A stretch of DNA of 64,000 nt from Clostridiales bacterium (lineage in GTDB: Bacteria > Bacillota > Clostridia > Lachnospirales > Lachnospiraceae): contig JAJQAC010000087.1 of NCBI GenBank assembly GCA_021204025.1, forward strand, positions 1 to 64,000. Reading direction: 5' to 3'. Shown here piece after piece: positions 1 through 64,000 of this stretch. The notes under the pieces are model-generated. The model was not told the DNA's origin and ran no database searches. It saw nothing but the letters and a program-made list of their open reading frames with translations. Both the position numbers and the translations under genes were made by a program. Within the stretch, counting starts at the first letter, position 1. Each line of letters opens with the position of its first letter.

Positions 1-252
1 GTGGATGCCCCGATCATCAATGAATTTCCTCTTTGCATGGAGTGCGAATTCATACAGTATCAGGACGGTGAATATGGCTGCGGAGTCATTGGAAAAGTGG
101 TCAATACCACGGCGGATGAGTCCGTGATGAATGGCGATACCGTAGATATCGAAAAAGTGGCAGCCATTGCGTTCGATCCATACACACATGGCTACTATAA
201 GGTCACGGAGAGAATCGGGAATGCGTTTAAAGATGGCCTGAAGCTGAAATAA
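1..252 (+). CDS. Flavin reductase-like protein, C-terminal part (partial at window edge)
   Basis: The frame is open to the window edge, so the gene starts upstream and the GTG at base 1 need not be the real start. The 83 visible residues resemble the C-terminal part of clostridial flavin reductase-like (flavoredoxin) proteins. These bind FMN and pass electrons between NAD(P)H and flavin. Visible segments include EFPLCMECEF and, near the end, AIAFDPYTHGYYKV. Only the tail can be judged, so the precise activity is open. The gene converges on a decayed DUF1848 remnant that starts one base after its stop codon. Confidence 0.7.
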   Translation: MDAPIINEFPLCMECEFIQYQDGEYGCGVIGKVVNTTADESVMNGDTVDIEKVAAIAFDPYTHGYYKVTERIGNAFKDGLKLK

Positions 253-253
253 A

Positions 254-500
254 TCAGAACAGGCTCATCTGTCTGTCAATCCAGCTTTCCTGCTTCGCGT
301 CGTGAATCTGATCATCCGGAGTCCCCTCTCCTATCAGGAACGGGGACTCCGGATTATGTAGCTTCATGTTTAGGCGAACCACCGCTGCATTTGCATTGAC
401 ATAACAATAACGGCACAGATGCCCGCAGGTATTGTATGCACCAATATCGTTCCCAGATAGCAGGCGCATTCACTGCGGGCAAATTTCCGTTTGGGAGCAT
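254..500 (-). pseudogene. DUF1848 family protein, frameshifted C-terminal remnant
   Basis: The 71-residue ORF ending at 254 matches the C-terminus of DUF1848 (radical-SAM-like) proteins: NDIGAYNTC, then CRYCYVNANAAVV, a HNPESPFL segment and a QESWIDRQMSLF tail. The codon directly upstream of its ATG is TGA. One base out of frame, the upstream sequence reads SECACYLG, which is what should precede NDIGAYNTC in this family. A single missing A in CTGGGAACGAT therefore broke the gene. No credible N-terminal domain is visible further upstream. I infer a dead fragment; the family assignment comes from recognised motifs only. Confidence 0.65.
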
Positions 501-659
501 CCAGTCTGCAATGCAGAGCAAGCCGGTTTGCGAACCATCTGGAATAAAACGCCGGAATATTTTTCTTCTGTTATTTCCATTGTTCCGGCTTTTAATGGCA
601 ACAAAAATACAGCCTGCAGCCGCCGGTGATAATCACAGCAACTACAGGCTGTGTTTTAA

Positions 660-777
660 TCGAATATTCATGTTGCAAGGCTTCGTTGCAGTAGGGCATA
701 AGGGACAATCAGTAACAAAAATCGTTTATACACATTTTGAGATTCAGGAACTGATTGAAGCTATCAACAAAATATAA
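660..777 (+). pseudogene. Tyrosine recombinase (phage/ICE integrase) C-terminal remnant
   Basis: The last ~35 residues of the 436-777 ORF look like the C-terminus of tyrosine integrases: VGHKGQSVTKIVYTHFEIQE followed by LIEAINKI. The family pattern is GH..., T..., YTHF, with the Tyr nucleophile. The upstream part of the ORF is a read-through of unrelated sequence, partly the antisense of the DUF1848 remnant, so only the tail is meaningful. The catalytic Arg and the rest of the domain are missing. It lies about 100 bp beyond the rpsI terminator and is followed 12 bp later by a second element-like stub. Confidence 0.6.
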
Positions 778-789
778 GGTGATGCTTGT

Positions 790-873
790 ATGAGTAGAAC
801 AGAATACAAAAACAATCACAAAGCAGAACACTATGACAGAATTGAATTAGACGCACACGGTTTTATATTTTGA
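790..873 (+). pseudogene. 27-residue stub resembling an Arc/ribbon-helix-helix protein N-terminus
   Basis: This short ORF is not in the supplied track. It opens at ATG 790 behind an AAGGTG-like ribosome site and encodes MSRTEYKNNHKAEHYDRIEL followed by DAHGFIF and a stop. The first ~20 residues resemble the start of small Arc-like DNA-binding proteins common on Lachnospiraceae mobile elements (RTEYKNNYNKEHYDRI type). The helix-turn region is missing, so it is probably truncated. It ends nine bases before the bidirectional hairpin that terminates rpsI. It could be expressed, but no function can be assigned. Confidence 0.45.
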
Positions 874-881
874 ACTGCATT

Positions 882-917
882 AAAAAATCCCCGAAAACAC
901 TTGTTTTTCGGGGATTT
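882..917 (-). terminator. Intrinsic terminator of the rplM-rpsI operon
   Basis: A perfect stem AATCCCCGAAAA / TTTTCGGGGATT with a short loop is followed, on the minus strand, by a run of T. It lies 26 bp past the rpsI stop codon. It could also stop plus-strand transcription from the integrase remnant. Confidence 0.85.
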
Positions 918-942
918 GAAAATCTGCAATATTTGGTTTGAA

Positions 943-1332
943 TTATCGCTTGCTGAACTGCGGAGCGCGACGAGCCGCTTTGAGGCCGTATTTCTTTCTC
1001 TCTTTCATACGCGGATCTCTCGTCAGATAACCTGCTTTTTTCAGGATCGGACGATAATCGGCATCTGCCTGAAGCAGTGCGCGAGCAATCCCGTGACGGA
1101 TCGCTCCGGCCTGTCCGGAATAACCACCACCATGCACATTTACCAGAACGTCAAACTTATCGGTATTCTCAGTTGCTACGAGCGGCTGACGGACGATAAC
1201 CTTCAGAGTCTCATAACCAAGATACTCATCAATGTCTCTCTTGTTGATCGTGATCTTACCGGTGCCGGGCACCAAATACACTCTTGCAACGGATTTTTTT
1301 CTTCTTCCAGTACCATAATATTTATTACTCAT
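943..1332 (-). CDS. rpsI: 30S ribosomal protein S9
   Basis: This 129-residue protein has the standard bacterial S9 length and features: an N-terminal [14 protein letters not shown] segment, a central [17 protein letters not shown] segment, and the basic tail ending in FSKR that reaches toward the P-site tRNA in the small subunit. It is the second gene of the usual rplM-rpsI pair, 27 bp after rplM, and is followed by a strong terminator. Regulation is presumably through the shared rplM promoter and leader. The region just beyond its 3' end holds element remnants, and rpsI 3' ends are a known integration site for some ICEs. Confidence 0.97.
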
Positions 1333-1359
1333 GATTGCTTCCTCCTTTCCGCACCTTTA

Positions 1360-1794
1360 TCAAACATTGAGTTCCAACACTTCCGGCTTCTGAGCGGCAT
1401 GCTCATGCTCCGGACCTGCATATACATGCAGTTTGCTGTACATCTGTCTTCCTAAAGGTCCCTTGGGAAGCATTCCCTTTACTGCCAGCTTGACCACATT
1501 CTCCGGATGCTTCTCAAACATCTCACGCAGAGTAGTAGTCTTCAGGCTTCCTACATATTCTGTATGCTTATAATAAAGTTTCTGATCCAGCTTCTTACCG
1601 GTCACTTTCACTTTATCTGCATTTACGACAATCACATAATCACCGCAGTCCATATGCGGAGTGAAAATCGGTTTATTTTTTCCTCTCAGCACTTTAGCCA
1701 CTTCCGAAGCCAAACGTCCTAACGTACATCCGGTGGCATCAACTACATACCATTTTCTCTCAATCGTCGCCGGACTAGCCATAAAACTCTTCAT
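1360..1794 (-). CDS. rplM: 50S ribosomal protein L13
   Basis: The 144-residue product matches L13, an early-assembling large-subunit protein. Recognisable segments are [17 protein letters not shown] near the N-terminus, [16 protein letters not shown] in the middle and [12 protein letters not shown] further on. The start at 1794 has an AGGAGG site a few bases upstream. It is the first gene of rplM-rpsI. A consensus sigma-A promoter lies about 100 bp upstream, and the leader between them folds into a hairpin where an L13 autoregulatory leader is expected. Nothing is unusual in the protein. Confidence 0.97.
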
Positions 1795-1837
1795 TGGTTA
1801 ACCTCCTGTTAAATTACAAATACTTCTGTGTATGATT

Positions 1838-1875
1838 AAAAATGCTGAATTCCGGGGCTTTGGCTTCGCATTTTT
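1838..1875 (-). promoter_or_regulatory. Candidate L13 leader hairpin upstream of rplM
   Basis: On the minus strand the leader reads AAAAATGC, a GAAGCC-containing middle section, then GCATTTTT, giving an 8-bp outer stem between promoter and rplM. Firmicute rplM genes often carry a short structured L13 leader thought to bind L13. Position and the GC-AAGCC elements fit that class, but I cannot run a covariance model. Confidence 0.55.
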
Positions 1876-1894
1876 ATTAACGTCATAATTTTAT

Positions 1895-1923
1895 ATTATA
1901 TTACCCTGATTTGTGCGTGTCAA
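1895..1923 (-). promoter_or_regulatory. Consensus sigma-A promoter of rplM-rpsI
   Basis: Read on the minus strand, TTGACA and TATAAT are both perfect matches and are separated by exactly 17 bp. This is the strength expected for a ribosomal protein operon. Confidence 0.9.
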
Positions 1924-2048
1924 CTGTTTTTTCGAGAAATCTTTCCAGAAATCTCTCATGATTTTTCTTTAATTCCATGCGGACTCACAATCCTGTCAGT
2001 TATATGCGGGCACGCCACTCTCTCCTTCCTTTTCCCAGTGATCTCCTA

Positions 2049-2077
2049 TTGTGTATTTATGACATTCCCGCTACAAT
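2049..2077 (+). promoter_or_regulatory. Candidate promoter for the cysteine-rich peptide gene
   Basis: TTGTGT and TACAAT are 17 bp apart, about 48 bp upstream of ATG 2125. The -10 is good and the -35 moderate. It is divergent from the rplM promoter. Confidence 0.5.
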
Positions 2078-2124
2078 AAAACCGTGCTTAGCTAACACAA
2101 ATTCATCAAAGGAGGATATTACCT

Positions 2125-2214
2125 ATGTGTTTTAGTTCCTGTTCTGATTTATGGGCTCTGCTTTGCAGCTATTGCAGCTCCTGTTGTGGCTCCTGCGGGT
2201 TTGGATGTTATTAA
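2125..2214 (+). CDS. 29-residue cysteine-rich peptide, unknown function
   Basis: Not in the ORF track because it is short. ATG 2125 follows a near-perfect AAAGGAGG ribosome site at ideal spacing. The peptide runs MCFSSCSDLWALLCSYCSSC then CGSCGFGCY. Eight of 29 residues are Cys, with several Ser and Gly spacers. A strong ribosome site, an upstream promoter-like sequence and a clean stop argue that it is translated. The Cys spacing suggests metal binding or a disulfide-rich peptide, but I do not recognise a family. It stands alone, divergent from rplM and convergent with the sugar kinase gene, which ends 21 bp downstream. Confidence 0.6.
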   Translation: MCFSSCSDLWALLCSYCSSCCGSCGFGCY

Positions 2215-2235
2215 CCTGCAGACCCTGACCTGTCT

Positions 2236-3249
2236 TCAGATTTCTTCTTCCTGCTGGGGGATGTAGGTTTCCGGTGTGTAATGGATCACCCGTGTCCCTC
2301 CGTTTTCAAAGCGGAAGGGTACATACATCAGATCCCCCATCGCGCGACGGACTGCCCTCTGACAGTCCGGAAGCGCGTAAAATACAAGGAAACCTCCGCC
2401 GCCGGCGCCCAGAAGTTTACCGCCGAGGGCGCCCGCGGCGATTCCTTTCTCATACAGACGGTCAATCCCGTCTGTCGTCACTGCCGAACCGGTCTGCCTC
2501 TTTAACCTCCAGGTATGATCCAGCAGCCGTCCAAAATCATCCAGATCCGAATTCCGGTCTGTCAGGACTTTCTCCGCTTCATCCACCAGTGCGTACATTT
2601 CTTTCAGCTGTCCTGTCTTATCCCGCTTATCCGCAGCATTGGCCTTCTGGACATCCGAAGAAAAACGGGAGCGCCCGGTAAAAAACATCATCAGATTGTC
2701 ATTTAACTGCGCCTTACGCTCCGGCGAAACGATCACCGGATGCACATCAAAACCGTCCGCATTAAAATCAATCCGGTTGAAACCGCCATAGGACGCGGCG
2801 ATCTGATCCTGCCATCCCCCTGCCTCCTGACAAAGAGTCCTTTCCAGATAGATCGCATCCTCTGCCAGCCTGCGCTTGTCCGCATACTTTCCCTTCAGGG
2901 CGTAAAACGCGTTTAACATTCCCACCGCAAAAGAGCTGCTCGTTCCCAGGCCGGAACGTGCCGGCAGATCAGCCTCGTAGGTCAGACGGATCTCGTGCAT
3001 ATCGAGCATCTTCATCGCGTTGCGAATTGCCGGATGCTCAATATCTTCGATGGAAGTCACCCGTTCTGTCTTCGAATACGACAACTCGGTCGAATAATCA
3101 AAAAAGCGGGGAAGATGCCGGACATTCACATAACAGTATTTATCGAAGGTTGTCGACAATACTGCGCCTCCATACTCCCGAAAAAAGCTCTCCATATCCG
3201 TACCGCCGCCGAAAAAAGACATGCGAAACGGCGTTTTTGTGATAATCAT
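2236..3249 (-). CDS. GHMP family sugar kinase (D-glycero-D-manno-heptose 7-phosphate kinase type)
   Basis: This 337-residue GHMP kinase opens with ITKTPFRMSFFGGGTD, the substrate-binding start of the HddA-like subgroup. It carries the phosphate-binding loop PARSGLGTSSSFAVG near residue 95 and the C-terminal GKLLGAGGGGFLVF motif. Such enzymes phosphorylate heptose-7-phosphate or a related sugar at C1 for nucleotide-sugar synthesis. It starts 15 bp after the uvrA stop behind CAGGAGT, so the two are probably co-transcribed. No other heptose genes are nearby, so the true sugar is uncertain; fucose-type kinases share these motifs. Confidence 0.8.
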   Translation of the reverse strand: MIITKTPFRMSFFGGGTDMESFFREYGGAVLSTTFDKYCYVNVRHLPRFFDYSTELSYSKTERVTSIEDIEHPAIRNAMKMLDMHEIRLTYEADLPARSGLGTSSSFAVGMLNAFYALKGKYADKRRLAEDAIYLERTLCQEAGGWQDQIAASYGGFNRIDFNADGFDVHPVIVSPERKAQLNDNLMMFFTGRSRFSSDVQKANAADKRDKTGQLKEMYALVDEAEKVLTDRNSDLDDFGRLLDHTWRLKRQTGSAVTTDGIDRLYEKGIAAGALGGKLLGAGGGGFLVFYALPDCQRAVRRAMGDLMYVPFRFENGGTRVIHYTPETYIPQQEEEI

Positions 3250-3264
3250 ATCGCTGTACTCCTG

Positions 3265-6105
3265 TCAGTTAATCTCTTCTTTCCCCAGATACCGTTTCAG
3301 GAACACACCGGTATAAGACGATGGATTTTCCGCCACTTCCTCCGGTGTCCCTTTTGCAATTACGGTTCCGCCATTGTCCCCTCCTTCGGGTCCCATATCG
3401 ATAATATAATCTGCTGTCTTAATTACGTCAAGGTTATGTTCGATCACAATCACCGTATTTCCGCTGTCAGAAAGTCGCCGCAGAATATTCACCAGCTTAT
3501 GCACGTCTGCGAAATGCAGGCCCGTCGTCGGCTCATCCAGAATATAAACCGTCTTTCCTGTTCCTCTGCGGCTGAGTTCTGTCGCCAGCTTGATCCGCTG
3601 TGCCTCGCCGCCGGACAGCTCCGTCGACGGCTGACCCAGACGCACATAAGAAAGCCCGACATCATTCAGAGTCGCGATCTTGCCCGCAATGGACGGAACA
3701 TTCTCAAAAAACCGCAACGCCTCTTCTACCGTCATGTCTAATACATCATAAATATTTTTTCCTTTATAATGTACATCCAGCGTTTCCCGGTTATAACGTT
3801 TCCCGCCGCAAACTTCGCAGGGTACATAGACATCCGGCAGGAAATGCATTTCAATCTTGACAATACCGTCTCCGGCGCAGGCCTCGCAGCGCCCGCCCTT
3901 TACGTTAAAACTGAACCGACCCTTACTATATCCTTTTGCCTTTGCCTCTGAGGTCGACGCGAAAAGATCGCGGATCCGGTCAAAGACGCCGGTATAAGTC
4001 GCAGGGTTCGAACGCGGCGTACGTCCGATCGGCGACTGATCAATATTAATCACCTTATCCAGGCGTTCGATCCCTTCAATCGAATCGTATTTCCCGGGGA
4101 TCGTACGGGCACGGTTGAGTTTTCTTGCCAGCACTTTATATAAAATCTCATTGACCAGTGAACTCTTACCCGAACCGGACACCCCCGTCACACAGGTCAT
4201 AATGCCAAGTGGGAAGGAAACATCGATCCCCTTCAGATTATTTTCTGCCGCGCCGCGTACGGTCAGCCAGCCTGTCGGCATCCGGCGCCTTGCGGGTACC
4301 GGGATCTTCATACGGCCACTAAGATAAGCACCGGTAATGGATCGTCTGCACTTCATAATGTCCTTCGCAGTTCCACATGCGATCACCTCACCGCCATGCT
4401 CTCCCGCTCCCGGTCCGATATCTACGATATAATCCGCTGCCCGCATCGTATCCTCATCATGCTCTACGACAATCACAGAATTGCCAAGATCCCGCAGATG
4501 CATCAGCGTTCCCAGCAATTTATCATTATCCCTCTGATGCAGGCCAATGCTTGGTTCATCCAAAATATACGCAACTCCCACCAGGCCGGAACCGATCTGC
4601 GTCGCCAGACGGATACGCTGCGCCTCTCCGCCGGAGAGCGTTCCGGTCGCACGCGCCAATGACAGATAATCCAACCCGACATTAATCAGGAAATCCAGAC
4701 GTGCCCGGATCTCCTTTAAGATCTGTCCGCCAATCTGAGTCTGCATCGGCGTAAGCTGCAATTCGTCCAGAAATCTGCGGAATGCGGTAAGCGAAAGCGT
4801 CGTCGCCTCATAAATATTTTTATCCCCGACCGTTACCGCCAGAGAACCAGGCTTCAATCTCTGTCCCCGGCAGGCTTTACACGGCGTAATCCGCATAAAG
4901 GTCTCATACTCCGCTTTGCTTATCTCAGAATAAGTCTCTTTATAACGACGCTCCACATTTTTAATCAGTCCCTCAAATGGCACATCATAAACGCCGGTTC
5001 CCCTCTGTCCGGTATAATGCACCTTCAGCACTTTGCCATTGGTGCCATAAATCAGAACATCATGGATTTCCTTTGGGTAATCTTCAAATGGCGTATCCAG
5101 GTCAAAATGATACTCCTCCATCAATGCCTTGAGCGTCGCATAGGTAAAGCTCGACGGATCGGTACAGGACTGCCATCCCAGTACCGTGATTGCCCCCTGA
5201 TTAATACTGAGTGATTTGTCCGGAATCATCAGATCCTCATCAAACTCCATCTTATAGCCCAGTCCCAGACACTCCGGGCAGGCGCCGAACGGATTATTAA
5301 ACGAAAAACTTCTCGGTTCCACCTCTTCGATACTGATGCCACAGTCCGGGCAGGCAAAACTGGTACTGAAATTAATCGCTTCACCGCCGATCACATCCAC
5401 GATCATCAAACCGTCCGAAAGTCCCAGCACCGTCTCGATCGAATCCGCCAGACGCTTCTCGATCCCCGGTTTGACCGCCAGACGATCCACGACGATCTCT
5501 ATGTTATGCTTATTATTTTTTTCCAGTTTGATCTCTTCGGACAATTCGTATAAATTGCCATCCACGCGGACACGCACATAGCCGGATTTTCTCGCCTGAT
5601 TCAGCAGTTTGACATGCTCGCCCTTGCGTCCGCGCACCACCGGCGCAAGCAGCTGGATCCTGGTGCGCTCCGGCATTGCCATAATCTGATCCACCATCTG
5701 ATCAACCGTCTGCTTCTGGATCGCCCGCCCGCACTTCGGACAGTGCGGAATGCCAATGCGCGCGTACAGAAGTCTCATATAGTCATATATCTCTGTAACC
5801 GTACCTACCGTAGAACGCGGATTACGGTTTGTCGACTTCTGATCAATCGAAATCGCCGGAGAAAGTCCTTCAATACTCTCAACATCCGGTTTCTCCATCT
5901 GCCCCAGGAACTGCCGGGCATAAGAAGACAGAGACTCCATATAGCGTCTCTGTCCCTCTGCGTAAATCGTATCAAATGCCAGGGAAGACTTGCCTGAACC
6001 GCTCAGGCCCGTCAGTACCACCAGCTGATCTCTTGGAATATCCAGATCAATATGTTTTAAGTTGTGTTCACTTGCTCCCCGTATTCTGATATATTGCTTT
6101 GCCAT
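3265..6105 (-). CDS. uvrA: Excinuclease ABC subunit A (UvrA)
   Basis: UvrA is the damage-sensing ATPase dimer of nucleotide excision repair; it loads UvrB. The start at 6105 ([20 protein letters not shown]) is preferred over the longer ORF because family members begin there, and it gives about 946 residues, the usual size. Two ABC modules are visible: Walker [10 protein letters not shown] near residue 33 and GVSGSGKSS in the second half, each with an LSGGEAQRI signature and an ILDEP Walker B. Zinc-binding CxxC pairs occur (CPDC, CPEC, CEAC, CEVC). uvrB is not in the window. The sugar kinase gene follows closely. Confidence 0.97.
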
Positions 6106-6306
6106 ATCATGTCTGACCTTTCCGGAACTATTTATCCTGTCTATCCTGCACACCGCGAAGCGGCGGCCATACACTGCTTCGGACCATTTCCATATGCAAA
6201 GCTATTCTAGCACACACGTTTCCAAATTGCAAACACTTGTTCGTCATCTTTTTCAATCTCTGTGAAATATCCGGCTCCGTATCATTGATGATTCCGGCTT
6301 TCACTT

Positions 6307-8154
6307 TCAGGCATTCAGGATATCCATAAATTCCTCTCCTGTAATCGTCTCCCGCTCAAGCAGATACGCCGCGATCTCATTCAGTTTTCCCGCGTTATCC
6401 TTAAGGATCTGCAAAGCCTTCTCATACTGTTCCCTTACAATCCTTACTACCTCATCATCAACAATTTTAGCCGTCTCAGGTGAGCACACCATCGAAGTGT
6501 CGCCGCCCAGATACTGATTATTGACGGTTTCCAGCGCCACCATACCAAACTGATCGCTCATACCATAACGGGTGATCATCGCGCGCGCAAGTTTCGTCGC
6601 CTGCTCGATGTCATTGGACGCGCCTGTCGTAATCGAACCGAAGATGAATTCCTCAGCCGCACGCCCACCACAGTAGGTCGCTATCTTCGCCAGCGCTTCT
6701 TCCTTACTCATAAGGAATTTTTCACCTTCCTCAATCTGCATCGTATATCCCAGCGCGCCGGAAGTGCGCGGAATAATCGTGATCTTGTGTACCGGCGCAC
6801 TGTTCGACTGACAGGCCGTCACCAGCGCATGTCCAACCTCATGGAACGCCACAATGCGCTTTTCACGCTCAGAAATCCCCGCATTTTTCCGCTGATATCC
6901 GGCGATTACCACCTCAACACTCTCTTCCAGATCCTCCTGGCTGACCGTCCTCCGGCCATTTCTCACCGCACGGAGCGCCGCCTCATTAATAATGTTCGCC
7001 AGATCCGCTCCACTTCCTCCGGAAGTCGCGCGGGCAATTTCCTTGAAATCTACGTTATCCGACAACTTTACGTCTTTTCCATGCACTTTCAGAATCGCGA
7101 TACGGCCATTTAAATCCGGCAGCTCCACCGGTATCCGCCGGTCAAAGCGTCCCGGCCGCAGCAGCGCGCGATCCAGCGACTCCGGGCGGTTGGTCGCCGC
7201 CAGGATTACAACGCCCTTGCGCCCGTCAAAACCATCCATCTCGGTCAGCAGCTGGTTCAGCGTCTGCTCCCGTTCATCATTCCCGCTGAAACCTCCGTTA
7301 TCTCTCTTTTTACCGATCGTATCGATCTCATCAATAAATACGATACATGGGGCCTTTTCCGTTGCCTGCTTAAAGAGATCCCGCACCTTTGCCGCACCCA
7401 TACCGACAAACATCTCGACAAATTCCGAACCGGAGATCGAGAAGAACGGCACATGAGCCTCGCCGGCCACTGCACGGGCCAGCAGCGTCTTGCCGGTACC
7501 GGGAGGGCCGACCAGCAGCGCGCCTTTGGGGAGTGTTGCCCCGATATCCGTATATTTCTGCGGATTGTGCAGGAAATCTACAATCTCACGCAGCGCTTCC
7601 TTCGCCTCTTCCTGTCCCGCGACATCGGCAAAAGTCTTGTCGGTCTCATCCTCCGCATAAATCTTCGCATTGGATTTGCCGAAGGTCATCGCATTGCCCA
7701 GGCCGCCGCCCATATGCTTGGCCAGACTCCTGCTCATCAGACGCCCGATCAGCACAAAGATCAGAATCGGCAGCACCCAGCTGGTAATAAAGGTCAGGAT
7801 CGGTGACGCCTGCGTCGGGATTTCTTTCGCAAAGGTAACTCCGGCTTCTCTCAGTTCATCCTTAAGGCTCTCATCCGGCCAGACACCAGTCCGGTAGATC
7901 CCGTCATTTCCCTCCTCATCCTCCGCGCGGAAAGTGATCTGATCGCTGTCCATCGCGACTTCTTTCACCTGTCCGTTATCCACCATTTCCAGAAATACAT
8001 CATAGGAAACTTCATGAATCGAACGCTGTGCTACTGACGGGAACAACAGCGCGTTCAGCAGCATCGTGACAATCAGAATGATAAAATAATAAAACAGCCA
8101 GCTTCTTGTTCTTTTTTTATTGGAATCATCATCATCGTTATTTACTATGCCCAT
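6307..8154 (-). CDS. ftsH: ATP-dependent zinc metalloprotease FtsH
   Basis: A 615-residue membrane-anchored AAA protease that degrades misfolded membrane and regulatory proteins. Two transmembrane segments flank an extracytoplasmic domain in the first ~135 residues. The AAA module has Walker A GPPGTGKT, Walker B VFIDEID and the second region of homology ([21 protein letters not shown]). The zinc site is HEVGH, a normal HExGH variant. The start has AAAGGAG at good spacing. It is downstream of the collapsed repeat copy at 8259-8321 and appears to be its own transcription unit. Confidence 0.96.
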
Positions 8155-8258
8155 TTTTTTCTCCTTTACTGGTCTTGTTTTCTTAGTATACTAGACGAAT
8201 GTGGATTTTTAAAGTCCTGCGCTGATTAAATTTTTATAAATAACGATGCTGGCCTAAC

Positions 8259-8321
8259 GTCCGTCCCTGAGAGAAATGTCCTCTACAGATATTCATTTCT
8301 CTCAGGGGCTGGTTTATTGGC
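8259..8321 (-). repeat. Palindromic repeat family, copy D (collapsed, internally deleted)
   Basis: In family orientation (minus strand) this reads GCCAATAAACCAG, CCCTGAGAGAAATG, a short loop and CATTTCTCTCAGGG, then ACGGAC. Both end motifs of the larger copies are kept, as is part of the GAGGACATTT box. About 100 bp of the core is gone, leaving a simple hairpin. Confidence 0.8.
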
Positions 8322-8341
8322 AAGATACTGTTACATATACT

Positions 8342-8383
8342 AAAAGATGGGACTCACAAAAACCGTTATAAGTCCCATCTTTT
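8342..8383 (-). terminator. Terminator after the amino-acid ABC transporter operon
   Basis: A 13-bp stem, AAAAGATGGGACT / AGTCCCATCTTTT, sits 13 bp past the stop of the ATPase gene. It has A/T flanks that make it usable in either direction. Confidence 0.8.
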
Positions 8384-8395
8384 TCATATCCTTGT

Positions 8396-9172
8396 TTATA
8401 ATACCTTCGCAAAGAAATCCTTCAGACGTTCACTCTTAGGATGATTGAATATCTCATCCGGCGTCCCCTGCTCAATCAGTTTCCCGTCCGCCATAAAGAG
8501 GACGCGGTTACCTACCTCCCGGGCAAATCCCATCTCATGGGTGACACAGACCATCGTCATGCCATCTCTCGCCAGTTCTTTCATAACATCCAGAACCTCG
8601 CCAACCATCTCCGGGTCCAGTGCGGAAGTCGGCTCATCAAAAAGCATCACCTGCGGCTTCATACACAGAGCGCGGACAATCGCCACTCGCTGCTTCTGAC
8701 CGCCGGAGAGCTGGATCGGATAAGCGCCTGCCCGGTCGCCCAGACCTACTCGCTCCAGCAGTGCCATCGCCATCTCTTCTGCTTCGGACTTCTTCATGCC
8801 CTTCACCTTGCACGGCGCCAGAGTCATATTATCCAGAAGCGTCATATGCGGGAAAAGGTTAAAATGCTGGAATACCATCCCCATATTCTGACGATGTTCG
8901 TCAATATTCAGCTTTACCGTTCTGCCATTTTTATCCTTATATTTCTTCTTTGTAATATCGACGCCGTTAAATATGATCGATCCGCCGGTCGGCTCTTCCA
9001 GAAGATTCAGGCTGCGCAGAAATGTGGATTTGCCGGACCCGGAAGGTCCGATCACCACCATCACGTCACCCTGGTTAATGTCCACGCTGACGCCGTCCAG
9101 AGCCCTGATTGTACCGCCTTTATAGTGTTTCTTTAAATCCCTTACCTGAATCAGGCTACCTCCTGTCTCCAC
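8396..9172 (-). CDS. Polar amino acid ABC transporter, ATP-binding protein (GlnQ-like)
   Basis: A 258-residue ABC ATPase that energises amino-acid import. It has Walker [11 protein letters not shown]-loop, signature [15 protein letters not shown] and Walker [13 protein letters not shown]. The call of GlnQ/HisP type rests on length and neighbours. The start is a GTG at 9172 with AAAGGAGG about nine bases upstream, overlapping the permease gene by 17 bp. A second purine-rich AGGAGG inside the overlap leaves a slightly later start possible, since conserved sequence begins at [11 protein letters not shown]. It is the last gene of a three-gene operon. Confidence 0.93.
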
Positions 9173-9941
9173 GGCTCATCCTCCTTTCAAAATAAGCGAT
9201 CAGCTTCGAAGTCGGGAAGCACAGACAGAAGTAAATCGCCGTAGCTACCAGCAAAGGCTCAATAATGACGAACGTTGCTCCCTTGACTGCGTTGACTGCC
9301 GACATGATATCCTGCACACCGATCGTATAGGTAATCGAAGACTCCTTGATGATAACAACAAATTCATTCGCGATCGCCGGGAGGATATTTTTTAACGCCT
9401 GCGGCAAAATGATATAACGCAAATTCTGCACCTGAGAAAGTCCCAGGGAACGCGCCGCCTCCGTCTGTCCTCCGTCTATGGACTGAATACCGGAACGGAT
9501 AATCTCGCAGAGATAGGCCGCCGAGTTAAAGCCCAGGGCCACCACTCCGGGGAAGAAGCGCTCAAACTTGATAAATCCAAAAAATGTAAAATGTGGGAGT
9601 TCGATCATACTGAACACACCATAATAAATGATAAAAATCTGTACGATCGCCGGCGTGGAGCGAAGGATCTCCACATATGCGGTCGCGATAAAATCCAACG
9701 GATTGAATTTGCTGAGTACTGCCGCAGCTCCATCCTCCTTCAGGCTCCCGTCCCGATTACGGCCGAGAAAGCGCAGAGGGCGGATGTCCGACAGTCTCAT
9801 CAGCGCCAGCACCAGCGCCAGACAGAATCCGATCAGCACGGTCAATATCGACATCAGTACCGTAACAATCACACCCTGCAAGAACAGCTGCGCATATGGC
9901 GCTACTTTTGCGAAATTTTCTAACTGCACAAAGCCATCCAT
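9156..9941 (-). CDS. Polar amino acid ABC transporter, permease
   Basis: A 261-residue HisM/GlnP-type inner-membrane permease with several hydrophobic helices. The family EAA-loop region is visible as [21 protein letters not shown], followed by [18 protein letters not shown], the docking site for the ATPase. The start at 9941 has AAAGGAG. It lies 33 bp after the binding-protein gene and overlaps the ATPase gene. About 20 charged residues after the first helix ([13 protein letters not shown]) form a loop inserted between membrane segments. The substrate cannot be read from the permease. Confidence 0.92.
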
Positions 9942-9974
9942 GAAAACTCCTTTCCCAAAGCATTCTCCTTTGTA

Positions 9975-10913
9975 TTACTGCTGAATGGCTCCATTTGCGT
10001 CCAGCAGACCCTCGTATTTCTCTCCGGAAGCCAGTTCATTGGCATCCGCGACAAACTGCTCCATAGAACCGTCCTCAAGCGCTTTCGCGATGGAACCGTT
10101 TACTGCCGCCCGCAGACCGTCGTTACCCTTGCTTACGCCGATCGCAGAGCCCTCCGTGTCATAAGGAACATCCATAATGATCACCAGTTCCGGATAGTTT
10201 CTCTGATAACTGATCGCCACATCACTCTCGATAAACGCTACATCCATCTTATTGCCCAGAAGTTCCGAAATGATGTCTGTTACTTTCGGCAGCGAGATAA
10301 TATCCGCATCCGGCGTGTTTTTATTTGCCAGATCCAGCTGAATCGAACCCGTCTGTGCTCCTACCGTCACACTCGGCTGGTTCACATCCTCAAAGGACTT
10401 ATACAGATCCTCTTTACCCTTTACCGTTACCAGCGACTGGCCGCCCTTATAGTAAATGTCCGTAAAGTCCATAATTGCCTCACGTTTCGGATCCGGCGAC
10501 AGACCCGCCATACCCAGATCAACCGACTTTGTCTGCAGTTCGCTCAGCACGCCGTCAAAATCTACCGTAACCATCTCAAGCTCCAATCCCAGATCATCTG
10601 CGATATACTGAGCCAGCCAGATATCAAAGCCAGCCAGTTCCGGAGTCCCATCAGCACTGATCGAATAAAATTCATACGGGGCAAAGTCCGGGCTGGTCGC
10701 CACGGTAAGCTTACCTGCATTCACTGTTGTAAACTCAGCCGCTCCCTCAGTCTCTGCAGTCTCCCCGGCTGTCTCTCCCGCCGTATCCGCTGCCGCCGCG
10801 GTCGTCTCCGCTGCCGCCGCAGCAGTTGTCTCAGAGGAACTGCTTCCTCCGCAGGCAGCCAGCGACACCGCCATGCACGCGGTCACTCCCAAAGCCACTA
10901 ATCTTCTCTTCAT
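9975..10913 (-). CDS. Amino acid ABC transporter substrate-binding lipoprotein
   Basis: A solute-binding protein of the family 3 type. The start at 10913 (MKRRLVALGVTACMAVSLAACGG) is preferred over the longer ORF because it gives a clean lipoprotein signal with an SLAAC lipobox and has GGGAGGA upstream. A low-complexity Ala/Thr/Glu linker follows the lipid anchor. The ligand-binding lobes contain PDFAPYEFY and AGFDIWLAQYIADDLGL, typical of polar amino-acid binders. It heads the operon and delivers substrate to the permease at 9156-9941. The precise amino acid is not predictable from sequence alone. Confidence 0.93.
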   Translation of the reverse strand: MKRRLVALGVTACMAVSLAACGGSSSSETTAAAAAETTAAAADTAGETAGETAETEGAAEFTTVNAGKLTVATSPDFAPYEFYSISADGTPELAGFDIWLAQYIADDLGLELEMVTVDFDGVLSELQTKSVDLGMAGLSPDPKREAIMDFTDIYYKGGQSLVTVKGKEDLYKSFEDVNQPSVTVGAQTGSIQLDLANKNTPDADIISLPKVTDIISELLGNKMDVAFIESDVAISYQRNYPELVIIMDVPYDTEGSAIGVSKGNDGLRAAVNGSIAKALEDGSMEQFVADANELASGEKYEGLLDANGAIQQ

Positions 10914-11032
10914 AAATCTGTCCTCCCTGATCTTTTTTGAATAAATAATAATTTTCATGCATATTTAAAACCCGCATATACCCATTATAACGAATATTTT
11001 AAATATTACAAGCAAAAGAATCCTGCAAAGAA

Positions 11033-11059
11033 AAAGGACCCTGTTCAACAGGATCCTTT
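11033..11059 (-). terminator. Terminator after the HAD phosphatase gene
   Basis: The stem AAAGGACCCTGTT / AACAGGATCCTTT has one mismatch. A T-rich tract follows on the minus strand, 14 bp after the HAD stop codon. Confidence 0.75.
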
Positions 11060-11072
11060 ACCTTGCGTTGCT

Positions 11073-11741
11073 TTAACTATAATCATTCCGCACGATTTTG
11101 TCAAGAACTTCCGACGGACTGTCCGCGACGAAACAGGGGTGAAACGCTTCCAGTTCCTCTCTCCCGCGAAATCCCCAGGCTGCTCCCACCGTGATCAGTC
11201 CTGCTCCCAGTCCGGTCTGCATATCCGTATTGGTATCGCCCAGATAGAGACACTCGTCCGGTTCGATCTTCCATTCTCTTAAAATCCGGTTCACTCCGGC
11301 CGGATCCGGTTTCTTCGGAACGCCAGGCTGTTCCCCGTATATCCGGTCAAAATAACCCCTGCCAAAAATCGTCTCGATATTTTCCACTGTCCTTGCATGA
11401 GGTTTGTTTGAAAGAACCGCTATCCGCAATCCACGCGCTTTCATCGATTCCAGAAGTTCCGGGATGCCGTCATAGGGCTTTACCTGGTACATACAGTATT
11501 GTGCAAAATAATCGGTATAAACAGTCAGACTCTCCTCGTAATGCTCCAATGTCTCATCGCCCGCAAATCTCAGTGACCGCTCCATCAGAAGTTTATATCC
11601 ATCGCCCACAAACTGGCGGATGTGGGCCTCGTCAATCCGGCGCAGACCAAAATATTCCATGACAAGATTGGTTGTATACGTCAGAGCGCCAAGTGTATTT
11701 AACAGCGTTCCATCCAGATCAAAGATACAGCCGCGTATCAT
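11073..11741 (-). CDS. HAD family phosphatase (phosphoglycolate phosphatase-like)
   Basis: A HAD hydrolase of about 222 residues. The start at 11741 (MIRGCIFDLDGTLLNT) puts the nucleophile motif DLDGT at the N-terminus, as in the family, with GGAGG upstream; the longer ORF adds unrelated residues. A helical cap follows, then the SNKP motif (VLSNKPHAR) and the GDTNTDMQTG metal-binding motif. It resembles Gph/PpaX-type phosphatases, but the substrate is unassigned. Its ATG overlaps the stop of the upstream kinase gene (ATGA), indicating translational coupling. Confidence 0.9.
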   Translation of the reverse strand: MIRGCIFDLDGTLLNTLGALTYTTNLVMEYFGLRRIDEAHIRQFVGDGYKLLMERSLRFAGDETLEHYEESLTVYTDYFAQYCMYQVKPYDGIPELLESMKARGLRIAVLSNKPHARTVENIETIFGRGYFDRIYGEQPGVPKKPDPAGVNRILREWKIEPDECLYLGDTNTDMQTGLGAGLITVGAAWGFRGREELEAFHPCFVADSPSEVLDKIVRNDYS

Positions 11742-12340
11742 CTTTTCTTTTCCTCCTGCCAGTTCGACGCGATGATATCCACACAACGCTCCACACCCAG
11801 CTTGCCGCTGTTTAAGCAAAGATCATAATTTCTGGGATTTCCCCACTCATTGCCGCTGTAATAAGAATAATAATCCCTTCTTTTGCGATCGATCGCTCGG
11901 GCATTCGCCTCCAGCTGGCGTATCGGGACATCAGGCTCCAGCCGGCTTAAGCGCTCCAGCCGCTTCTTCATGCTCGAACAGATAAATACTTTAAAGCCAT
12001 CAGAAACAACAATATCGGAACAGCGTCCAATAATAATGCATGGGCCCTCCTGCTCCAGTCTGTGAATCACCTGAGACTGCAGATAAAAAAGCTGGTCCGA
12101 CATCGGAACCTCGTAAACCGGTGAAAACGGATTTACATAATGATAAGTTTCATTCCTGTCCTTTCCCGCGATCACCTCATCGTGAGCAGAGACAAACTCC
12201 TCCGCAATATTCCCATGCTCCGCCGCCATTGATATGATTTCCTTATCATATACCGGAATATTCAGTTTCTGAGATAAATGAAAACCAACTTCCCTTCCGC
12301 CGCTTCCCAGCTCACGGCTGATACAGATCACTCTCCCCAT
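11738..12340 (-). CDS. Cytidylate kinase-like family protein
   Basis: A 200-residue P-loop protein beginning VICISRELGSGGREVGFHLS, the signature of the cytidylate kinase-like group common in Firmicutes. A later IIIGRCSDIV segment and an Arg-rich lid (RLSRLEPDVPIRQLEANARAI) also fit. True CMP kinase is usually a separate Cmk protein, so the physiological substrate is unknown. It is translationally coupled to the HAD phosphatase downstream, so the pair may act on a common phosphorylated metabolite; this is inference. Confidence 0.85.
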   Translation of the reverse strand: MGRVICISRELGSGGREVGFHLSQKLNIPVYDKEIISMAAEHGNIAEEFVSAHDEVIAGKDRNETYHYVNPFSPVYEVPMSDQLFYLQSQVIHRLEQEGPCIIIGRCSDIVVSDGFKVFICSSMKKRLERLSRLEPDVPIRQLEANARAIDRKRRDYYSYYSGNEWGNPRNYDLCLNSGKLGVERCVDIIASNWQEEKKR

Positions 12341-12432
12341 GGCAAATTCCTCCCCACACTGAGTTTTTTCTGTGCCTGACAGTACAACACTGTATTCAGT
12401 ATATCATCATTTCCGCGTCATTTCTACCCTGT

Positions 12433-13290
12433 TTATATGGTTTCCTTTGCCAGCGCCGCGCGTACCAGATGCTTTGCCAGCACAGCTGTCGTCACTGTCC
12501 CGACTCCGCCGGGGACCGGCGTCGCCATCGCCGCTGTATTTCTGATTGCCTCATAATCGACATCTCCGCACAGCTTCCCTTCCGCATCCACATTGATGCC
12601 AACGTCGATCACGACCGCGCCCTCTCCGACCGATTCTGCGCCGAGCATCTTCGCACGACCTGCAGCCGCCACCAGAATCCCGGCGCGTCGACACTCGGAC
12701 GGCAGATCTTTCGTCCTCGTGTGACAGATTGTAACCGTCGCGTTCTCCTTTAACAACAACATGGCAAGCGGTTTGCCGACTACCATACTCCGCCCGACAA
12801 TCGTCACACGCTTCCCCTCTATCGGGATCTCATATCCCTTTAATACCTCGATCACAGCTTCCGCCGTACAGGGAGCATAGCCGGAAAGATCCCCGGAAAA
12901 AATTTTTGCCTGATTCATCGGTGAGATCCCGTCCATATCTTTCGCAGGATCAATCATCGTCTCAATCTCTTTCTGAGAGATCTGATCCGGCAACGGCAGT
13001 AAAAGCAGGATACCGGTAATCTCCGGATTTTCATTGATCCTGCGAAACTCCCGTTTAAAATCCTCATTGCTGATCGTCTCCGGGAACGGATACGACTCTG
13101 CTTCCAGACCAAAATTCTGCATTTTTTTGATCGCGCCGCGCTCATACGCCATGTCATCCGGCTTCTCTCCCACCCTCACAATGGCGAGCTTCGGCGTATC
13201 CTTTCCCTGCAGAAGAGTAAGGCTATCCTGCACCTCTTTTTTCAGCTTCGCGGATACAGCCGCGCCCTTTAATGGTATCATTTCCCGCAT
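12433..13290 (-). CDS. folD: FolD-type methylenetetrahydrofolate dehydrogenase with altered cyclohydrolase site
   Basis: A 285-residue member of the FolD family, which interconverts methylene-, methenyl- and formyl-tetrahydrofolate. The dinucleotide fold motif GRSMVVGKPLAMLLL and the C-terminal TPVPGGVGTVTTAVL are intact, as is the Asp in KDMDG. Against E. coli FolD, however, GEKPDDMAYERGAIKK aligns without gaps to the YVxxK motif and puts Ala where the catalytic Lys should be. In GILLLLPLP, Leu replaces the conserved Gln of GILVQLPLP. The cyclohydrolase half-reaction is therefore probably weak or lost. The gene overlaps fchA by 13 bp, which would supply that step. Confidence 0.9.
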   Translation of the reverse strand: MREMIPLKGAAVSAKLKKEVQDSLTLLQGKDTPKLAIVRVGEKPDDMAYERGAIKKMQNFGLEAESYPFPETISNEDFKREFRRINENPEITGILLLLPLPDQISQKEIETMIDPAKDMDGISPMNQAKIFSGDLSGYAPCTAEAVIEVLKGYEIPIEGKRVTIVGRSMVVGKPLAMLLLKENATVTICHTRTKDLPSECRRAGILVAAAGRAKMLGAESVGEGAVVIDVGINVDAEGKLCGDVDYEAIRNTAAMATPVPGGVGTVTTAVLAKHLVRAALAKETI

Positions 13291-13910
13291 TTCTTCTGCA
13301 CCCTCTCATAAACCGCATCCGCCTGCTCAAAACCCTTTTGGGTTAACTCAGCGGCTTTTTTATTCAGTTTCTCCGCCTTTTCGCGGTTTTTCATCGATTT
13401 TGTGTTAATATAAACGTTCATCACCGCGCCGCCGACCGCAGCTCTCGCAAGCTGCGCGGCTACGCCCACATCTGACACTGCCATCCGGCTTCCCTCAGAT
13501 TCCAGCTGATCAAGGATTTCCAGGATCTCAATTGCCTTTTCCATGATTGCCAGAGGGACCAGGCTGGCATCCAGCAGGCGTTCCTCCATCACTTGTTCCC
13601 TGGCCGCGATCTGCTCCGACGTCTCTTTCGGCATCCCATAAGCCTGCGCGAGCGGCGCAAATACCTCCGCATCCCGTTCAGCCAACGCAAACATCTCTGT
13701 CTGCAGCCGGCTCAGCCTGGCGATGTCAGCGATCATATTTTCTTCCACATCGGCATAACGTTTCTTGCCCACCGTCAGGTTAGCTACCATCTGTCCCAAT
13801 GCCGCCGCCAGCACACCGCTGACTGCAGAGGCTCCGCCACCGCCCGGCACGGGCGCTTTCGACGCGAGCCTGTCAACCCACTCGCCGATCTGATTTTGTT
13901 CGATTGCCAT
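13278..13910 (-). CDS. fchA: Methenyltetrahydrofolate cyclohydrolase (FchA, cyclodeaminase/cyclohydrolase family)
   Basis: About 210 residues of the formiminotransferase-cyclodeaminase-like fold, with PVPGGGGASAVSGVLAAALG near the N-terminus and ARAAVGGAVMNVYINTKSM near residue 170. The family either deaminates formimino-THF or hydrolyses methenyl-THF. The start at 13910 (MAIEQNQIGEW) has AAAGGAG six bases upstream and avoids overlap with the upstream gene. The overlapping folD lacks cyclohydrolase residues, so the cyclohydrolase role is the better reading. Histidine-degradation genes that would support a deaminase role are absent. Confidence 0.88.
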   Translation of the reverse strand: MAIEQNQIGEWVDRLASKAPVPGGGGASAVSGVLAAALGQMVANLTVGKKRYADVEENMIADIARLSRLQTEMFALAERDAEVFAPLAQAYGMPKETSEQIAAREQVMEERLLDASLVPLAIMEKAIEILEILDQLESEGSRMAVSDVGVAAQLARAAVGGAVMNVYINTKSMKNREKAEKLNKKAAELTQKGFEQADAVYERVQKKCGK

Positions 13911-13920
13911 TTTTTCTCCT

Positions 13921-14523
13921 TTACCCATTATCCGTTTCCTGCGATACTCCTATCCGGATACTCTGCCCGGCAATCCGGAACACATCCAGATAGTGATTTT
14001 CCAGAGGAATCCACTTTTTTAAAAATACCGCCAGTTTTTCCTCTCCATTTCTTGCAAGAATCCGCCTTTTCTGTTCTTCGGGATCAATACCGTAATAAAA
14101 TCTCAGATCATAGATATCTCCAAAATAAGGATGCTGGCTATACGCGCCCTCAATGATATTCAGGCGGTGATAATCCTCATGGATGATACTGCCAAGCTCC
14201 ATCTTCGCGCAGTCAAACGGTCGATACTCCAGCCCCCGCAGATCCGCCAGATGCGCAAGGACCTCTTCCTGAAACCGCTCACGATCCACATTTCCTCCCG
14301 GTTCACGGTATCGCTCAGGGTTACGCTGCTCCGGCCGCAGATAAAAATCATCCATATGAAAAAGTCCGCAGTGGTAACGGCTTTTGAGAATTTCTCCCAA
14401 TGTTGTCTTGCCGCTGGCGCTCATCCCGTCGATCGCCACGAGGATCTGACCCTCTGGTTTTTCTTCCAGACAACTGTCGATTGACGCGAACACCCGCTCA
14501 TATTCTGTTCTTATCTGAACCAT
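13921..14523 (-). CDS. Uridine kinase-like P-loop protein
   Basis: About 200 residues with Walker A AIDGMSASGKTTL near residue 30 and a HMDDFYLRPEQR segment, the nucleoside-binding region typical of clostridial uridine kinase-like proteins. IIEGAYSQHPYF and the later IDPEEQKRRILARNGEE lid fit as well. It is shorter and less canonical than Udk, and the substrate may not be uridine. The start at 14523 (MVQIRTEYE) is favoured over 14541 because AAAGGGGG lies about seven bases upstream. It is the third gene of an ECF S-component, kinase, fchA, folD run, so a folate or vitamin link is conceivable but unproven. Confidence 0.75.
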   Translation of the reverse strand: MVQIRTEYERVFASIDSCLEEKPEGQILVAIDGMSASGKTTLGEILKSRYHCGLFHMDDFYLRPEQRNPERYREPGGNVDRERFQEEVLAHLADLRGLEYRPFDCAKMELGSIIHEDYHRLNIIEGAYSQHPYFGDIYDLRFYYGIDPEEQKRRILARNGEEKLAVFLKKWIPLENHYLDVFRIAGQSIRIGVSQETDNG

Positions 14524-14545
14524 CCAGATCCCCCTTTCCATCGGG

Positions 14546-15082
14546 CTAACGGATCAGTTTCGCTCTCCGAAGCGCCATGACGATCACCGGAATGATTAAA
14601 AGTTGCAGAACGATCGCCGGAATTGCGTTAATAAACCCATTCATAATAAAAATCATAACAGTAAACGTCTTGCCTGTCATCCCATAAAGCGGTACGCTCA
14701 CCAGTCCCCATACAACCCGTCCCAGAACCATCGCAACCACCAGAGTAATATAAATACACTGATTTTTCTTTGGCAGGAGTGCATTCAGGATACCTGTCAC
14801 CGCCCCGTAAACCGCAAGTTCAAATGCCATCGCAACCCCGGTTGGCACCAACGGCGGCATGCCAAAGATCACTCCGCGCAGAATCGGCGCGATAAAGCCG
14901 ACGACGAGTCCATACTGCCAGCCACATACAAAGCCGCACAGCATAACCGGAAAATGCATTGGTGAGACCTTATTCAGGATCTGCTGAATATTCCCCCCGA
15001 TCATCGGCAATACCATGCAAAGAGCCAGAAACAATCCTCCTAATACCGTCTTCAAGATCGAACCGTTTCTTCCTTCGTTCAT
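14546..15082 (-). CDS. ECF transporter S component, substrate unassigned
   Basis: A 178-residue very hydrophobic protein with about six membrane helices, the size and layout of substrate-binding S components of energy-coupling factor vitamin transporters. The N-terminal stretch GGLFLALCMVLPMIGGNIQ and a following PMHFPVMLCGFVCGWQYGLV are typical of the family. No ATPase or T component is adjacent, so it would share a general ECF module encoded elsewhere. It precedes the uridine kinase-like and folate genes by 22 bp. This makes folate or another one-carbon vitamin a possible cargo, but nothing in the sequence decides. Confidence 0.8.
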   Translation of the reverse strand: MNEGRNGSILKTVLGGLFLALCMVLPMIGGNIQQILNKVSPMHFPVMLCGFVCGWQYGLVVGFIAPILRGVIFGMPPLVPTGVAMAFELAVYGAVTGILNALLPKKNQCIYITLVVAMVLGRVVWGLVSVPLYGMTGKTFTVMIFIMNGFINAIPAIVLQLLIIPVIVMALRRAKLIR

Positions 15083-15168
15083 TTTCTATCTCCTCTGTTC
15101 CCGCGTCTGATTGTTTTAAAAAATATCTCTCTTTATCCCTTTCTTTCCCGTTTTTTCATTATAACCTG

Positions 15169-15198
15169 TTGACATTTTCATGTCAATTCATTTATACT
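15169..15198 (+). promoter_or_regulatory. Promoter of mscL
   Basis: TTGACA and TATACT are separated by 18 bp, ending about 33 bp before the mscL start codon. Confidence 0.75.
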
Positions 15199-15231
15199 GG
15201 CTGTAAAAATGACGGAAAGGGGAGTTTTCCT

Positions 15232-15711
15232 ATGGGACTTTTAAAGGAATTTAAAGAATTTGCCATCAAGGGCAACATGGTGGACATGGCAGTCGGTATC
15301 ATTATCGGCGGCGCGTTCAACAGTCTCGTAACGTCTCTGGTTTCTGACATTGTGACCCCGGTCATCAGTGTCTTCACCGGAAAGGTTGATTTTACCAATA
15401 TGTTCATCGCGCTGAATGGCCAGTCCTACGCGACACTGGAGGCTGCTCAGGCGGAGACAGCGGCGATTGCTTATGGTCAGTTTATTACAGCCATCATTAA
15501 TTTCATTATCATGGCTTTTGTGATCTTCATGATCGTCCGCGCCTTAAATAAACTTCGCAGAGAACCGGAACCGGCACCGGTTGAGGCTCCTCATGAGAAG
15601 ACCTGTCCATTCTGTAAGAGCACAGTGGATCTTGACGCCGCGCGTTGTCCGAACTGCACTTCTATTTTAAGCGAAGAGCTGATGGAACTGGCGAAAAAAG
15701 AGTTATCATAG
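15232..15711 (+). CDS. mscL: Large-conductance mechanosensitive channel with zinc-ribbon tail
   Basis: MscL is the pentameric osmotic safety valve. The start at 15232 (MGLLKEFKEFAIKGNMVDMA) has GGAAAGGGGAG upstream; the longer ORF in the track is a read-through. It has two membrane helices, VGIIIGGAFNSLVTSL and IINFIIMAFVIFMIVRAL. The 159-residue protein is longer than the E. coli form because a C-terminal CPFCKSTVD...CPNC zinc ribbon follows the second helix, a feature seen in some clostridial members. It is monocistronic, with its own promoter. Confidence 0.95.
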   Translation: MGLLKEFKEFAIKGNMVDMAVGIIIGGAFNSLVTSLVSDIVTPVISVFTGKVDFTNMFIALNGQSYATLEAAQAETAAIAYGQFITAIINFIIMAFVIFMIVRALNKLRREPEPAPVEAPHEKTCPFCKSTVDLDAARCPNCTSILSEELMELAKKELS

Positions 15712-15764
15712 GGCGGCAGCATACGCTGCTGACTTTCCTGTCTTCCCGTAAGCATATAGTGAAC

Positions 15765-15823
15765 ATATACAACAAACCGCAGGACTTTTTCTTAAATGAA
15801 AGCTCCTGCGGTTTGTTGTATAT
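15765..15823. repeat. 20-bp perfect inverted repeat between mscL and argD
   Basis: ATATACAACAAACCGCAGGA and its exact reverse complement are separated by 19 bp. No T run follows on either strand, so a simple terminator role for mscL or argD is possible but not clear. Confidence 0.6.
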
Positions 15824-15962
15824 ACACACGATTGTTTAACGAATTTATGGCTTACACCATACACGGCCGGCGCAGACAGGCAGGAAACCAAGAACCGTCT
15901 CCTGCCTGATTTCAGATACCATCTGCTATACCGGCAAATATCATCCGACTCATCCCATAAAA

Positions 15963-17162
15963 TTATTTCACAACCGCCGTAATCGCCGCTTCCAGACGTT
16001 TCACCATCTCGTCGACATCCGCCTCATGAATGACCAGCGGAGGCACAAAACGGATAATATTCGCTCCGGCGCTGATCAGAACCAGCTTTTGTTCCAGCAA
16101 TGCGTTCGTGACGATCGGCCCCACCGGAAGCGTAAACTCCAGTCCCTGAATCAGACCTTTACCACGATGATCCGTAATAAAGTCATATTTTTCCGTCAGT
16201 TCGTCCAGTTTTTTCCAGAGATATGCTCCAATCTCATTGACATGTTCCACGATATGGTCCTGTTCAAAGATATCCAGGACCTTGCACGCAGCCGCGCATA
16301 CCAGCGGATTCCCGCCATAGGTCGCGCCATGATCACCCGGCTCCATCGCCGAAGCCGCTTTCCCGGCTGCCAGGAATGCGCCGATCGGAACGCCGTTCCC
16401 CAGCGCTTTTGCCGCTGTCATAACATCCGGCTTCACGCCGTATCCCTGCCACGCAAACATCGAACCACTTCGTCCCATTCCACACTGAATCTCATCCAGA
16501 ATCAGCAGCGCGTCGCTCTGGTCGCAAAGCTCCCGCACACCCTTGATAAATTCTTCCTTTGCCGGATAGATGCCGCCCTCACCCTGAATGGTTTCCATGA
16601 TCACTGCGCAGGTTTTATCACTCCAAAGCGCCTTTACGCTGTCCAGATCATTAAAATCTGCAAAGCGGATGTTAGGGATCAGCGGCGCGAACGGGATCTG
16701 GTAGTGATCATTTCCGGTCACGGACAGGGCCCCCAGGCTTCTGCCGTGGAAAGAACGTTTCATTGCGATGATCTCGTAGTCCGTCCCCATGCCTTTGTTG
16801 TATGCATAGCGCTTCGCGATCTTCAGCGCGCCCTCAATGGCCTCCGTCCCGCTGTTGGTAAAAAATACTTTCTCCATCCCGGATACCTGCAGCAGCTTTT
16901 CTCCGGCCTCGATGGACGGTTCATTATAAAAGAGATTCGATAAATGAAATACTTTATCAATCTGTGCTTTTACCGCATCGTTAAATCCCGGATAATCATA
17001 TCCCAGACCCATAACAGCAATCCCCGCGCCAAAATCCAGATATTCCCCTCCATCCGTGTCATACAGCCTTACGCCCTTTCCGGAATCAAATACCACCGGG
17101 AAACGATTATACACTTTATATAAGACCTTCTCGGCCTTCGCAATCGCTTTTTGTTTTTCCAT
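15963..17162 (-). CDS. argD: Acetylornithine aminotransferase
   Basis: A 399-residue class III PLP aminotransferase that converts N-acetylglutamate semialdehyde to N-acetylornithine. Visible features are the N-terminal LYDTDGGEYLDFGAGIAV, the cofactor-phosphate region TNSGTEAIEGALKIAKRYA, the aspartate motif LILDEIQCGMGRSG and the PLP lysine in TAAKALGNGVPIGAF. It is last in the argC-argJ-argB-argD order on the minus strand, 109 bp after argB. An AGGAG site precedes ATG 17162. Family members can also act on succinyl-ornithine or GABA, but the operon settles the role. Confidence 0.95.
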   Translation of the reverse strand: MEKQKAIAKAEKVLYKVYNRFPVVFDSGKGVRLYDTDGGEYLDFGAGIAVMGLGYDYPGFNDAVKAQIDKVFHLSNLFYNEPSIEAGEKLLQVSGMEKVFFTNSGTEAIEGALKIAKRYAYNKGMGTDYEIIAMKRSFHGRSLGALSVTGNDHYQIPFAPLIPNIRFADFNDLDSVKALWSDKTCAVIMETIQGEGGIYPAKEEFIKGVRELCDQSDALLILDEIQCGMGRSGSMFAWQGYGVKPDVMTAAKALGNGVPIGAFLAAGKAASAMEPGDHGATYGGNPLVCAAACKVLDIFEQDHIVEHVNEIGAYLWKKLDELTEKYDFITDHRGKGLIQGLEFTLPVGPIVTNALLEQKLVLISAGANIIRFVPPLVIHEADVDEMVKRLEAAITAVVK

Positions 17163-17271
17163 ATCTCCTGCACCTTTCTTAATTCATTGACACCCGACAG
17201 ATGCCAATCCGTATTTTGCTTATATGTTATGTCCGCGAAATACCGGAATCTTTCAAAATTCTCCGCCGTTT

Positions 17272-18183
17272 TTATGCATCCGCTTCCGCCGCACGGTAAA
17301 AACGCTCCGCTCCATCCTTCAAAATAGCCGTCCCGATTCCTTTATTAGTAAAAATCTCCAGCAGCAGGCTGTGAGGAATCCTTCCATCCAGAATGTGGAC
17401 ACGGGAAACGCCGTTGTTGATCGCGTCGATGCAGTTCTGCAGCTTCGGCAACATGCCGCCGCCCAGACCACCTCCGTCAACAAATGTTTGCGCCTCAGTG
17501 ATCGACATTTCCGAGATCAGGGAATCCTTATCCTCAAAATCACGGTACACACCTTCCACGTCTGTCAGGAACGCCAGCTTTTCCGCATTGACCGCACGGG
17601 CGATCGCACAGGCCGCGTCATCCGCGTTGATATTATAACTTAAGAAATTCTCATCAAAGCCGATCGGACAGATAATCGGCAGGAAATCCTTTTCCAGCAG
17701 ATCGTAGATCACCTTGGGATTCACCTCCACAATATTGCCGACAAATCCGATATCCTCACCGCCAGAATACTTCTTCTCACATTTCAGCATCATGCCGTCC
17801 TTACCGCTGATGCCGACCGCCTTGACTCCCAGCTCATTAACCAGCTGCACCAGACTTTTATTAACCTTATTGAGCACCATCTCGGCGATCTCCATCGTCG
17901 GCTCATCGGTCACCCGCAGCCCATTCACAAACCTCGGCTCCATACCGACCTTCCCTACCCAGCGGCTGATTTCCTTGCCGCCGCCATGAACAATGATCGG
18001 CTTAAATCCTACCAGCTTCAAAAGCACGACGTCCTGAATCACCTGTTTTTTGAGCGTCTCATCCACCATCGCGCTCCCGCCGTACTTCACAACCACGATC
18101 TTACGGTTAAATCTCTGGATATAAGGCAGAGCCTCCACAAGAACCTCCGCTTTCTGCATCCCTTCGAGCATATTCTTTTCCAT
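17272..18183 (-). CDS. argB: Acetylglutamate kinase
   Basis: A 303-residue amino-acid kinase that phosphorylates N-acetylglutamate, the second arginine-synthesis step. Motifs include [12 protein letters not shown] near residue 30, [12 protein letters not shown] near 60 and [15 protein letters not shown] further on. An extended N-terminal helix precedes the catalytic fold, as in arginine-sensitive hexameric enzymes, so feedback inhibition is plausible. It is third in the arg operon, and repeat copy A fills the 240-bp gap between argJ and argB, an unusual place for a structured element. Confidence 0.95.
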
Positions 18184-18244
18184 CTTTCATATTTCCTTCT
18201 TTTTACTTTTTACCCAAATTCTTTTGTTCCGAATCACCATACAA

Positions 18245-18404
18245 GCCAATACACCAGTCCCTGAGAGGGAAACATATCCGCAGAGGACATTTTTCACGTC
18301 GGCACTTAGTGAGCAGGGTGCTTTTCCTGCGAACTTAGTACCGCTACGTGAAAACCTAAGCGCGAGCGGTCCTCGGAGGATATGTTTCCCTCTCAGGGAC
18401 GGAC
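18245..18404 (+). repeat. Palindromic repeat family, copy A (160 bp, inside the arg operon)
   Basis: Begins GCCAATACACCAG and ends CTCTCAGGGACGGAC. The outer arms CCCTGAGAGGGAAACATATCC and GGATATGTTTCCCTCTCAGGG are exact complements. Inside are GAGGAC/GTCCTC, TTTTCACGT/ACGTGAAAA and a GCAGG/CCTGC hairpin. No ORF spans it. It lies between argJ and argB, read antisense by the operon. Confidence 0.9.
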
Positions 18405-18423
18405 AGTTTACCTACACTTGATT

Positions 18424-19647
18424 CTAAGACCGATAATCCGCATTAATCTTCACATAATCAAAGGTCAAATCGCATCCCCATGCAGTTGCCGACGCCTCCC
18501 CCATCTTGATATCCGCGGTCGCCGTCACTTCCGGTTCCGAGAGGATCTTTGTCGCCTCTTCTTCACTGTAATCCAGCGCGACGCCATTTTCGATAATCTG
18601 AATCTTTCCCGCAGCGCTCTCAAAGAAGAGATCCACCCGCTCCGGATCAAACTGAGCTCCGGAATATCCCATCGCGCACAGGATTCTTCCCCAGTTTGCG
18701 TCATGTCCGAAGATCGCGGCTTTCGTCAGATTAGAGGTAATAACCGACTTGGACAGAGTCACTGCCTGCTCCTTGCTCTCAGCGCCGACCACCTTCACCT
18801 CAAAGAGCGCGGTGCAGCCCTCGCCGTCTCCCGCCATCTTTTTGGCCAGCGTTTCGTTAATAACATTTAATGCTTTTCTGAATTTTTCGTAATCCTCATT
18901 TTTTTCGGTGATCACCGCATTACCGGCCAGACCGTTTGCCAGCACCAGCAGAGTATCGTTTGTGGAGGTATCTCCATCTACCGAAATCATATTATAAGTA
19001 TCTTTTACATCCTCGCTCACCGCTTCCTGTAAAAGCTCTTTCGAGATCGCCAGATCGGTCGTAACAAATGCAAGCATCGTACACATATTCGGATGAATCA
19101 TCCCAGAACCCTTGCACATACCGCCAACGGTAACGGTCTTATCCCCGATCTCAAACTGCACAGCGATCTCTTTATTCCTGGTATCTGTCGTCATAATCGC
19201 CCGCGACGCCTCCGTACCGGCCGCCAGACTCCCGTCCAGTGCCGGAACCATGGCCCGGATCCCGGCTGCCAGGCGATCCATCGGCAGCTGCATCCCGATT
19301 ACACCCGTCGACGCCACACAGACAGCTTCCTCCGGGATGTCCAGCATCTCATGGACAACCGCCGCAGTTTCCTGACAGTAAGCATACCCTTCTGCCCCGG
19401 TACAGGCATTCGCGATCCCCGCATTAATCACAACTGCCTGCGCGAATGACGACTCCTTCACGATCTTCTGATCCCATTTGACCGGCGCAGCCTTTACAAG
19501 ATTGCTTGTGAAGGTACCCGCCGCTTTGCAGGGGACCTCACTCACAATCATCGCCATGTCCTTCCGGTTTTTATATTTGATTCCCGCAGCTGTCGAAGCA
19601 GCCTGAAAGCCCTTTGCCGCGGTCACTCCACCTTCGATAATCTTCAT
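18424..19647 (-). CDS. argJ: Bifunctional ornithine acetyltransferase / N-acetylglutamate synthase
   Basis: ArgJ recycles the acetyl group from acetylornithine to glutamate and often also makes acetylglutamate from acetyl-CoA. The start at 19647 (MKIIEGGVTAAKGF) has GAGGAG upstream and matches the family; the longer ORF is read-through. The precursor cleaves itself before the Thr in the motif HPNMCTMLAFVTTD, which is present. About 407 residues is normal. Second gene of argCJBD. No separate argA-like gene is in the window, so the bifunctional form is likely. Confidence 0.95.
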   Translation of the reverse strand: MKIIEGGVTAAKGFQAASTAAGIKYKNRKDMAMIVSEVPCKAAGTFTSNLVKAAPVKWDQKIVKESSFAQAVVINAGIANACTGAEGYAYCQETAAVVHEMLDIPEEAVCVASTGVIGMQLPMDRLAAGIRAMVPALDGSLAAGTEASRAIMTTDTRNKEIAVQFEIGDKTVTVGGMCKGSGMIHPNMCTMLAFVTTDLAISKELLQEAVSEDVKDTYNMISVDGDTSTNDTLLVLANGLAGNAVITEKNEDYEKFRKALNVINETLAKKMAGDGEGCTALFEVKVVGAESKEQAVTLSKSVITSNLTKAAIFGHDANWGRILCAMGYSGAQFDPERVDLFFESAAGKIQIIENGVALDYSEEEATKILSEPEVTATADIKMGEASATAWGCDLTFDYVKINADYRS

Positions 19648-19695
19648 TTTGTTACTCCTCTTATTTATTTCAATGTCTGATCGCACACGAAGTAT

Positions 19696-20736
19696 TTACG
19701 GAAATGCCGGGATCTGCTTTAATCCGGTATTCTCCGGCAGACCAAACATCAGATTCATATTCTGGATTGCCTGTCCCGCGGCTCCTTTTACCATATTGTC
19801 GATCGCGCCCATCATGATCACGCGATTTGTGCGGGGATCCAGTTTAAATGACACGTCCGCAAAGTTGCTGCCCTTCACCCAGCGGGTCTCCGGCGGCATG
19901 CCCGCGGGAAGCACACGGATAAAATATTCCTCTCCGTAATACCGGTCATAAACCGCTTTGATTTCCTCTGTGGTAACCGGCTTTGTCAGATTCGCATAGG
20001 CCGTCACCAGAATTCCCCGGTCCATCGGCACCAGATGAGGAGTAAAGCTCACCGTCACCGGCTTCCCTGCCACATAGGAAAGCTGTTCTTCGATCTCCGG
20101 CGTATGACGGTGAGACGCCACGCCATATGCTTTCATACTCTCATTGACTTCACAGTAAAGATTTGCCGTCTTCGCGCTGCGTCCCGCGCCGGATGTACCG
20201 GATTTCGCGTCGATGATCAGCGTATCCGGATCAATCAGCCCTTCCTTTGCCAGCGGATAAATGCTTAAGAATGAACAGGTCGGATAACAGCCCGGATTCG
20301 CGATCAGACGGGCCTTTGCCACCTGATCGCGATTGATCTCCGGCAGACCGTATACTGCCTCCTCGATAAACTGAGGCGCGGCGTGTGTAATTTTATACCA
20401 TTTTTCATAAATATTCACATCCTTGATCCGAAAATCCGCACTCAGATCAATTACCTTTGCTTTTGACAATATCTCCTCTGTTACCTTTGACGCGCAGAAT
20501 CCCTGAGGCGTAGCCGTAAATATGACATCCGCCAGATCCGCAAGTTTCTCCATATCGTCATCGCTGCAGACAGCGTCTACCGCATGCGCAACATTTCTGT
20601 AAATGGAAGCAAAGTCTTCCCCGACATAGCTTCGGGAACCGTACCATACAATCTCTACATCATCTCTCTGCAATAAAAGTCTCGCCAGCTCCACTCCTGC
20701 GTATCCGGTGGAACCGATAATTCCTGCCTTAATCAT
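19696..20736 (-). CDS. argC: N-acetyl-gamma-glutamyl-phosphate reductase
   Basis: A 346-residue NADPH-dependent reductase that makes N-acetylglutamate semialdehyde. It has an N-terminal IIGSTGYAGVELARLL dinucleotide motif, the catalytic Cys in ANPGCYPT near residue 148 and a C-terminal half containing HRHTPEIEEQL. It is the first gene of argCJBD, with AGGAGGAG upstream of ATG 20736. It faces argG divergently across 268 bp that contain a palindromic candidate ArgR operator. Confidence 0.96.
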   Translation of the reverse strand: MIKAGIIGSTGYAGVELARLLLQRDDVEIVWYGSRSYVGEDFASIYRNVAHAVDAVCSDDDMEKLADLADVIFTATPQGFCASKVTEEILSKAKVIDLSADFRIKDVNIYEKWYKITHAAPQFIEEAVYGLPEINRDQVAKARLIANPGCYPTCSFLSIYPLAKEGLIDPDTLIIDAKSGTSGAGRSAKTANLYCEVNESMKAYGVASHRHTPEIEEQLSYVAGKPVTVSFTPHLVPMDRGILVTAYANLTKPVTTEEIKAVYDRYYGEEYFIRVLPAGMPPETRWVKGSNFADVSFKLDPRTNRVIMMGAIDNMVKGAAGQAIQNMNLMFGLPENTGLKQIPAFP

Positions 20737-20850
20737 AATGTTTTCTCTCCTCCTGAATCAATGGCTTTCTTATTATAGTAGCTTTTTTCCCTAATGAAAA
20801 GTCTCTATTTGAATAATTTTCATAAGATGATCTCTCAAAGATTTCATAAT

Positions 20851-20876
20851 TATACATTATTAATGTATATTATGCA
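20851..20876. promoter_or_regulatory. Candidate ArgR operator between argC and argG
   Basis: A perfect palindrome TATACATTATTAATGTATA is overlapped by TGTATATTATGCA, which resembles the ARG-box core (TGNAT, A/T spacer, ATNCA) but has a 3-bp rather than 4-bp centre. The position between two divergent arginine units fits ArgR control. Confidence 0.5.
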
Positions 20877-21004
20877 ACTATTTTTTGAAATTAGTTGGAT
20901 TTTTTGCTTGCAAATCAGAGTAAAATGTTGTATATTTATGAACGTCATATTCAGGACAATCTGAACGAACATAAAATCAGCATTTTGAAGGAGGATCCTT
21001 TCAT

Positions 21005-22234
21005 ATGAAAGAAAAAGTTATTCTGGCATATTCCGGCGGGCTGGACACCACCGCCATTATCCCATGGTTAAAAGAAAATTTTGATTATGAAGTAATCTGC
21101 TGCTGCGTCGACTGCGGCCAGGGAAATGAACTGGACGGTCTGGAGGAGCGCGCAAAACTTTCCGGCGCTTCCAAATTATATATTGAAGATATCGTCGATG
21201 ATTTCTGTGACAATTATATCGTTCCGTGCGTACAGGCCAATGCTGTGTATGAGAATAAGTACCTGCTTGGCACATCCATGGCTCGTCCTGCGATCGCGAA
21301 ACGTCTCGTTGAAATCGCCCGTAAAGAAGGGGCTTCCGCGATCTGCCACGGCGCTACCGGCAAGGGAAACGACCAGATCCGTTTTGAACTGACCATTAAA
21401 GCTCTGGCTCCGGACATCCGCATTCTCGCTCCATGGAGAATGACCGATACCTGGAAAATGCAGTCCCGTGAAGATGAGATCGAATACTGCAAGCAGCACG
21501 GCATCGACCTTCCGTTTGATCACAGCCACAGCTACAGCCGTGACCGCAACATCTGGCACATCAGCCATGAGGGACTGGAACTGGAAGATCCGGCCAATGA
21601 ACCGAATTTCGACCATATGCTGGTTCTCGGCGTTACTCCGAAAAAGGCTCCGGACGAAGGCGAATATGTCACGATGACCTTTGAAAAGGGCGTTCCGACC
21701 AGCATCAACGGGGAAGCGATGAAGGTTTCTGACATCATCCGCAAACTCAACGAGCTTGGCGGCAAGCACGGCATCGGCATCGTGGATATCGTTGAGAACC
21801 GTGTTGTCGGCATGAAATCCCGCGGCGTATATGAGACTCCCGGCGGTACGATCCTGATGGAAGCTCATCAGCAGATCGAAGAACTGGTTCTTGACCGCGC
21901 TACGATGGAAGTCAAAAAGGATATGGGAAATAAGCTGGCTCAGATCGTATATGAGGGCAAATGGTTCACCCCGCTGTGCGACGCGGTACGCGCTTTTATC
22001 ACATCGACTCAGGAATACGTAACCGGCGAAGTGAAGTTTAAGCTCTACAAGGGCAATATTATCAAGGCCGGAACTACTTCTCCGTATTCTCTCTACAGCG
22101 AGTCTCTGGCATCCTTCACAACCGGCGAGCTGTATGACCATCACGACGCGAGCGGATTTATCACGCTCTTTGGACTGCCGCTCAAGGTTCGCGCGATGAA
22201 GATGGCGGAAGTAGCAAAACAGAACGAAAAATAA
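21005..22234 (+). CDS. argG: Argininosuccinate synthase
   Basis: A 409-residue enzyme joining citrulline and aspartate with ATP. The PP-loop motif LAYSGGLDTTAII is at the N-terminus. Other conserved segments are ICHGATGKGNDQIRFE near residue 118 and the GVYETPGGTILMEAH region near 275. Start 21005 has AAGGAGGA upstream. It is divergent from argCJBD and shares the intergenic region with the candidate operator. argH, which would complete the pathway, is not in this window. A terminator hairpin follows the stop. Confidence 0.97.
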   Translation: MKEKVILAYSGGLDTTAIIPWLKENFDYEVICCCVDCGQGNELDGLEERAKLSGASKLYIEDIVDDFCDNYIVPCVQANAVYENKYLLGTSMARPAIAKRLVEIARKEGASAICHGATGKGNDQIRFELTIKALAPDIRILAPWRMTDTWKMQSREDEIEYCKQHGIDLPFDHSHSYSRDRNIWHISHEGLELEDPANEPNFDHMLVLGVTPKKAPDEGEYVTMTFEKGVPTSINGEAMKVSDIIRKLNELGGKHGIGIVDIVENRVVGMKSRGVYETPGGTILMEAHQQIEELVLDRATMEVKKDMGNKLAQIVYEGKWFTPLCDAVRAFITSTQEYVTGEVKFKLYKGNIIKAGTTSPYSLYSESLASFTTGELYDHHDASGFITLFGLPLKVRAMKMAEVAKQNEK

Positions 22235-22241
22235 TATAGCG

Positions 22242-22275
22242 AAAGAGACCGGCATCCGTCGGCCTCTTTATTTTA
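22242..22275 (+). terminator. Terminator of argG
   Basis: The stem AAAGAGACCG / CGGCCTCTTT, with one bulge, is followed by TATTTTAT, eight bases after the argG stop. The DMT gene converges on it from the other side. Confidence 0.8.
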
Positions 22276-22296
22276 TACACAGGCGTAAAAACCTGC

Positions 22297-23223
22297 TCAA
22301 CCTCCTTTTCTTTTCGACGGCAGCTGCGCCAGAATAATCGCCACGAATACCAGCGCGCATCCGGTCAACTCCCTCAGAGACAACCACTCATGCAGGATCA
22401 GCCACCCTGCCAGAAGCGAAAAAACAGATTCCAGACACATGATCAGGCTGGCCACTGCCGGCTGCAGTTTTTTCTGCGCCACGACCTGGAGCGTATAGGC
22501 TACTCCGCTTGAAAGAATCCCTGCATATCCGATTGGCGCCCATGCCGCAAGGATTTCCTCCACCTCTGGTTTCTCGATCAACAGCATCAGGATACTTCCC
22601 AATACCCCCACAGTAAAGAACTGAACACAGGAAATCAACACTCCGTTTGCTCTCGGTGAGAAATAATCAATGATCAGGATATGAAAGGAAAATGCAATCG
22701 CACATAAAAAGATCAGAAAATCTCCCTTTCCGATCGTAAAGCCTTCGTTGATACACATCAGATACATCCCGATCGTTGCCAGCATGACGCTGACCCACAG
22801 GCCCAGACCGGTTTTTTTATGAGAAAAGATTCCCAAAATGGGAACGATCACGATATAAAGCGTCGTGATAAATCCGCTCTTTCCCACTGTCGTATGCACA
22901 ATCCCGAATTGCTGCAGAGAGGTGGCGACAAAGAGACAGAGCCCACAACAGATACCACCCTGTACACCGGCTCGAAATCCTGCCGACACTTCCTTTTCTG
23001 AAGATTTACTCTCTGCAGCCAGAGAATTTCTCCTCATCACCGCAAGTACAGGAAGCAGCACCAGTCCTCCCAGAAGGTAACGGACGCCGATAAAGGTAAA
23101 TCCGCCGACATATTTCATTCCCTCACTCTGAGCCACGAAAGCCGTACCCCAGATCAGTGCGGCAAGCACCAGCAATGCACTGCTTTGGGGATCGTTTCCT
23201 TTTTTAAATTCCGTTGGTTCCAT
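22297..23223 (-). CDS. DMT/EamA superfamily transporter
   Basis: A 308-residue integral membrane protein with about ten predicted helices and two EamA repeats. The first repeat contains ALIWGTAFVAQSEGMKYVGG and GVRYLLGGLVLLPVL. The second ends with SVFSLLAGWLILHEWLSLRE, the usual end-of-repeat pattern. Members export amino acids, metabolites or drugs; the substrate here cannot be told. It appears monocistronic, convergent with argG. A charged spacer (RRNSLAAESKSSEKE) after helix 2 is a cytoplasmic loop extension. Confidence 0.88.
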   Translation of the reverse strand: MEPTEFKKGNDPQSSALLVLAALIWGTAFVAQSEGMKYVGGFTFIGVRYLLGGLVLLPVLAVMRRNSLAAESKSSEKEVSAGFRAGVQGGICCGLCLFVATSLQQFGIVHTTVGKSGFITTLYIVIVPILGIFSHKKTGLGLWVSVMLATIGMYLMCINEGFTIGKGDFLIFLCAIAFSFHILIIDYFSPRANGVLISCVQFFTVGVLGSILMLLIEKPEVEEILAAWAPIGYAGILSSGVAYTLQVVAQKKLQPAVASLIMCLESVFSLLAGWLILHEWLSLRELTGCALVFVAIILAQLPSKRKGG

Positions 23224-23273
23224 TCATTCCTCCTGCATCTCTCGTATTCTTCACATCATAAGAACCGGGCCAG

Positions 23274-23300
23274 AAAAAAGGAGTTGATTTTCTCCTTTTT
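23274..23300 (-). terminator. Terminator after apbE
   Basis: The hairpin AAAAAGGAG / CTCCTTTTT has an 8-base loop and T/A runs on both sides, so it can act in both directions. It sits between apbE and the DMT gene. Confidence 0.75.
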
Positions 23301-23401
23301 CACAGCCCGCCATTCCTTTCGAACAAAGAATACGCCCTGGCGACATCATTCCCTACGCGCGAGAGCGTTCTACACTCCGTTCCCATCTTCATTTCGTATT
23401 C

Positions 23402-24448
23402 TTATTCAGACATATGATCCCGAAAACCTGAGGAAAACTCCTCTGTCCCATCCTCCAGCACCCACATGGCCTCGATCCCGTCCTGTGCTTCGATAAATGC
23501 CTTTCCTTCTTCCAGCTCCATATTAAAAACCGCTGTAGAGTATGCATCCGCCAGACCGCCATCCTCAGCCAGAATGGTCACGGATTCATATTCATTCCAG
23601 GGCATCAGCAGATCCGGGTGGATGATATGATGATAACGGACGCCGTCAACTTCATAAAAGCGCTGATACACGCCGCTGGTCACGAGCGCCTGGTCTTTCA
23701 GTTCCATCACATGCAGATAAGACCGGGAAGAAGATGTATCCGGATTCTGGATCCCGATCCTCCATGGACTCCCGTCTCCCTTGCTCCCGATCGTCTCTAC
23801 GTTACCTCCTACGCTCAGAAGCACACTGACCGCGCCCATATCCCGCAACGACTGCGCGACCTTATGGGTCGCATATCCCTTTGCAACTGCGCCGACATCC
23901 AGACTCATATGACGATCCGGCAGATAAACCTGCAGCTTTTCCTCATCCAGCTCCATCGCGTAAATGTCCGTATATTCATCTGCTTTTTCCAGCATGTACA
24001 GATCCGGCAGCTGAGAACCATCTGGATTTTCAATTCCGTACTCACGGTACTCATGCCAAATCGAGAGGACGCTTCCGAGCGCGATATTGACCATCCCACC
24101 GGTGCGCTCATATTCCTCCAGCGAAAATTGTAACAGTTCGAACAGTTCCTGGTCGACGGTAACCGGTGCAATTCCCGCGTTGTCATTGATCGATTTAACA
24201 TTCACAACGCCGTCATAGTTATAATAAATATCAAACAGTTTATGATAATACTCCATCCCATCCTCAATCACGGTCCGGTACTTTTCAAACTGTTCTTCAT
24301 TTTCCGCATAAATCGTAACGCTCGTTACCGTGTCAAAGTATTCCAGGTACTGAGCGTTGTACTGTGTCAGTTCCTTTGATTTTTGCCTGCCCTGACATCC
24401 GATCAGCATAAGCGCTGTCACCAGGAGAATCAGACTTTTCTTTCCCAT
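23402..24448 (-). CDS. apbE: FAD:protein FMN transferase (ApbE), lipoprotein
   Basis: ApbE attaches FMN to Thr/Ser of target proteins such as Rnf/Nqr subunits outside the membrane. The N-terminus MGKKSLILLVTALMLIGCQG is a lipoprotein signal with an LIGC lipobox. The flavin and metal-binding core is visible as SLDVGAVAKGYATHKV near residue 175 and SVLLSVGGNVETIG near 205. About 348 residues is normal. No Rnf or Nqr genes adjoin it, so its target is encoded elsewhere. A palindromic repeat copy lies just upstream. Confidence 0.93.
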   Translation of the reverse strand: MGKKSLILLVTALMLIGCQGRQKSKELTQYNAQYLEYFDTVTSVTIYAENEEQFEKYRTVIEDGMEYYHKLFDIYYNYDGVVNVKSINDNAGIAPVTVDQELFELLQFSLEEYERTGGMVNIALGSVLSIWHEYREYGIENPDGSQLPDLYMLEKADEYTDIYAMELDEEKLQVYLPDRHMSLDVGAVAKGYATHKVAQSLRDMGAVSVLLSVGGNVETIGSKGDGSPWRIGIQNPDTSSSRSYLHVMELKDQALVTSGVYQRFYEVDGVRYHHIIHPDLLMPWNEYESVTILAEDGGLADAYSTAVFNMELEEGKAFIEAQDGIEAMWVLEDGTEEFSSGFRDHMSE

Positions 24449-24550
24449 ATGCCACCTCTTGTCTCTCGCTGATTATCATAACACAAAAGGGGAAAGGATT
24501 CCATCCATGTCCAGAATATTTTTCTGATAAAATAAAATTACTGGTAATCA

Positions 24551-24712
24551 GACCGTCCCTGAGGGGGCACGAATATCTTCCGAGGACCGCTCGCGCTTAG
24601 GTTTTCACGTAGCGGTGCTAAGTTCGCCGGAAGTGCATCCGGCTCACTAAGAACCGACGTGAAAAATGTCCTCTCCAGATATTCATGCCCCCTCAGGGAC
24701 TACATTATTGGC
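24551..24712 (-). repeat. Palindromic repeat family, copy B (162 bp)
   Basis: In family orientation (minus) it begins GCCAATAATGTAGTCCCTGAG and ends CTCAGGGACGGTC. The outer arms are GGGGGCATGAATATCT and AGATATTCGTGCCCCC, with one U:G pair if read as RNA. The inner hairpin is GCCGG/CCGGC instead of GCAGG/CCTGC. The box TTTTTCACGTCGG and the block CCGCTACGTGAAAACCTAAG match copies A and C. No coding potential. Confidence 0.9.
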
Positions 24713-24742
24713 TTTATTAATATATAAAATGAGCTGTGTCCC

Positions 24743-26398
24743 TCACAGCTTTTCCATCAACTCCTGCAAATGGGCGGTCAGCTTGGTATTTTCGGAATAA
24801 TCAACCGGGCAGTCGATGATGACGGGGACGGTCTGTTCGAAAGCCTTTTTCAGCATCGGTACGAGATCGGAGGCTTTTTCGACACGATAGCCGATCGCGC
24901 CCATGCTCTCGGCGAGTTTTACGAAATCCGGGTTTGTGAAATCGGTATAGCAGCTCATGCCGTACTGATCCTGCTGTTTCCATTTGATGAGACCGTAGCT
25001 GCTGTCTTCAAAGATCAGGGTCACGAAGGGGGTCTTTTCCCGCAGTGCTGTCTCGAACTCCTGGCAGTTCATCATGAAGCCGCCGTCGCCGCAGATCGCC
25101 AGCACCTTTTTGTCCGGGTATACGATCTTAGCGCCGATCGCGCCGGGGACGGAGATCCCCATCGTGGCAAATCCGTTGGAGATCAGGCAGGTATTGGGTT
25201 CATAGCACTGATAATGGCACGCGATCCACATTTTGTGCGCTCCTACATCGGAGATCACAATGTCTTCCCGCCCCATAACCTTACGGACATCATTCAGGAT
25301 CCGCTGTGGCTTCATGGGAAACAAGTCATCGTTTGCGTAGGACTCATGCTCTGCCAGCATTTTTGCTTTCAGTTCCAGCGCTTTTACCGGTTCCTGTCTG
25401 CAGCGGGTGCGCCGCCCGATCTGGATCAGGGAATCGCTGATGTCTCCCACCACTTCGACCTGCGGCTGATATAGTTTATTAATGTCAGCCGGGCGGGTAT
25501 CGATATGTATGATATCCACGTTTCCGTTTTTGTTCCATTTTGCCGGAGCATATTCTACGATATCATAGCCGACCGCGATCACCAGATCCGCACCTTCCAG
25601 GATCTTATTCTGATAATCTTCCTGTGGAATGCCGATTGTCCACATAGAATACTCATTATCAAAGGGAATTGCTCCCTTTGCCATCATCGTATTGACTGTC
25701 GGAATTTTTAATTTTGTGGCAAATTCGGTCAGTGCCTTTGCCGCATTTCCGCGGATCACTCCGCTGCCCGCGAGGATCACCGGCCTTTCTGCCTTGAAGA
25801 TCATCCCCGCCGCATCCTCGACTGTGTCAAGTTCCGCGTACTCTTTGGGCGCGACCTTACGTCTCAGTGGCTTTTCCGCGTTGGTGACAGGCATTTTGGA
25901 AATATTGACCGGCAGATCGATGTGCGTAGCACCCGGTTTGCCTCCTTCCGCGTATTTAAACGCCAGACGGGTAATCTCTCCCACCGTATCCGGCCGCACC
26001 ACCATCTTGGTCCGTTTGGTGATCGGTTCAAACAGCTTTGTCAGATCCAGGAACTGATGGGACGTAATATGCATCCGCTCCGTTCCGACCTGTCCGGTGA
26101 TCGCGACCAGCGGAGCGCCGTCGCTGTCCGCGTCAGCCACACCCGTGATCAGGTTCGTCGCGCCCGGCCCCAGTGTTGCCAGACAGACGCCGGCTTTTCC
26201 CGTCAGACGGCCATATACATCCGCCATAAAAGCTGCTCCCTGTTCATGACGAACCGTAATAAAACGGATATCCGAATGGCTGATCGCGTTCATCACGGCA
26301 AGGTTTTCCTCCCCGGGGATCCCAAAGATCACCTTTACTCCCTCTTCTTCCAGACATTCAACCAGAAAATCCGCTGTATTTCTTTGATGTTCCTCCAT
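24743..26398 (-). CDS. alsS: Thiamine-diphosphate acetolactate synthase, catabolic (AlsS-like)
   Basis: A ThDP enzyme of about 551 residues that condenses two pyruvates to acetolactate. The start at 26398 (MEEHQRNTADFLVECL) has GGGAGGA upstream and is favoured over 26428. The catalytic Glu region VKVIFGIPGEENLAVM, a pyrimidine-domain segment ATLGPGATNLITGVADA, and the ThDP/Mg motif AICGDGGFMMNCQEFETAL are present. No regulatory subunit (ilvN) or ilv genes adjoin it, and overall features fit the AlsS/BudB type used for acetoin formation and acid control. An ilvB-like biosynthetic role is the alternative. A promoter is visible upstream. Confidence 0.85.
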   Translation of the reverse strand: MEEHQRNTADFLVECLEEEGVKVIFGIPGEENLAVMNAISHSDIRFITVRHEQGAAFMADVYGRLTGKAGVCLATLGPGATNLITGVADADSDGAPLVAITGQVGTERMHITSHQFLDLTKLFEPITKRTKMVVRPDTVGEITRLAFKYAEGGKPGATHIDLPVNISKMPVTNAEKPLRRKVAPKEYAELDTVEDAAGMIFKAERPVILAGSGVIRGNAAKALTEFATKLKIPTVNTMMAKGAIPFDNEYSMWTIGIPQEDYQNKILEGADLVIAVGYDIVEYAPAKWNKNGNVDIIHIDTRPADINKLYQPQVEVVGDISDSLIQIGRRTRCRQEPVKALELKAKMLAEHESYANDDLFPMKPQRILNDVRKVMGREDIVISDVGAHKMWIACHYQCYEPNTCLISNGFATMGISVPGAIGAKIVYPDKKVLAICGDGGFMMNCQEFETALREKTPFVTLIFEDSSYGLIKWKQQDQYGMSCYTDFTNPDFVKLAESMGAIGYRVEKASDLVPMLKKAFEQTVPVIIDCPVDYSENTKLTAHLQELMEKL

Positions 26399-26433
26399 GT
26401 ATCTATCCTCCCAAAGTGATTCTGTCAACAGAC

Positions 26434-26462
26434 AATATAATCCCGGAGTATAACAATTTCAA
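26434..26462 (-). promoter_or_regulatory. Promoter of the acetolactate synthase gene
   Basis: On the minus strand TTGAAA and TATATT are 17 bp apart, ending about 36 bp before start codon 26398. Confidence 0.65.
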
Positions 26463-26575
26463 ACATCATTTTTTCTTGTATATTTACAATATATATACTG
26501 TGATTTAATCTGTGAAATGGCACGAAACGGCGTCTTTTAAATGGAATAAGAAAAATGAACTAATATTATTTATCA

Positions 26576-26875
26576 CTAATAATCAAAAATCCCCTGTATC
26601 GCATCCGTGATGTCTATAATGGCATCATAGGAAATCCGGCCAATTTTTTTATAGCCTCTGGTTTTCAGGTCAAGCAGTTTCACCTGTTCGCACAGAACAA
26701 TTCCCTCTTCCTGTTCCCAGGCAATCGGAATATGCAGAGGATCCGGTTCGGCTTTTTCCTCGATCGGACAAGCCATAACCGCTTTCGTTCTGTTAAAAAA
26801 ATTTTTACTTACAACGAGTACACGCCCTCGGATATGTTCAACAGTAAGGATGTCACCCTGTTCCATCAGAAACAT
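26576..26875 (-). CDS. PemK/MazF-type toxin
   Basis: A roughly 99-residue protein. The start at 26875 (MFLMEQGDILTVEHIRGR) matches the MazF-like beginning, EQGDI followed by RVLVVSKNFFN, and has AGAGGTGG upstream; the longer ORF overlaps the antitoxin. Members are sequence-specific mRNA endoribonucleases. The C-terminal KKIGRISYDAIIDITDAI helix region is typical. It starts 4 bp after the AbrB-like antitoxin stop. Divergent from classical MazF, so the recognition sequence cannot be inferred. Confidence 0.85.
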   Translation of the reverse strand: MFLMEQGDILTVEHIRGRVLVVSKNFFNRTKAVMACPIEEKAEPDPLHIPIAWEQEEGIVLCEQVKLLDLKTRGYKKIGRISYDAIIDITDAIQGIFDY

Positions 26876-26879
26876 GATC

Positions 26880-27122
26880 TTACCACCTCTCTCTGCCAAC
26901 AGGCTTATCCCAGCCATATTCATGATAAGGACCGATTTTACCATCGAATTCTGCGGCGCGTTCTTCCAGAGTGCGATGTTTCACCGTTTTTCGCAAAATG
27001 ATATTTCCATCCACCACGTCTACGCTGAGAAAATCGTTGACACGAATATCCACCATATCTAAAACATCTTTTGGTAAACGAATTCCCTGACTATTCCCCC
27101 ATGATTTTACCTGTGCTATCAT
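26880..27122 (-). CDS. AbrB/MazE-type antitoxin
   Basis: About 80 residues with the SpoVT/AbrB fold start MIAQVKSWGNSQGIRLPKDV, then FLSVDVVDGNIIL, the swapped-hairpin DNA-binding domain. The C-terminal half (RTLEERAAEFDGKIGPYHEY) is the toxin-binding tail. The start at 27122 has AAGGAGGTG upstream. It is first in the toxin-antitoxin pair and sits 36 bp after the Gx transporter stop, where a GTATAT/ATATAC inverted repeat could be its own operator. Confidence 0.87.
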   Translation of the reverse strand: MIAQVKSWGNSQGIRLPKDVLDMVDIRVNDFLSVDVVDGNIILRKTVKHRTLEERAAEFDGKIGPYHEYGWDKPVGRERW

Positions 27123-27139
27123 ATCATCAGCACCTCCTT

Positions 27140-27158
27140 GTATATCCAAAGTATATAC
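27140..27158. promoter_or_regulatory. Candidate operator of the mazEF-like pair
   Basis: GTATATCCAAAGTATATAC is an inverted repeat (GTATAT/ATATAC, 7-bp centre) right in front of the antitoxin ribosome site. Toxin-antitoxin operons are commonly repressed by their own complex at such sites. Confidence 0.4.
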
Positions 27159-27686
27159 TTACATGTGGCTATTGTCAAGCCGCCTCACAAAATCTCCGAT
27201 CCGCTCTACGATCAGCCCGCCGAGCAGCCCGATCAGCGTCCCGGCGATCACTCCCGCCACGGTCAGAACCGGCAGATAAGTAAAGACTCCCGCGGTTTTG
27301 GTCACATAGGCCGCCACGATCAGCTGGCCGACATTATGAAAGATCCCTCCCAGCACGCTCACACCGGTACTGCCAAAGAAACCTGTCTTTTTCACTGCCG
27401 CCATGACTGCCAGACTTAGGATCCCTCCCGCAAGCCCATACAGCATGCTGAACGTATTGCCAAAGGTAAATCCGACCAGCACGATCCGCACCAGCCCCAC
27501 CGCAATGGTTCCGGCGATGCCGACCGTATAGAGACCGACCACATTGACCAAATTGGCCAGTCCCAGCTTGACGCCGGGCACCGGCAGCGGGATCGGGATC
27601 ATCGCCTCAATATAACTGAAGACAAATGCCAGCGCAATCAGCATCCCATATAAAGCCACGATCCTGGCGGTCGGTCTGTTTTTCAT
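27159..27686 (-). CDS. Gx transporter family protein (heptaprenyl diphosphate synthase component I-like)
   Basis: A 175-residue membrane protein with about five helices, rich in Gly-X patterns (GVKLGLANLVNVVGLYTVG, GLVRIVLVGFTFGNTFSMLY). This ECF S-like group is annotated as Gx transporter or HPPS component I and often lies by polyprenyl synthase or Rnf genes in clostridia; neither is present here. Its transported substrate is unknown. It ends 36 bp before the mazE-like start, and may share transcription with the toxin-antitoxin pair. Confidence 0.8.
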   Translation of the reverse strand: MKNRPTARIVALYGMLIALAFVFSYIEAMIPIPLPVPGVKLGLANLVNVVGLYTVGIAGTIAVGLVRIVLVGFTFGNTFSMLYGLAGGILSLAVMAAVKKTGFFGSTGVSVLGGIFHNVGQLIVAAYVTKTAGVFTYLPVLTVAGVIAGTLIGLLGGLIVERIGDFVRRLDNSHM

Positions 27687-27857
27687 ACGTCACCTCTATC
27701 TCATCTCAATGCCTGTTTCTTCTGAATGTTTCCTTTAAATATTTCCTTATCAATCTAATATCACAGTTTCTTATCAATATAAAATTTACACTCATGTCCC
27801 GCATGAACGCCGTGGAGCATGAAAGTCAGTCGCATGACAACACTTTCATAGTCTGTT

Positions 27858-29621
27858 TTAATTCTCCTGAGATTTCCACTTAAAGTTAGTAATCACATCG
27901 CTCCATTTTGAGATCCCCAGGATCGACTTCGCAAATTCCGTCGTCTCCAGTGTCTTTGTCCTCACATCGATATATTTATAAACCTGCCACGACTTCTTCT
28001 TTGTGGTCGGAATAATATTATCCGGCACACTCATGTCGCAGTTCCACAGACCGAAATTCTGCGACAACGCCGCCTCGGAAGGCGCGTCTACCTGACGGCT
28101 CATTATAAACGCATCGATATATGGATTACTGTCTATAATATAGTACGCATACGCGATCGCCGCCGCCTGCAGATCCTGATCCTCCCCCCGCGTCGCACTG
28201 ACAGAGGTAAAGCCCTGCTCCGACAAAATGATATGCCGCACCTCACCGGACGCAGTCCGCATCGCAGACGTCTGCATATAATCCGTCAGGATACTCAGAT
28301 TACACAGATTCAGAATCTGTGTATCCACGTCTTGCGTGACCAGACCGGTATCGCCATCATCCCAGAACTCCGGTTCCGTCATCGGAAGCGAATACGGATG
28401 ATATGCCAGACCCCAGTCCATATCGCCACCCGCCTTTACCGACTCCGCAAACGTCTGCAGGAAATCCCTCACCGTGTAAGTTCTCGGACTGGTTGCCGAC
28501 AGACTATTCCAGTAAAAATCCGTGGAGAAGAATATCCGGTCATTCTGATTCACACTCTTAATCGCTGTATAAAATACGCGGAACGCCCGCTCATATTCCT
28601 TCACATACTGAGCCAGATCCATATCTCCCATATAGTTCCAGTACTGATTATTGATCTCATTGCCAATGATCCAGTTGGATACCTTGCCATAAGACGAATC
28701 CAGACTGCAATACCGCTCCGCCAGGAAGGTCGCGATCGCCTTGATCGTCTCATACCCCTCCTTCGTCGCGGCATTAAACCCGTAATACATCGCGCTGCTC
28801 TGCTGAGTGACGCCCGGATAATACAACTGCGGCGTCGCCGCATTCCATCCGTTTAAGAGAATCGCGGTTACATTCATGCCTTTCTCAGAAAAGCGCCGGA
28901 TCACGGCGTCATAATTGTCAAGCAGATCTTTATTAAAATGATACGTCACACCGTCATACTGATAATCAATGCCCGACCCGATCAGTTGCTCAAAGGGAAT
29001 GTTCACAATCACATGCGTTACCCCCAGTTCAAACGCGTCGGCAACCATCTCATCGGTTGTCTGGATGAGCAGACCCTTTTTATTGATCCCGCTCTTATAA
29101 GCATCCGTATGCGACGCGAGCGATTCCGGATTTGTCACGTAAGCGGTATTACTTGCCTGCGTATAGGACTCTCCATCATACACTGCCACGACAAATTTCG
29201 AATACAGCCGGTCATTCACAGTATTCAGATTTGCGGAAATAGTAAACGAAAGATTGTCACCCTTTGTAATCCATCCGCAATAGTCCGACCTTCCCTCCAG
29301 CGAATCCTGGTAAGGCTTCAGTTCAAAGAGATACAGATAATTATCATACCACGCTGGATCGGACCAGGTGCCCTCCATATATCCGCTGATCACGATCTGT
29401 CCGTTTCCATCCAGGGCACAGTTCGTAATGTGAGCGTACTCGGTCGGAGCCGGTTTGACCGGCGCCTCTGTCTCCGCCTCTGCTGTCGCAGTGGTTTCTA
29501 CCTGTGCCGTCGTATCCGCGTAAACCTGCATACCACTCATCCCCAGCAGAGCCGCCGTACTCAGGGAAAGCGCAGCCAACCGCCTAAAAGCCCCTCTTAT
29601 CAGCAAAAATTTATTTTTCAT
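27858..29621 (-). CDS. Secreted DUF5722 family protein, glycoside hydrolase clan A-like
   Basis: A 587-residue exported protein. The start at 29621 (MKNKFLLIRGAFRRLAAL) has AGGAGG and gives a signal peptide cleaved around VYA-DT; the ORF-track start adds 19 residues. After a Thr/Glu-rich linker comes a beta-rich domain (residues ~60-170), then a TIM-barrel-like domain. SNWIIGNEINNQ and HIILSEQGFTS look like the acid/base and nucleophile glutamates of clan GH-A glycosidases. DUF5722 has no firmly assigned substrate known to me. It sits alone between the Gx transporter and metK. Confidence 0.75.
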   Translation of the reverse strand: MKNKFLLIRGAFRRLAALSLSTAALLGMSGMQVYADTTAQVETTATAEAETEAPVKPAPTEYAHITNCALDGNGQIVISGYMEGTWSDPAWYDNYLYLFELKPYQDSLEGRSDYCGWITKGDNLSFTISANLNTVNDRLYSKFVVAVYDGESYTQASNTAYVTNPESLASHTDAYKSGINKKGLLIQTTDEMVADAFELGVTHVIVNIPFEQLIGSGIDYQYDGVTYHFNKDLLDNYDAVIRRFSEKGMNVTAILLNGWNAATPQLYYPGVTQQSSAMYYGFNAATKEGYETIKAIATFLAERYCSLDSSYGKVSNWIIGNEINNQYWNYMGDMDLAQYVKEYERAFRVFYTAIKSVNQNDRIFFSTDFYWNSLSATSPRTYTVRDFLQTFAESVKAGGDMDWGLAYHPYSLPMTEPEFWDDGDTGLVTQDVDTQILNLCNLSILTDYMQTSAMRTASGEVRHIILSEQGFTSVSATRGEDQDLQAAAIAYAYYIIDSNPYIDAFIMSRQVDAPSEAALSQNFGLWNCDMSVPDNIIPTTKKKSWQVYKYIDVRTKTLETTEFAKSILGISKWSDVITNFKWKSQEN

Positions 29622-29811
29622 CAAATATAAGCCTCCTGTCCTCGTATTTTCCGCCCCGCAAATACCTGTTTCTGTCATCTGTCTTACCAGCTTTTCCCGG
29701 GCCGGATCTGAGATTCCGGCAGGAAAAACAACCCATTCTTCGGTATCCTTATTATATGCGGTTTCCCCGGAAAAACAAGTCGCAGGGGGCTTACATCGTC
29801 TTACATTTTTA

Positions 29812-30999
<1,188 letters not shown>

Positions 31000-31026
31000 G
31001 TTACTTTCCTCCTGTTTGCTGATTAA

Positions 31027-31084
31027 GCAGGTCATTTTCCATACCTGCGCATATGACAAAAAATCCGCAGGCACTACTGCGGAT
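31027..31084 (-). promoter_or_regulatory. Attenuator-like metK leader with two alternative hairpins
   Basis: Read on the minus strand, ATCCGCAG...CTGCGGAT followed by a T run looks like an intrinsic terminator between promoter and metK. Just downstream GCAGGT...ACCTGC forms a second hairpin. CCTGCG of the first and CGCAGG of the second are complementary, so the two structures could compete. Confidence 0.5.
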
Positions 31085-31103
31085 GTAAAATTCTGCTTGG
31101 AAT

Positions 31104-31132
31104 ATGCTAACATATTCCTTATGTGATGTCAA
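31104..31132 (-). promoter_or_regulatory. Promoter of metK
   Basis: On the minus strand TTGACA and TAGCAT are 17 bp apart, about 20 bp upstream of the leader hairpin. Confidence 0.7.
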
Positions 31133-31296
31133 GATACCCTGTTATACATAATCCGATAAAATATTTCAGAAAATCCCGGCCTTTTCACTCATCCCAGCCC
31201 GCATATAGCGGTCAGTCAGATAAACCGTTAAAATAATTTTTTTATAAATATGTAAGTGATATCTGCCATCACTGCATAACATCTGTCATCTGCTTA

Positions 31297-33165
31297 TTAC
31301 TCTGATATAGCTTTCCTTCTGCTGTCGAAATACACAAACCGGTCGATCGCGTCCAGAATATCCTTAAAATCTTCCCGCGGAGCCAGGCGGATATACTCTC
31401 GCAAAAGCTCTGTCTCGCACTCCTTATACCTTCCATAGAAAATGTCATACAGATTATGTCCGCGCAGATAAGTCCGGATCAGTTCCATATGCTCCTGCAT
31501 GTCCTCCGGCCCTGTAAAATCCCGGCCAAGAAGTTCCGTGATCTGACGTCCGCTGCGCAGACGGTGCAGATATTCCGTCCATTTCGCATACAGCGTTTCA
31601 TAAAAGGCTTCCGGACTCTCTACGATCCCCAGGCGGCTCATTATCTCCGGGTTAAAGAAATAATTCTCGAACGAATAGTATTTCAGGATCAGCACATTGC
31701 GGCGCGTCACCCGTGGGAGCTTATCCGCGTCCTCACGGCCGCGGTCGTCATAATATCGGCACAGCTGGTTCGCCAGTACCTCCGGATCCTGACCGTCGCC
31801 GTCGCGGATCATCAGGAACTGATCCCGCATATAAAGCTGGTTCATATATTTCAGATTCGCATAAGTCTTAATATTCGTACAACTGTTTGTCGTAATGATG
31901 GAGATCCGGAGCAGCTTTCCTTCCTCATTATAGATCTCGGAATAATATTTTTCCAGAAGAAGCGGCAGCCGGCTCTTGTCCTGTTTCCCCTCCACGATAA
32001 AGAGAAAACTGACCCCCATCAGGTCATTCGCCCCATATCCCAGATCATCCAGGATCCCGTCGATCGTGGCATTTTCCCGCAGCACCGAATAATGATCCTC
32101 ATCGAGTACCACCTGCCGGATCTGACGGCTGTTGAAATTAAAGAGAAGCGTCGGCGAATGAGTTTTGAAAATCACCTGATTTTTCTTAGACAGGCGATAC
32201 AGGATCTCACTGCAAGTCTTCTGAAGCTCCGGGTGCAGAAAGATCTCCGGATCCTCCACCATGATAATGCTGGGCAGGCGATCCGGCTCCCCTATATATG
32301 TTTCCAGAAGCGACAGCATATAGATACTTCTCATGCCCTTCCCCAGCGACGAGACCGGCTGCATCCGGCCCTGCTGACGGTTAAACGCAGTCACCCCGAC
32401 CGTAAAAAGCTCGTCCGCGTTGCAGCGGAGTGTGTAGCTCAGTTCCTCGTAACCCCCGTTTTTCCGGAAATTCTCATTGATCTTCTGTGAAAATTCGTTC
32501 AGATTCAGCTGATAAATCTTATATTCCAGCAGTCTCGCCGTCTCACAGGCACTCAGTTCCTCCGGACTCTTCTGATTGATCAGTCCGATACACTGAAAAC
32601 AATGCCGGCATTCCTTCGCCGGTTCAAAGATACATCTGCCCGAACGCAGCTTACGCAGCTGATCATCCTCCTGGAACATCAGCAGATCATCCTGCAGCTG
32701 ATCCAGTTCCCGTTCCGCAGTGATGCGGTAGAGCCTTGGCAATATCTGCGGAAGGTATCCGTTATTTTTATGCGTCCCATCCTCATACCGGCGTTTCCCA
32801 TCGGGAGTGACGTGAAGCGTAAATCTCAACCTTCCCGACTCCGCGTCATAAGAAGGAAATCTCTGACAGAAGGTTCTCTGCCACACATCCCTGCGCCGAT
32901 ACTGGCTTACAAGGCCAAGCTGCTGAAACATCCGCAGATCCTCCGCGGCAATTTCTATCTCCGCCTCGATCCGCACTGCCTGCCTCCGCCGGTTGAAATC
33001 CTCACTTTGAAAAACGTAGCTCCCGCACAAAGCACTGACGGCGTCCAGAACAGACGTCTTGCCCGTGTTATTCTTACCCACCAGGATCAGCGCCTGATCA
33101 ATGTCACGAATCTCCATGTCCCGGATCGATTTGAAATTTCGAATGTGAAGATATGTAAAACGCAT
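31297..33165 (-). CDS. OLD-family ATPase/TOPRIM nuclease-like protein
   Basis: A 622-residue protein with an ABC-type ATPase split around an insert and a C-terminal TOPRIM-like part. Walker A GKNNTGKTSV is near residue 31, signature-like SSLGKGMRSI is in the middle, and IIMVEDPEIFLHPELQ is the Walker B/D-loop. Then FIVEGKQDKS and MIRDGDGQD resemble the TOPRIM Glu and DxD. A Cys cluster (GRCIF, ECRHCFQC) lies in the insert, unusual for OLD proteins. OLD proteins are associated with phage defence or DNA repair. No UvrD-like GajB partner is adjacent. Confidence 0.75.
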   Translation of the reverse strand: MRFTYLHIRNFKSIRDMEIRDIDQALILVGKNNTGKTSVLDAVSALCGSYVFQSEDFNRRRQAVRIEAEIEIAAEDLRMFQQLGLVSQYRRRDVWQRTFCQRFPSYDAESGRLRFTLHVTPDGKRRYEDGTHKNNGYLPQILPRLYRITAERELDQLQDDLLMFQEDDQLRKLRSGRCIFEPAKECRHCFQCIGLINQKSPEELSACETARLLEYKIYQLNLNEFSQKINENFRKNGGYEELSYTLRCNADELFTVGVTAFNRQQGRMQPVSSLGKGMRSIYMLSLLETYIGEPDRLPSIIMVEDPEIFLHPELQKTCSEILYRLSKKNQVIFKTHSPTLLFNFNSRQIRQVVLDEDHYSVLRENATIDGILDDLGYGANDLMGVSFLFIVEGKQDKSRLPLLLEKYYSEIYNEEGKLLRISIITTNSCTNIKTYANLKYMNQLYMRDQFLMIRDGDGQDPEVLANQLCRYYDDRGREDADKLPRVTRRNVLILKYYSFENYFFNPEIMSRLGIVESPEAFYETLYAKWTEYLHRLRSGRQITELLGRDFTGPEDMQEHMELIRTYLRGHNLYDIFYGRYKECETELLREYIRLAPREDFKDILDAIDRFVYFDSRRKAISE

Positions 33166-33213
33166 GGAAATGTCACCTCCTACTGCTTACTGTCCAGTCA
33201 TCGCAACACTCTA

Positions 33214-33906
33214 TCATGCTTTTCCCAGACAACACCGATCAACGAAAAATCTTAATACCAGACTTCCATCCACCGTATCTTCCCTCCGGTGGGCAAAACA
33301 TATGCGCTCCGGATGCCACTGCACACTCCATATCGGCAATTCTACATGTTTTAAAGCTTCCACAACGCCATCATCCGAGAGCATCGCGATCTGCAAACCC
33401 TCGCCTGCGCGTTCCACTGCCTGATGATGGGAACTGTTGACGAAAAAGGTATGTCCATAGATATCCGCAAGGAACGAACCCTCCTCTGCTGTTCCACTAT
33501 GGGCTTTATCCTCACATCCTCCCATCCTGCTGTGTCTCTCACTGCTGTCAAGATTCTGGATCAACGTCCCGCCGAAATAAACATTGATCACCTGATGACC
33601 TCGGCAAATGCCAAAAACCGGTTTTTTCGCGCGGACAAATGCATCGAGTACCTGAAACTGAAGTTCATCCCGCCTCTCATTCACACCTTCCGAAGCAATA
33701 TTTTCCTGGCCATAGCGAGCCGGATCGATATCCGCACCGCCCGGCAGCAGGAGTCCGTCAAAATCATCAACATCAAATTCTGCACTCGTGATTACAATTG
33801 GCTCTGCGCCTGAGCCCTTCAGCGCATTCTCATAATTCGTTACTGCCGTCTCTATCTCCGGGATCAAAATACGCGGATTACCGCTGATCTGTTTACCCTT
33901 TTCCAT
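33214..33906 (-). CDS. Gamma-glutamyl-GABA hydrolase-like class I amidotransferase (peptidase C26)
   Basis: A 230-residue glutamine amidotransferase-fold hydrolase. GLLLPGGADIDPARYG and the nucleophile elbow PVFGICRGHQVINV with catalytic Cys are present. The later His-containing HHQAVER and the WSVQWHPERI motif with His complete a likely triad. PuuD-type enzymes cleave gamma-glutamyl amides, for example in polyamine degradation, but no polyamine genes are nearby and the substrate is not fixed. It follows the OLD gene's start region, transcribed in the same direction. Confidence 0.85.
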   Translation of the reverse strand: MEKGKQISGNPRILIPEIETAVTNYENALKGSGAEPIVITSAEFDVDDFDGLLLPGGADIDPARYGQENIASEGVNERRDELQFQVLDAFVRAKKPVFGICRGHQVINVYFGGTLIQNLDSSERHSRMGGCEDKAHSGTAEEGSFLADIYGHTFFVNSSHHQAVERAGEGLQIAMLSDDGVVEALKHVELPIWSVQWHPERICFAHRREDTVDGSLVLRFFVDRCCLGKA

Positions 33907-34110
33907 TCATAATTCCCCGTTCTTCCATGTTATCGTATCCGTCGATCGAAACTTATTTCGCCATTTCTGATTCATGATCTTTCGTACTTCTCTTATATAT
34001 GATTCTTCGGGAAAAACCACCATAGCAACATAAGATTCGATCTTATTTATATTTCTCACATAGTCTGGAATTTGTCAACAGAAAACAGGAAGACAGGAGG
34101 ATCTACTCAG

Positions 34111-34145
34111 AAAAAAGAGGCCTGACCGATTCCGCCATGCCTCTT
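34111..34145 (-). terminator. Terminator of spoIIID
   Basis: AAGAGGC and GCCTCTT form a stem. On the minus strand a TTTTTT run follows, 20 bp past the spoIIID stop. Confidence 0.75.
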
Positions 34146-34164
34146 CTGACTTTTTCCCCTGCAG

Positions 34165-34440
34165 CTACTTCTCCTCCCTGCTGCAGATCGCCAGCCGATG
34201 CTGATATTTCTTCCTGGTCGCCATGCCGCCGCGGATATGCCGCTCCGACTTATTGATGTCCAGCACCACCCGCACCTGCGAGGCCAGTGATGGATTGATA
34301 TGCAGCAGGCGATCCACAGCGTCCTTATGTACGGTCGACTTACTGATCCCAAACTGCTTTGCCGTCTGTCGTACCGTAGCGTTATGGTCTATAATGTAAT
34401 TGGCGATCGCAACTGCCCGCTCTTCGATATATTCTTTCAA
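34165..34440 (-). CDS. spoIIID: Sporulation transcriptional regulator SpoIIID
   Basis: A small mother-cell DNA-binding regulator of sporulation. The helix-turn-helix TVRQTAKQFGISKSTVHKD and the basic tail LDINKSERHIRGGMATRKKY are strongly conserved. I prefer a TTG start at 34440 (reading LKEYIEERAV) because GGGGG lies about seven bases upstream and homologues begin with KxYIEER. The ORF track's start at 34461 is a GTG without a good ribosome site. It implies the organism sporulates. Terminator downstream; monocistronic. Confidence 0.95.
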   Translation of the reverse strand: MKEYIEERAVAIANYIIDHNATVRQTAKQFGISKSTVHKDAVDRLLHINPSLASQVRVVLDINKSERHIRGGMATRKKYQHRLAICSREEK

Positions 34441-34507
34441 GGTTGAACCCCCTGAAATCACTGTTTTTACAGATTATGCCGAAGATGCGCGAATCTTTCC
34501 TAAAGTT

Positions 34508-35188
34508 TCAGGATTCTGTATTGGCTGACAGGAAGCTGACGAAACGAACCTTTTTATCCAGTGCCGCGCCCATCACTCCGACGATCTGTCCAAACGACAA
34601 CGCCATCACGATCGTGCCGGCTCCCAGTCCCTCCAGATGTCCCAGAAACCCGATCGTCAGGATGGCCGTCACAAGAACGCTGATCCCATCAAAGGTAACT
34701 TTAATCCTCGAATAATCGATTCCGGTAATAACCGACAACTCCCGCGGGAACAAATCAGTCGGTATAATCGGCAGCCCACACCGATTGGAAAGCGTAATTC
34801 CAAATGTCAGCAAAAAACAGCCGACCAGAAAATAAAGCACCCGCAACGACAAGATAAACGGCAGCATATTTACAATCGGTTCATAAAAATCAATCATTTT
34901 GCCAAAGGCAAATCCCACGACAAAGCTGAACAGATATTGAGGCACAAAGCGTTTTCGCAATATCATCAGGCTCAGTACCAGACTTCCCTGGAACAGATAC
35001 GTCCACGTCCCAAGCGTCAATATGGGAAAGACTTCTGAAAACGCAAACGGAACGCTGGAGATGGGAGAAATCCCCCATCCCGAACATAAGACGATATCAA
35101 CTCCGAAGCTGTTGATCAGTATCACCGTAAGCAACGCCAGTTCTCCCCGCCAGATCTGCATATTCTGATTATTTCTTTTCTGATTCAT
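34508..35188 (-). CDS. YczE/DUF6198-like integral membrane protein
   Basis: A 226-residue protein with about five to six hydrophobic helices, beginning with a polar N-terminus then LALLTVILINSFGVDIVLCS. GISPISSVPFAFSEVF and SNRCGLPIIPTDLFPRELS resemble the YczE/YitT-like family of unknown function. KVTFDGISVLVTAILTIGFL follows. It lies 67 bp upstream of spoIIID in the same direction, but the spacing gives no strong operon signal. No function can be assigned. Confidence 0.75.
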   Translation of the reverse strand: MNQKRNNQNMQIWRGELALLTVILINSFGVDIVLCSGWGISPISSVPFAFSEVFPILTLGTWTYLFQGSLVLSLMILRKRFVPQYLFSFVVGFAFGKMIDFYEPIVNMLPFILSLRVLYFLVGCFLLTFGITLSNRCGLPIIPTDLFPRELSVITGIDYSRIKVTFDGISVLVTAILTIGFLGHLEGLGAGTIVMALSFGQIVGVMGAALDKKVRFVSFLSANTES

Positions 35189-35286
35189 CTGAATTTTCTC
35201 CGGTTTCCCGTTAATTTATCTCACGTTTCTATTCCGCATCGTTATCTTTTTCTCTCATACTTCACCACTAAATGCTTTCGGTATGT

Positions 35287-35700
35287 TTAAGCACTCTCCC
35301 CTTCTGTCACTTCCGTTACCTTCTTTTCAAACTCCCACAGTTTATCGATATAGACTTCCACGATCGTTCTGCAGTGTTCTTTCAGAATCGTTCCGTCATA
35401 ATCGTGCGTCATCTGATTGCGGATTTTCAGCATTTCCATCCACTCATCTCCCTCAATCAGTTCTGCCTGAAACGAGACCCTCAGCACTTCCCGCGGAGAA
35501 CCCGTAATAAAGTTCGTTATCGCATATCTCTGAATCAGAACATCCTTCATCACCTTCCACGCCAGATCAAATGTAATATTGAATTTTGCACCGGTTCCAC
35601 TTAAAACAAACGAATCTGACAGGTCACGGCCTTTGGCCTCATCAAGAGAGCTCAAAGAATTACAAAAAGATTCATATCTTTTCATAAATTTTTCGTCCAT
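35287..35700 (-). CDS. HEPN domain protein, HI0074-like nucleotidyltransferase partner (toxin-like)
   Basis: A 137-residue all-alpha protein of the HI0074/HEPN group. The RNase-type motif R-x4-H is present as RNQMTHDYD near residue 98. DLAWKVMKDVL is typical. HEPN/MNT pairs act as toxin-antitoxin modules in which the nucleotidyltransferase modifies or restrains the HEPN protein. It overlaps the 3' end of the MNT gene by 29 bp. This is one of two HEPN/MNT pairs in the window; the other is of the HepT class. Confidence 0.87.
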   Translation of the reverse strand: MDEKFMKRYESFCNSLSSLDEAKGRDLSDSFVLSGTGAKFNITFDLAWKVMKDVLIQRYAITNFITGSPREVLRVSFQAELIEGDEWMEMLKIRNQMTHDYDGTILKEHCRTIVEVYIDKLWEFEKKVTEVTEGESA

Positions 35701-35953
35701 ACCGTTCGATATCCTCCATCAGCAATGAATTTTTACATCTGTCCATATCTACCATGTCCACAGTATAAAGCGTCGGGATATCCGCAATCCTCTCTTCGAG
35801 CGACTCGAAATCATCTGCTCCCCGCACTGCGATATCAATATCGCTTCTTTCTGTAGCTGTATCCTTTGCCCGCGAGCCGAACAAAATCACTTCTTTTGCC
35901 TCGTACTCCTTACATATGCAGATAACTTCTCTCACAACCTCGCTAACTGTCAT
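35672..35953 (-). CDS. MNT-type nucleotidyltransferase (antitoxin-like)
   Basis: A minimal nucleotidyltransferase of about 93 residues. The start at 35953 (MTVSEVVREVICIC) removes an unlikely 13-residue extension. The catalytic core VILFGSRAKDTATERSDIDIAV has the GS...DxD pattern that binds nucleotide and metal. Paired with the HEPN gene that overlaps its end. It begins 13 bp after the VanZ-like gene's stop, so the three genes may be co-transcribed. Confidence 0.87.
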   Translation of the reverse strand: MTVSEVVREVICICKEYEAKEVILFGSRAKDTATERSDIDIAVRGADDFESLEERIADIPTLYTVDMVDMDRCKNSLLMEDIERYGRKIYEKI

Positions 35954-35966
35954 TCCGTTCTCCTTC

Positions 35967-36524
35967 TTACCTGCCCTTTTTCCGTAGAACAAACTGCCCG
36001 GTCCGATACAACACCCACCCCAGAACCGCTCCCAGCGTATTCATCACCACATCATCCAGCTGGCAATGTCCCCGCTGTGTCACAAACTGCAGACATTCCA
36101 GCGCCGTGCTGCACACGCAACCGGTCAGTCCGCAGACGAGCAGAGACCGCTGCCCCGCAAAAATCAGCGGCAGCAGAATCCCAAGCGGCACAAACATCAG
36201 GACGTTTTCCACTACATAGGCGTGCGACTGTGCAGACCTCCCCCAGGTTTCAAACAACGCGAGATCGATTCCTGTCCTTGACCCTGGTTCCCGTGAAAAA
36301 AATGCCTGAATAAGCAGTACGGTTATATAGGTAATCCAGACACAGACAAGCGCCCATCTGTGACACCTGACTCTGCCTACTACTGTTCTGCTGAGTACTG
36401 TTCTACCGACAACCGATCCGATCAGAAACAGACCGCCTCCTGTAAGACATCCCCACGGCAGATAACTGATCGGCTCCAGCAAGTCCTTTGTGATACACAG
36501 GATTATCTCTCCTATCTGTTCCAT
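35967..36524 (-). CDS. VanZ family membrane protein
   Basis: A 185-residue membrane protein. The VanZ signature is seen in VVENVLMFVPLGILLPLIF, followed by CSTALECLQFVTQRGHCQLDDVVMNTLGAVLG. The family is widespread; VanZ itself gives low-level teicoplanin resistance, but most chromosomal members have unknown roles. No van genes are nearby, so resistance should not be assumed. The start at 36524 has CAGGAGT upstream. The HEPN/MNT pair follows closely. Confidence 0.85.
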   Translation of the reverse strand: MEQIGEIILCITKDLLEPISYLPWGCLTGGGLFLIGSVVGRTVLSRTVVGRVRCHRWALVCVWITYITVLLIQAFFSREPGSRTGIDLALFETWGRSAQSHAYVVENVLMFVPLGILLPLIFAGQRSLLVCGLTGCVCSTALECLQFVTQRGHCQLDDVVMNTLGAVLGWVLYRTGQFVLRKKGR

Positions 36525-36634
36525 CAGTTGTCCACTCCTGTCAATTATTCTGATACAGCGTTTCGTGAATAACCGGACCTGAAAAATCCGGTTATTTCCC
36601 GCTTATTTCTAAAAATCTGTACTGTCGTCCTGTA

Positions 36635-37324
36635 TCACGAACCATCCCGCTCTTCTGCCCACTGCGACAGCCGGTTCAGCCCGCTTTTGCTGCCGGAAAG
36701 AAACATAATGTCTTCTTTACGAAATACGTATTCCGGCCGGACACTGTCGGTCAGCTCGCCCGTATTCTCTATCGCAATAATATTGAGGCCAAATTCACCG
36801 CGCAGATTGGCCCCAAGGACCGTCTTTCCGACCAGCCGCGCCGGAACCATGAGCTTGGAAATATTGAGTTTTTCACTCAACTGGATATAATCCAGCACAC
36901 TTGAGGTCTCCAGACGCCGAGCCAGACGGATCGCCATATCACGCTCCGGATAGACAACCTCCGCTCCCAGCTTTTCCAGAATCTCTCCATGCTCGCTGCT
37001 CGCCGCCTTGGCGATCACTCTCGGAATCCCAAGACTCACCAGATGAAGCGTCGTGAGAATCGAGGTATCCATATGTTCACCGATACACACGACGGCTACA
37101 TCACAGTTCTGGATACCGGTCTCCGCCAGCGTTTTTTTATCTAGGTTCTTCACGACATAAGCGTTTTCTGTATAATCCCTGAGTTCCCGCACCTTTTCTT
37201 CCTCTTTATCAAGAACAAGCAGGTCCGCGCCGGATGACGCGAGATCCATGGCAAGTGCCCGCCCGAAACGTCCCAGTCCGATGATACCGTAAGTATCCTT
37301 CTCTTTCTTCTTTTTCCAAAACAT
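36635..37324 (-). CDS. ktrA: Potassium uptake regulatory subunit KtrA/TrkA
   Basis: A 229-residue cytosolic gating ring protein with an N-terminal RCK/TrkA-N domain (GIIGLGRFGRALAMDLASSG, a Rossmann nucleotide site) and a C-terminal TrkA-C domain ending in FLSGSKSGLNRLSQWA. It controls the KtrB channel in response to ATP/ADP and, in relatives, cyclic di-AMP. It starts 73 bp after ktrB, so the pair is an operon in the order ktrB-ktrA. Confidence 0.93.
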   Translation of the reverse strand: MFWKKKKEKDTYGIIGLGRFGRALAMDLASSGADLLVLDKEEEKVRELRDYTENAYVVKNLDKKTLAETGIQNCDVAVVCIGEHMDTSILTTLHLVSLGIPRVIAKAASSEHGEILEKLGAEVVYPERDMAIRLARRLETSSVLDYIQLSEKLNISKLMVPARLVGKTVLGANLRGEFGLNIIAIENTGELTDSVRPEYVFRKEDIMFLSGSKSGLNRLSQWAEERDGS

Positions 37325-37397
37325 AATTAATACCAGTCCTTTCCATGGCGCAAACCAGTCCTGAATCTTTCATCCGGACCTTACCATCTTCTTTCTC

Positions 37398-38696
37398 TCA
37401 GCCGACGGCTATATTTCCATCCGGATAACGGGTTCGCTCGCCCTTGTTAAAATACCAGAGCGACACGATCGTCAACGGACCCAGCCTGCCGATATACATG
37501 GTCAGAATCGAGAGCAGTTTCGCCGCGTCACACAGATCTCCGGTAATACCGGTGGAAAGTCCTGCTGTGCTGAACGCGCTGGCAACCTCAAATACGACAT
37601 CCACAAACGCCATCTCCGGATGCAGCATCAGGATCAGCCAGGAGCCGGAAATCACCACGCCCAGTCCGATCAGGGTGATGACCGTCGCCTTACGGAACGC
37701 GTCCGCCGGAATCGCGTAATGAAACGCCTTTTCTGACGTGTTCGTAGCGGCAGATTTGATGCCCTGCAGCAGTACAAATACTGTGCTCGTCTTAATGCCG
37801 CCCCCGGTAGAACCCGGAGAAGCTCCGATAAACATCAGTACAATCATCACCATGAGCCCCGCCTGGGAAAACTCACCAAGCGGATAGGTCGAAAATCCGG
37901 CGGTTCTGGCTGTAATACTGTTAAAGAACGCGCCCATCCAGGTGATGTCTTCCGTCAGACGCAACAGTATCGTACCTGTGAGAATCAGCACTGCGCTCAT
38001 CGTCAGCACAACTTTCGTGTGCATCGAAAACTTCCGCCAGCGAAACTTCTGATCCACCATCTCACGAATCACCAGAAATCCAATGCCACCAAAAAAGATC
38101 AGGATACAGGTGATCAGATTAAGGGATACATTGTCCTGATAAGGAATCAGGCTCTGTCCGCCGCCCAGGATATCAAATCCTGAATTATTAAACGCCGCCA
38201 CGGAATGAAAGAGACTGATGCCAAGCGCGTGAGACAGCGGATAATCCCGGATAAACACCAGAAAACTCAGCGCTGCCCCCGCAAGCTCGAAGGCCAGTGT
38301 TGTAAAAAGGACATTTTTCACAAAGCGGATCGTACCCCTCCCGGAATTCAGATTCATCGCCTCACGGATGATATTTCTTCCTTTTAAATTTACCTTTTTC
38401 CCCATCGCCATGATCACGCCGGCGCCGACTGCGGTAACGCCCAGGCCGCCGATCTGGATCAGCGCTCCCAGGAAGAACTGGCCCAGCGGCGTAAACGTAT
38501 CGCCGGGATCGACCGCGATCAGCCCGGTGACACAGACCGCGCTGGTAGAAGTGTACAGCGCGTCGATATAGCGCACGGTCTGCCCCGCCCGAATACTGCA
38601 GGGAAGGCTCAACAACAGCGAACCGACCAGGATGACCGCGGCAAAACCCAGCGAAATAATCCGCACGGGCGACTGATTTTTAAGAAAAGTAAACAT
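37398..38696 (-). CDS. ktrB: Potassium uptake channel subunit KtrB/TrkH
   Basis: A membrane K+ (Na+-linked) transporter of about 432 residues with eight or more helices in four pseudo-repeats. Selectivity-filter-like segments TSTSAVCVTGLI, FNNSGFDI, ITARTAGFST and AFSTAGLSTGI carry the key glycines. The start at 38696 (MFTFLKNQSPVRIISLG) has TTGAGGA upstream; the longer ORF overlaps the leader. A promoter lies about 165 bp upstream, leaving a structured leader with a GCCCGC/GCGGGC hairpin that I cannot assign to a known riboswitch. Confidence 0.92.
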   Translation of the reverse strand: MFTFLKNQSPVRIISLGFAAVILVGSLLLSLPCSIRAGQTVRYIDALYTSTSAVCVTGLIAVDPGDTFTPLGQFFLGALIQIGGLGVTAVGAGVIMAMGKKVNLKGRNIIREAMNLNSGRGTIRFVKNVLFTTLAFELAGAALSFLVFIRDYPLSHALGISLFHSVAAFNNSGFDILGGGQSLIPYQDNVSLNLITCILIFFGGIGFLVIREMVDQKFRWRKFSMHTKVVLTMSAVLILTGTILLRLTEDITWMGAFFNSITARTAGFSTYPLGEFSQAGLMVMIVLMFIGASPGSTGGGIKTSTVFVLLQGIKSAATNTSEKAFHYAIPADAFRKATVITLIGLGVVISGSWLILMLHPEMAFVDVVFEVASAFSTAGLSTGITGDLCDAAKLLSILTMYIGRLGPLTIVSLWYFNKGERTRYPDGNIAVG

Positions 38697-38863
38697 AACT
38701 GTCCTCAAATACCTCGAAATAATGTCTGCTTTATCGCCATCACCGGAAGTCGTCTTCCACGAGAGAACCACCAGAACTGCCGTTCACAGCGTTTTTCCTA
38801 TGCTACGGCAAAACAGACATGCCCGCTTCGTGCGGGCATCACCATGAATCAAATCACATTACC

Positions 38864-38892
38864 TTTATAACACATCCGCTATGGAGGTGCAA
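38864..38892 (-). promoter_or_regulatory. Promoter of ktrBA
   Basis: TTGCAC and TATAAA on the minus strand are 17 bp apart. The leader to the ktrB start is about 160 nt and contains a perfect GCCCGC/GCGGGC hairpin at 38821-38837. Confidence 0.6.
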
Positions 38893-38919
38893 GAAAAGAT
38901 TTCTACCTGCTGAAAATTC

Positions 38920-38948
38920 TTGACAACGCGGCGGGTTTATCTTATGAT
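38920..38948 (+). promoter_or_regulatory. Promoter of the PRTase-like gene
   Basis: TTGACA and TATGAT are 17 bp apart, divergent from the ktrBA promoter. Confidence 0.75.
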
Positions 38949-39025
38949 CTTTTTAGATTTCAGATGGATATGATTTTATCATCTGATATACAAATAATAA
39001 ATTCTACCACTCATTTATAAAACTA

Positions 39026-39051
39026 AACCGGTTTTCTGCGTAAAACCGGTT
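39026..39051 (+). promoter_or_regulatory. Terminator-like hairpin in the leader of the PRTase-like gene
   Basis: AACCGGTTTT and AAAACCGGTT form a 10-bp stem with a 6-base loop, followed by ATTTTAT. It lies between promoter and coding region and downstream of a CAGATG/CATCTG hairpin, so attenuation is possible. Confidence 0.5.
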
Positions 39052-39089
39052 ATTTTATAGAATAATCTGTACGAAGGGGAGGAACGGGA

Positions 39090-40178
39090 ATGGGTAACTG
39101 GAGCGAAACCTTTCTTGTTCGTGAATTTTCCGAACAGGGAGTCGACTGCTACCGCCTGCAGGGAGGCGGCTATGAAAATGAATATTACATTGTATCAGAG
39201 GCTGAGACAAGAAAACTTCTGAACACCCCTGAGATTGTCGGATATGAGGTTTATCACTGTCTGATCCCGGCGACAGCCCAGATGATGTATTATTTTAAAG
39301 AGCACAAAAAGGTTACCACCGCCAACATTCTTTCCATTCTCCGCGGAGCCCTGAATTATCCACTGGAGGAAAGCTGCTACCGCGAGCACATCCGGGTACA
39401 TGACATCAGCTTCCTGTCCAGCGAACGAGTCTTTCACCAAAATGAAATCGCCGGCCTGGAGATCAAATACAGCAAGCTGACCATGGTTCCGGACAGCACC
39501 CTGCTGATCGGCGATATCATCGCGACCGGCGAGACTCTGATCCATTGCCTGAGCTATGTGACAGAATTTTACCGGCGCAATGGCGCGAAACTGCGCAATA
39601 TCATTATCTTTACCATCGGCGGCACGATCGGGATCACCCTTCTCGAAAAGCTGACCAAGGACATCCGCGAGTTCTGGCCGGATTTTGAGGGATTCATTGC
39701 CGTCTACTATGAAGGCATTTTCAGTGTCTACCAGGACAAAGGCGTATCCGGCATCAACGTCGTAAACGTCGACTTTTACTGGAAGAATGGCATCGTCGCC
39801 CCGGAATTCCGCCGGGAAACCCTGTCCATGCGCGATCCTCTGTTTGAAAAATGTATCATCTACGACGGCGGCGCCAGACGCTATGAGATCCACGAGCATG
39901 TCCGTGAGGTTCTCGAGTTCTGGGAAGGCATCCTGGCACGCGCCGATCAGATCGACTTCAAAGAACTGCTGGACGAAAAGCTCGGATATCCGACGCCCGT
40001 CAGTTATGAAGACTGGCTCCATTATAATCACTATGAAAAAATCGATCCCGTTCAGACGACCTGGCTGTACCGTCAGGAACTGGGTTACATAGAAAGCCTG
40101 AAGGGAGTAACTTTAAAGGAAATCGCTGAACAGCGGATTCTGGAGTTTAAGACTGCGCTTCGCAAGTATATTTTGTGA
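39090..40178 (+). CDS. Phosphoribosyltransferase-like protein, function unknown
   Basis: A 362-residue soluble protein that I cannot assign to a named family. The segment LLIGDIIATGETLIHC near residue 145 resembles the PRPP-binding loop of type I phosphoribosyltransferases (acidic residues, then TGxTL). A preceding ILSILRGALNYPLEE segment fits the PRTase Rossmann-like core. About 150 further residues at the C-terminus have no recognisable motif. GGGGAGG precedes ATG 39090. It has its own promoter and hairpin-containing leader and no same-strand partner. Repeat copy C lies just downstream. Confidence 0.6.
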   Translation: MGNWSETFLVREFSEQGVDCYRLQGGGYENEYYIVSEAETRKLLNTPEIVGYEVYHCLIPATAQMMYYFKEHKKVTTANILSILRGALNYPLEESCYREHIRVHDISFLSSERVFHQNEIAGLEIKYSKLTMVPDSTLLIGDIIATGETLIHCLSYVTEFYRRNGAKLRNIIIFTIGGTIGITLLEKLTKDIREFWPDFEGFIAVYYEGIFSVYQDKGVSGINVVNVDFYWKNGIVAPEFRRETLSMRDPLFEKCIIYDGGARRYEIHEHVREVLEFWEGILARADQIDFKELLDEKLGYPTPVSYEDWLHYNHYEKIDPVQTTWLYRQELGYIESLKGVTLKEIAEQRILEFKTALRKYIL

Positions 40179-40259
40179 ACCTGCGAACCGACAGAGATAT
40201 TATGAGATCCTGTTATGCAGAATCCCTTAATCGATGGAACAAAGCTATAATTATTATAT

Positions 40260-40462
40260 GCCAATAAAATAGTCACTGAGAGAAAAGAATATCTGTAGAG
40301 GACATTTTTCACGTCGGCACTTAGTAAGCAGGATGCTTTTCCTGCGAACTTATGCCTCAGTATCCCTATGACGTGCCAGTGACACGTCATAGGGAGTACC
40401 GCTACGTGAAAATCTAAGCGAGAGCGGTCCTCGGAAGATATTCTTTTCTCTCAGTGACGGAC
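40260..40462 (+). repeat. Palindromic repeat family, copy C (203 bp, with extra hairpin)
   Basis: Begins GCCAATAAAATAGTCACTGAG and ends CTCAGTGACGGAC. The outer arms GAGAGAAAAGAATATCT and AGATATTCTTTTCTCTC are exact complements. GTCACTGAG pairs with CTCAGTGAC, where copies A and B have GTCCCTGAG with CTCAGGGAC. About 43 bp are inserted in the core, themselves a hairpin TCCCTATGACGTG / CACGTCATAGGGA. Confidence 0.9.
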
Positions 40463-40485
40463 GATTGACAACTTATCCTTGGAGA

Positions 40486-41079
40486 CTATGCCAGTCCCTC
40501 TGCCCGCATCTCCTCCTGAATCGTTGCCTCACACGCGCGCATCGCCTGCAGGGTCTTATCCAGCAGTTCGTTGAGCTCGATCCCCAGCATCTGCGCGCCC
40601 TGTTCGATCACTGCACGGGAACATCCCGCCGCAAAACTGGCGCTCTTGTACTTTTTCTTTAACGATTTGAGTTCCATATCCTGAGTACTCTTTGACGGGC
40701 GGATCAGCGCCGCCGCCCAGATCAGGCCGGTCAGTTCATCTACCGCAAAGAGTGTTTTCTCCATCTCATGCTCTGGTTTGATATCCACCGTCAGTCCATA
40801 TCCATGGCTGCACACCGCATGAATGATATCTTCTCCGACTCCACCCTCCCGCAGCAGCTCCGGCGCCTTGATACAATGCTGCTCCGGATAACGCTCAAAA
40901 TCAATATCATGAAGCAGACCGACGATGCCCCAGTATTCCTCATCCTCGCCGTAACCTTCTTCCTTCGCAAACCATTTCATAACGCCCTCGACTGTCAGCG
41001 CATGCTGGATGTGAAACGGATCCTGATTGTATTGTTTCAGAAGCGCAAAGGCTTCCTCGCGTGAAATATGTTCTTTCAT
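40486..41079 (-). CDS. HD domain-containing hydrolase
   Basis: A protein of about 197 residues of the HD (HDIG-like) phosphohydrolase superfamily. Metal ligands are seen in QHALTVEGVMKW and WGIVGLLHDIDFERYPEQH, then AVCSHGYGL and AVDELTGLIWAAALI, a common set in small clostridial HD proteins annotated as hydrolases. The start at 41079 (MKEHISREEAFALLK) has GAGGAAT upstream. The substrate is unknown. It is convergent with the PRTase-like gene, with repeat copy C between them. Confidence 0.85.
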   Translation of the reverse strand: MKEHISREEAFALLKQYNQDPFHIQHALTVEGVMKWFAKEEGYGEDEEYWGIVGLLHDIDFERYPEQHCIKAPELLREGGVGEDIIHAVCSHGYGLTVDIKPEHEMEKTLFAVDELTGLIWAAALIRPSKSTQDMELKSLKKKYKSASFAAGCSRAVIEQGAQMLGIELNELLDKTLQAMRACEATIQEEMRAEGLA

Positions 41080-41269
41080 GGTAATTCCTCCTGATTTGGC
41101 ACAAACGGTCAATATTTATAAACCTATTTTTATCATAGGTTTATCATTATTGAATATCAATATACTCTCTTTCCTTCCTGTTGTCAATTCGTTTGTTACA
41201 GGTAACCGGCATCGCCGCCGATCTGCTCTTCATCTTTATCCGTACTTCCCATCCGTTCGCAGACAACAG

Positions 41270-41875
41270 CTACCCCTCCGGCAGTTCCACAATATAATGA
41301 TCATACGCATTGACCACAATCGTATCCTGATACCGGTCTTTCCTGACAAACCCGCCATAATTGGCGTGGACGTGCCCATGGACAAAAAGTTTTGGGCGAT
41401 ATTGTTCCAGCATCGCCCGGAAACACTCAAATCCTCTGTGCGGACGGTCCTGCAGATCATGAATGCCGGCTGCCGGCGCGTGAGTTACCAGGATATCGAT
41501 TCCCCGGTGGCGGATCAGCTTCCACCAGAGCTGCAGGATCCGCCGGCGCATCTGCCCCTCTGTGTATTGCTGCGGAGCGCCCGGATGGTACTGCATACTT
41601 CCGCCCAGTCCCAGGATCCGCAGACCCTTATAGACATAAATAGTATCTTCGATACAGATACAGCCGCCAGGCAGTTTTGTCTCCTCCGCCGCCCACTTAT
41701 CATGATTTCCCAGTATATACAAAACCGGCGCGTGACACAGCGTCGCGAAAAATTCCAGATATTCCGGCTCCAGATCGCCGCACGCAAGGATCAGGTCGAT
41801 TCCGTCAAGTTTCCCCGGGAGATAGCAGTCGTAGAGGTATTTTGATTCGATGTCAGCCAAAACCAGTATTTTCAT
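41270..41875 (-). CDS. Metallophosphoesterase (calcineurin-like)
   Basis: A 201-residue phosphoesterase with the family's metal motifs in order: ADIESKYLYD (usually D-x-H), LACGDLEPEYLEF, ILGNHDKW, LVTHAPAAGIHD and FVHGHVHANYGG. The first motif here lacks the usual His (ADIESKY rather than DxH), which may alter one metal site. The substrate is unknown. It begins 24 bp after the BMP-domain gene, so they are probably co-transcribed. Confidence 0.88.
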   Translation of the reverse strand: MKILVLADIESKYLYDCYLPGKLDGIDLILACGDLEPEYLEFFATLCHAPVLYILGNHDKWAAEETKLPGGCICIEDTIYVYKGLRILGLGGSMQYHPGAPQQYTEGQMRRRILQLWWKLIRHRGIDILVTHAPAAGIHDLQDRPHRGFECFRAMLEQYRPKLFVHGHVHANYGGFVRKDRYQDTIVVNAYDHYIVELPEG

Positions 41876-41899
41876 TTCTTTATTCTCGTTTCGTCATTC

Positions 41900-43777
41900 T
41901 CATTTCGTTTCCCCGATCACATTGCTGCACAGCCAGTCGGTATGAATAATTTCCTGAGCAGTCAGATCACGGTCTTTTTCTCCCACTATGATTCCACTTT
42001 GCGTATATATCTGTCCATGGAACGGATGAAACGCCCCACTTTTTACTCCGTTTTTCAGAAAATTGATCAGGCGGTTCGTTCCGACCGGAAGGTTCTCCGA
42101 GCAGAAAAGATCCACCACATCCGCGGACATTCCCCACCAGTAGCTGACCGCCCGGCCTGTCTTTTTGGGCTTTGGTTCCAGTACGGAATGGCTCGAATAG
42201 CGAATCAGCTTCTCGTAAAACACTCCCCAGTCCAGAACAGCCGCGGCCAGATTTTCCACCGAACCGTCAGGCAGCTTGTGATAAAGGCCGAATTTGCGCG
42301 AAGGATGCGCCGGCGTAATCATGTCGTCGCCGGATATATAATGAACCCCTTCTTTTTCCAGTTCCTGCTCCAGATGCGTATAATCATCTTCTTTCCCGGA
42401 CCATTTCAGGTAGATCTTTACACGAGGATTGATCATACTTGCCCCGACCGCAAAGGCGTTGACATTTGCCAGCACACCATAAACCGGGAAATCCGCGATA
42501 TACCCCAGTTTATCATCTCCGCTCACCGCCGCAGCCAGAGCCCCCATCAGGAACTTTGATTCATAGCCTCTGGCAAAATAAGTATCAATCGAGGAGTAAT
42601 TATTATCAACCGAACAGTTGAAAAATTTGACCTCCGGATGCTGCACGGCAGCTTTTACCAGATAAGGCTGCATCAGAGGATCCACGGCAAATATCATATT
42701 ACAATGATCGGCCAGAGCCTGCTCCACAGCTGCCTCTGTATTCTCCGGGGCTCCGATACTATCATAAACACAGGTACGAAGTTTTCCGTCAAAACATTTT
42801 GCCAGATGACTCCTTCCCAGATCATGCGAATACGTCCAGCTTGACGTCTCTCTGGTACGCGAATACAAAAAGCCCAGCTTAAACCGCTCCGGCACAAGGC
42901 TCTCCGCAGACGGAAACAGCCAGTTAAAGAGCTTTCCCGCTCCGCTTTCCGGTTCTTCCTCCCTGGGCTGCTCGACACGCTCCACCTCGCCGCCGCTCGC
43001 TGACAGTTCCAGTTCCTGCCACATCTCCGTCAGATCCTGGCCAATCTGCCTCTCTGTCTGTTCCTTCGCGTGATCATAGCCGAATATCTCGATATATTTC
43101 AGGAAGGCGTCTGCGGCAGTCATCCGCAGCTTTTCCGTCCTCGCAGCCGCAAAAGCCGAGGAAAAGAGATGAAAAACCAGCGAAAAGTCTTTCTGCTCCT
43201 CTTCTGACCAGACCTCGTCCTCCTTTTTTCCCATGGCGGCGAGCAGCTTTTTATACCCGCCCTCCTGAGAGAACCAGACGTCACAGTTAAAGGAGACCTG
43301 ATAAAAATCCAGGAATTCATAATACAGCCGGATATCGTGATCATTGGTTCGCTTCGGCACCATCCGCGTCACGCGGCCGGTTATGCTGTAAGCCTGGACG
43401 TATTTCAGAACGCTCACCCGCTTATTGCCCTCCTGGACATAATAGCGGTTCATAAATTCATATGCTTTGATCGGATCGTGGATTCCCTCCTCGATCTGAT
43501 GCTCATAAACAGACGACCATTTATCCGCAAATTCCGTATTTTCCGGCATCAAAGGCATGAAATTGCTTGCAAAAGCCTGTGTACGTCCCTGCGTCCGGGT
43601 TCCCACAATCTTTTCCAGTGGGATATCTACCAGCCCAAGGCTCACCTCGGATACAATTTCTGTATTTGCCAGGATATCATCCAGTACCGGCAAGTAGGGA
43701 TATTCCCCCTTTGATACATTTTCCTGGTAACGTTTGCGGCCACGCCTCAGTGCCCCCGCGTAATCATACATTGCCAT
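41900..43777 (-). CDS. Cytosolic BMP-domain protein fused to a ParB/Srx-like N-terminal domain
   Basis: A 625-residue protein in two parts. Residues ~40-150 contain VDIPLEKIVGTRTQGRTQAF and YYVQEGNKRVSVLKYVQAYS, reminiscent of ParB/sulfiredoxin-like nucleotide-binding domains. From about residue 295 it resembles BMP/Med nucleoside-binding proteins of ABC transporters: KLGFLYSRT, EVKFFNCSVDNNYSSI and SKFLMGALAAAVS. There is no signal peptide or lipobox, unlike true BMP lipoproteins, so it likely senses a ligand inside the cell. No permease or ATPase adjoins it. The role is inferred only. Confidence 0.72.
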   Translation of the reverse strand: MAMYDYAGALRRGRKRYQENVSKGEYPYLPVLDDILANTEIVSEVSLGLVDIPLEKIVGTRTQGRTQAFASNFMPLMPENTEFADKWSSVYEHQIEEGIHDPIKAYEFMNRYYVQEGNKRVSVLKYVQAYSITGRVTRMVPKRTNDHDIRLYYEFLDFYQVSFNCDVWFSQEGGYKKLLAAMGKKEDEVWSEEEQKDFSLVFHLFSSAFAAARTEKLRMTAADAFLKYIEIFGYDHAKEQTERQIGQDLTEMWQELELSASGGEVERVEQPREEEPESGAGKLFNWLFPSAESLVPERFKLGFLYSRTRETSSWTYSHDLGRSHLAKCFDGKLRTCVYDSIGAPENTEAAVEQALADHCNMIFAVDPLMQPYLVKAAVQHPEVKFFNCSVDNNYSSIDTYFARGYESKFLMGALAAAVSGDDKLGYIADFPVYGVLANVNAFAVGASMINPRVKIYLKWSGKEDDYTHLEQELEKEGVHYISGDDMITPAHPSRKFGLYHKLPDGSVENLAAAVLDWGVFYEKLIRYSSHSVLEPKPKKTGRAVSYWWGMSADVVDLFCSENLPVGTNRLINFLKNGVKSGAFHPFHGQIYTQSGIIVGEKDRDLTAQEIIHTDWLCSNVIGETK

Positions 43778-43924
43778 AAGTTTGCCTCCTTTCTGTCAGG
43801 AACGCGAACGCTCCGCCGACGCTCCCGCGCTCGTTCGATCACATACCCGATTCATAATCGAGATTACACTGTTCACCGAATACATGCAAACACCTATCCG
43901 GAGCTCTGAGAACTAACTCCCACG

Positions 43925-45709
43925 CTACATTCGCTCCGGTGCCGAGAATCCCAGCACTCCGATACACGCTTCCAGGACATCCTTCACCAGCATAACCAGC
44001 GCAATCCATCCGGCGCGCCTCTCTTTGTCCTCCTCCGTCAGGATCTTTGTCTCATGGTAAAAGCTGTTAAAAGCATTGGACAGTTCATAGATATACTGGC
44101 AGATCTTGTGCGGCGCTGTTTCTTCAAACGCCGTCTCCATCACCTCACTGTAACGGGCCAGCAACAATATCACAGCTTTCTCCGTGCCGCTCTTTGCCGG
44201 GAGAATCTTTCCCTCGTTTGTTTCCTGCTCCAGCGCACGGTATTTCGCCAGGATCGACTTAATACGCACAATCGTATACAGAATATACGGTCCGGTATTG
44301 CCCTCAAAAGAAGTAAAACGATCAATATCAAAAATATAATCTTTTGACGCCTGATTAGAAAGATCTCCATACTTCAGCGCCGCCAGCCCGACGATCCGCG
44401 CCGTCTCATGGGCTTCGTCCTCCGACACCGTCCGGTTTTCCATGATCCGCCCGTATACCGCCTCATTGATATCTGCGATCAGATGTTCGAGACGCATTAC
44501 ACCGCCGTCACGGGTCTTAAACGGCTTGCCGTCCTTTCCATTCATCGTGCCGAACCCGATATGGATCATCGGTATCTCCGGCTTTACATATCCCGCCTTC
44601 TTTGCCACACGGAAAACCTGTATAAAATGAAGTTCCTGCCGCTTATCCGTAATATAGACATACTTCACCGGTGAGAAATCCTTTTCCCGCTCGATGATCG
44701 TCCCCAGATCCGAGGTCGCGTACAGAGCAGCTCCGTCCGACTTGCGCACGATACAGGGCGGCAGTTCCTTGCGGTCTCCCGGCTGTGCGATATCCACAAC
44801 CAGCGCACCCTCGCTCTCATAAGCCAGACCCTGATCCTGCAGATCCTGAATCAGCCACGGAATATACTCCTCCGCGTCGCTTTCTCCCTTCCAGAGATCA
44901 AAATGGACGTCCAGATTGTCATAATTTTTTTTCAAGTCTGCCAGCGACACCTTCATAATCTGCTTCCAGATTGCAAGGAACGGCTCGTAGCCATTCTGCA
45001 GGCGGAAGGTCGCCTCCTGTGCCCGCGCGCGGAATGTATCATCCTTCTTGGACTTTGCGCTTGCCGCCGGATAGATTTCTTCCAGCTCTCCAATCGTAAA
45101 CGGCGCCTCTTGCGGATATTCTCCGGTGTAATTTTCATCAAAATAGACCAGTTCCGGCTGGCGATCCCGCAGTTCCTCAATAATCAGTCCCATCTGCAGT
45201 CCCCAGTCGCCCAGATGAACGTCCCCGATCATGTGATAGCCGAGATAATTACCCATTCTCTTAACTGCCTCACCGATCACTGCTGAACGCAAATGTCCCA
45301 CATGCAGCGGTTTCGCCACGTTTGCTCCGCCGTAATCCACAATTACAGTCTCACCATGTCCCGGTTCCTCCAGGCCAAACTTGTCCGCACTGCGCATCTC
45401 ATTCATATAATCTGCCAGATAGCTTTCATCGAGACGCAGATTAATAAATCCCGGCATCACGGCGTCAATTTCGGAAAAAACCTTCCCTCCGGAGACTTCT
45501 GCCTCCGCCATCACAACGTCCACCACCTGCGCGGCAATCTCAATTGGTTTCTTCTTATAAACTTTGGCCGCGGCCATCGCCCCGTTACACTGGTACTCAC
45601 ATAAATCCGGGCGGTTAGAGAGCACAACCTTCGCGTAGCTCCCGTCATATCCACACTCAGTAAAAGCGGCCTGCATCCGCTCTGTTATGATATCGATTAA
45701 CTTTTTCAC
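43925..45709 (-). CDS. argS: Arginine-tRNA ligase
   Basis: A 594-residue class I synthetase. It has the N-terminal Add-1-like domain, the HIGH-type motif AKPLHVGHLRSAVIGEA near residue 130 and the C-terminal helical anticodon domain with SNAFNSFYHETKIL. A canonical KMSK is not evident (KPFKTRDGGVMRL region), as is common in ArgRS. The start is a GTG at 45709 with GAGGAGA upstream. It begins 63 bp after aroD, in the same direction. Confidence 0.95.
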   Translation of the reverse strand: MKKLIDIITERMQAAFTECGYDGSYAKVVLSNRPDLCEYQCNGAMAAAKVYKKKPIEIAAQVVDVVMAEAEVSGGKVFSEIDAVMPGFINLRLDESYLADYMNEMRSADKFGLEEPGHGETVIVDYGGANVAKPLHVGHLRSAVIGEAVKRMGNYLGYHMIGDVHLGDWGLQMGLIIEELRDRQPELVYFDENYTGEYPQEAPFTIGELEEIYPAASAKSKKDDTFRARAQEATFRLQNGYEPFLAIWKQIMKVSLADLKKNYDNLDVHFDLWKGESDAEEYIPWLIQDLQDQGLAYESEGALVVDIAQPGDRKELPPCIVRKSDGAALYATSDLGTIIEREKDFSPVKYVYITDKRQELHFIQVFRVAKKAGYVKPEIPMIHIGFGTMNGKDGKPFKTRDGGVMRLEHLIADINEAVYGRIMENRTVSEDEAHETARIVGLAALKYGDLSNQASKDYIFDIDRFTSFEGNTGPYILYTIVRIKSILAKYRALEQETNEGKILPAKSGTEKAVILLLARYSEVMETAFEETAPHKICQYIYELSNAFNSFYHETKILTEEDKERRAGWIALVMLVKDVLEACIGVLGFSAPERM

Positions 45710-45772
45710 GTTTTATCTCCTCGTTTTTCTTCTCAAATTACCGTCCTCTGCACCCCGGAATTCTCCATCCGC

Positions 45773-46585
45773 TCAGCGATTTCCCAGAACACCTCCGTGG
45801 ATGATATCCAGCACCGTCTGCAAATCCTCTGCTCCGATCTGGCCCGGCGCGGAAGCTTTCTTAGCCGCGCCGAATGTCAGCGCGGAACCAAAGCTCTCTC
45901 CTACCAGGCGGCTCACCACACCCATCGACGACATGGACATTGCGATCACCGGCGTCTCATCGTGCTTTTCATTCATCTCAATGACCGCAGACAAAAGTGT
46001 CAGCACATCCTGTCTGCAGCGCGGCATCACAGCCATCTTGACAAGATCCGCTCCACACTCCTGCATCCGGCACATCCGGCTGATCATCTCTTCTTCTGGC
46101 GGCGTCGCGGCAAAATCATGGCTGGAAGCAACCACTTTTACCGGATACTGATGGAGAGCGGCCGTAAATTCTTTCATATGACTCCCTGCTGTCAATAATT
46201 CCACGTCAATCAGATCCGCAGCTCCACTCTTCGCGAGCGTCTCATTTAACTGTTCATATTCCGCCTGTGTCAATGTCCTCTCGCCGCCTTCCGCTTTTGT
46301 GCGAAACGTAAAGAGCAGCGGCTTCTCTCCCAGGATCTCGCGAAGCCGAAGCGCGGTCTCTTTCATCCGCAGGATCATATGTGCAAAAGGATCATCCGCC
46401 TTATCGCAGGCTTCCTGAAACGCTTCCGCATACCAGTCCGCTCTCCACTCGACCACATCGGCCGGAAGCTCCGTAATCTCCCTCGCCGCCTCCAGAATCT
46501 CATCCAATGTCTGACCAACAATCGGCACACAGATCTTCGGACGCCCCTCACCGATTACCACATTTCTCACTGTCACTGTTTTCAC
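45773..46585 (-). CDS. aroD: 3-Dehydroquinate dehydratase, type I
   Basis: A shikimate-pathway enzyme of about 270 residues. The Schiff-base lysine is in CGADLVKMAVMPRC, and the catalytic His is in VKVVASSHDF. I place the start at GTG 46585 (reading VKTVTVRNVVIGEG), with AAAGGAGA upstream. The ORF track's 343-residue version would read back through repeat element E and add a Pro/Arg-rich stretch unlike any dehydratase. It lies between argS and efp. Confidence 0.93.
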   Translation of the reverse strand: MKTVTVRNVVIGEGRPKICVPIVGQTLDEILEAAREITELPADVVEWRADWYAEAFQEACDKADDPFAHMILRMKETALRLREILGEKPLLFTFRTKAEGGERTLTQAEYEQLNETLAKSGAADLIDVELLTAGSHMKEFTAALHQYPVKVVASSHDFAATPPEEEMISRMCRMQECGADLVKMAVMPRCRQDVLTLLSAVIEMNEKHDETPVIAMSMSSMGVVSRLVGESFGSALTFGAAKKASAPGQIGAEDLQTVLDIIHGGVLGNR

Positions 46586-46690
46586 GACATACTCTCCTTT
46601 CGCCGCAAAATTTCTTTCCTGACTCTGCGATCGAGTAGGAGGCGGCTTTTTCGCCTCATACTCGCTGCGCCGGTTGCTGTATGCCAGTGG

Positions 46691-46780
46691 CATCTGCACT
46701 CCGTTTCGGTCCGTCCTTAACGTGTGCCACTGGCACACAGGACCGTTTAGCAACGACCGAAGCGGAGCGTAGACCGGATG
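46691..46780. repeat. Second palindromic repeat type, copy E
   Basis: The arm CATCTGCACTCCGTTTCGGTC faces GACCGAAGCGGAGCGTAGACCGGATG. Between them are GTGTGCCACTGGCACAC, a perfect hairpin, and CGTTTAGCAACGACCGAAG, shared word for word with copy F at 48595. A small ATGCCAGTGGCAT palindrome lies just upstream. Confidence 0.7.
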
Positions 46781-46826
46781 CAGCGTCAGCTGCAAAATTT
46801 CCATATCCGCCTGTGCGCATAACGAA

Positions 46827-46858
46827 ACACCCGAGAACCGCTTCTGATTCTCGGGTGT
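46827..46858 (-). terminator. Terminator of efp
   Basis: ACACCCGAGAA and TTCTCGGGTGT form an 11-bp perfect stem, 14 bp after the efp stop on the minus strand, with a TTTCGTT tail. Confidence 0.8.
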
Positions 46859-46872
46859 AATAATCCTGTCGG

Positions 46873-47430
46873 TTATGCTCTGGACAGATACTCTCCGGTA
46901 CGGGTATCAATCTTAATCTTATCTCCGATATTGACAAATAGCGGAACCATGATCTGAGCACCGGTCTCCACAGTAGCCGGCTTATAAGTACCAGTCGCGG
47001 TATCACCCTTAAAGCCCGGCTCCGTATCTGTGATCTCAAGTTCCACAAACAGCGGCGGCTCTACAGAAAATACATTGCCGTTGTAAGAACAGATCTTAAC
47101 AGAATCATTCTCTTTGACAAACTTAAGCGCGTCGCCGATGACATCCGCGCTGAGTCCGATCTGATCATAGGTCTCCATGTTCATAAAATTATAGATATCA
47201 CCGTCCGCATACAGATACTGCATATCCACACGGTCAATTCTCGCAGCCGGGAACTTCTCGCTCGGACGGAAGGTTTTCTCAACCACGGAACCAGTCATTA
47301 CATTTTTAATCTTTGTTCTTACAAAAGCGGCGCCTTTACCCGGTTTTACATGCTGGAACTCAAGGATCTGATAAACAGAACCGTCAATCTCCAGCGTAAT
47401 GCCATTCCTAAAATCACCTGCTACTATCAT
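46873..47430 (-). CDS. efp: Translation elongation factor P
   Basis: A 185-residue factor that rescues ribosomes stalled at polyproline. Three OB-like domains: N-terminal [20 protein letters not shown], then the modification-loop region [14 protein letters not shown] with the lysine at the usual position, and the C-terminal [20 protein letters not shown]. The start has AGGAGG. A TTGAAA-17-TACAAT promoter and a strong terminator show that it is transcribed on its own. Confidence 0.97.
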
Positions 47431-47474
47431 ACGATATTCCTCCTGGTATTGTATAATTGCTCATAATTAGATTT

Positions 47475-47503
47475 ATTGTATAATAAACGTAGCTTATTTT
47501 CAA
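47475..47503 (-). promoter_or_regulatory. Promoter of efp
   Basis: TTGAAA and TACAAT on the minus strand are 17 bp apart, about 45 bp before the efp start. Confidence 0.75.
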
Positions 47504-47590
47504 CTACTTTTTTCAGGCAGTTCCTTTATCTGTCATCCCTTTATGGAACTCCATACGGATCATCACCCACCCGTCAACAAAATATCATTC

Positions 47591-48460
47591 CTACTGCTCA
47601 GAAAAATATCTCTCCGTCACTTCAGCCACTGGCATTTCCTTACCGGTATACAGATGAAACGCCTCGACTCCCTGCCACAGAAGCATGCCGATTCCGGAAA
47701 TCGTCTTGCACCCGGCAGCCGCAGCCTCCGAAAGAAGTTTTGTCTCACGAGGATTATAGACAACGTCCGAAACCACCAGATCCTTGCGGAATGCTGCCAG
47801 ATCGTCAATCACACTCTGATCATCCATCGGCTTCATACCCACTCTTGTCGCGTTGGTGAAAATATCACTGTCTGCTATTTCACGATAAAAGACCTCCCGG
47901 TCAGACAGATCATAAAGATTCACTGTGCAATCTGGGATATTAGCCCGAATCTTCTCCACCGTAGCCTGCGCATTAGCAAAGAAAGAATCCTTCATGGCAA
48001 AAATTGACATTTCCTTCAGACCCTCCAGAGCTGCGGTGATCTCGATCGCAGTAGCCGCTCCTCCGGAACCCACGATCGTCATTTTCTTATCCCGGATCTC
48101 GAAGCCGTGTTCCCGGCAGTTGCGCACCCAGCCGAGTCCATCTGTATTATGCCCGATTAGTTTTCCGCCTTCATTCACCACAGTATTTACCGCGCCGATC
48201 AGCTCTGCTGCCTTTGACAGACTATCACAATAAGCAACCGCCGCCGTCTTACATGGCATGGTAACATTGAAGCCTCTGACATTTAACAGACGCAGTGCGC
48301 GGATTGCTTCCGCTGTCTCCTCTTCTTTGATATCAAAAGCCAGATATGCATAATCCAGGCCCAATCGATCAAAACTATAATTGTACATAGCCGGTGAACC
48401 GGAATGTCCGACCGGGCTTCCGATCAGGCAAAGCATTTGCGTATGTCCGCTGATTTCCAT
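47591..48460 (-). CDS. aroE: Shikimate dehydrogenase
   Basis: A shikimate-pathway reductase of about 289 residues. Substrate motif GSPVGHSGSPAMYN has SGSP where many have SLSP. The catalytic Lys is in GFNVTMPCKTAA and the Asp in HNTDGLGWV. The NADP fold GSGGAATAIEITAALEG is intact. The start at 48460 (MEISGHTQMLCLIGSP) has AAAGGAGT upstream; the track start is 12 codons longer. It sits between efp and aroK, with repeat copy F upstream. Confidence 0.94.
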   Translation of the reverse strand: MEISGHTQMLCLIGSPVGHSGSPAMYNYSFDRLGLDYAYLAFDIKEEETAEAIRALRLLNVRGFNVTMPCKTAAVAYCDSLSKAAELIGAVNTVVNEGGKLIGHNTDGLGWVRNCREHGFEIRDKKMTIVGSGGAATAIEITAALEGLKEMSIFAMKDSFFANAQATVEKIRANIPDCTVNLYDLSDREVFYREIADSDIFTNATRVGMKPMDDQSVIDDLAAFRKDLVVSDVVYNPRETKLLSEAAAAGCKTISGIGMLLWQGVEAFHLYTGKEMPVAEVTERYFSEQ

Positions 48461-48594
48461 AGTGAAACTCCTTTCCGTCCTGAATTCATTTTCCATATAG
48501 ATCTACAACCTCTGTTATTGTATACTCATCCTGTTTTCTATATTCTAACCGAATCACCCGCCAGACGCAAGCGCTTTATCGGCTGCAGAAGACA

Positions 48595-48691
48595 CGTTTA
48601 GCAACGACCGAAGTGGAACGTAGACGCTTTAGCGACATCTTCCACTCCGCCGCAGTGCGAATCTACACTCCGTTTCGGTCGGCACCAAACG
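48595..48691. repeat. Second palindromic repeat type, copy F
   Basis: CGTTTAGCAACGACCGAAGTGGAACGTAGAC pairs imperfectly with TCTACACTCCGTTTCGGTCGGCACCAAACG to make a hairpin of about 30 bp with bulges. The first arm matches copy E except at two positions (T for C and A for G). Confidence 0.7.
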
Positions 48692-48736
48692 AGCGTCCCG
48701 CCCGGAGGGCTTTTTATCCTTATAGGATGAACTTTC

Positions 48737-49258
48737 CTATAAGATGAGGAATCCTGCTTTCTGACCGGCACTTACGGCGATCTCATCCGGGGTTCTGTCA
48801 TCGGTATCTATCACAATATGGGCGGCTTCCGCATAGATGGGGTTACGATAAGCAAGCAGTTCCCCGACACGCGCCTCAACATCATCGGTCTGAAGCAGCG
48901 GCCGGGTCGTATCTCCTGCCAGACGTTTCAGCACGGTTTCCTTTTGTACACGCAGAAACACAACCGTACCCAGTTCCTTCAGGATTTTGCGATTCTCCTC
49001 TCTGAGCGGGAGACCACCTCCCACAGATATCACCGTGTTGTCACAGTCTGACAGCAGTCGCTGCATGACTGCAGTCTCCGTTTCCCGGAAAACAGTTTCT
49101 CCCTTCTCCGCAAAAATCCGCGAAATCGTCATCCCGGCTTCTTCCTCAATCAGCTGATCGGTATCTACAATCGGCCAGCCGGATTTCTTCGCATAAGCCT
49201 CGCCTACGCTCGTCTTTCCTGCCCCCATAAATCCAATCAATATAAGATTTTTCTTCAT
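48737..49258 (-). CDS. aroK: Shikimate kinase
   Basis: A 173-residue P-loop kinase. Walker A is LIGFMGAGKTSVGEAYA, and the substrate-binding Asp is in PIVDTDQLIEEEAGMTI. GGGLPLREENRKIL and the lid RVQKETVLKRLAGDTTRPLL with the Arg residues follow. AAAGGAGA precedes the start. It is separated from aroE by 276 bp containing repeat copy F. Together with aroD and aroE it forms a scattered shikimate cluster. Confidence 0.95.
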   Translation of the reverse strand: MKKNLILIGFMGAGKTSVGEAYAKKSGWPIVDTDQLIEEEAGMTISRIFAEKGETVFRETETAVMQRLLSDCDNTVISVGGGLPLREENRKILKELGTVVFLRVQKETVLKRLAGDTTRPLLQTDDVEARVGELLAYRNPIYAEAAHIVIDTDDRTPDEIAVSAGQKAGFLIL

Positions 49259-49361
49259 CTGTTATCTCCTTTGTCTCCTCTATGAAATTACCCTGATAAA
49301 ATATCGTTGATTTCCTCAGTAAAAATATAACAAAAAACGCCTTCTTTCTCTGCCAGAGACT

Positions 49362-49874
49362 TCACTTCTCTGTCAGTATCTTCTTCTGATAAAAGTGCAG
49401 AATCAGCTTTTCCGGATACCTCTTCAGGATGATCTGTATCTCTTCCCTGGGATTGATTGGTTTTACCAGAATCGAATAAATCCCCGCCCGGTTCGCCCCG
49501 TACACATCTGTAAACAGCTGATCGCCGACAAACAGAGTTGTCCGTTTATCCGTATGCATCAGCTGCATCGCCTTTTTATAATTCTTTATTCCCGGCTTGC
49601 CGGCTTTATGGATATATGCGCTCCCCCCAACTGCCTTTGCAAAAGAAGCCACCCGCGGCTCACGGTTATTAGAGAGCAGGCAGGTCGCAAACCCCATTTT
49701 GCGAAGTCTGGCAAAGAGCTTACGCGCGCGCGCATCGGCGGGTGCGTCGTGTTCCACAAGCGTATTATCGATATCAAAAATTACGCCGCGGAACCCGCGG
49801 CGATACCAATCTTCCCATGCAATATCATAGGCGCTGTCTATCCATTCTCCCGGATAAAAATGTTCCAGAAACAT
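49362..49874 (-). CDS. yqeG: YqeG family HAD IIIA-type phosphatase
   Basis: A HAD phosphatase of about 170 residues. GVIFDIDNTLVEHDAPAD is the nucleophile loop, LLSNNREPRVASFAKA motif II, and FVGDQLFTDVYGANRAGI the metal site. The start at 49874 (MFLEHFYPGEWIDSAYD) has TGGAGA and matches the family. YqeG members are conserved in Firmicutes beside aroE/yqeH genes and related to phosphatidylglycerophosphatase, but the substrate here is unproven. Confidence 0.9.
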   Translation of the reverse strand: MFLEHFYPGEWIDSAYDIAWEDWYRRGFRGVIFDIDNTLVEHDAPADARARKLFARLRKMGFATCLLSNNREPRVASFAKAVGGSAYIHKAGKPGIKNYKKAMQLMHTDKRTTLFVGDQLFTDVYGANRAGIYSILVKPINPREEIQIILKRYPEKLILHFYQKKILTEK

Positions 49875-50013
49875 AATAATCTCCATTCCGCCGATATTCT
49901 GTTCATGGCACAAATAGTGATGAAAGAGCTATCTTTCACACTATTCTCCCTGCAAACTTACCTGCATTACCATTTTCACATCAACCGCATTGCCGGTAAC
50001 TGATTGACGTAAC

Positions 50014-50469
50014 TTATTTACTCTTGAGCAATTTGCTTACCTCTTCGACAAAGGTATTCACATCCTTAAACTCTCGGTAGACAGAAGCAAAACGGACATA
50101 CGCGACTTCATCGAGATCCTTTAACTTCTGCATCACCAGTTCTCCGATCACAGAAGTCTCAACTTCCTTTTCCTCCATCGTGAAGATCCGGTTCTCGATC
50201 TCGTCCACCACCTGGCCGATCTGCTGGATCGACACCGGGCGCTTGTGACAGGAACGGATAATGCCCGCCTCAATCTTAGAACGATCGTAAGCCTCGCGGG
50301 AACGATCCTTTTTAATGACCATCAGCGGTATCGTCTCCAGCTTTTCATATGTCGTGAAACGCTTTCCACATTTCGTACACTGACGGCGGCGGCGAATCGA
50401 ACTGTTATCATCCGCGGGCCGGGAATCGATCACTTTGGTATCGGCTTCACTGCAAAATGGGCATTTCAT
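50014..50469 (-). CDS. nrdR: Transcriptional repressor NrdR
   Basis: A 151-residue ribonucleotide reductase regulator. N-terminal zinc ribbon [20 protein letters not shown]...[12 protein letters not shown] and a basic RRRRQC stretch are followed by an ATP-cone ([20 protein letters not shown]). It represses nrd genes when dATP is bound. The start is close to the CAGGAT region at 50470; the ORF and family length agree. It is the last conserved housekeeping gene before the AT-richer glycan operon. Confidence 0.96.
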
Positions 50470-50673
50470 CCTGATTTCTCCTCTTTCCTGTTCGCATTTC
50501 TCTGATCATTATAAAATAACAAGGAAGGATTCGCAAGAGAAAATTAGTCAGGCTTCCTATACATTCTGCAAAAATAACAAAGGATTCCCCACCCATAAAA
50601 GTTCTCTCATATTAAGGGATCAGGAAATCCTTATATCCAAATTATAAAATATTAGTTTAAATTTTATCTCTTA

Positions 50674-52179
50674 TTACTCACGCAAGGTACTAAGCGCATC
50701 TTCCACGGTCATTCCACCGGCTATCGCTTTTTTGCGCTCCGCATTTATCTTCTGTATCTGCTTCATACGTTCCCCACTTAAACTATAATGTTTCATAGCC
50801 CACAACGTTGCCAGCCATGCGGTCATAGGCAAAACACAAAACAACAGGATCACGAGGGTTTTCATTCCCGGCATATATGGCGTATTACTGTCCGGAAGCG
50901 TTGTTAATCCCACCGCAGCTACCGAAACTCCTACAATCGTAGCACTTAAAGATGAAATCAATTTATCAACCAGAAAAAACAACGTGCCAATAATACCTGG
51001 CATATAATTGCTGGTTCGATAGGTTTCATAATCCGAACAATCGGCTGTCATAGGAATAACCATATCCGCTGTACTATAATACGAACCATATCCGACACAA
51101 TAAAACAACACAAACAAGATTGTATACAGATTTATATTTCTCAATGACAGCGAAGTATGCGGATTTCCCGGCTCCCACAAAAGCAACAGAATGAATACCC
51201 CTATGTAAAGTACAAAAGCAAGTTTTGTAAACCGCACAAGGGAGGCTTTTTGACCCTTTTTTTGTGAAGTTCTGGCATTTAAAACGAAAAACGGAGCACT
51301 TGCCGCATAACCTATCACATATAGAGGTAAAAACAAACCGTTGTAATCTCCCATCATAGACGCATATAACATACAGGCTACGGAAGTATTAGTCGCTACT
51401 GCAAAGCCCAGCTTAGTGCCTGCCCCTGCAATCACCAGCATCTGTAACTCATGATTCCCTTTTAAAATGGAAATGCATTGTCTTAAATTTACTTTTGCAG
51501 CATCATTTCCTCCAATACCATAATTTTCCGGGCAGTCCTTTTCCCAGATTCCGACAATCGCAAACAACGTCAGAACAAAAGATAGTATGATCGCAATTGG
51601 AATCACGATATCAAAAAAGTGGGTATTTCCATATCCAATACGCCCTCCGACAATAACAGCTATCGCCTGGAACAACCCCATTCCCAACAGAGATGCAACT
51701 GTATTAAAAATAGTAAACAACGGTCTCTGTTTTGGATCATTTGTAATGCAGGTTTGTCCGGAACGGGTACAGGCCGTCTGAAAGGTGTACCCAATCACAT
51801 AAAGCATATAGATAAGGATAAATGATACATATCGCAGCCAAATCATCCCCTCAGGAATTCCTCTGGTTACAAAATAAAGTAAAACAGCACTAACCGCCAT
51901 GATTACATTTCCCAGAAGCATATACGGGCGAAATTTCCCATATTTTCCTGAAGTTTTATCTATAATCATACCGATTACAGGATCTGTAACCGCATCAAAC
52001 ACACGCATCAGTGTCACCATGCTGGTAGCAAATACAAGCATCAGGCCAAGGACACCATTTGCATAGTAAGCGATATAATTCGCGGTTAAAACAAAATAAA
52101 CATTTGTAGCGCCATTATTAAAAGAGAATAATAACAATTGCCATGATTTTGTATGATTAACCGAACAATTTTCTTCCAT
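50674..52179 (-). CDS. GPH-family sugar:cation symporter
   Basis: A 501-residue MFS-related glycoside-pentoside-hexuronide symporter with about 12 helices, beginning SWQLLLFSFNNGATNVYFVL. DAVTDPVIGMIIDKTSGKYGKFRPYML is the family's cation-binding helix and loop, and FYCVGYGSYYSTADMVIPMTADCSDYETYRT the second conserved block. UidB/MelB-like; the sugar is not decidable. It is the last gene of the six-gene operon, 12 bp after the GH2 gene, so it probably imports the disaccharide or glycoside that GH2 hydrolyses. AAGGAGGA precedes the start. Confidence 0.88.
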   Translation of the reverse strand: MEENCSVNHTKSWQLLLFSFNNGATNVYFVLTANYIAYYANGVLGLMLVFATSMVTLMRVFDAVTDPVIGMIIDKTSGKYGKFRPYMLLGNVIMAVSAVLLYFVTRGIPEGMIWLRYVSFILIYMLYVIGYTFQTACTRSGQTCITNDPKQRPLFTIFNTVASLLGMGLFQAIAVIVGGRIGYGNTHFFDIVIPIAIILSFVLTLFAIVGIWEKDCPENYGIGGNDAAKVNLRQCISILKGNHELQMLVIAGAGTKLGFAVATNTSVACMLYASMMGDYNGLFLPLYVIGYAASAPFFVLNARTSQKKGQKASLVRFTKLAFVLYIGVFILLLLWEPGNPHTSLSLRNINLYTILFVLFYCVGYGSYYSTADMVIPMTADCSDYETYRTSNYMPGIIGTLFFLVDKLISSLSATIVGVSVAAVGLTTLPDSNTPYMPGMKTLVILLFCVLPMTAWLATLWAMKHYSLSGERMKQIQKINAERKKAIAGGMTVEDALSTLRE

Positions 52180-52191
52180 ACATCTTCCTCC

Positions 52192-54117
52192 TTAAACCCA
52201 GTTTTTACTTTCTTTTTGCCTGTGCTTTGACAGTCTGTAAGAATGATCCGGAGCGTTTGTTTTCCTAATGTAAGAACTGTCTCTGCAGTTTCCTGCAACA
52301 GCCTCAAAATTATTCTCCCGATCTAATACTACCGAAAAAACAAAAACATGCTCTCCCCTGCAGATTTCAAGAAGCTGACCATTCTGATAAAGACTGACCT
52401 CCGGTTGATTGGAATAAACCCGAAGCTTAATTTTCGATTCTGTTCGATTTACATAACGTTTTCCGCAAATATGAACAAAAGGTTCTTCACTCCACCATGC
52501 TTTATAAAGATAGAAACTATCCTTTTTGATTTTCCTGTCAAACGTCACAACCCCCTTATGATTCATGCCAGGTTCACCTCCCTGATCCCTGGCGTCCGCC
52601 GCAAAATCGAACATATTCCAGAGATATGTTGCCCACAAAAATGGATGTCTCTGAAAGCATTTCAGCATATACTCATGATAAAGAGCCTGATATTCTTCTG
52701 AATGATCTCCCCGTCTGGGTCTTGATGAATGCAAATTTGGCATTCCTTCCGCCCCGTATTCCGAATAGCCAAGACAACGTTTCGGCCAGAATCTATGAAA
52801 TATATCCATAAAAAGATCGTTTAAGAAAAGTCCCGGCACATACCATCCCAGATAGAGATTATAGGACACTAAGTCCGAAACTTTATGTACCACAGGATCA
52901 AAAGGCATGCATACCGCATAACACGCCAGCGTAGTTAATCGGGTGGGATCTATCTGATGACATAAATCATTTAAAACCCTGTGGTTTTTCATCATATCTT
53001 TACGATTTCTTGTCGATATGGTAATCTCATTGGATATTCCCCAGCAGATTATGGAAGGATGATTATAATTCTGAACAATTAATTCTCTCATCTGTGCAAG
53101 AGTATTTTCATAACCTTCCGGCATATGCTCCGATATATATGGAATTTCCGTCCAGACAATCATCCCGTATTCATCACATAGATCATAGAAATACTGATCA
53201 TGCTGGTAATGGGCCAATCGTATTGTATTTGCACCCATTTCCAGGATCAACTCCATATCCTGTTTTAAATTCTCTTTCGTAACTGCATTTCCAATTCCTT
53301 TCCTGTCCTGATGTTTGGAAACGCCATGCAGCGGATAACTTACTCCATTTAAAAAGAATCCTTTATCTGGATCTACATAAAAATCTCGTATACCAAAACG
53401 ACAGCTCACCCGGTCTGTTATCTCGCTGCCCTTTTTTAGTTCTGCTATCGCTGTATAAAGGTATGGATCCCGCCGTCCATTCCAAAAATGAGGATTTTCT
53501 AACACAATCGTTACATTTACTCCCGTTCCTTTTCCTACCACCAATCCATTTTCTTCAAGGATTTTTATTTCTACTTCCCCATCTCCGCTTACAAATGTTT
53601 CTATCTGTATCGTTGCGCAACTTCCCTGTATCGTCGGTGTCACTTTGATACCATTTGCACCATTGTAATCTAATTCAAAATGATCGGAATCCACAACCAG
53701 TAAATTAACATCCCGATATATACCCCCATAAAATGTAAAATCTGCTTTCTGTGGATAAACCCGGCGATTGATACCATTATCCACCTCTACTTCAAGAATA
53801 TTTTTTTCTTCCAGAACGTTTGTGATATCTGCCCGAAAAGTGGAATATCCCCCTTCGTGGAAACACACTTCTTTCCGGTTAATCATAACTCTCGCACTTG
53901 AACTGACACCATGAAATTCCAGATACAGGCGATTCTTCCTGGTAAAATTTTCGGGCATACAGAATTCTTTTTTATACCTTCCTACACCCCGTAAATAATT
54001 ATTATTGCCATCCTGTCCATCCTTGTTATTCCATGTATGGGGGAGATTAACAATTTCACAAAAACCTTTCGGATCCACAAATTCCCAATCAAAATTCAGA
54101 TTAATATATTTTCTCAT
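52192..54117 (-). CDS. Glycoside hydrolase family 2 (beta-galactosidase / beta-glucuronidase type)
   Basis: A roughly 641-residue GH2 enzyme. The start at 54117 (MRKYINLNFDWEFVDPKG) has TTGAGGAAG upstream. N-terminal sugar-binding and immunoglobulin-like domains come first (residues ~1-270), then a TIM barrel. The acid/base Glu is in HPSIICWGISNEI and the nucleophile Glu in LGYSEYGAEG. GMNHKGVVTFDRK has the N-x-K seen in glucuronidases, but related beta-galactosidases share N-x-KG, so the substrate is left open. No signal peptide; cytosolic. Between kinase and symporter genes in the operon. Confidence 0.85.
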   Translation of the reverse strand: MRKYINLNFDWEFVDPKGFCEIVNLPHTWNNKDGQDGNNNYLRGVGRYKKEFCMPENFTRKNRLYLEFHGVSSSARVMINRKEVCFHEGGYSTFRADITNVLEEKNILEVEVDNGINRRVYPQKADFTFYGGIYRDVNLLVVDSDHFELDYNGANGIKVTPTIQGSCATIQIETFVSGDGEVEIKILEENGLVVGKGTGVNVTIVLENPHFWNGRRDPYLYTAIAELKKGSEITDRVSCRFGIRDFYVDPDKGFFLNGVSYPLHGVSKHQDRKGIGNAVTKENLKQDMELILEMGANTIRLAHYQHDQYFYDLCDEYGMIVWTEIPYISEHMPEGYENTLAQMRELIVQNYNHPSIICWGISNEITISTRNRKDMMKNHRVLNDLCHQIDPTRLTTLACYAVCMPFDPVVHKVSDLVSYNLYLGWYVPGLFLNDLFMDIFHRFWPKRCLGYSEYGAEGMPNLHSSRPRRGDHSEEYQALYHEYMLKCFQRHPFLWATYLWNMFDFAADARDQGGEPGMNHKGVVTFDRKIKKDSFYLYKAWWSEEPFVHICGKRYVNRTESKIKLRVYSNQPEVSLYQNGQLLEICRGEHVFVFSVVLDRENNFEAVAGNCRDSSYIRKTNAPDHSYRLSKHRQKESKNWV

Positions 54118-54145
54118 TGTCTTCCTCAAATTTATATCAAAAAAC

Positions 54146-55438
54146 TTATTCATTCTCTTGTGGCAATGGTATCGCTATTTTTAAATCAAAACATTGATTC
54201 CGCACAGATATATCCAGATATCCTTCGTATTTTTTGACATTATGCTGTATGCTTTTCAGACCATATCCATGATAACCTTTGTGTATCTTCGTCGTTTCCG
54301 GGAATTCATCTTTCATATTTAATTTTCCATAAAGCGGGTTTGTAATATTGATAACCAGAAAATTATTTCTCGTATAAATAGAAATATCAATAAAGCGTTT
54401 TTCCGGTTCATCAAAATTGCGAACTGCTTCTATTGCATTATCCACAGCATTACCCAGTATCGCGTACAAATCCATTGGGTTAATGAAAACAAGACTTCTC
54501 CCATCCGCAACACAGTTGATCCGTATTTCATTGGCGTTGCAATACAGGCTTTTCTCTGTAAGTATCGTATCCAGAACCTCATTTCCTGTTTTAACGATAG
54601 ACTCGTAAATTTTTATTGACGATTCAATTTCAGTCAAATACTCTTCTCTCGACTTCGTATCGCTAATTTCCCGGATTGCGGCGATCTGATGTTTTAAATC
54701 ATGACATTTTTGGTTAATCAAATCAATATTTTCCCTTGTTAAGTCATACTGTACTTTCTGATTCTGTCTCAGCAGATTTAAAGTCAGAAGTTCCTTTTCT
54801 ATCTCCCCTTTTTTGAAAAGTTCCGTTAAAAGGTACAGCATCGTGACACAATAACACTGAACCAATGCGATGGACAACCATAAATGCTTCTCGTCCGCCC
54901 GGATAACGGATGTCAGTATAAAATAATACAACACCTCAAACACAATCCACAAACCGACAGCCAGACTCAGTTGCCGGGGACCGATCTGATAATGACCATC
55001 CACGGGCATGATCTTTGCCACTGTGAAATGTAAGACAACGCAACAAAACAGGTAAACAGCAATCATTAACAATTCCTGCTTTCCTTCAAATATCCCATCA
55101 ATTGGATAAATGCTTATAATGATTTTCCAAATGCCGGAAAAAAATTTTGCCGTAATCATCGACCAGATCGCCACATAAAGAGCATCTGACTTTCTACACT
55201 TTGCACACGCAAAAACCATCACCGAAACTGCCAGAAGCTGAAGAATCATTTTTAAAAATCCACAAGGGAATTTGAGCGAGATCATTTTTTCCAGTATAAG
55301 GCACGCAACAACCGCTCCCACAGAGGCAAAAATTCCCGGCCATACAGAATTCCTGTGTTCTAATGGATATAAATATACCATTCCAGCTGCCATAATAAAA
55401 AGGACAATGATCAAATGATTAAAATCGCCCTCTATCAT
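54146..55438 (-). CDS. GHKL sensor histidine kinase (AgrC-like)
   Basis: About 430 residues: six or so membrane helices (first ~200 residues), then a dimerisation segment with NQKCHDLKHQIAAIREI carrying the phospho-His, and a GHKL ATPase domain with ILGNAVDNAIEAVRNF (N box) and HGYGLKSIQHNV (G box). This is the class that phosphorylates LytTR response regulators. The start at 55438 is an ATG one base after the preceding regulator's stop, with GGAGG upstream; the track's GTG at 55450 is too close to that site. No agrB/agrD peptide genes are seen, so the ligand may be a glycan or unknown peptide. Confidence 0.88.
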   Translation of the reverse strand: MIEGDFNHLIIVLFIMAAGMVYLYPLEHRNSVWPGIFASVGAVVACLILEKMISLKFPCGFLKMILQLLAVSVMVFACAKCRKSDALYVAIWSMITAKFFSGIWKIIISIYPIDGIFEGKQELLMIAVYLFCCVVLHFTVAKIMPVDGHYQIGPRQLSLAVGLWIVFEVLYYFILTSVIRADEKHLWLSIALVQCYCVTMLYLLTELFKKGEIEKELLTLNLLRQNQKVQYDLTRENIDLINQKCHDLKHQIAAIREISDTKSREEYLTEIESSIKIYESIVKTGNEVLDTILTEKSLYCNANEIRINCVADGRSLVFINPMDLYAILGNAVDNAIEAVRNFDEPEKRFIDISIYTRNNFLVINITNPLYGKLNMKDEFPETTKIHKGYHGYGLKSIQHNVKKYEGYLDISVRNQCFDLKIAIPLPQENE

Positions 55439-55439
55439 A

Positions 55440-56144
55440 TTACAGACCACCTCCGATATAACCCATTAAAGCTTTGATAAAAGCAGATTTATTGCGCCGA
55501 CTTATTTCAAGTCTTTCAGATCCTACCATAACAGTATTTTGTCTGACACCAGAAACATATTTCAAATTAATCAGATACCAGTAATTACATCTGGCAAAGT
55601 GATAATCGTTCAGAATACGTTCTGCTTCCTGCAAAGCTCCATAAACTGTATAAGTTCCCCTGATTGTATGATAATGAAGACGTTTTCCGTTTGATTCTAT
55701 ATAATAAATATCATCAGAATCAATCACCTGCTCTCCCACTTTGGCGGACAAAGTCAGTTTGACTGATCGTTTTTGTTTCAGTCTCTCAATCACTCTGGCT
55801 AGACGCAGGGCAAACTCATAATAATTTATGGGCTTTAGCACAAAGTCGAGCGCTCCTACAGAATACCCGTCTATCGCATATTGAGCCAGATTTGTGACAA
55901 AAACAATCGACACATATTCATCCTTCTTCCGTAAATATCTGGCAGCATCCATTCCATTCATCCCAGGCATCTCAATATCCAGAAAAATAATATCAAACGA
56001 CGACCTGCTCTCGGAAAAGGTAATTCCATCCTCGTAATTTTTTATTTCAAATACAATCCCATGTTCTTCCCCATACTGAATCAAATAATGCTCAATCTGT
56101 TTCTGAAATTCTATCTGATCTTCAACCACAGCAATCCTGTACAT
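55440..56144 (-). CDS. LytTR-family response regulator (canonical receiver)
   Basis: A 234-residue DNA-binding regulator. Receiver: acidic VVEDQ at the start, phospho-acceptor Asp in DIIFLDIEMPGMNG near residue 57, Thr in IVFVTNLAQYAIDGY, Lys in FVLKPINYYE. The C-terminal LytTR domain has IYYIESNGKRLHYHTIRG and the HFARCNYWYLINLKYVSG end region. It is cotranscribed with the kinase (1-bp gap) and with a second LytTR gene. Expected to bind 9-bp direct repeats 12 bp apart, which are present upstream of the GH3 gene. Confidence 0.9.
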   Translation of the reverse strand: MYRIAVVEDQIEFQKQIEHYLIQYGEEHGIVFEIKNYEDGITFSESRSSFDIIFLDIEMPGMNGMDAARYLRKKDEYVSIVFVTNLAQYAIDGYSVGALDFVLKPINYYEFALRLARVIERLKQKRSVKLTLSAKVGEQVIDSDDIYYIESNGKRLHYHTIRGTYTVYGALQEAERILNDYHFARCNYWYLINLKYVSGVRQNTVMVGSERLEISRRNKSAFIKALMGYIGGGL

Positions 56145-56145
56145 A

Positions 56146-56850
56146 CTAAGCCCCTGTATAGTTTTTATATTCCTCCATCAATTCTTTTTTCCTCGCCCTG
56201 GAAACCGGAAGCCTGTTTTCACCAATTTCAACATAATCTGATCCTAATGCTGTAACATACTCTAAATTCACCAGGCACGAACGGTTGCAAATTTGAAACT
56301 GTTCACCCATAAACTGGTTTACCGCATTGCAAAACTGTCCTCGTATTTGAAAATTTCCCTCACGGGTATGATAAACCAGAGCATGATTCAACACTTCTAC
56401 AAAAAGCACCTCATTGATAGAAATAACTTCTACTCCTTTCGCAGTTTTGAGAATCAGCTTTTTCTTTTTACGACTGCTCCATTGTCTTACTATTTTCTGT
56501 AAAGCCCGTTCTAATTCTATTTTTTTCACCGGTTTACGTATAAAATCCGAGATATCCAGTTCATAACCTTGTACCGCATACTGCACCATGGATGTGACAA
56601 ATACCAGCATCAGATCCTTACTACGGCCACGGATACGTCTGGCCATTTCCAATCCATCTGTCTTTTTCAGATTAATTTCAAAGAAAAGCACATCAAACTT
56701 ATCACTTTCTCTTTCAAACTGTCCTTCATCCAAATATGTCTGAATTTTACACTCCAATTTCCGCTCCGCAAAAAATCTTGCGATTTCTCTTTTCAATGAC
56801 GAGAGCTGGGATTTATCATCATCCATGATTGCAATATGTATCATATTCAT
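56146..56850 (-). CDS. LytTR-family response regulator with Asp-to-Glu change in the receiver
   Basis: A 234-residue relative of the neighbouring regulator. The acidic pocket IAIMDDDKSQ, Thr (VFVTSMVQYAVQGYE) and Lys (FIRKPVKK) of a receiver are present. At the phospho-acceptor position, however, DVLFFEINLKKTDG has Glu where the partner has Asp (DIIFLDIEMPG). A Glu here often mimics the phosphorylated state or removes kinase control. The LytTR domain (EVLFVEVLNHALVYHTREG, ICNRSCLVNLEYV) looks intact. AAAAGGA precedes ATG 56850, 19 bp after the GH3 stop. Confidence 0.88.
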   Translation of the reverse strand: MNMIHIAIMDDDKSQLSSLKREIARFFAERKLECKIQTYLDEGQFERESDKFDVLFFEINLKKTDGLEMARRIRGRSKDLMLVFVTSMVQYAVQGYELDISDFIRKPVKKIELERALQKIVRQWSSRKKKKLILKTAKGVEVISINEVLFVEVLNHALVYHTREGNFQIRGQFCNAVNQFMGEQFQICNRSCLVNLEYVTALGSDYVEIGENRLPVSRARKKELMEEYKNYTGA

Positions 56851-56869
56851 TTATATCCTTTTCACTACT

Positions 56870-59800
56870 TTACTCGACTTCTATTCTCTTTTTTCGCTGA
56901 ATCATGTCAAACACCATCAATAAAACAGCAACTATAGTAAGTCCCCCGAAAACAGCCGTTACAGCATTAAGAGCTGTCTGCCACCATGGTGTAACAGTGA
57001 CGATCCTGCTTCCAGAAGCAATACCATCCATACCTCTGGAATGAACTACCGTATATAACACTCTGTGGGCACTTTCACGCATAGCCCACGCCATAGTAGC
57101 TGACTCTTTTTTCCCTCCAGGAGCATAAGGAACAAATTCTGATAATAAAATATCTTCTGTTACATCTGACAAATCTGCTCCGGTTTCCACACGTCCCGGA
57201 TAACCATCTGGCAAATCATTCCCTGCCAAAACTTCATGAGGCACCGACATGTAAGTAACAGCGTATTTGCCCTGCATATCTGTCACAGCAAATCCCGACA
57301 TACCAGCTTCTCCTCTGAGCCATTCTGTTATCAGCGCGTAACTACCACCTGACCAAAAAGCGCCTAAACGGTTAAACGAAGTCATAACGCATTTAGCGTC
57401 TGCATATAAAATCGGCAATTCAAATGCCCTTAAATATATTTCACGCATTGCCTGCTCGGTAGCCCAGGTTCCGATTCCACGACGGTTATTTTCCTGGTCG
57501 TTCATCACAAAATGTTTATTGTAAACATACACACCTTTGGACTGGATTCCCGCGGTCTCGCTTGCCACCATCAGCCCTGAAAGAATCGGATCTTCAGAAT
57601 AATACTCAAAGACCCTGCCGCCATAAGGAGTACGGTGAATGTTAAGACCAGTCCCATATATTCCCGAATATCCGGCCCACATGGCGTCCTCTCCAAATAA
57701 CTCACCAGCCTCTTTAATCAACAGATCATTCCAAGTTGCAGCCATAATTCCATTACAAGGAAACTGCGTTCCCGTTAAACTCTTATCTGGATCATCCGTA
57801 ATCGTCGCATAGCCATTCTGACCATTTCCATATGCCTGAGTCACGCCCGTAGAACCATTATGATCCAGTGTCTCCGGCTTTCCAATTTCTTCAATTCCTA
57901 CTGTCATACGCATACCAATTGAGACAATCTTAGTAAGTTGATCATAAGTAAGCTGATCCAAAAGGCTATCCCATAACGGATCCTCAAACGGAATTTCATT
58001 ACCATTTTCATCAACTCTCAGATCAATCAGCTGGAGTGCGGTATTTGTGGATCCCATAGTTGGGAATTCCATTCCTTCCGGATCAGCAGGAATATCGTCA
58101 TCATCCAACACAAGATCTTTTGCGATCTGATCGGTCATGGCAAGTCTTACATAATCATCACTAACCTTATCTCCATCCTCGTCTTTCCACAGACTCAAAG
58201 TTCCTTCCCAGTCATTTCTGCTACAGTAAGTAATTGTATTCTCTCCGCGACCTTCATAACGGTTCATATCCACAAAATCGAAACGTGCAGTTACTTCATT
58301 TCCAGTTCCCATCGCCATTCGATAAGTTTCCGTATCAAAAGCGTAGTCTATGTCAAATACCATCTGGGCATTTCCCTCGGCTGTCATTCCATCCGCCATT
58401 GTCTTTCCCTTTTTTGCCAGAATATTATTAACGGCATTATGGGCGTTCTCAGCAACCGTAAGATAATGAGTCCCTTCGCTCAATATATAGGTTCCCGCTC
58501 CATAAGCATCAAACGAGGTAAAATAATATTCCGGAATACTGATTGTCAGCTTCTGGTACTCACCTGGCTTCAGAGTATCTGTCTTTGCATAGCCAACCAG
58601 TTCAACTGAAGGCTTCTCTATCTGATTTTCCACATCATAGCTGGTATACGGTTTCTGCAAGTAAATCTCTACAGCTTCTTTTCCTTCCGCTTCACCAATA
58701 TTGGTCACCGTAACCGTTGCCTCATAGGTTGTTTCTCTTCCCTGCCCACCTTTTTCTACTGTAAAATCGGAATATTCAAAATTTGTATAACTCAAACCAT
58801 ATCCAAAAGGATAAGCTACCACTTCTTCATACTGATAATCTCCTGTATTCGGCGTACCAAGTATCTTATCCTCATACCGTGTTTCCGTATACCGATAACC
58901 GACATATACGCCTTCCTGATAGACTACATAGTTAATAAACCGTTCCGGATCTGCAAAAGTATACTGATCTGCATTCTCATAAACATATGATCCAAAATTT
59001 GCTATCGCCGGATTTAATCGATTATCCATCCAAAAAGTATCCGAGAGTTTTCCAGATGGAGTCGCATTCCCTTTGAGCAAATCAGCTACAGCATACAATC
59101 CGGTCTGACCCACCGCACCAATCCACAATGCAGCGTCAACACCATATTCATCATCATTGATGAACGCACAAGATAACGGATTGGGTGAATTGATCAATAC
59201 CACAATAGCTGAAAAACGACCCTCATCTTTCAATTCTTTCAAGCCCTTTAATATCGATAATTCCTCCGTATTTAAAGTAAGATAATCTCCATTAAGTCCA
59301 TCGGACTGATTTGCTACTTCATGATCTCCGCCCTCGCCGGCATTGCGGCCGATAATAAAAAGCGCTGCTTCTCCTGTTCCAAGACCAGACCCACAATTCT
59401 TTTCTATTTCCGACCACGGCGCCTCTCCGATCGAAATCGGGAAGCCGGTAACAGTATTACCTTCACCTATGGTTCTTCCGTAACCGCTGTTCGAGTACCA
59501 ATCATATAATTCATTGTTTATTGTAAACCCGACATTCTCAAGCGCTGTTTTATAGTCCGGCACATCATCCGATTCAATACCGGCAGATCCGGTTCCGCCG
59601 TAAAGCGGATCCGTCGATGCCGCACCAAACAGACTCAATTTTGTATCTTTCATTGGCAACACATCGTTGTCATTTTTCAGCAGCACCGCTCCTTCTTCTT
59701 CCACTCTTCGTACAATATCATATCCGGCTGCCTTTAATTCAGCAATATTCTCATATTCCGACTCATAATATCGAATAAATTCTGATGTATCCTCATGATT

Positions 59801-59956
59801 ATCATTGACAATCTCATAGGTTTTGACACCCAACGCCGAATTTACAGCAACGCTGTTTTCCGTAGCAATTGTTGTTGCCGTTACAAATACCGCAAGCCCA
59901 GCTGCCGTAATGTTTAAAAATATCTTTTTTAATGTCGTTTTACTTTTCCGCGCCAT
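56870..59956 (-). CDS. Membrane-anchored glycoside hydrolase family 3, inverted domain order
   Basis: A 1028-residue GH3 enzyme with a hydrophobic N-terminal segment (residues ~10-30) and a C-terminal membrane helix (ALNAVTAVFGGLTIVAVLLMVF) before KKRIEVE. The usual C-terminal GH3 sandwich comes first (EEGAVLLKNDNDVLPM), then a fibronectin-III-like part (GYAKTDTLKPGEYQKL), then the TIM barrel with WNDLLIKEAGELFGEDAMWAG and the nucleophile segment GFAVTDMQGKYA. This inverted order is known for some rumen beta-glucosidases. First gene of the operon, AGGAGG start, AT-rich. Probably acts outside the membrane on beta-linked oligosaccharides. Confidence 0.88.
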   Translation of the reverse strand: MARKSKTTLKKIFLNITAAGLAVFVTATTIATENSVAVNSALGVKTYEIVNDNHEDTSEFIRYYESEYENIAELKAAGYDIVRRVEEEGAVLLKNDNDVLPMKDTKLSLFGAASTDPLYGGTGSAGIESDDVPDYKTALENVGFTINNELYDWYSNSGYGRTIGEGNTVTGFPISIGEAPWSEIEKNCGSGLGTGEAALFIIGRNAGEGGDHEVANQSDGLNGDYLTLNTEELSILKGLKELKDEGRFSAIVVLINSPNPLSCAFINDDEYGVDAALWIGAVGQTGLYAVADLLKGNATPSGKLSDTFWMDNRLNPAIANFGSYVYENADQYTFADPERFINYVVYQEGVYVGYRYTETRYEDKILGTPNTGDYQYEEVVAYPFGYGLSYTNFEYSDFTVEKGGQGRETTYEATVTVTNIGEAEGKEAVEIYLQKPYTSYDVENQIEKPSVELVGYAKTDTLKPGEYQKLTISIPEYYFTSFDAYGAGTYILSEGTHYLTVAENAHNAVNNILAKKGKTMADGMTAEGNAQMVFDIDYAFDTETYRMAMGTGNEVTARFDFVDMNRYEGRGENTITYCSRNDWEGTLSLWKDEDGDKVSDDYVRLAMTDQIAKDLVLDDDDIPADPEGMEFPTMGSTNTALQLIDLRVDENGNEIPFEDPLWDSLLDQLTYDQLTKIVSIGMRMTVGIEEIGKPETLDHNGSTGVTQAYGNGQNGYATITDDPDKSLTGTQFPCNGIMAATWNDLLIKEAGELFGEDAMWAGYSGIYGTGLNIHRTPYGGRVFEYYSEDPILSGLMVASETAGIQSKGVYVYNKHFVMNDQENNRRGIGTWATEQAMREIYLRAFELPILYADAKCVMTSFNRLGAFWSGGSYALITEWLRGEAGMSGFAVTDMQGKYAVTYMSVPHEVLAGNDLPDGYPGRVETGADLSDVTEDILLSEFVPYAPGGKKESATMAWAMRESAHRVLYTVVHSRGMDGIASGSRIVTVTPWWQTALNAVTAVFGGLTIVAVLLMVFDMIQRKKRIEVE

Positions 59957-60119
59957 TTTTTCCTCCTAATATTTATCCCATAACTTTCTTCTTCCATCCT
60001 CGTAATATATAATCAATCGAAAGATCTGACAAAATGAGGTGAAAGATCCTGTTTCCATAATTGACAGATGTGTAATGAACTTCATCTTAAGACTATTGTA
60101 GCTGATAATGCGGAATCAG

Positions 60120-60147
60120 TAATTTTAAAACCCTTATCTTTTAAAAT
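60120..60147. repeat. 10-bp perfect inverted repeat in the GH3 leader
   Basis: AATTTTAAAA and TTTTAAAATT flank an 8-base loop between the GH3 promoter and start codon. It could form a leader hairpin; no T run gives a clear terminator. Confidence 0.4.
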
Positions 60148-60173
60148 TCGTCATTTCATCTGTCGATAATGGA

Positions 60174-60202
60174 ATTATAGCCAACTTTTTAAGAGAAATC
60201 CA
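60174..60202 (-). promoter_or_regulatory. Activator-type promoter of the glycan operon
   Basis: On the minus strand a perfect TATAAT follows TGGATT (poor -35) after 17 bp. The weak -35 fits dependence on an activator bound at the LytTR repeats immediately upstream. Confidence 0.65.
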
Positions 60203-60213
60203 CAATTATGTAA

Positions 60214-60243
60214 CAAGTGGTCATTTTTCAAGCGCAAATGGTC
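60214..60243 (-). promoter_or_regulatory. Candidate LytTR binding site: two 9-bp direct repeats 12 bp apart
   Basis: On the plus strand CAAGTGGTC and CAAATGGTC are separated by exactly 12 bp, a 21-bp period. This is the layout bound by AgrA/LytTR regulators. The site is 11 bp upstream of the -35 of the operon that encodes two LytTR proteins. Confidence 0.6.
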
Positions 60244-60375
60244 GTTCTATTTTATTGACAAATTTACCATAAAATGAAATAATAATATCAATTCTTTTGA
60301 CATTAGTACTAAATCGGTATAATGCGGTAATGTCTCCGAGAAGCGCGTATATCAATTATTTCCAAGGAGGTTTTT

Positions 60376-60765
60376 ATGCTTTCAAATATTTTTTCTGACA
60401 AAAAAATCGGATTTTATCTGTCCGGTCTTGCAGCAATACTTTCTCTCGTTACTGCAATTATCTATCAATTGACTTACTATAACAACGCTGATTATTCTTC
60501 TTCTGTTTTTGCAATACTGCTTATTGCCTTTCCTGCAGCTCTGATTCTGACTTTGCTCAGATTAGAAGCCTTTGTACCTGCAATTGTTACTCTCATAATC
60601 GGCATTGGCGCCTTAAGATTTATTTACGCCATGTATCTGGAAATGTCTGTCGTTTTGGTCGGCATCGATAAATCAGCTTTCGATCCGCAATTTATCGTTT
60701 GCAGCGTTCTAATGATATTAGGATTCATAATGGGAGAGATTTCCATTTATACTCCGGTCAAATAA
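60376..60765 (+). CDS. Small four-helix membrane protein, unknown function
   Basis: A 129-residue hydrophobic protein with about four membrane helices (FYLSGLAAILSLVTAIIYQL, VFAILLIAFPAALILTLL, VTLIIGIGALRFIYAMYL, VCSVLMILGFIMGEISI). It begins MLSNIFSDKKIGFY, with AAGGAGG upstream. I do not recognise a named family. It is divergent from the GH3 gene, and promoter-like sequences (TTGACA and TATAAT elements) lie in the shared intergenic region. A functional link with the membrane-anchored GH3 is possible but only by position. Confidence 0.75.
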   Translation: MLSNIFSDKKIGFYLSGLAAILSLVTAIIYQLTYYNNADYSSSVFAILLIAFPAALILTLLRLEAFVPAIVTLIIGIGALRFIYAMYLEMSVVLVGIDKSAFDPQFIVCSVLMILGFIMGEISIYTPVK

Positions 60766-60808
60766 TTGCCTTATGAGCTAAATTGCATTTTCATTTGATC
60801 TAAAAATA

Positions 60809-60851
60809 GCGCTAAACGATCTGCAACATTATTTGCTGAACCGTTTAGCGC
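60809..60851 (+). terminator. Hairpin after the small membrane protein gene
   Basis: GCGCTAAACG and CGTTTAGCGC form a 10-bp stem 44 bp past the stop codon. The loop is long and the T tract poor, so terminator strength is uncertain. Confidence 0.5.
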
Positions 60852-60864
60852 CCTATAATTCTTA

Positions 60865-60913
60865 CAGAATCAGACACACCTTCTCCACATCCTTCAGTTC
60901 CCGGATCTCTATC
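60865..60913. repeat. Left ~50-bp direct repeat flanking the HepT/MntA cassette
   Basis: The core GACACACCTTCTCCACATCC is followed by TTCAGTTCCCGGATCTCTA. It is almost identical to 61719-61767, the 3' end of ymxH. On the minus strand it would encode IEIRELKDVEKVCLIL and a stop, a copy of the YmxH tail. hepT's TGA overlaps its edge. Confidence 0.85.
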
Positions 60914-61247
60914 AAGTTATATGATTTAATTGTTCGATCAATTCCTGCAATTCCTCAAATACAACATCCACTATAATATTCCAATTCGTTCCATCATAAT
61001 CATGAACAAGACGATGTCTCAGTCCCGATATCATCGCCCATGGGATTTCATTATGACGTTCTTTAAAATCATCCGACAAATGATACACTTGTTCACCAAT
61101 ATTGTATAAAGGAGTCGTAACAAGCCACTGTAAAGGGTACTCTTTTATCAAATCCTCTTTTGTAATGTTTTCCTTTTTTATATAATCATAAAGTTTCTGC
61201 GAGTACTCCTTGATTTTTCGAATCCGTTGCTCGTCCGAATATTTCAT
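60912..61247 (-). CDS. HepT-like HEPN (DUF86) toxin-type RNase
   Basis: A 111-residue all-helical HEPN protein. The RNase motif R-x4-H is in LRHRLVHDYDGTNW near residue 85. It overlaps the MNT gene by 4 bp (ATGA), the normal layout of HepT/MntA modules. In these, MntA adds AMP groups to a Tyr in the RhxxxHxY motif of HepT and so blocks its RNase. The Tyr in HDYD is present. The 3' end abuts a duplicated piece of ymxH. Confidence 0.88.
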   Translation of the reverse strand: MKYSDEQRIRKIKEYSQKLYDYIKKENITKEDLIKEYPLQWLVTTPLYNIGEQVYHLSDDFKERHNEIPWAMISGLRHRLVHDYDGTNWNIIVDVVFEELQELIEQLNHIT

Positions 61248-61546
61248 GCGACAAGTAACCTCTCTTTCATAATTGTCTGATAAAACATACTATCCTGATT
61301 AACCTCATGAATTTCAAAAACGTCCACCTCTTTGCCAAAAGCTTTTCTCAATTCTTCTGCTACAGCAAAAATCATAGTCAATCTAAATTGATCACCACCA
61401 AAAACCAGGAAATCCAGGTCGCTCTCTTTCGTCGCCTCTCCTCTTGCATAAGAACCGAATAAATATATTTCCTTTATACCGTACTTAGACGCAATTGGCC
61501 GTACAATTTCTACTATTTTTTCAAATGTTAATGTGTCATTGTCCAT
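61244..61546 (-). CDS. MntA-like nucleotidyltransferase antitoxin
   Basis: A minimal nucleotidyltransferase of about 100 residues. The start at 61546 (MDNDTLTFEKIVEIVRP) has GGGAGG upstream; the track ORF is 20 codons longer. The core IYLFGSYARGEATKESDLDFLV carries the GS-x10-DxD motif, and KEVDVFEIHEV a further acidic Asp. Partner of the HepT-like gene. AT-rich sequence lies upstream, unlike the adjoining ymxH. The cassette is bounded by direct repeats. Confidence 0.88.
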   Translation of the reverse strand: MDNDTLTFEKIVEIVRPIASKYGIKEIYLFGSYARGEATKESDLDFLVFGGDQFRLTMIFAVAEELRKAFGKEVDVFEIHEVNQDSMFYQTIMKERLLVA

Positions 61547-61715
61547 AATATACAGCCTCCCTGCCCTTTTTAAACAAATACCGTTCTTTTGCATACGTAT
61601 AAACAAGTTTTTATATTTAAATTCATGAAAAGTTTAAAATTTCGGATCAATTTTTTCCTTTATATTTCCCGATTATTATAATTATTATAACTCGCAAAGA
61701 GAGGAAAAACAACTC

Positions 61716-61982
61716 TCACAAAATCGGACACACCTTCTCCACATCCTTCAGTTCCCGGATCTCTACCAGAATAATATCCTTTCCAATCTGTTTTACATCG
61801 CAGAAAGGAATCACATACTCCTTTTCTCTGCCAAAGATCCCCGCCAGGCAGCCGGGCCCCGGGACAATCAGATGAGTAATACAGCCGCCTGCCGGATCAA
61901 ATTCGACATCCCCGACAAATCCCAGGCGCTTACAATCACAGACATTGATGACTTCTTTTTTCTTCATATCAAAAATGCGCAT
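61716..61982 (-). CDS. YlmC/YmxH family sporulation-associated PRC-barrel protein
   Basis: An 88-residue single PRC-barrel protein. The start at 61982 (MRIFDMKKKEVINVCDCKRL) follows AGAGGTGG. VGDVEFDPAGGCITHLIVPG and YVIPFCDVKQIGKDIILVEI are characteristic. YlmC/YmxH proteins are sporulation-associated in Firmicutes; their biochemical role is not established. Ribosome site and start codon lie in one arm of a long hairpin (61977-62018). The last ~50 bp are duplicated 850 bp downstream, beyond the HepT/MntA cassette. Confidence 0.88.
   Translation of the reverse strand: MRIFDMKKKEVINVCDCKRLGFVGDVEFDPAGGCITHLIVPGPGCLAGIFGREKEYVIPFCDVKQIGKDIILVEIRELKDVEKVCPIL
61719..61767. repeat. Right ~50-bp direct repeat (3' end of ymxH)
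   Basis: Matches 60865-60913 with only a few differences; see that entry. It encodes the YmxH C-terminus, so the repeat unit equals the gene's 3' end. Confidence 0.85.
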
Positions 61983-62018
61983 ACGATCCACCTCTTATCT
62001 CTGGTGTATCGTATGCGC
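61977..62018 (-). promoter_or_regulatory. Hairpin covering the ymxH ribosome site and start codon
   Basis: GCGCATACGAT and ATCGTATGCGC are an exact 11-bp inverted repeat. After one mismatch CACC/GGTG add four pairs around a 10-base loop. In the mRNA the 3' arm contains the GGTGG ribosome site and the ATG. Confidence 0.65.
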
Positions 62019-62276
62019 ACTCTGTTCTCTTCTGTGCTTTTCGCTGGTACATTTTTCTCCTGTATTTCTGTCAGATTTTCTTATGTATCCCGCATCTGCA
62101 CCTATCCTGCGTACCTTTAGCAACATGCTTCTGTACTTTTATCACAGACTCTATACACTCGATACATGGTAAATTGCCTGTAACAAATTTCCCGCTGTAC
62201 GCTTACCCGTTCTTTTGTATTCTTAAGTCCGCGGACGTCTCCGGTATCCGGCCGTCCGGCGGCGTTTTTATGATAG

Positions 62277-62316
62277 CGGCCGCACGCCGCCGTTTGATTC
62301 ACGGCGGCGCAGGCCG
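62277..62316 (-). terminator. Long GC-rich hairpin after the KDPG aldolase gene
   Basis: CGGCC-GCA-CGCCGCCG and CGGCGGCG-CA-GGCCG form a strong stem 16 bp past the aldolase stop. No clear T run follows directly, so it may be a terminator with a distal tract (TAAAAA region) or an mRNA-stabilising stem. The rest of 62019-62331 shows a smaller CGGACG/CGTCCG stem and no coding region. Confidence 0.55.
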
Positions 62317-62331
62317 TATGTATCAGACTTC

Positions 62332-62982
62332 TTATGCGCGGGCTGCCGCAACTGCCGCTACAAACTCCTGAGCCTTAGCGGTAACTGCCGCATAATCGCC
62401 GGTCTTAGCGCCCTTGGTCAGGCTGCTGCCGGTACCAACTGCATAAGCGCCTGCCTTGAGCCATTTGTCAACGTTGTCAACATCAACGCCGCCCGACGGC
62501 ATGAACTCGCCCTGCGGAAGCGGTCCCTTGAAGCTGCTGATCGCAGCCGGTCCCACGATATTGCCCGGGAAGATCTTGATGACGTCGCAGCCAGCTTCCA
62601 TCGCGGTGATTGCTTCAGTAGGAGTCATAACGCCCGGAAGCATCGGTACACGATAACGGTTGCACATCTTAATGGTATCTACATTCAGACCAGGGCTTAC
62701 CACATAGTTTGCGCCCGCGATAATTGCCAGTCTTGCCGTCTCCGGATCCAGAACCGTACCGGCGCCGATGACAATCTTATCGTTATCTTTGTACTTCTCA
62801 ACCATAGCGGCGATCAGGTCGATCGGGCTTCCCTCGTCTACGGTCATGCAGATCTCGATAAAGTTGATGCCGCCGTCGATGACCGCGCCGATCACTTTCT
62901 CACCCTGCTCCAGATTCTTAGCGCGGATAACCGCCACCAGGCAATCTTCTTTCAGTCTTGCTAAAACCTGTTCTTTTTTCAT
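62332..62982 (-). CDS. eda: KDPG/KHG aldolase
   Basis: A 216-residue class I aldolase that splits 2-keto-3-deoxy-6-phosphogluconate (and often 4-hydroxy-2-oxoglutarate) to pyruvate. The catalytic Lys is in CDVIKIFPGNIVG, and the base-type Glu in CLVAVIRAKN...FIEICMTV is at the usual position. GAGTVLDPETARLAIIAGA and SPGLN are conserved. AAAAAAGGAGAAG precedes the start. KDPG aldolase in such clostridia usually serves uronate breakdown; the kinase and dehydratase are not in the window. Confidence 0.93.
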   Translation of the reverse strand: MKKEQVLARLKEDCLVAVIRAKNLEQGEKVIGAVIDGGINFIEICMTVDEGSPIDLIAAMVEKYKDNDKIVIGAGTVLDPETARLAIIAGANYVVSPGLNVDTIKMCNRYRVPMLPGVMTPTEAITAMEAGCDVIKIFPGNIVGPAAISSFKGPLPQGEFMPSGGVDVDNVDKWLKAGAYAVGTGSSLTKGAKTGDYAAVTAKAQEFVAAVAAARA

Positions 62983-63009
62983 GATGTTCTTCTCCTTTTT
63001 TGATTTTGT

Positions 63010-63050
63010 AATGAATCATTTTGATTTCATAATGAATCGGAATGAATCAT
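63010..63050. promoter_or_regulatory. Three AATGAATC repeats upstream of the aldolase gene
   Basis: AATGAATC begins at 63010, 63031 and 63041, spaced 21 and 10 bp, close to whole helical turns. A regulator binding one face is possible. No known operator is recognised. Confidence 0.4.
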
Positions 63051-63062
63051 TACTATAAATTA

Positions 63063-63102
63063 AGCCGCCTCAGAATCCATACTGCGGAACTCTTTGGCGG
63101 CT
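63063..63102 (-). terminator. Hairpin after the phosphofructokinase gene
   Basis: AGCCGCC and GGCGGCT form a stem with a 26-base loop, 35 bp past the stop codon, with AATTTAT beyond on the minus strand. A terminator is likely but weak by eye. Confidence 0.5.
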
Positions 63103-63136
63103 CATGTTACCGCCCGGATTACTCACAATACCAATC

Positions 63137-64000
63137 TTATTTTGCCACTGATTTTTTCAGGCGCACAAACCTTGGAAGAGAGTTTTCCTTCTTAATCTGG
63201 ATCTCACCCTGGATCAGCGGAAGTGCATAATTAATGAATTCATCCGTTACATTGTTTCCTCTCTCATTGATCCACTCAACCGGAACCTTCTTCTCATAGT
63301 TTGCCACCTGAGCCAGATCTAAGAGTTCCGCTTCGCACTTGTAACCATTCTCATCACGGGTGCACTTGAAGCCTACCATCTTATCGGTAACACCGGCAAT
63401 CGCCTCGTTCACCGCAGTCTGACCTGCCATAAAGGCCTCATCCGAGTCAGTCTGAGAAGCACAATGCTCCGCACAGCGCTGCAGCAGAGAAAGCTCAATC
63501 GGACGAACCTTAACACCCGGGATTGCATTCTTCACAACATCACCCAGCTTCGCCGCAAGGCCGCCGAGCTGCGCATGGCCAAATCCATCCGTGGCGGAAG
63601 TCTCTGCTTCCGATACAAAACGTCCGTCCGCATAGTGAATTCCCTCGGATACCGCTACGATTACGTTTTTATTTGCATCCCAGATGTTCTTCACATCCTC
63701 AATAAACTCGTCCATCTTGAAATCGACTTCCGGAAGATAAACCAGATCCGCCGGATAGCCAGCGACCTTAGCCAGGGAAGCGGCGCCAGCCAGCCAGCCG
63801 GCATGACGTCCCATGATCTCAACGATCGTAACCTGTCCTTTATCATATACATGAGAATCCTGATAAATCTCTACCAGAGAAGTCGCGATATATTTTGCCG
63901 CCGAAGCATAACCCGGGCAGTGATCTGTGCCAAACAGGTCGTTATCGATCGTCTTCGGAATACCCATCACACGGCAGTCATAACCAACCTTCTTCATATA
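63137..64000 (-). CDS. 6-phosphofructokinase, PPi-type signature (partial, N-terminus outside window)
   Basis: The last ~288 residues of a phosphofructokinase; the frame continues past base 64000, so the start is not visible. The substrate-binding MGIPKTIDNDLFGTDHCPGYA has Lys where ATP-type enzymes have Gly (GIPGTIDND), which is associated with pyrophosphate use. The companion residue lies upstream and is not seen. EIMGRHAGWLAGAASLA is the fructose-6-phosphate region. Catalytic Asp residues in TIDND are intact. Downstream comes eda. Confidence 0.88.
   Translation of the reverse strand, partial: YMKKVGYDCRVMGIPKTIDNDLFGTDHCPGYASAAKYIATSLVEIYQDSHVYDKGQVTIVEIMGRHAGWLAGAASLAKVAGYPADLVYLPEVDFKMDEFIEDVKNIWDANKNVIVAVSEGIHYADGRFVSEAETSATDGFGHAQLGGLAAKLGDVVKNAIPGVKVRPIELSLLQRCAEHCASQTDSDEAFMAGQTAVNEAIAGVTDKMVGFKCTRDENGYKCEAELLDLAQVANYEKKVPVEWINERGNNVTDEFINYALPLIQGEIQIKKENSLPRFVRLKKSVAK

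What the first reader, a model, noticed from the sequence alone, without database searches (positions are those of the whole stretch)
60174..60243. LytTR-type operator and weak -35 in front of the operon that encodes two LytTR regulators
CAAGTGGTC-N12-CAAATGGTC has the exact 9-12-9 layout of AgrA/LytTR sites. It lies 11 bp from a TGGATT -35 with a perfect TATAAT -10 at 17 bp. The operon downstream carries both regulators and their kinase, so autoregulation is the simplest reading.
Basis: partly seen in the sequence, partly recalled or inferred. Interest (0 to 1): 0.72.

Follow-up and report, generated by a model that had tools for sequence, protein, structure and literature searches.

The report
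LytTR operator for a glycoside-use operon
The paired 9-letter DNA repeat is very probably the docking site of a LytTR-type response regulator that switches on the sugar-conjugate-digesting operon encoding that same regulator; this is a well-known kind of control, found here in a gut-type bacterium whose operon also carries a second, oddly altered regulator.

Summary
Read on the minus strand, the strand of the operon, the site is ACCATTTG-N13-ACCACTTG (21-bp period), then 11 bp, TGGATT, 17 bp and TATAAT. The pattern is unique in the window and in the 3.04-Mb genome. The sister operon in Candidatus Ventrimonas merdavium keeps it at exactly the same distance from its TATAAT. The same operator, ACCACTTR-N13-ACCACTTR, sits at fixed distance upstream of a -10 in front of GH2 or GH3 genes in further genomes that carry a regulator like the window's second one (RR2) with its kinase. 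RR2 shares its DNA-contact motifs with those regulators. RR1 does not, and its receiver carries Glu58 where phospho-Asp is expected (Gln in the sister). RR2 with its GHKL kinase is therefore the likely binder, and positive autoregulation the likely logic. The repeat sequence matches published HdrR/BrsR/BtsR-type sites rather than AgrA's (PMC6193735, PMC4847170). It is a new member of a known kind. Unusual parts: the altered partner RR1, and a possible half-RR1, half-RR2 operator. Binding and transcription are untested.

The parts
60235..60243 (-). distal half-site, minus strand GACCATTTG (core ACCATTTG 60242-60235)
   Evidence: aligned in A7/A10
60214..60222 (-). proximal half-site, minus strand GACCACTTG (core ACCACTTG 60221-60214), 21 bp from the first
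   Evidence: CCACTT of this half-site invariant in 11 loci
60197..60202 (-). weak -35 TGGATT (3/6), 11 bp after the operator
   Evidence: weak or degenerate -35 at the same columns in 10 relatives
60174..60179 (-). -10 TATAAT, 17 bp after the -35
   Evidence: -10-like TAnAAT at the same columns in relatives, TGn-extended in several
56870..59956 (-). GH3 glycoside hydrolase, 1028 aa, first gene of the operon; about 210-nt leader
56146..56850 (-). RR1: receiver-LytTR protein with Glu58 instead of phospho-Asp (codon 56679-56677)
55440..56144 (-). RR2: receiver-LytTR response regulator with Asp56 and CNYWYLINL/EISRRNK signature; likely binder of the operator
54146..55450 (-). GHKL (HATPase_c_5) sensor kinase, overlapping RR2 by 11 bp
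52192..54153 (-). GH2, nearest model beta-glucuronidase LacZ4 (below its cut-off)
50674..52179 (-). GPH (MFS_2) glycoside symporter
60255..60283 (+). promoter of the divergent gene, TTGACA-17-AATAAT (11/12, TG before the -10)
   Evidence: same hexamers and spacing in sister L063 (11746-11774), but 38 bp from the operator there against 11 bp here
60376..60765 (+). divergent 129-aa membrane-protein gene (DIV), found beside GH3 in many Clostridia

Best explanation
The repeat is a LytTR-family operator for the GH3-RR1-RR2-HK-GH2-GPH operon. A dimer of phosphorylated RR2 binds the two half-sites on one face of the DNA, 21 bp (two turns) apart, just upstream of a weak -35. There it recruits RNA polymerase to a promoter whose -10 is good but whose -35 is poor. 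The membrane GHKL kinase encoded next to RR2 senses a signal, probably the substrate glycoside or a product of GH3/GH2. Because RR2 and the kinase are in the operon, induction is positively autoregulated. Shown here: the site, its uniqueness, its conservation and fixed phase to the -10, its linkage to RR2-type genes, and the shared DNA-contact signature. Inferred: binding, phosphorylation, activation rather than repression, and the signal.
For: Unique pattern in window and genome. Same layout and identical spacing to TATAAT in the sister operon. ACCACTTR-N13-ACCACTTR (0-2 mismatches) upstream of GH2 or GH3 in genomes with RR2-kinase genes: G015 (L064), G014 (L067, after the kinase, near the contig end), G297 (L068, L178), G249 (L070), G013 (L065), G016 (L180), G041 (L183), G172 (L218). 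All 11 sites align almost without gaps from the first half-site through the -10; CCACTT of the proximal half-site and the TA of the -10 are invariant. A one-base-longer spacer gives no match in the same loci. The window site fits the RR2-type pattern with 1 mismatch and the RR1-type pattern with 3. RR2 shares CN[HY]WYLxNL and LEISRRNK with regulators of RR2-only loci; its nearest curated full-length model is BtsR. Published LytTR autoregulatory sites have the same sequence, 12-bp gap and about 10 bp to the -35, e.g. ACCACTTAC-12-ACCACTTGC (PMC6193735).
Against: No binding or expression data. The distal half-site is imperfect (ACCATTTG; ACAATTCA in the sister). Genome-wide the bare pattern is at about chance frequency in the genus and family, so the case rests on position and linkage. 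No site was found in the 16-kb RR2 locus of G016 itself (L066); that genome's site is on another contig in front of GH2 (L180). ACCACTTA pairs also sit before single-domain LytTR (LRS-like) operons in other genomes (G100, G166), so the motif alone does not name the protein.
Confidence: 0.8

Rival explanations
1. RR1, alone or as a mixed dimer with RR2, is the main protein on the operator. Its Glu58 makes it active without phosphorylation or makes it a modulator.
For: RR1 orthologues in other Clostridia are encoded after the same GH3, and the region between the divergent gene and GH3 there carries CCRTTCACGRCA pairs at 21-bp period. The sister's distal half-site (ACAATTCACGTCA) resembles that motif. 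Asp-to-Glu is the change used in the LytTR protein YpdB for DNA-binding studies of its active form (YpdB-D53E, PMC4847170).
Against: The window site fits the RR2 pattern better (1 against 3 mismatches). RR2-only genomes have the operator without RR1. RR1 is only 33% identical between the two sister operons against 56% for RR2 and 66% for GH3, so it is evolving fast.
Confidence: 0.13
2. The site mainly serves the divergent gene's promoter, or both promoters as in the agr P2/P3 region.
For: A near-consensus promoter for the divergent gene starts 11 bp from the repeat, and the divergent pair is conserved in many genomes.
Against: In the sister locus the divergent promoter is 38 bp away instead of 11, while the GH3 side keeps its spacing exactly. 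RR2-only loci have the site without this divergent neighbour. A TTGACA promoter hardly needs an activator.
Confidence: 0.1
3. Chance repeat without function.
For: Two short repeats; genome-wide counts of the bare pattern in relatives are near the control.
Against: Conserved position, spacing and phase to the -10 in many genomes.
Confidence: 0.03
4. The third LytTR protein of the genome (contig C66, no receiver domain) binds here.
For: Single-domain LytTR regulators use ACCACTTA-type sites elsewhere.
Against: It lies beside rpsO/pnp-like genes without an LRS membrane partner or such a repeat and is unlinked to the operon.
Confidence: 0.03

Closest known systems
LytTR operators of HdrR/BrsR-type LytTR regulatory systems (LRS; PMC6193735)
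   Same: ACCACTTA-like direct repeats, 12-bp gap, about 10 bp before a weak -35, in front of the operon that encodes the regulator
   Different: Those regulators have no receiver and are controlled by a membrane inhibitor; here there is a receiver-LytTR regulator with a GHKL kinase and a glycoside-use operon
BtsR (YehT) site at yjiY in E. coli (PMC4847170)
   Same: ACCGCTTA-N13-ACCACTCA pair, receiver-LytTR regulator; nearest curated model of RR2 is BtsR
   Different: BtsS is a LytS-type kinase and the target is a transporter gene outside such an operon (general knowledge); here a GHKL kinase and GH/GPH genes
AgrA sites at agr P2/P3 (PMC4227749)
   Same: Direct repeats just upstream of promoters with imperfect core elements; GHKL kinase with LytTR regulator; divergent promoters
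   Different: Different repeat sequence; no agrB/agrD genes in the operon
Gram-positive PULs with RR[LytTR]+HK (e.g. Ros-7, PMC5320581)
   Same: GH genes, transporter and LytTR two-component pair in one locus
   Different: No operator was described in the passages read; two LytTR regulators here, one with an altered phospho-site

Membership tests
LytTR-family operator | Two direct repeats of about 9 bp separated by 11-13 bp | tested here: met
   9-12-9; definition from PMC4847170
LytTR-family operator | Located a few to about 11 bp upstream of the -35 of the target promoter | tested here: met
LytTR-family operator | Conserved in orthologous or analogous promoters at fixed phase to the -10 | tested here: met
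LytTR-family operator | Bound by a LytTR protein in vitro or in vivo | not testable with these tools
   needs gel shift or footprint
AgrA-type site | AgrA repeat sequence (ACAGTTNAG-like, from general knowledge) | tested here: not met
   Sequence is ACCAYTTG; layout only is shared
LRS (LytTR regulator plus membrane inhibitor) | Regulator without receiver, followed by an inhibitor membrane protein | tested here: not met
   RR1 and RR2 both have receiver domains and are followed by a GHKL kinase
Two-component system | Kinase with GHKL ATPase domain next to a receiver regulator with phospho-Asp | tested here: met
   HK has HATPase_c_5; RR2 has Asp56
Two-component system | RR1 carries a phospho-acceptor Asp | tested here: not met
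   Glu58 in the window, Gln in the sister; Asp in 13 other RR1-type proteins

The most novel reading that the evidence does not exclude
The operator is a composite. The distal half-site derives from the RR1 motif (CCRTTYRCG; the window reads CCATTTGCG and the sister CAATTCACG) and the proximal half-site is the RR2 motif (CCACTTR), so a mixed dimer of a phosphorylation-independent LytTR protein (Glu/Gln at the phospho-site) and a phosphorylated one would control the operon. This would be a two-regulator integration device that arose when two LytTR modules merged.
Probability: 0.13. Interest if true: 0.62.

Novelty: new member of a known kind. Interest (0 to 1): 0.36.

Why it matters
It turns a raw-sequence hunch into a well-supported regulator-operator assignment. 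The ACCACTTR-N13-ACCACTTR plus -10 signature can be used to find targets of RR2-GHKL systems that drive glycoside-use operons in the window's family (Lachnospiraceae, judging by its named relatives), where such regulation is little described. The locus also offers a natural case of a LytTR regulator that lost its phospho-acceptor while sitting next to an intact one, useful for asking what altered receivers do.

Tried and rejected
Strict ACCAYTTR scan of GH3 relatives: most distant Clostridia lack that exact sequence; the repeat tool then showed a related 21-bp-period pair (CCRTTCACGRCA) in many of them. An opposite-strand second operator in those loci, guessed by eye, gave no match, so I dropped it. 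The repeat finder did not report the window site itself, because its two 9-mers differ at one internal base and the exact run is below the settings. A motif-independent period test in Python was lost with the script machine. Genome-wide counts of the bare pattern gave no enrichment over the reversed control. Rfam found nothing convincing in the window leader or the L116 intergenic region. Literature searches for LytTR plus glycoside-hydrolase control returned no description of this system; subscription papers are not held.

Full report
Observation. All of it reads on the minus strand: GACCATTTG-CGCTTGAAAAAT-GACCACTTG-TTACATAATTG-TGGATT-N17-TATAAT. The pattern is unique in the window (0 in 100 shuffles), and ACCAYTTR-N13-ACCAYTTR has a single perfect match in the 3.04-Mb genome.

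What it stands in front of. Six minus-strand genes with gaps of at most 19 bp or overlaps: GH3 (1028 aa), two receiver-LytTR proteins (RR1, RR2), a GHKL kinase, GH2 (nearest model beta-glucuronidase LacZ4, below its cut-off) and a GPH symporter. A terminator scan finds fewer terminator-like sites than shuffles and none in a gap between these genes. The genome has only three LytTR domains: these two and an unlinked receiver-less one.

Conservation, sister operon. Of 24 genomes of the genus only one other (G002; L063 = L093, Candidatus Ventrimonas merdavium) has the whole operon (GH3 66%, RR1 33%, RR2 56%, kinase 53%, GH2 66%, GPH 62%) and the divergent membrane-protein gene (54%). Its intergenic region reads AACAATTCA-N12-AACCACTTA-N11-TAGAAC-N17-TATAAT: same spacing throughout. 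The divergent promoter (TTGACA-17-AATAAT) is also kept, but 38 bp from the repeat instead of 11. The repeat is thus phased to the GH3 promoter, not to the divergent one.

Conservation, RR2-only systems. A pattern search over all fetched loci put ACCACTTR-type pairs directly before GH2 or GH3 genes in genomes with an RR2-kinase pair and no RR1 beside it: L064 (G015), L068 and L178 (G297), L070 (G249), L065 (G013), L180 (G016), L183 (G041, 2 mismatches), L067 (G014, right after the kinase near the contig end), and later L218 (G172) with the order RR2-kinase-site-GH2. In L065, L178, L180 and L183 the site is not between the kinase and the GH gene but before a GH gene elsewhere in the locus or genome. 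Aligned, the 11 sites keep register from the first half-site through the -10 (one 1-base gap, in L218). CCACTT of the proximal half-site is invariant, the -35 is weak, and the -10 is TAnAAT-like, often TGn-extended. Lengthening the gap by one base gives no match. Whole-genome counts of the bare pattern are not above the reversed control, so the evidence is positional.

Which regulator. RR2 has Asp56 and the CN[HY]WYLxNL and LEISRRNK segments of regulators in RR2-only loci. RR1 instead shares CNRSxxVNL and a different C-terminal segment with RR1-type proteins. RR1 has Glu58 at the phospho-acceptor position and the sister RR1 has Gln, also losing the conserved Lys; 13 other RR1-type proteins have Asp. 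The site fits the RR2 pattern with 1 mismatch and the RR1 pattern with 3. In other Clostridia, RR1-type systems lie behind the same GH3, whose upstream region carries CCRTTCACGRCA pairs at 21 bp. The window operon thus looks like two merged modules: GH3-RR1 (kinase lost) and RR2-kinase-GH2-GPH. That history is inference.

Mechanism. By analogy with LytTR activators whose repeats lie just upstream of weak -35 elements (AgrA, PMC4227749; HdrR autoregulation shown by EMSA and reporters, PMC6193735), phosphorylated RR2 most likely activates the operon and so its own synthesis. Activation and the inducing glycoside signal are inference.

Relation to the known. Published LRS operators are nearly the same sequence with the same gap and a strong bias for 10 bp to the -35 (e.g. 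ACCACTTAC-12-ACCACTTGC); BtsR's site is ACCGCTTA-N13-ACCACTCA. Two LRS-like loci seen here (G100, G166) carry the same motif before receiver-less LytTR genes. The finding is therefore a new member of a known operator kind in a less described setting, a Lachnospiraceae-type glycoside operon. The open and more interesting part is RR1 and the possibility of a composite half-RR1, half-RR2 operator, strongest in the sister locus and weak in the window (one base).

Noticed in passing
window 56146-56850 (-), codon 58 at 56679-56677; L093 9218-9913: RR1 has Glu at the phospho-acceptor position (Gln in the sister, which also lost the conserved Lys), while 13 related RR1-type proteins have Asp. Natural Asp-to-Glu in a LytTR regulator next to an intact one.
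   Followed up: partly
L111, L112, L113, L115, L116, L117, L119, L121, L126, L127, L131, L136, L139, L141, L167, L095, L097, L109 (about 250-550 bp upstream of GH3): A related LytTR-like pair, consensus CCRTTCACGRCA at 21-bp period, upstream of the orthologous GH3 in many Clostridia.
   Followed up: partly
L116 7490-7660 (-) and aligned loci (A9); GH3 leader L116 7840-8000 (+) (A8): Both divergent leaders in those Clostridia hold strongly conserved, probably structured segments (divergent-gene leader: 95% of cells paired, covariation above all shuffles). No Rfam hit in L116. Possible undescribed leader RNA.
   Followed up: partly
window 60376-60765 (+); DIV matches: A small membrane-protein family without Pfam or NCBIfam match travels with this GH3, divergent in most loci, same strand directly upstream in a few (L102, L103). 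Probably a functional partner of the GH3.
   Followed up: partly
L152, L153, L154, L159, L160, L161, L162 (about 800-900 bp upstream of GH3): Another 21-bp-period pair, CAGTTACGATGTA-like, upstream of a different GH3 subtype, in most cases beside other RR-kinase pairs; possibly a further LytTR operator class.
   Followed up: no
window 60053-60070 / 60157-60174: An 18-nt, 89% complementary inverted repeat with arms 86 nt apart lies in the GH3 leader, one arm at the -10/start.
   Followed up: no
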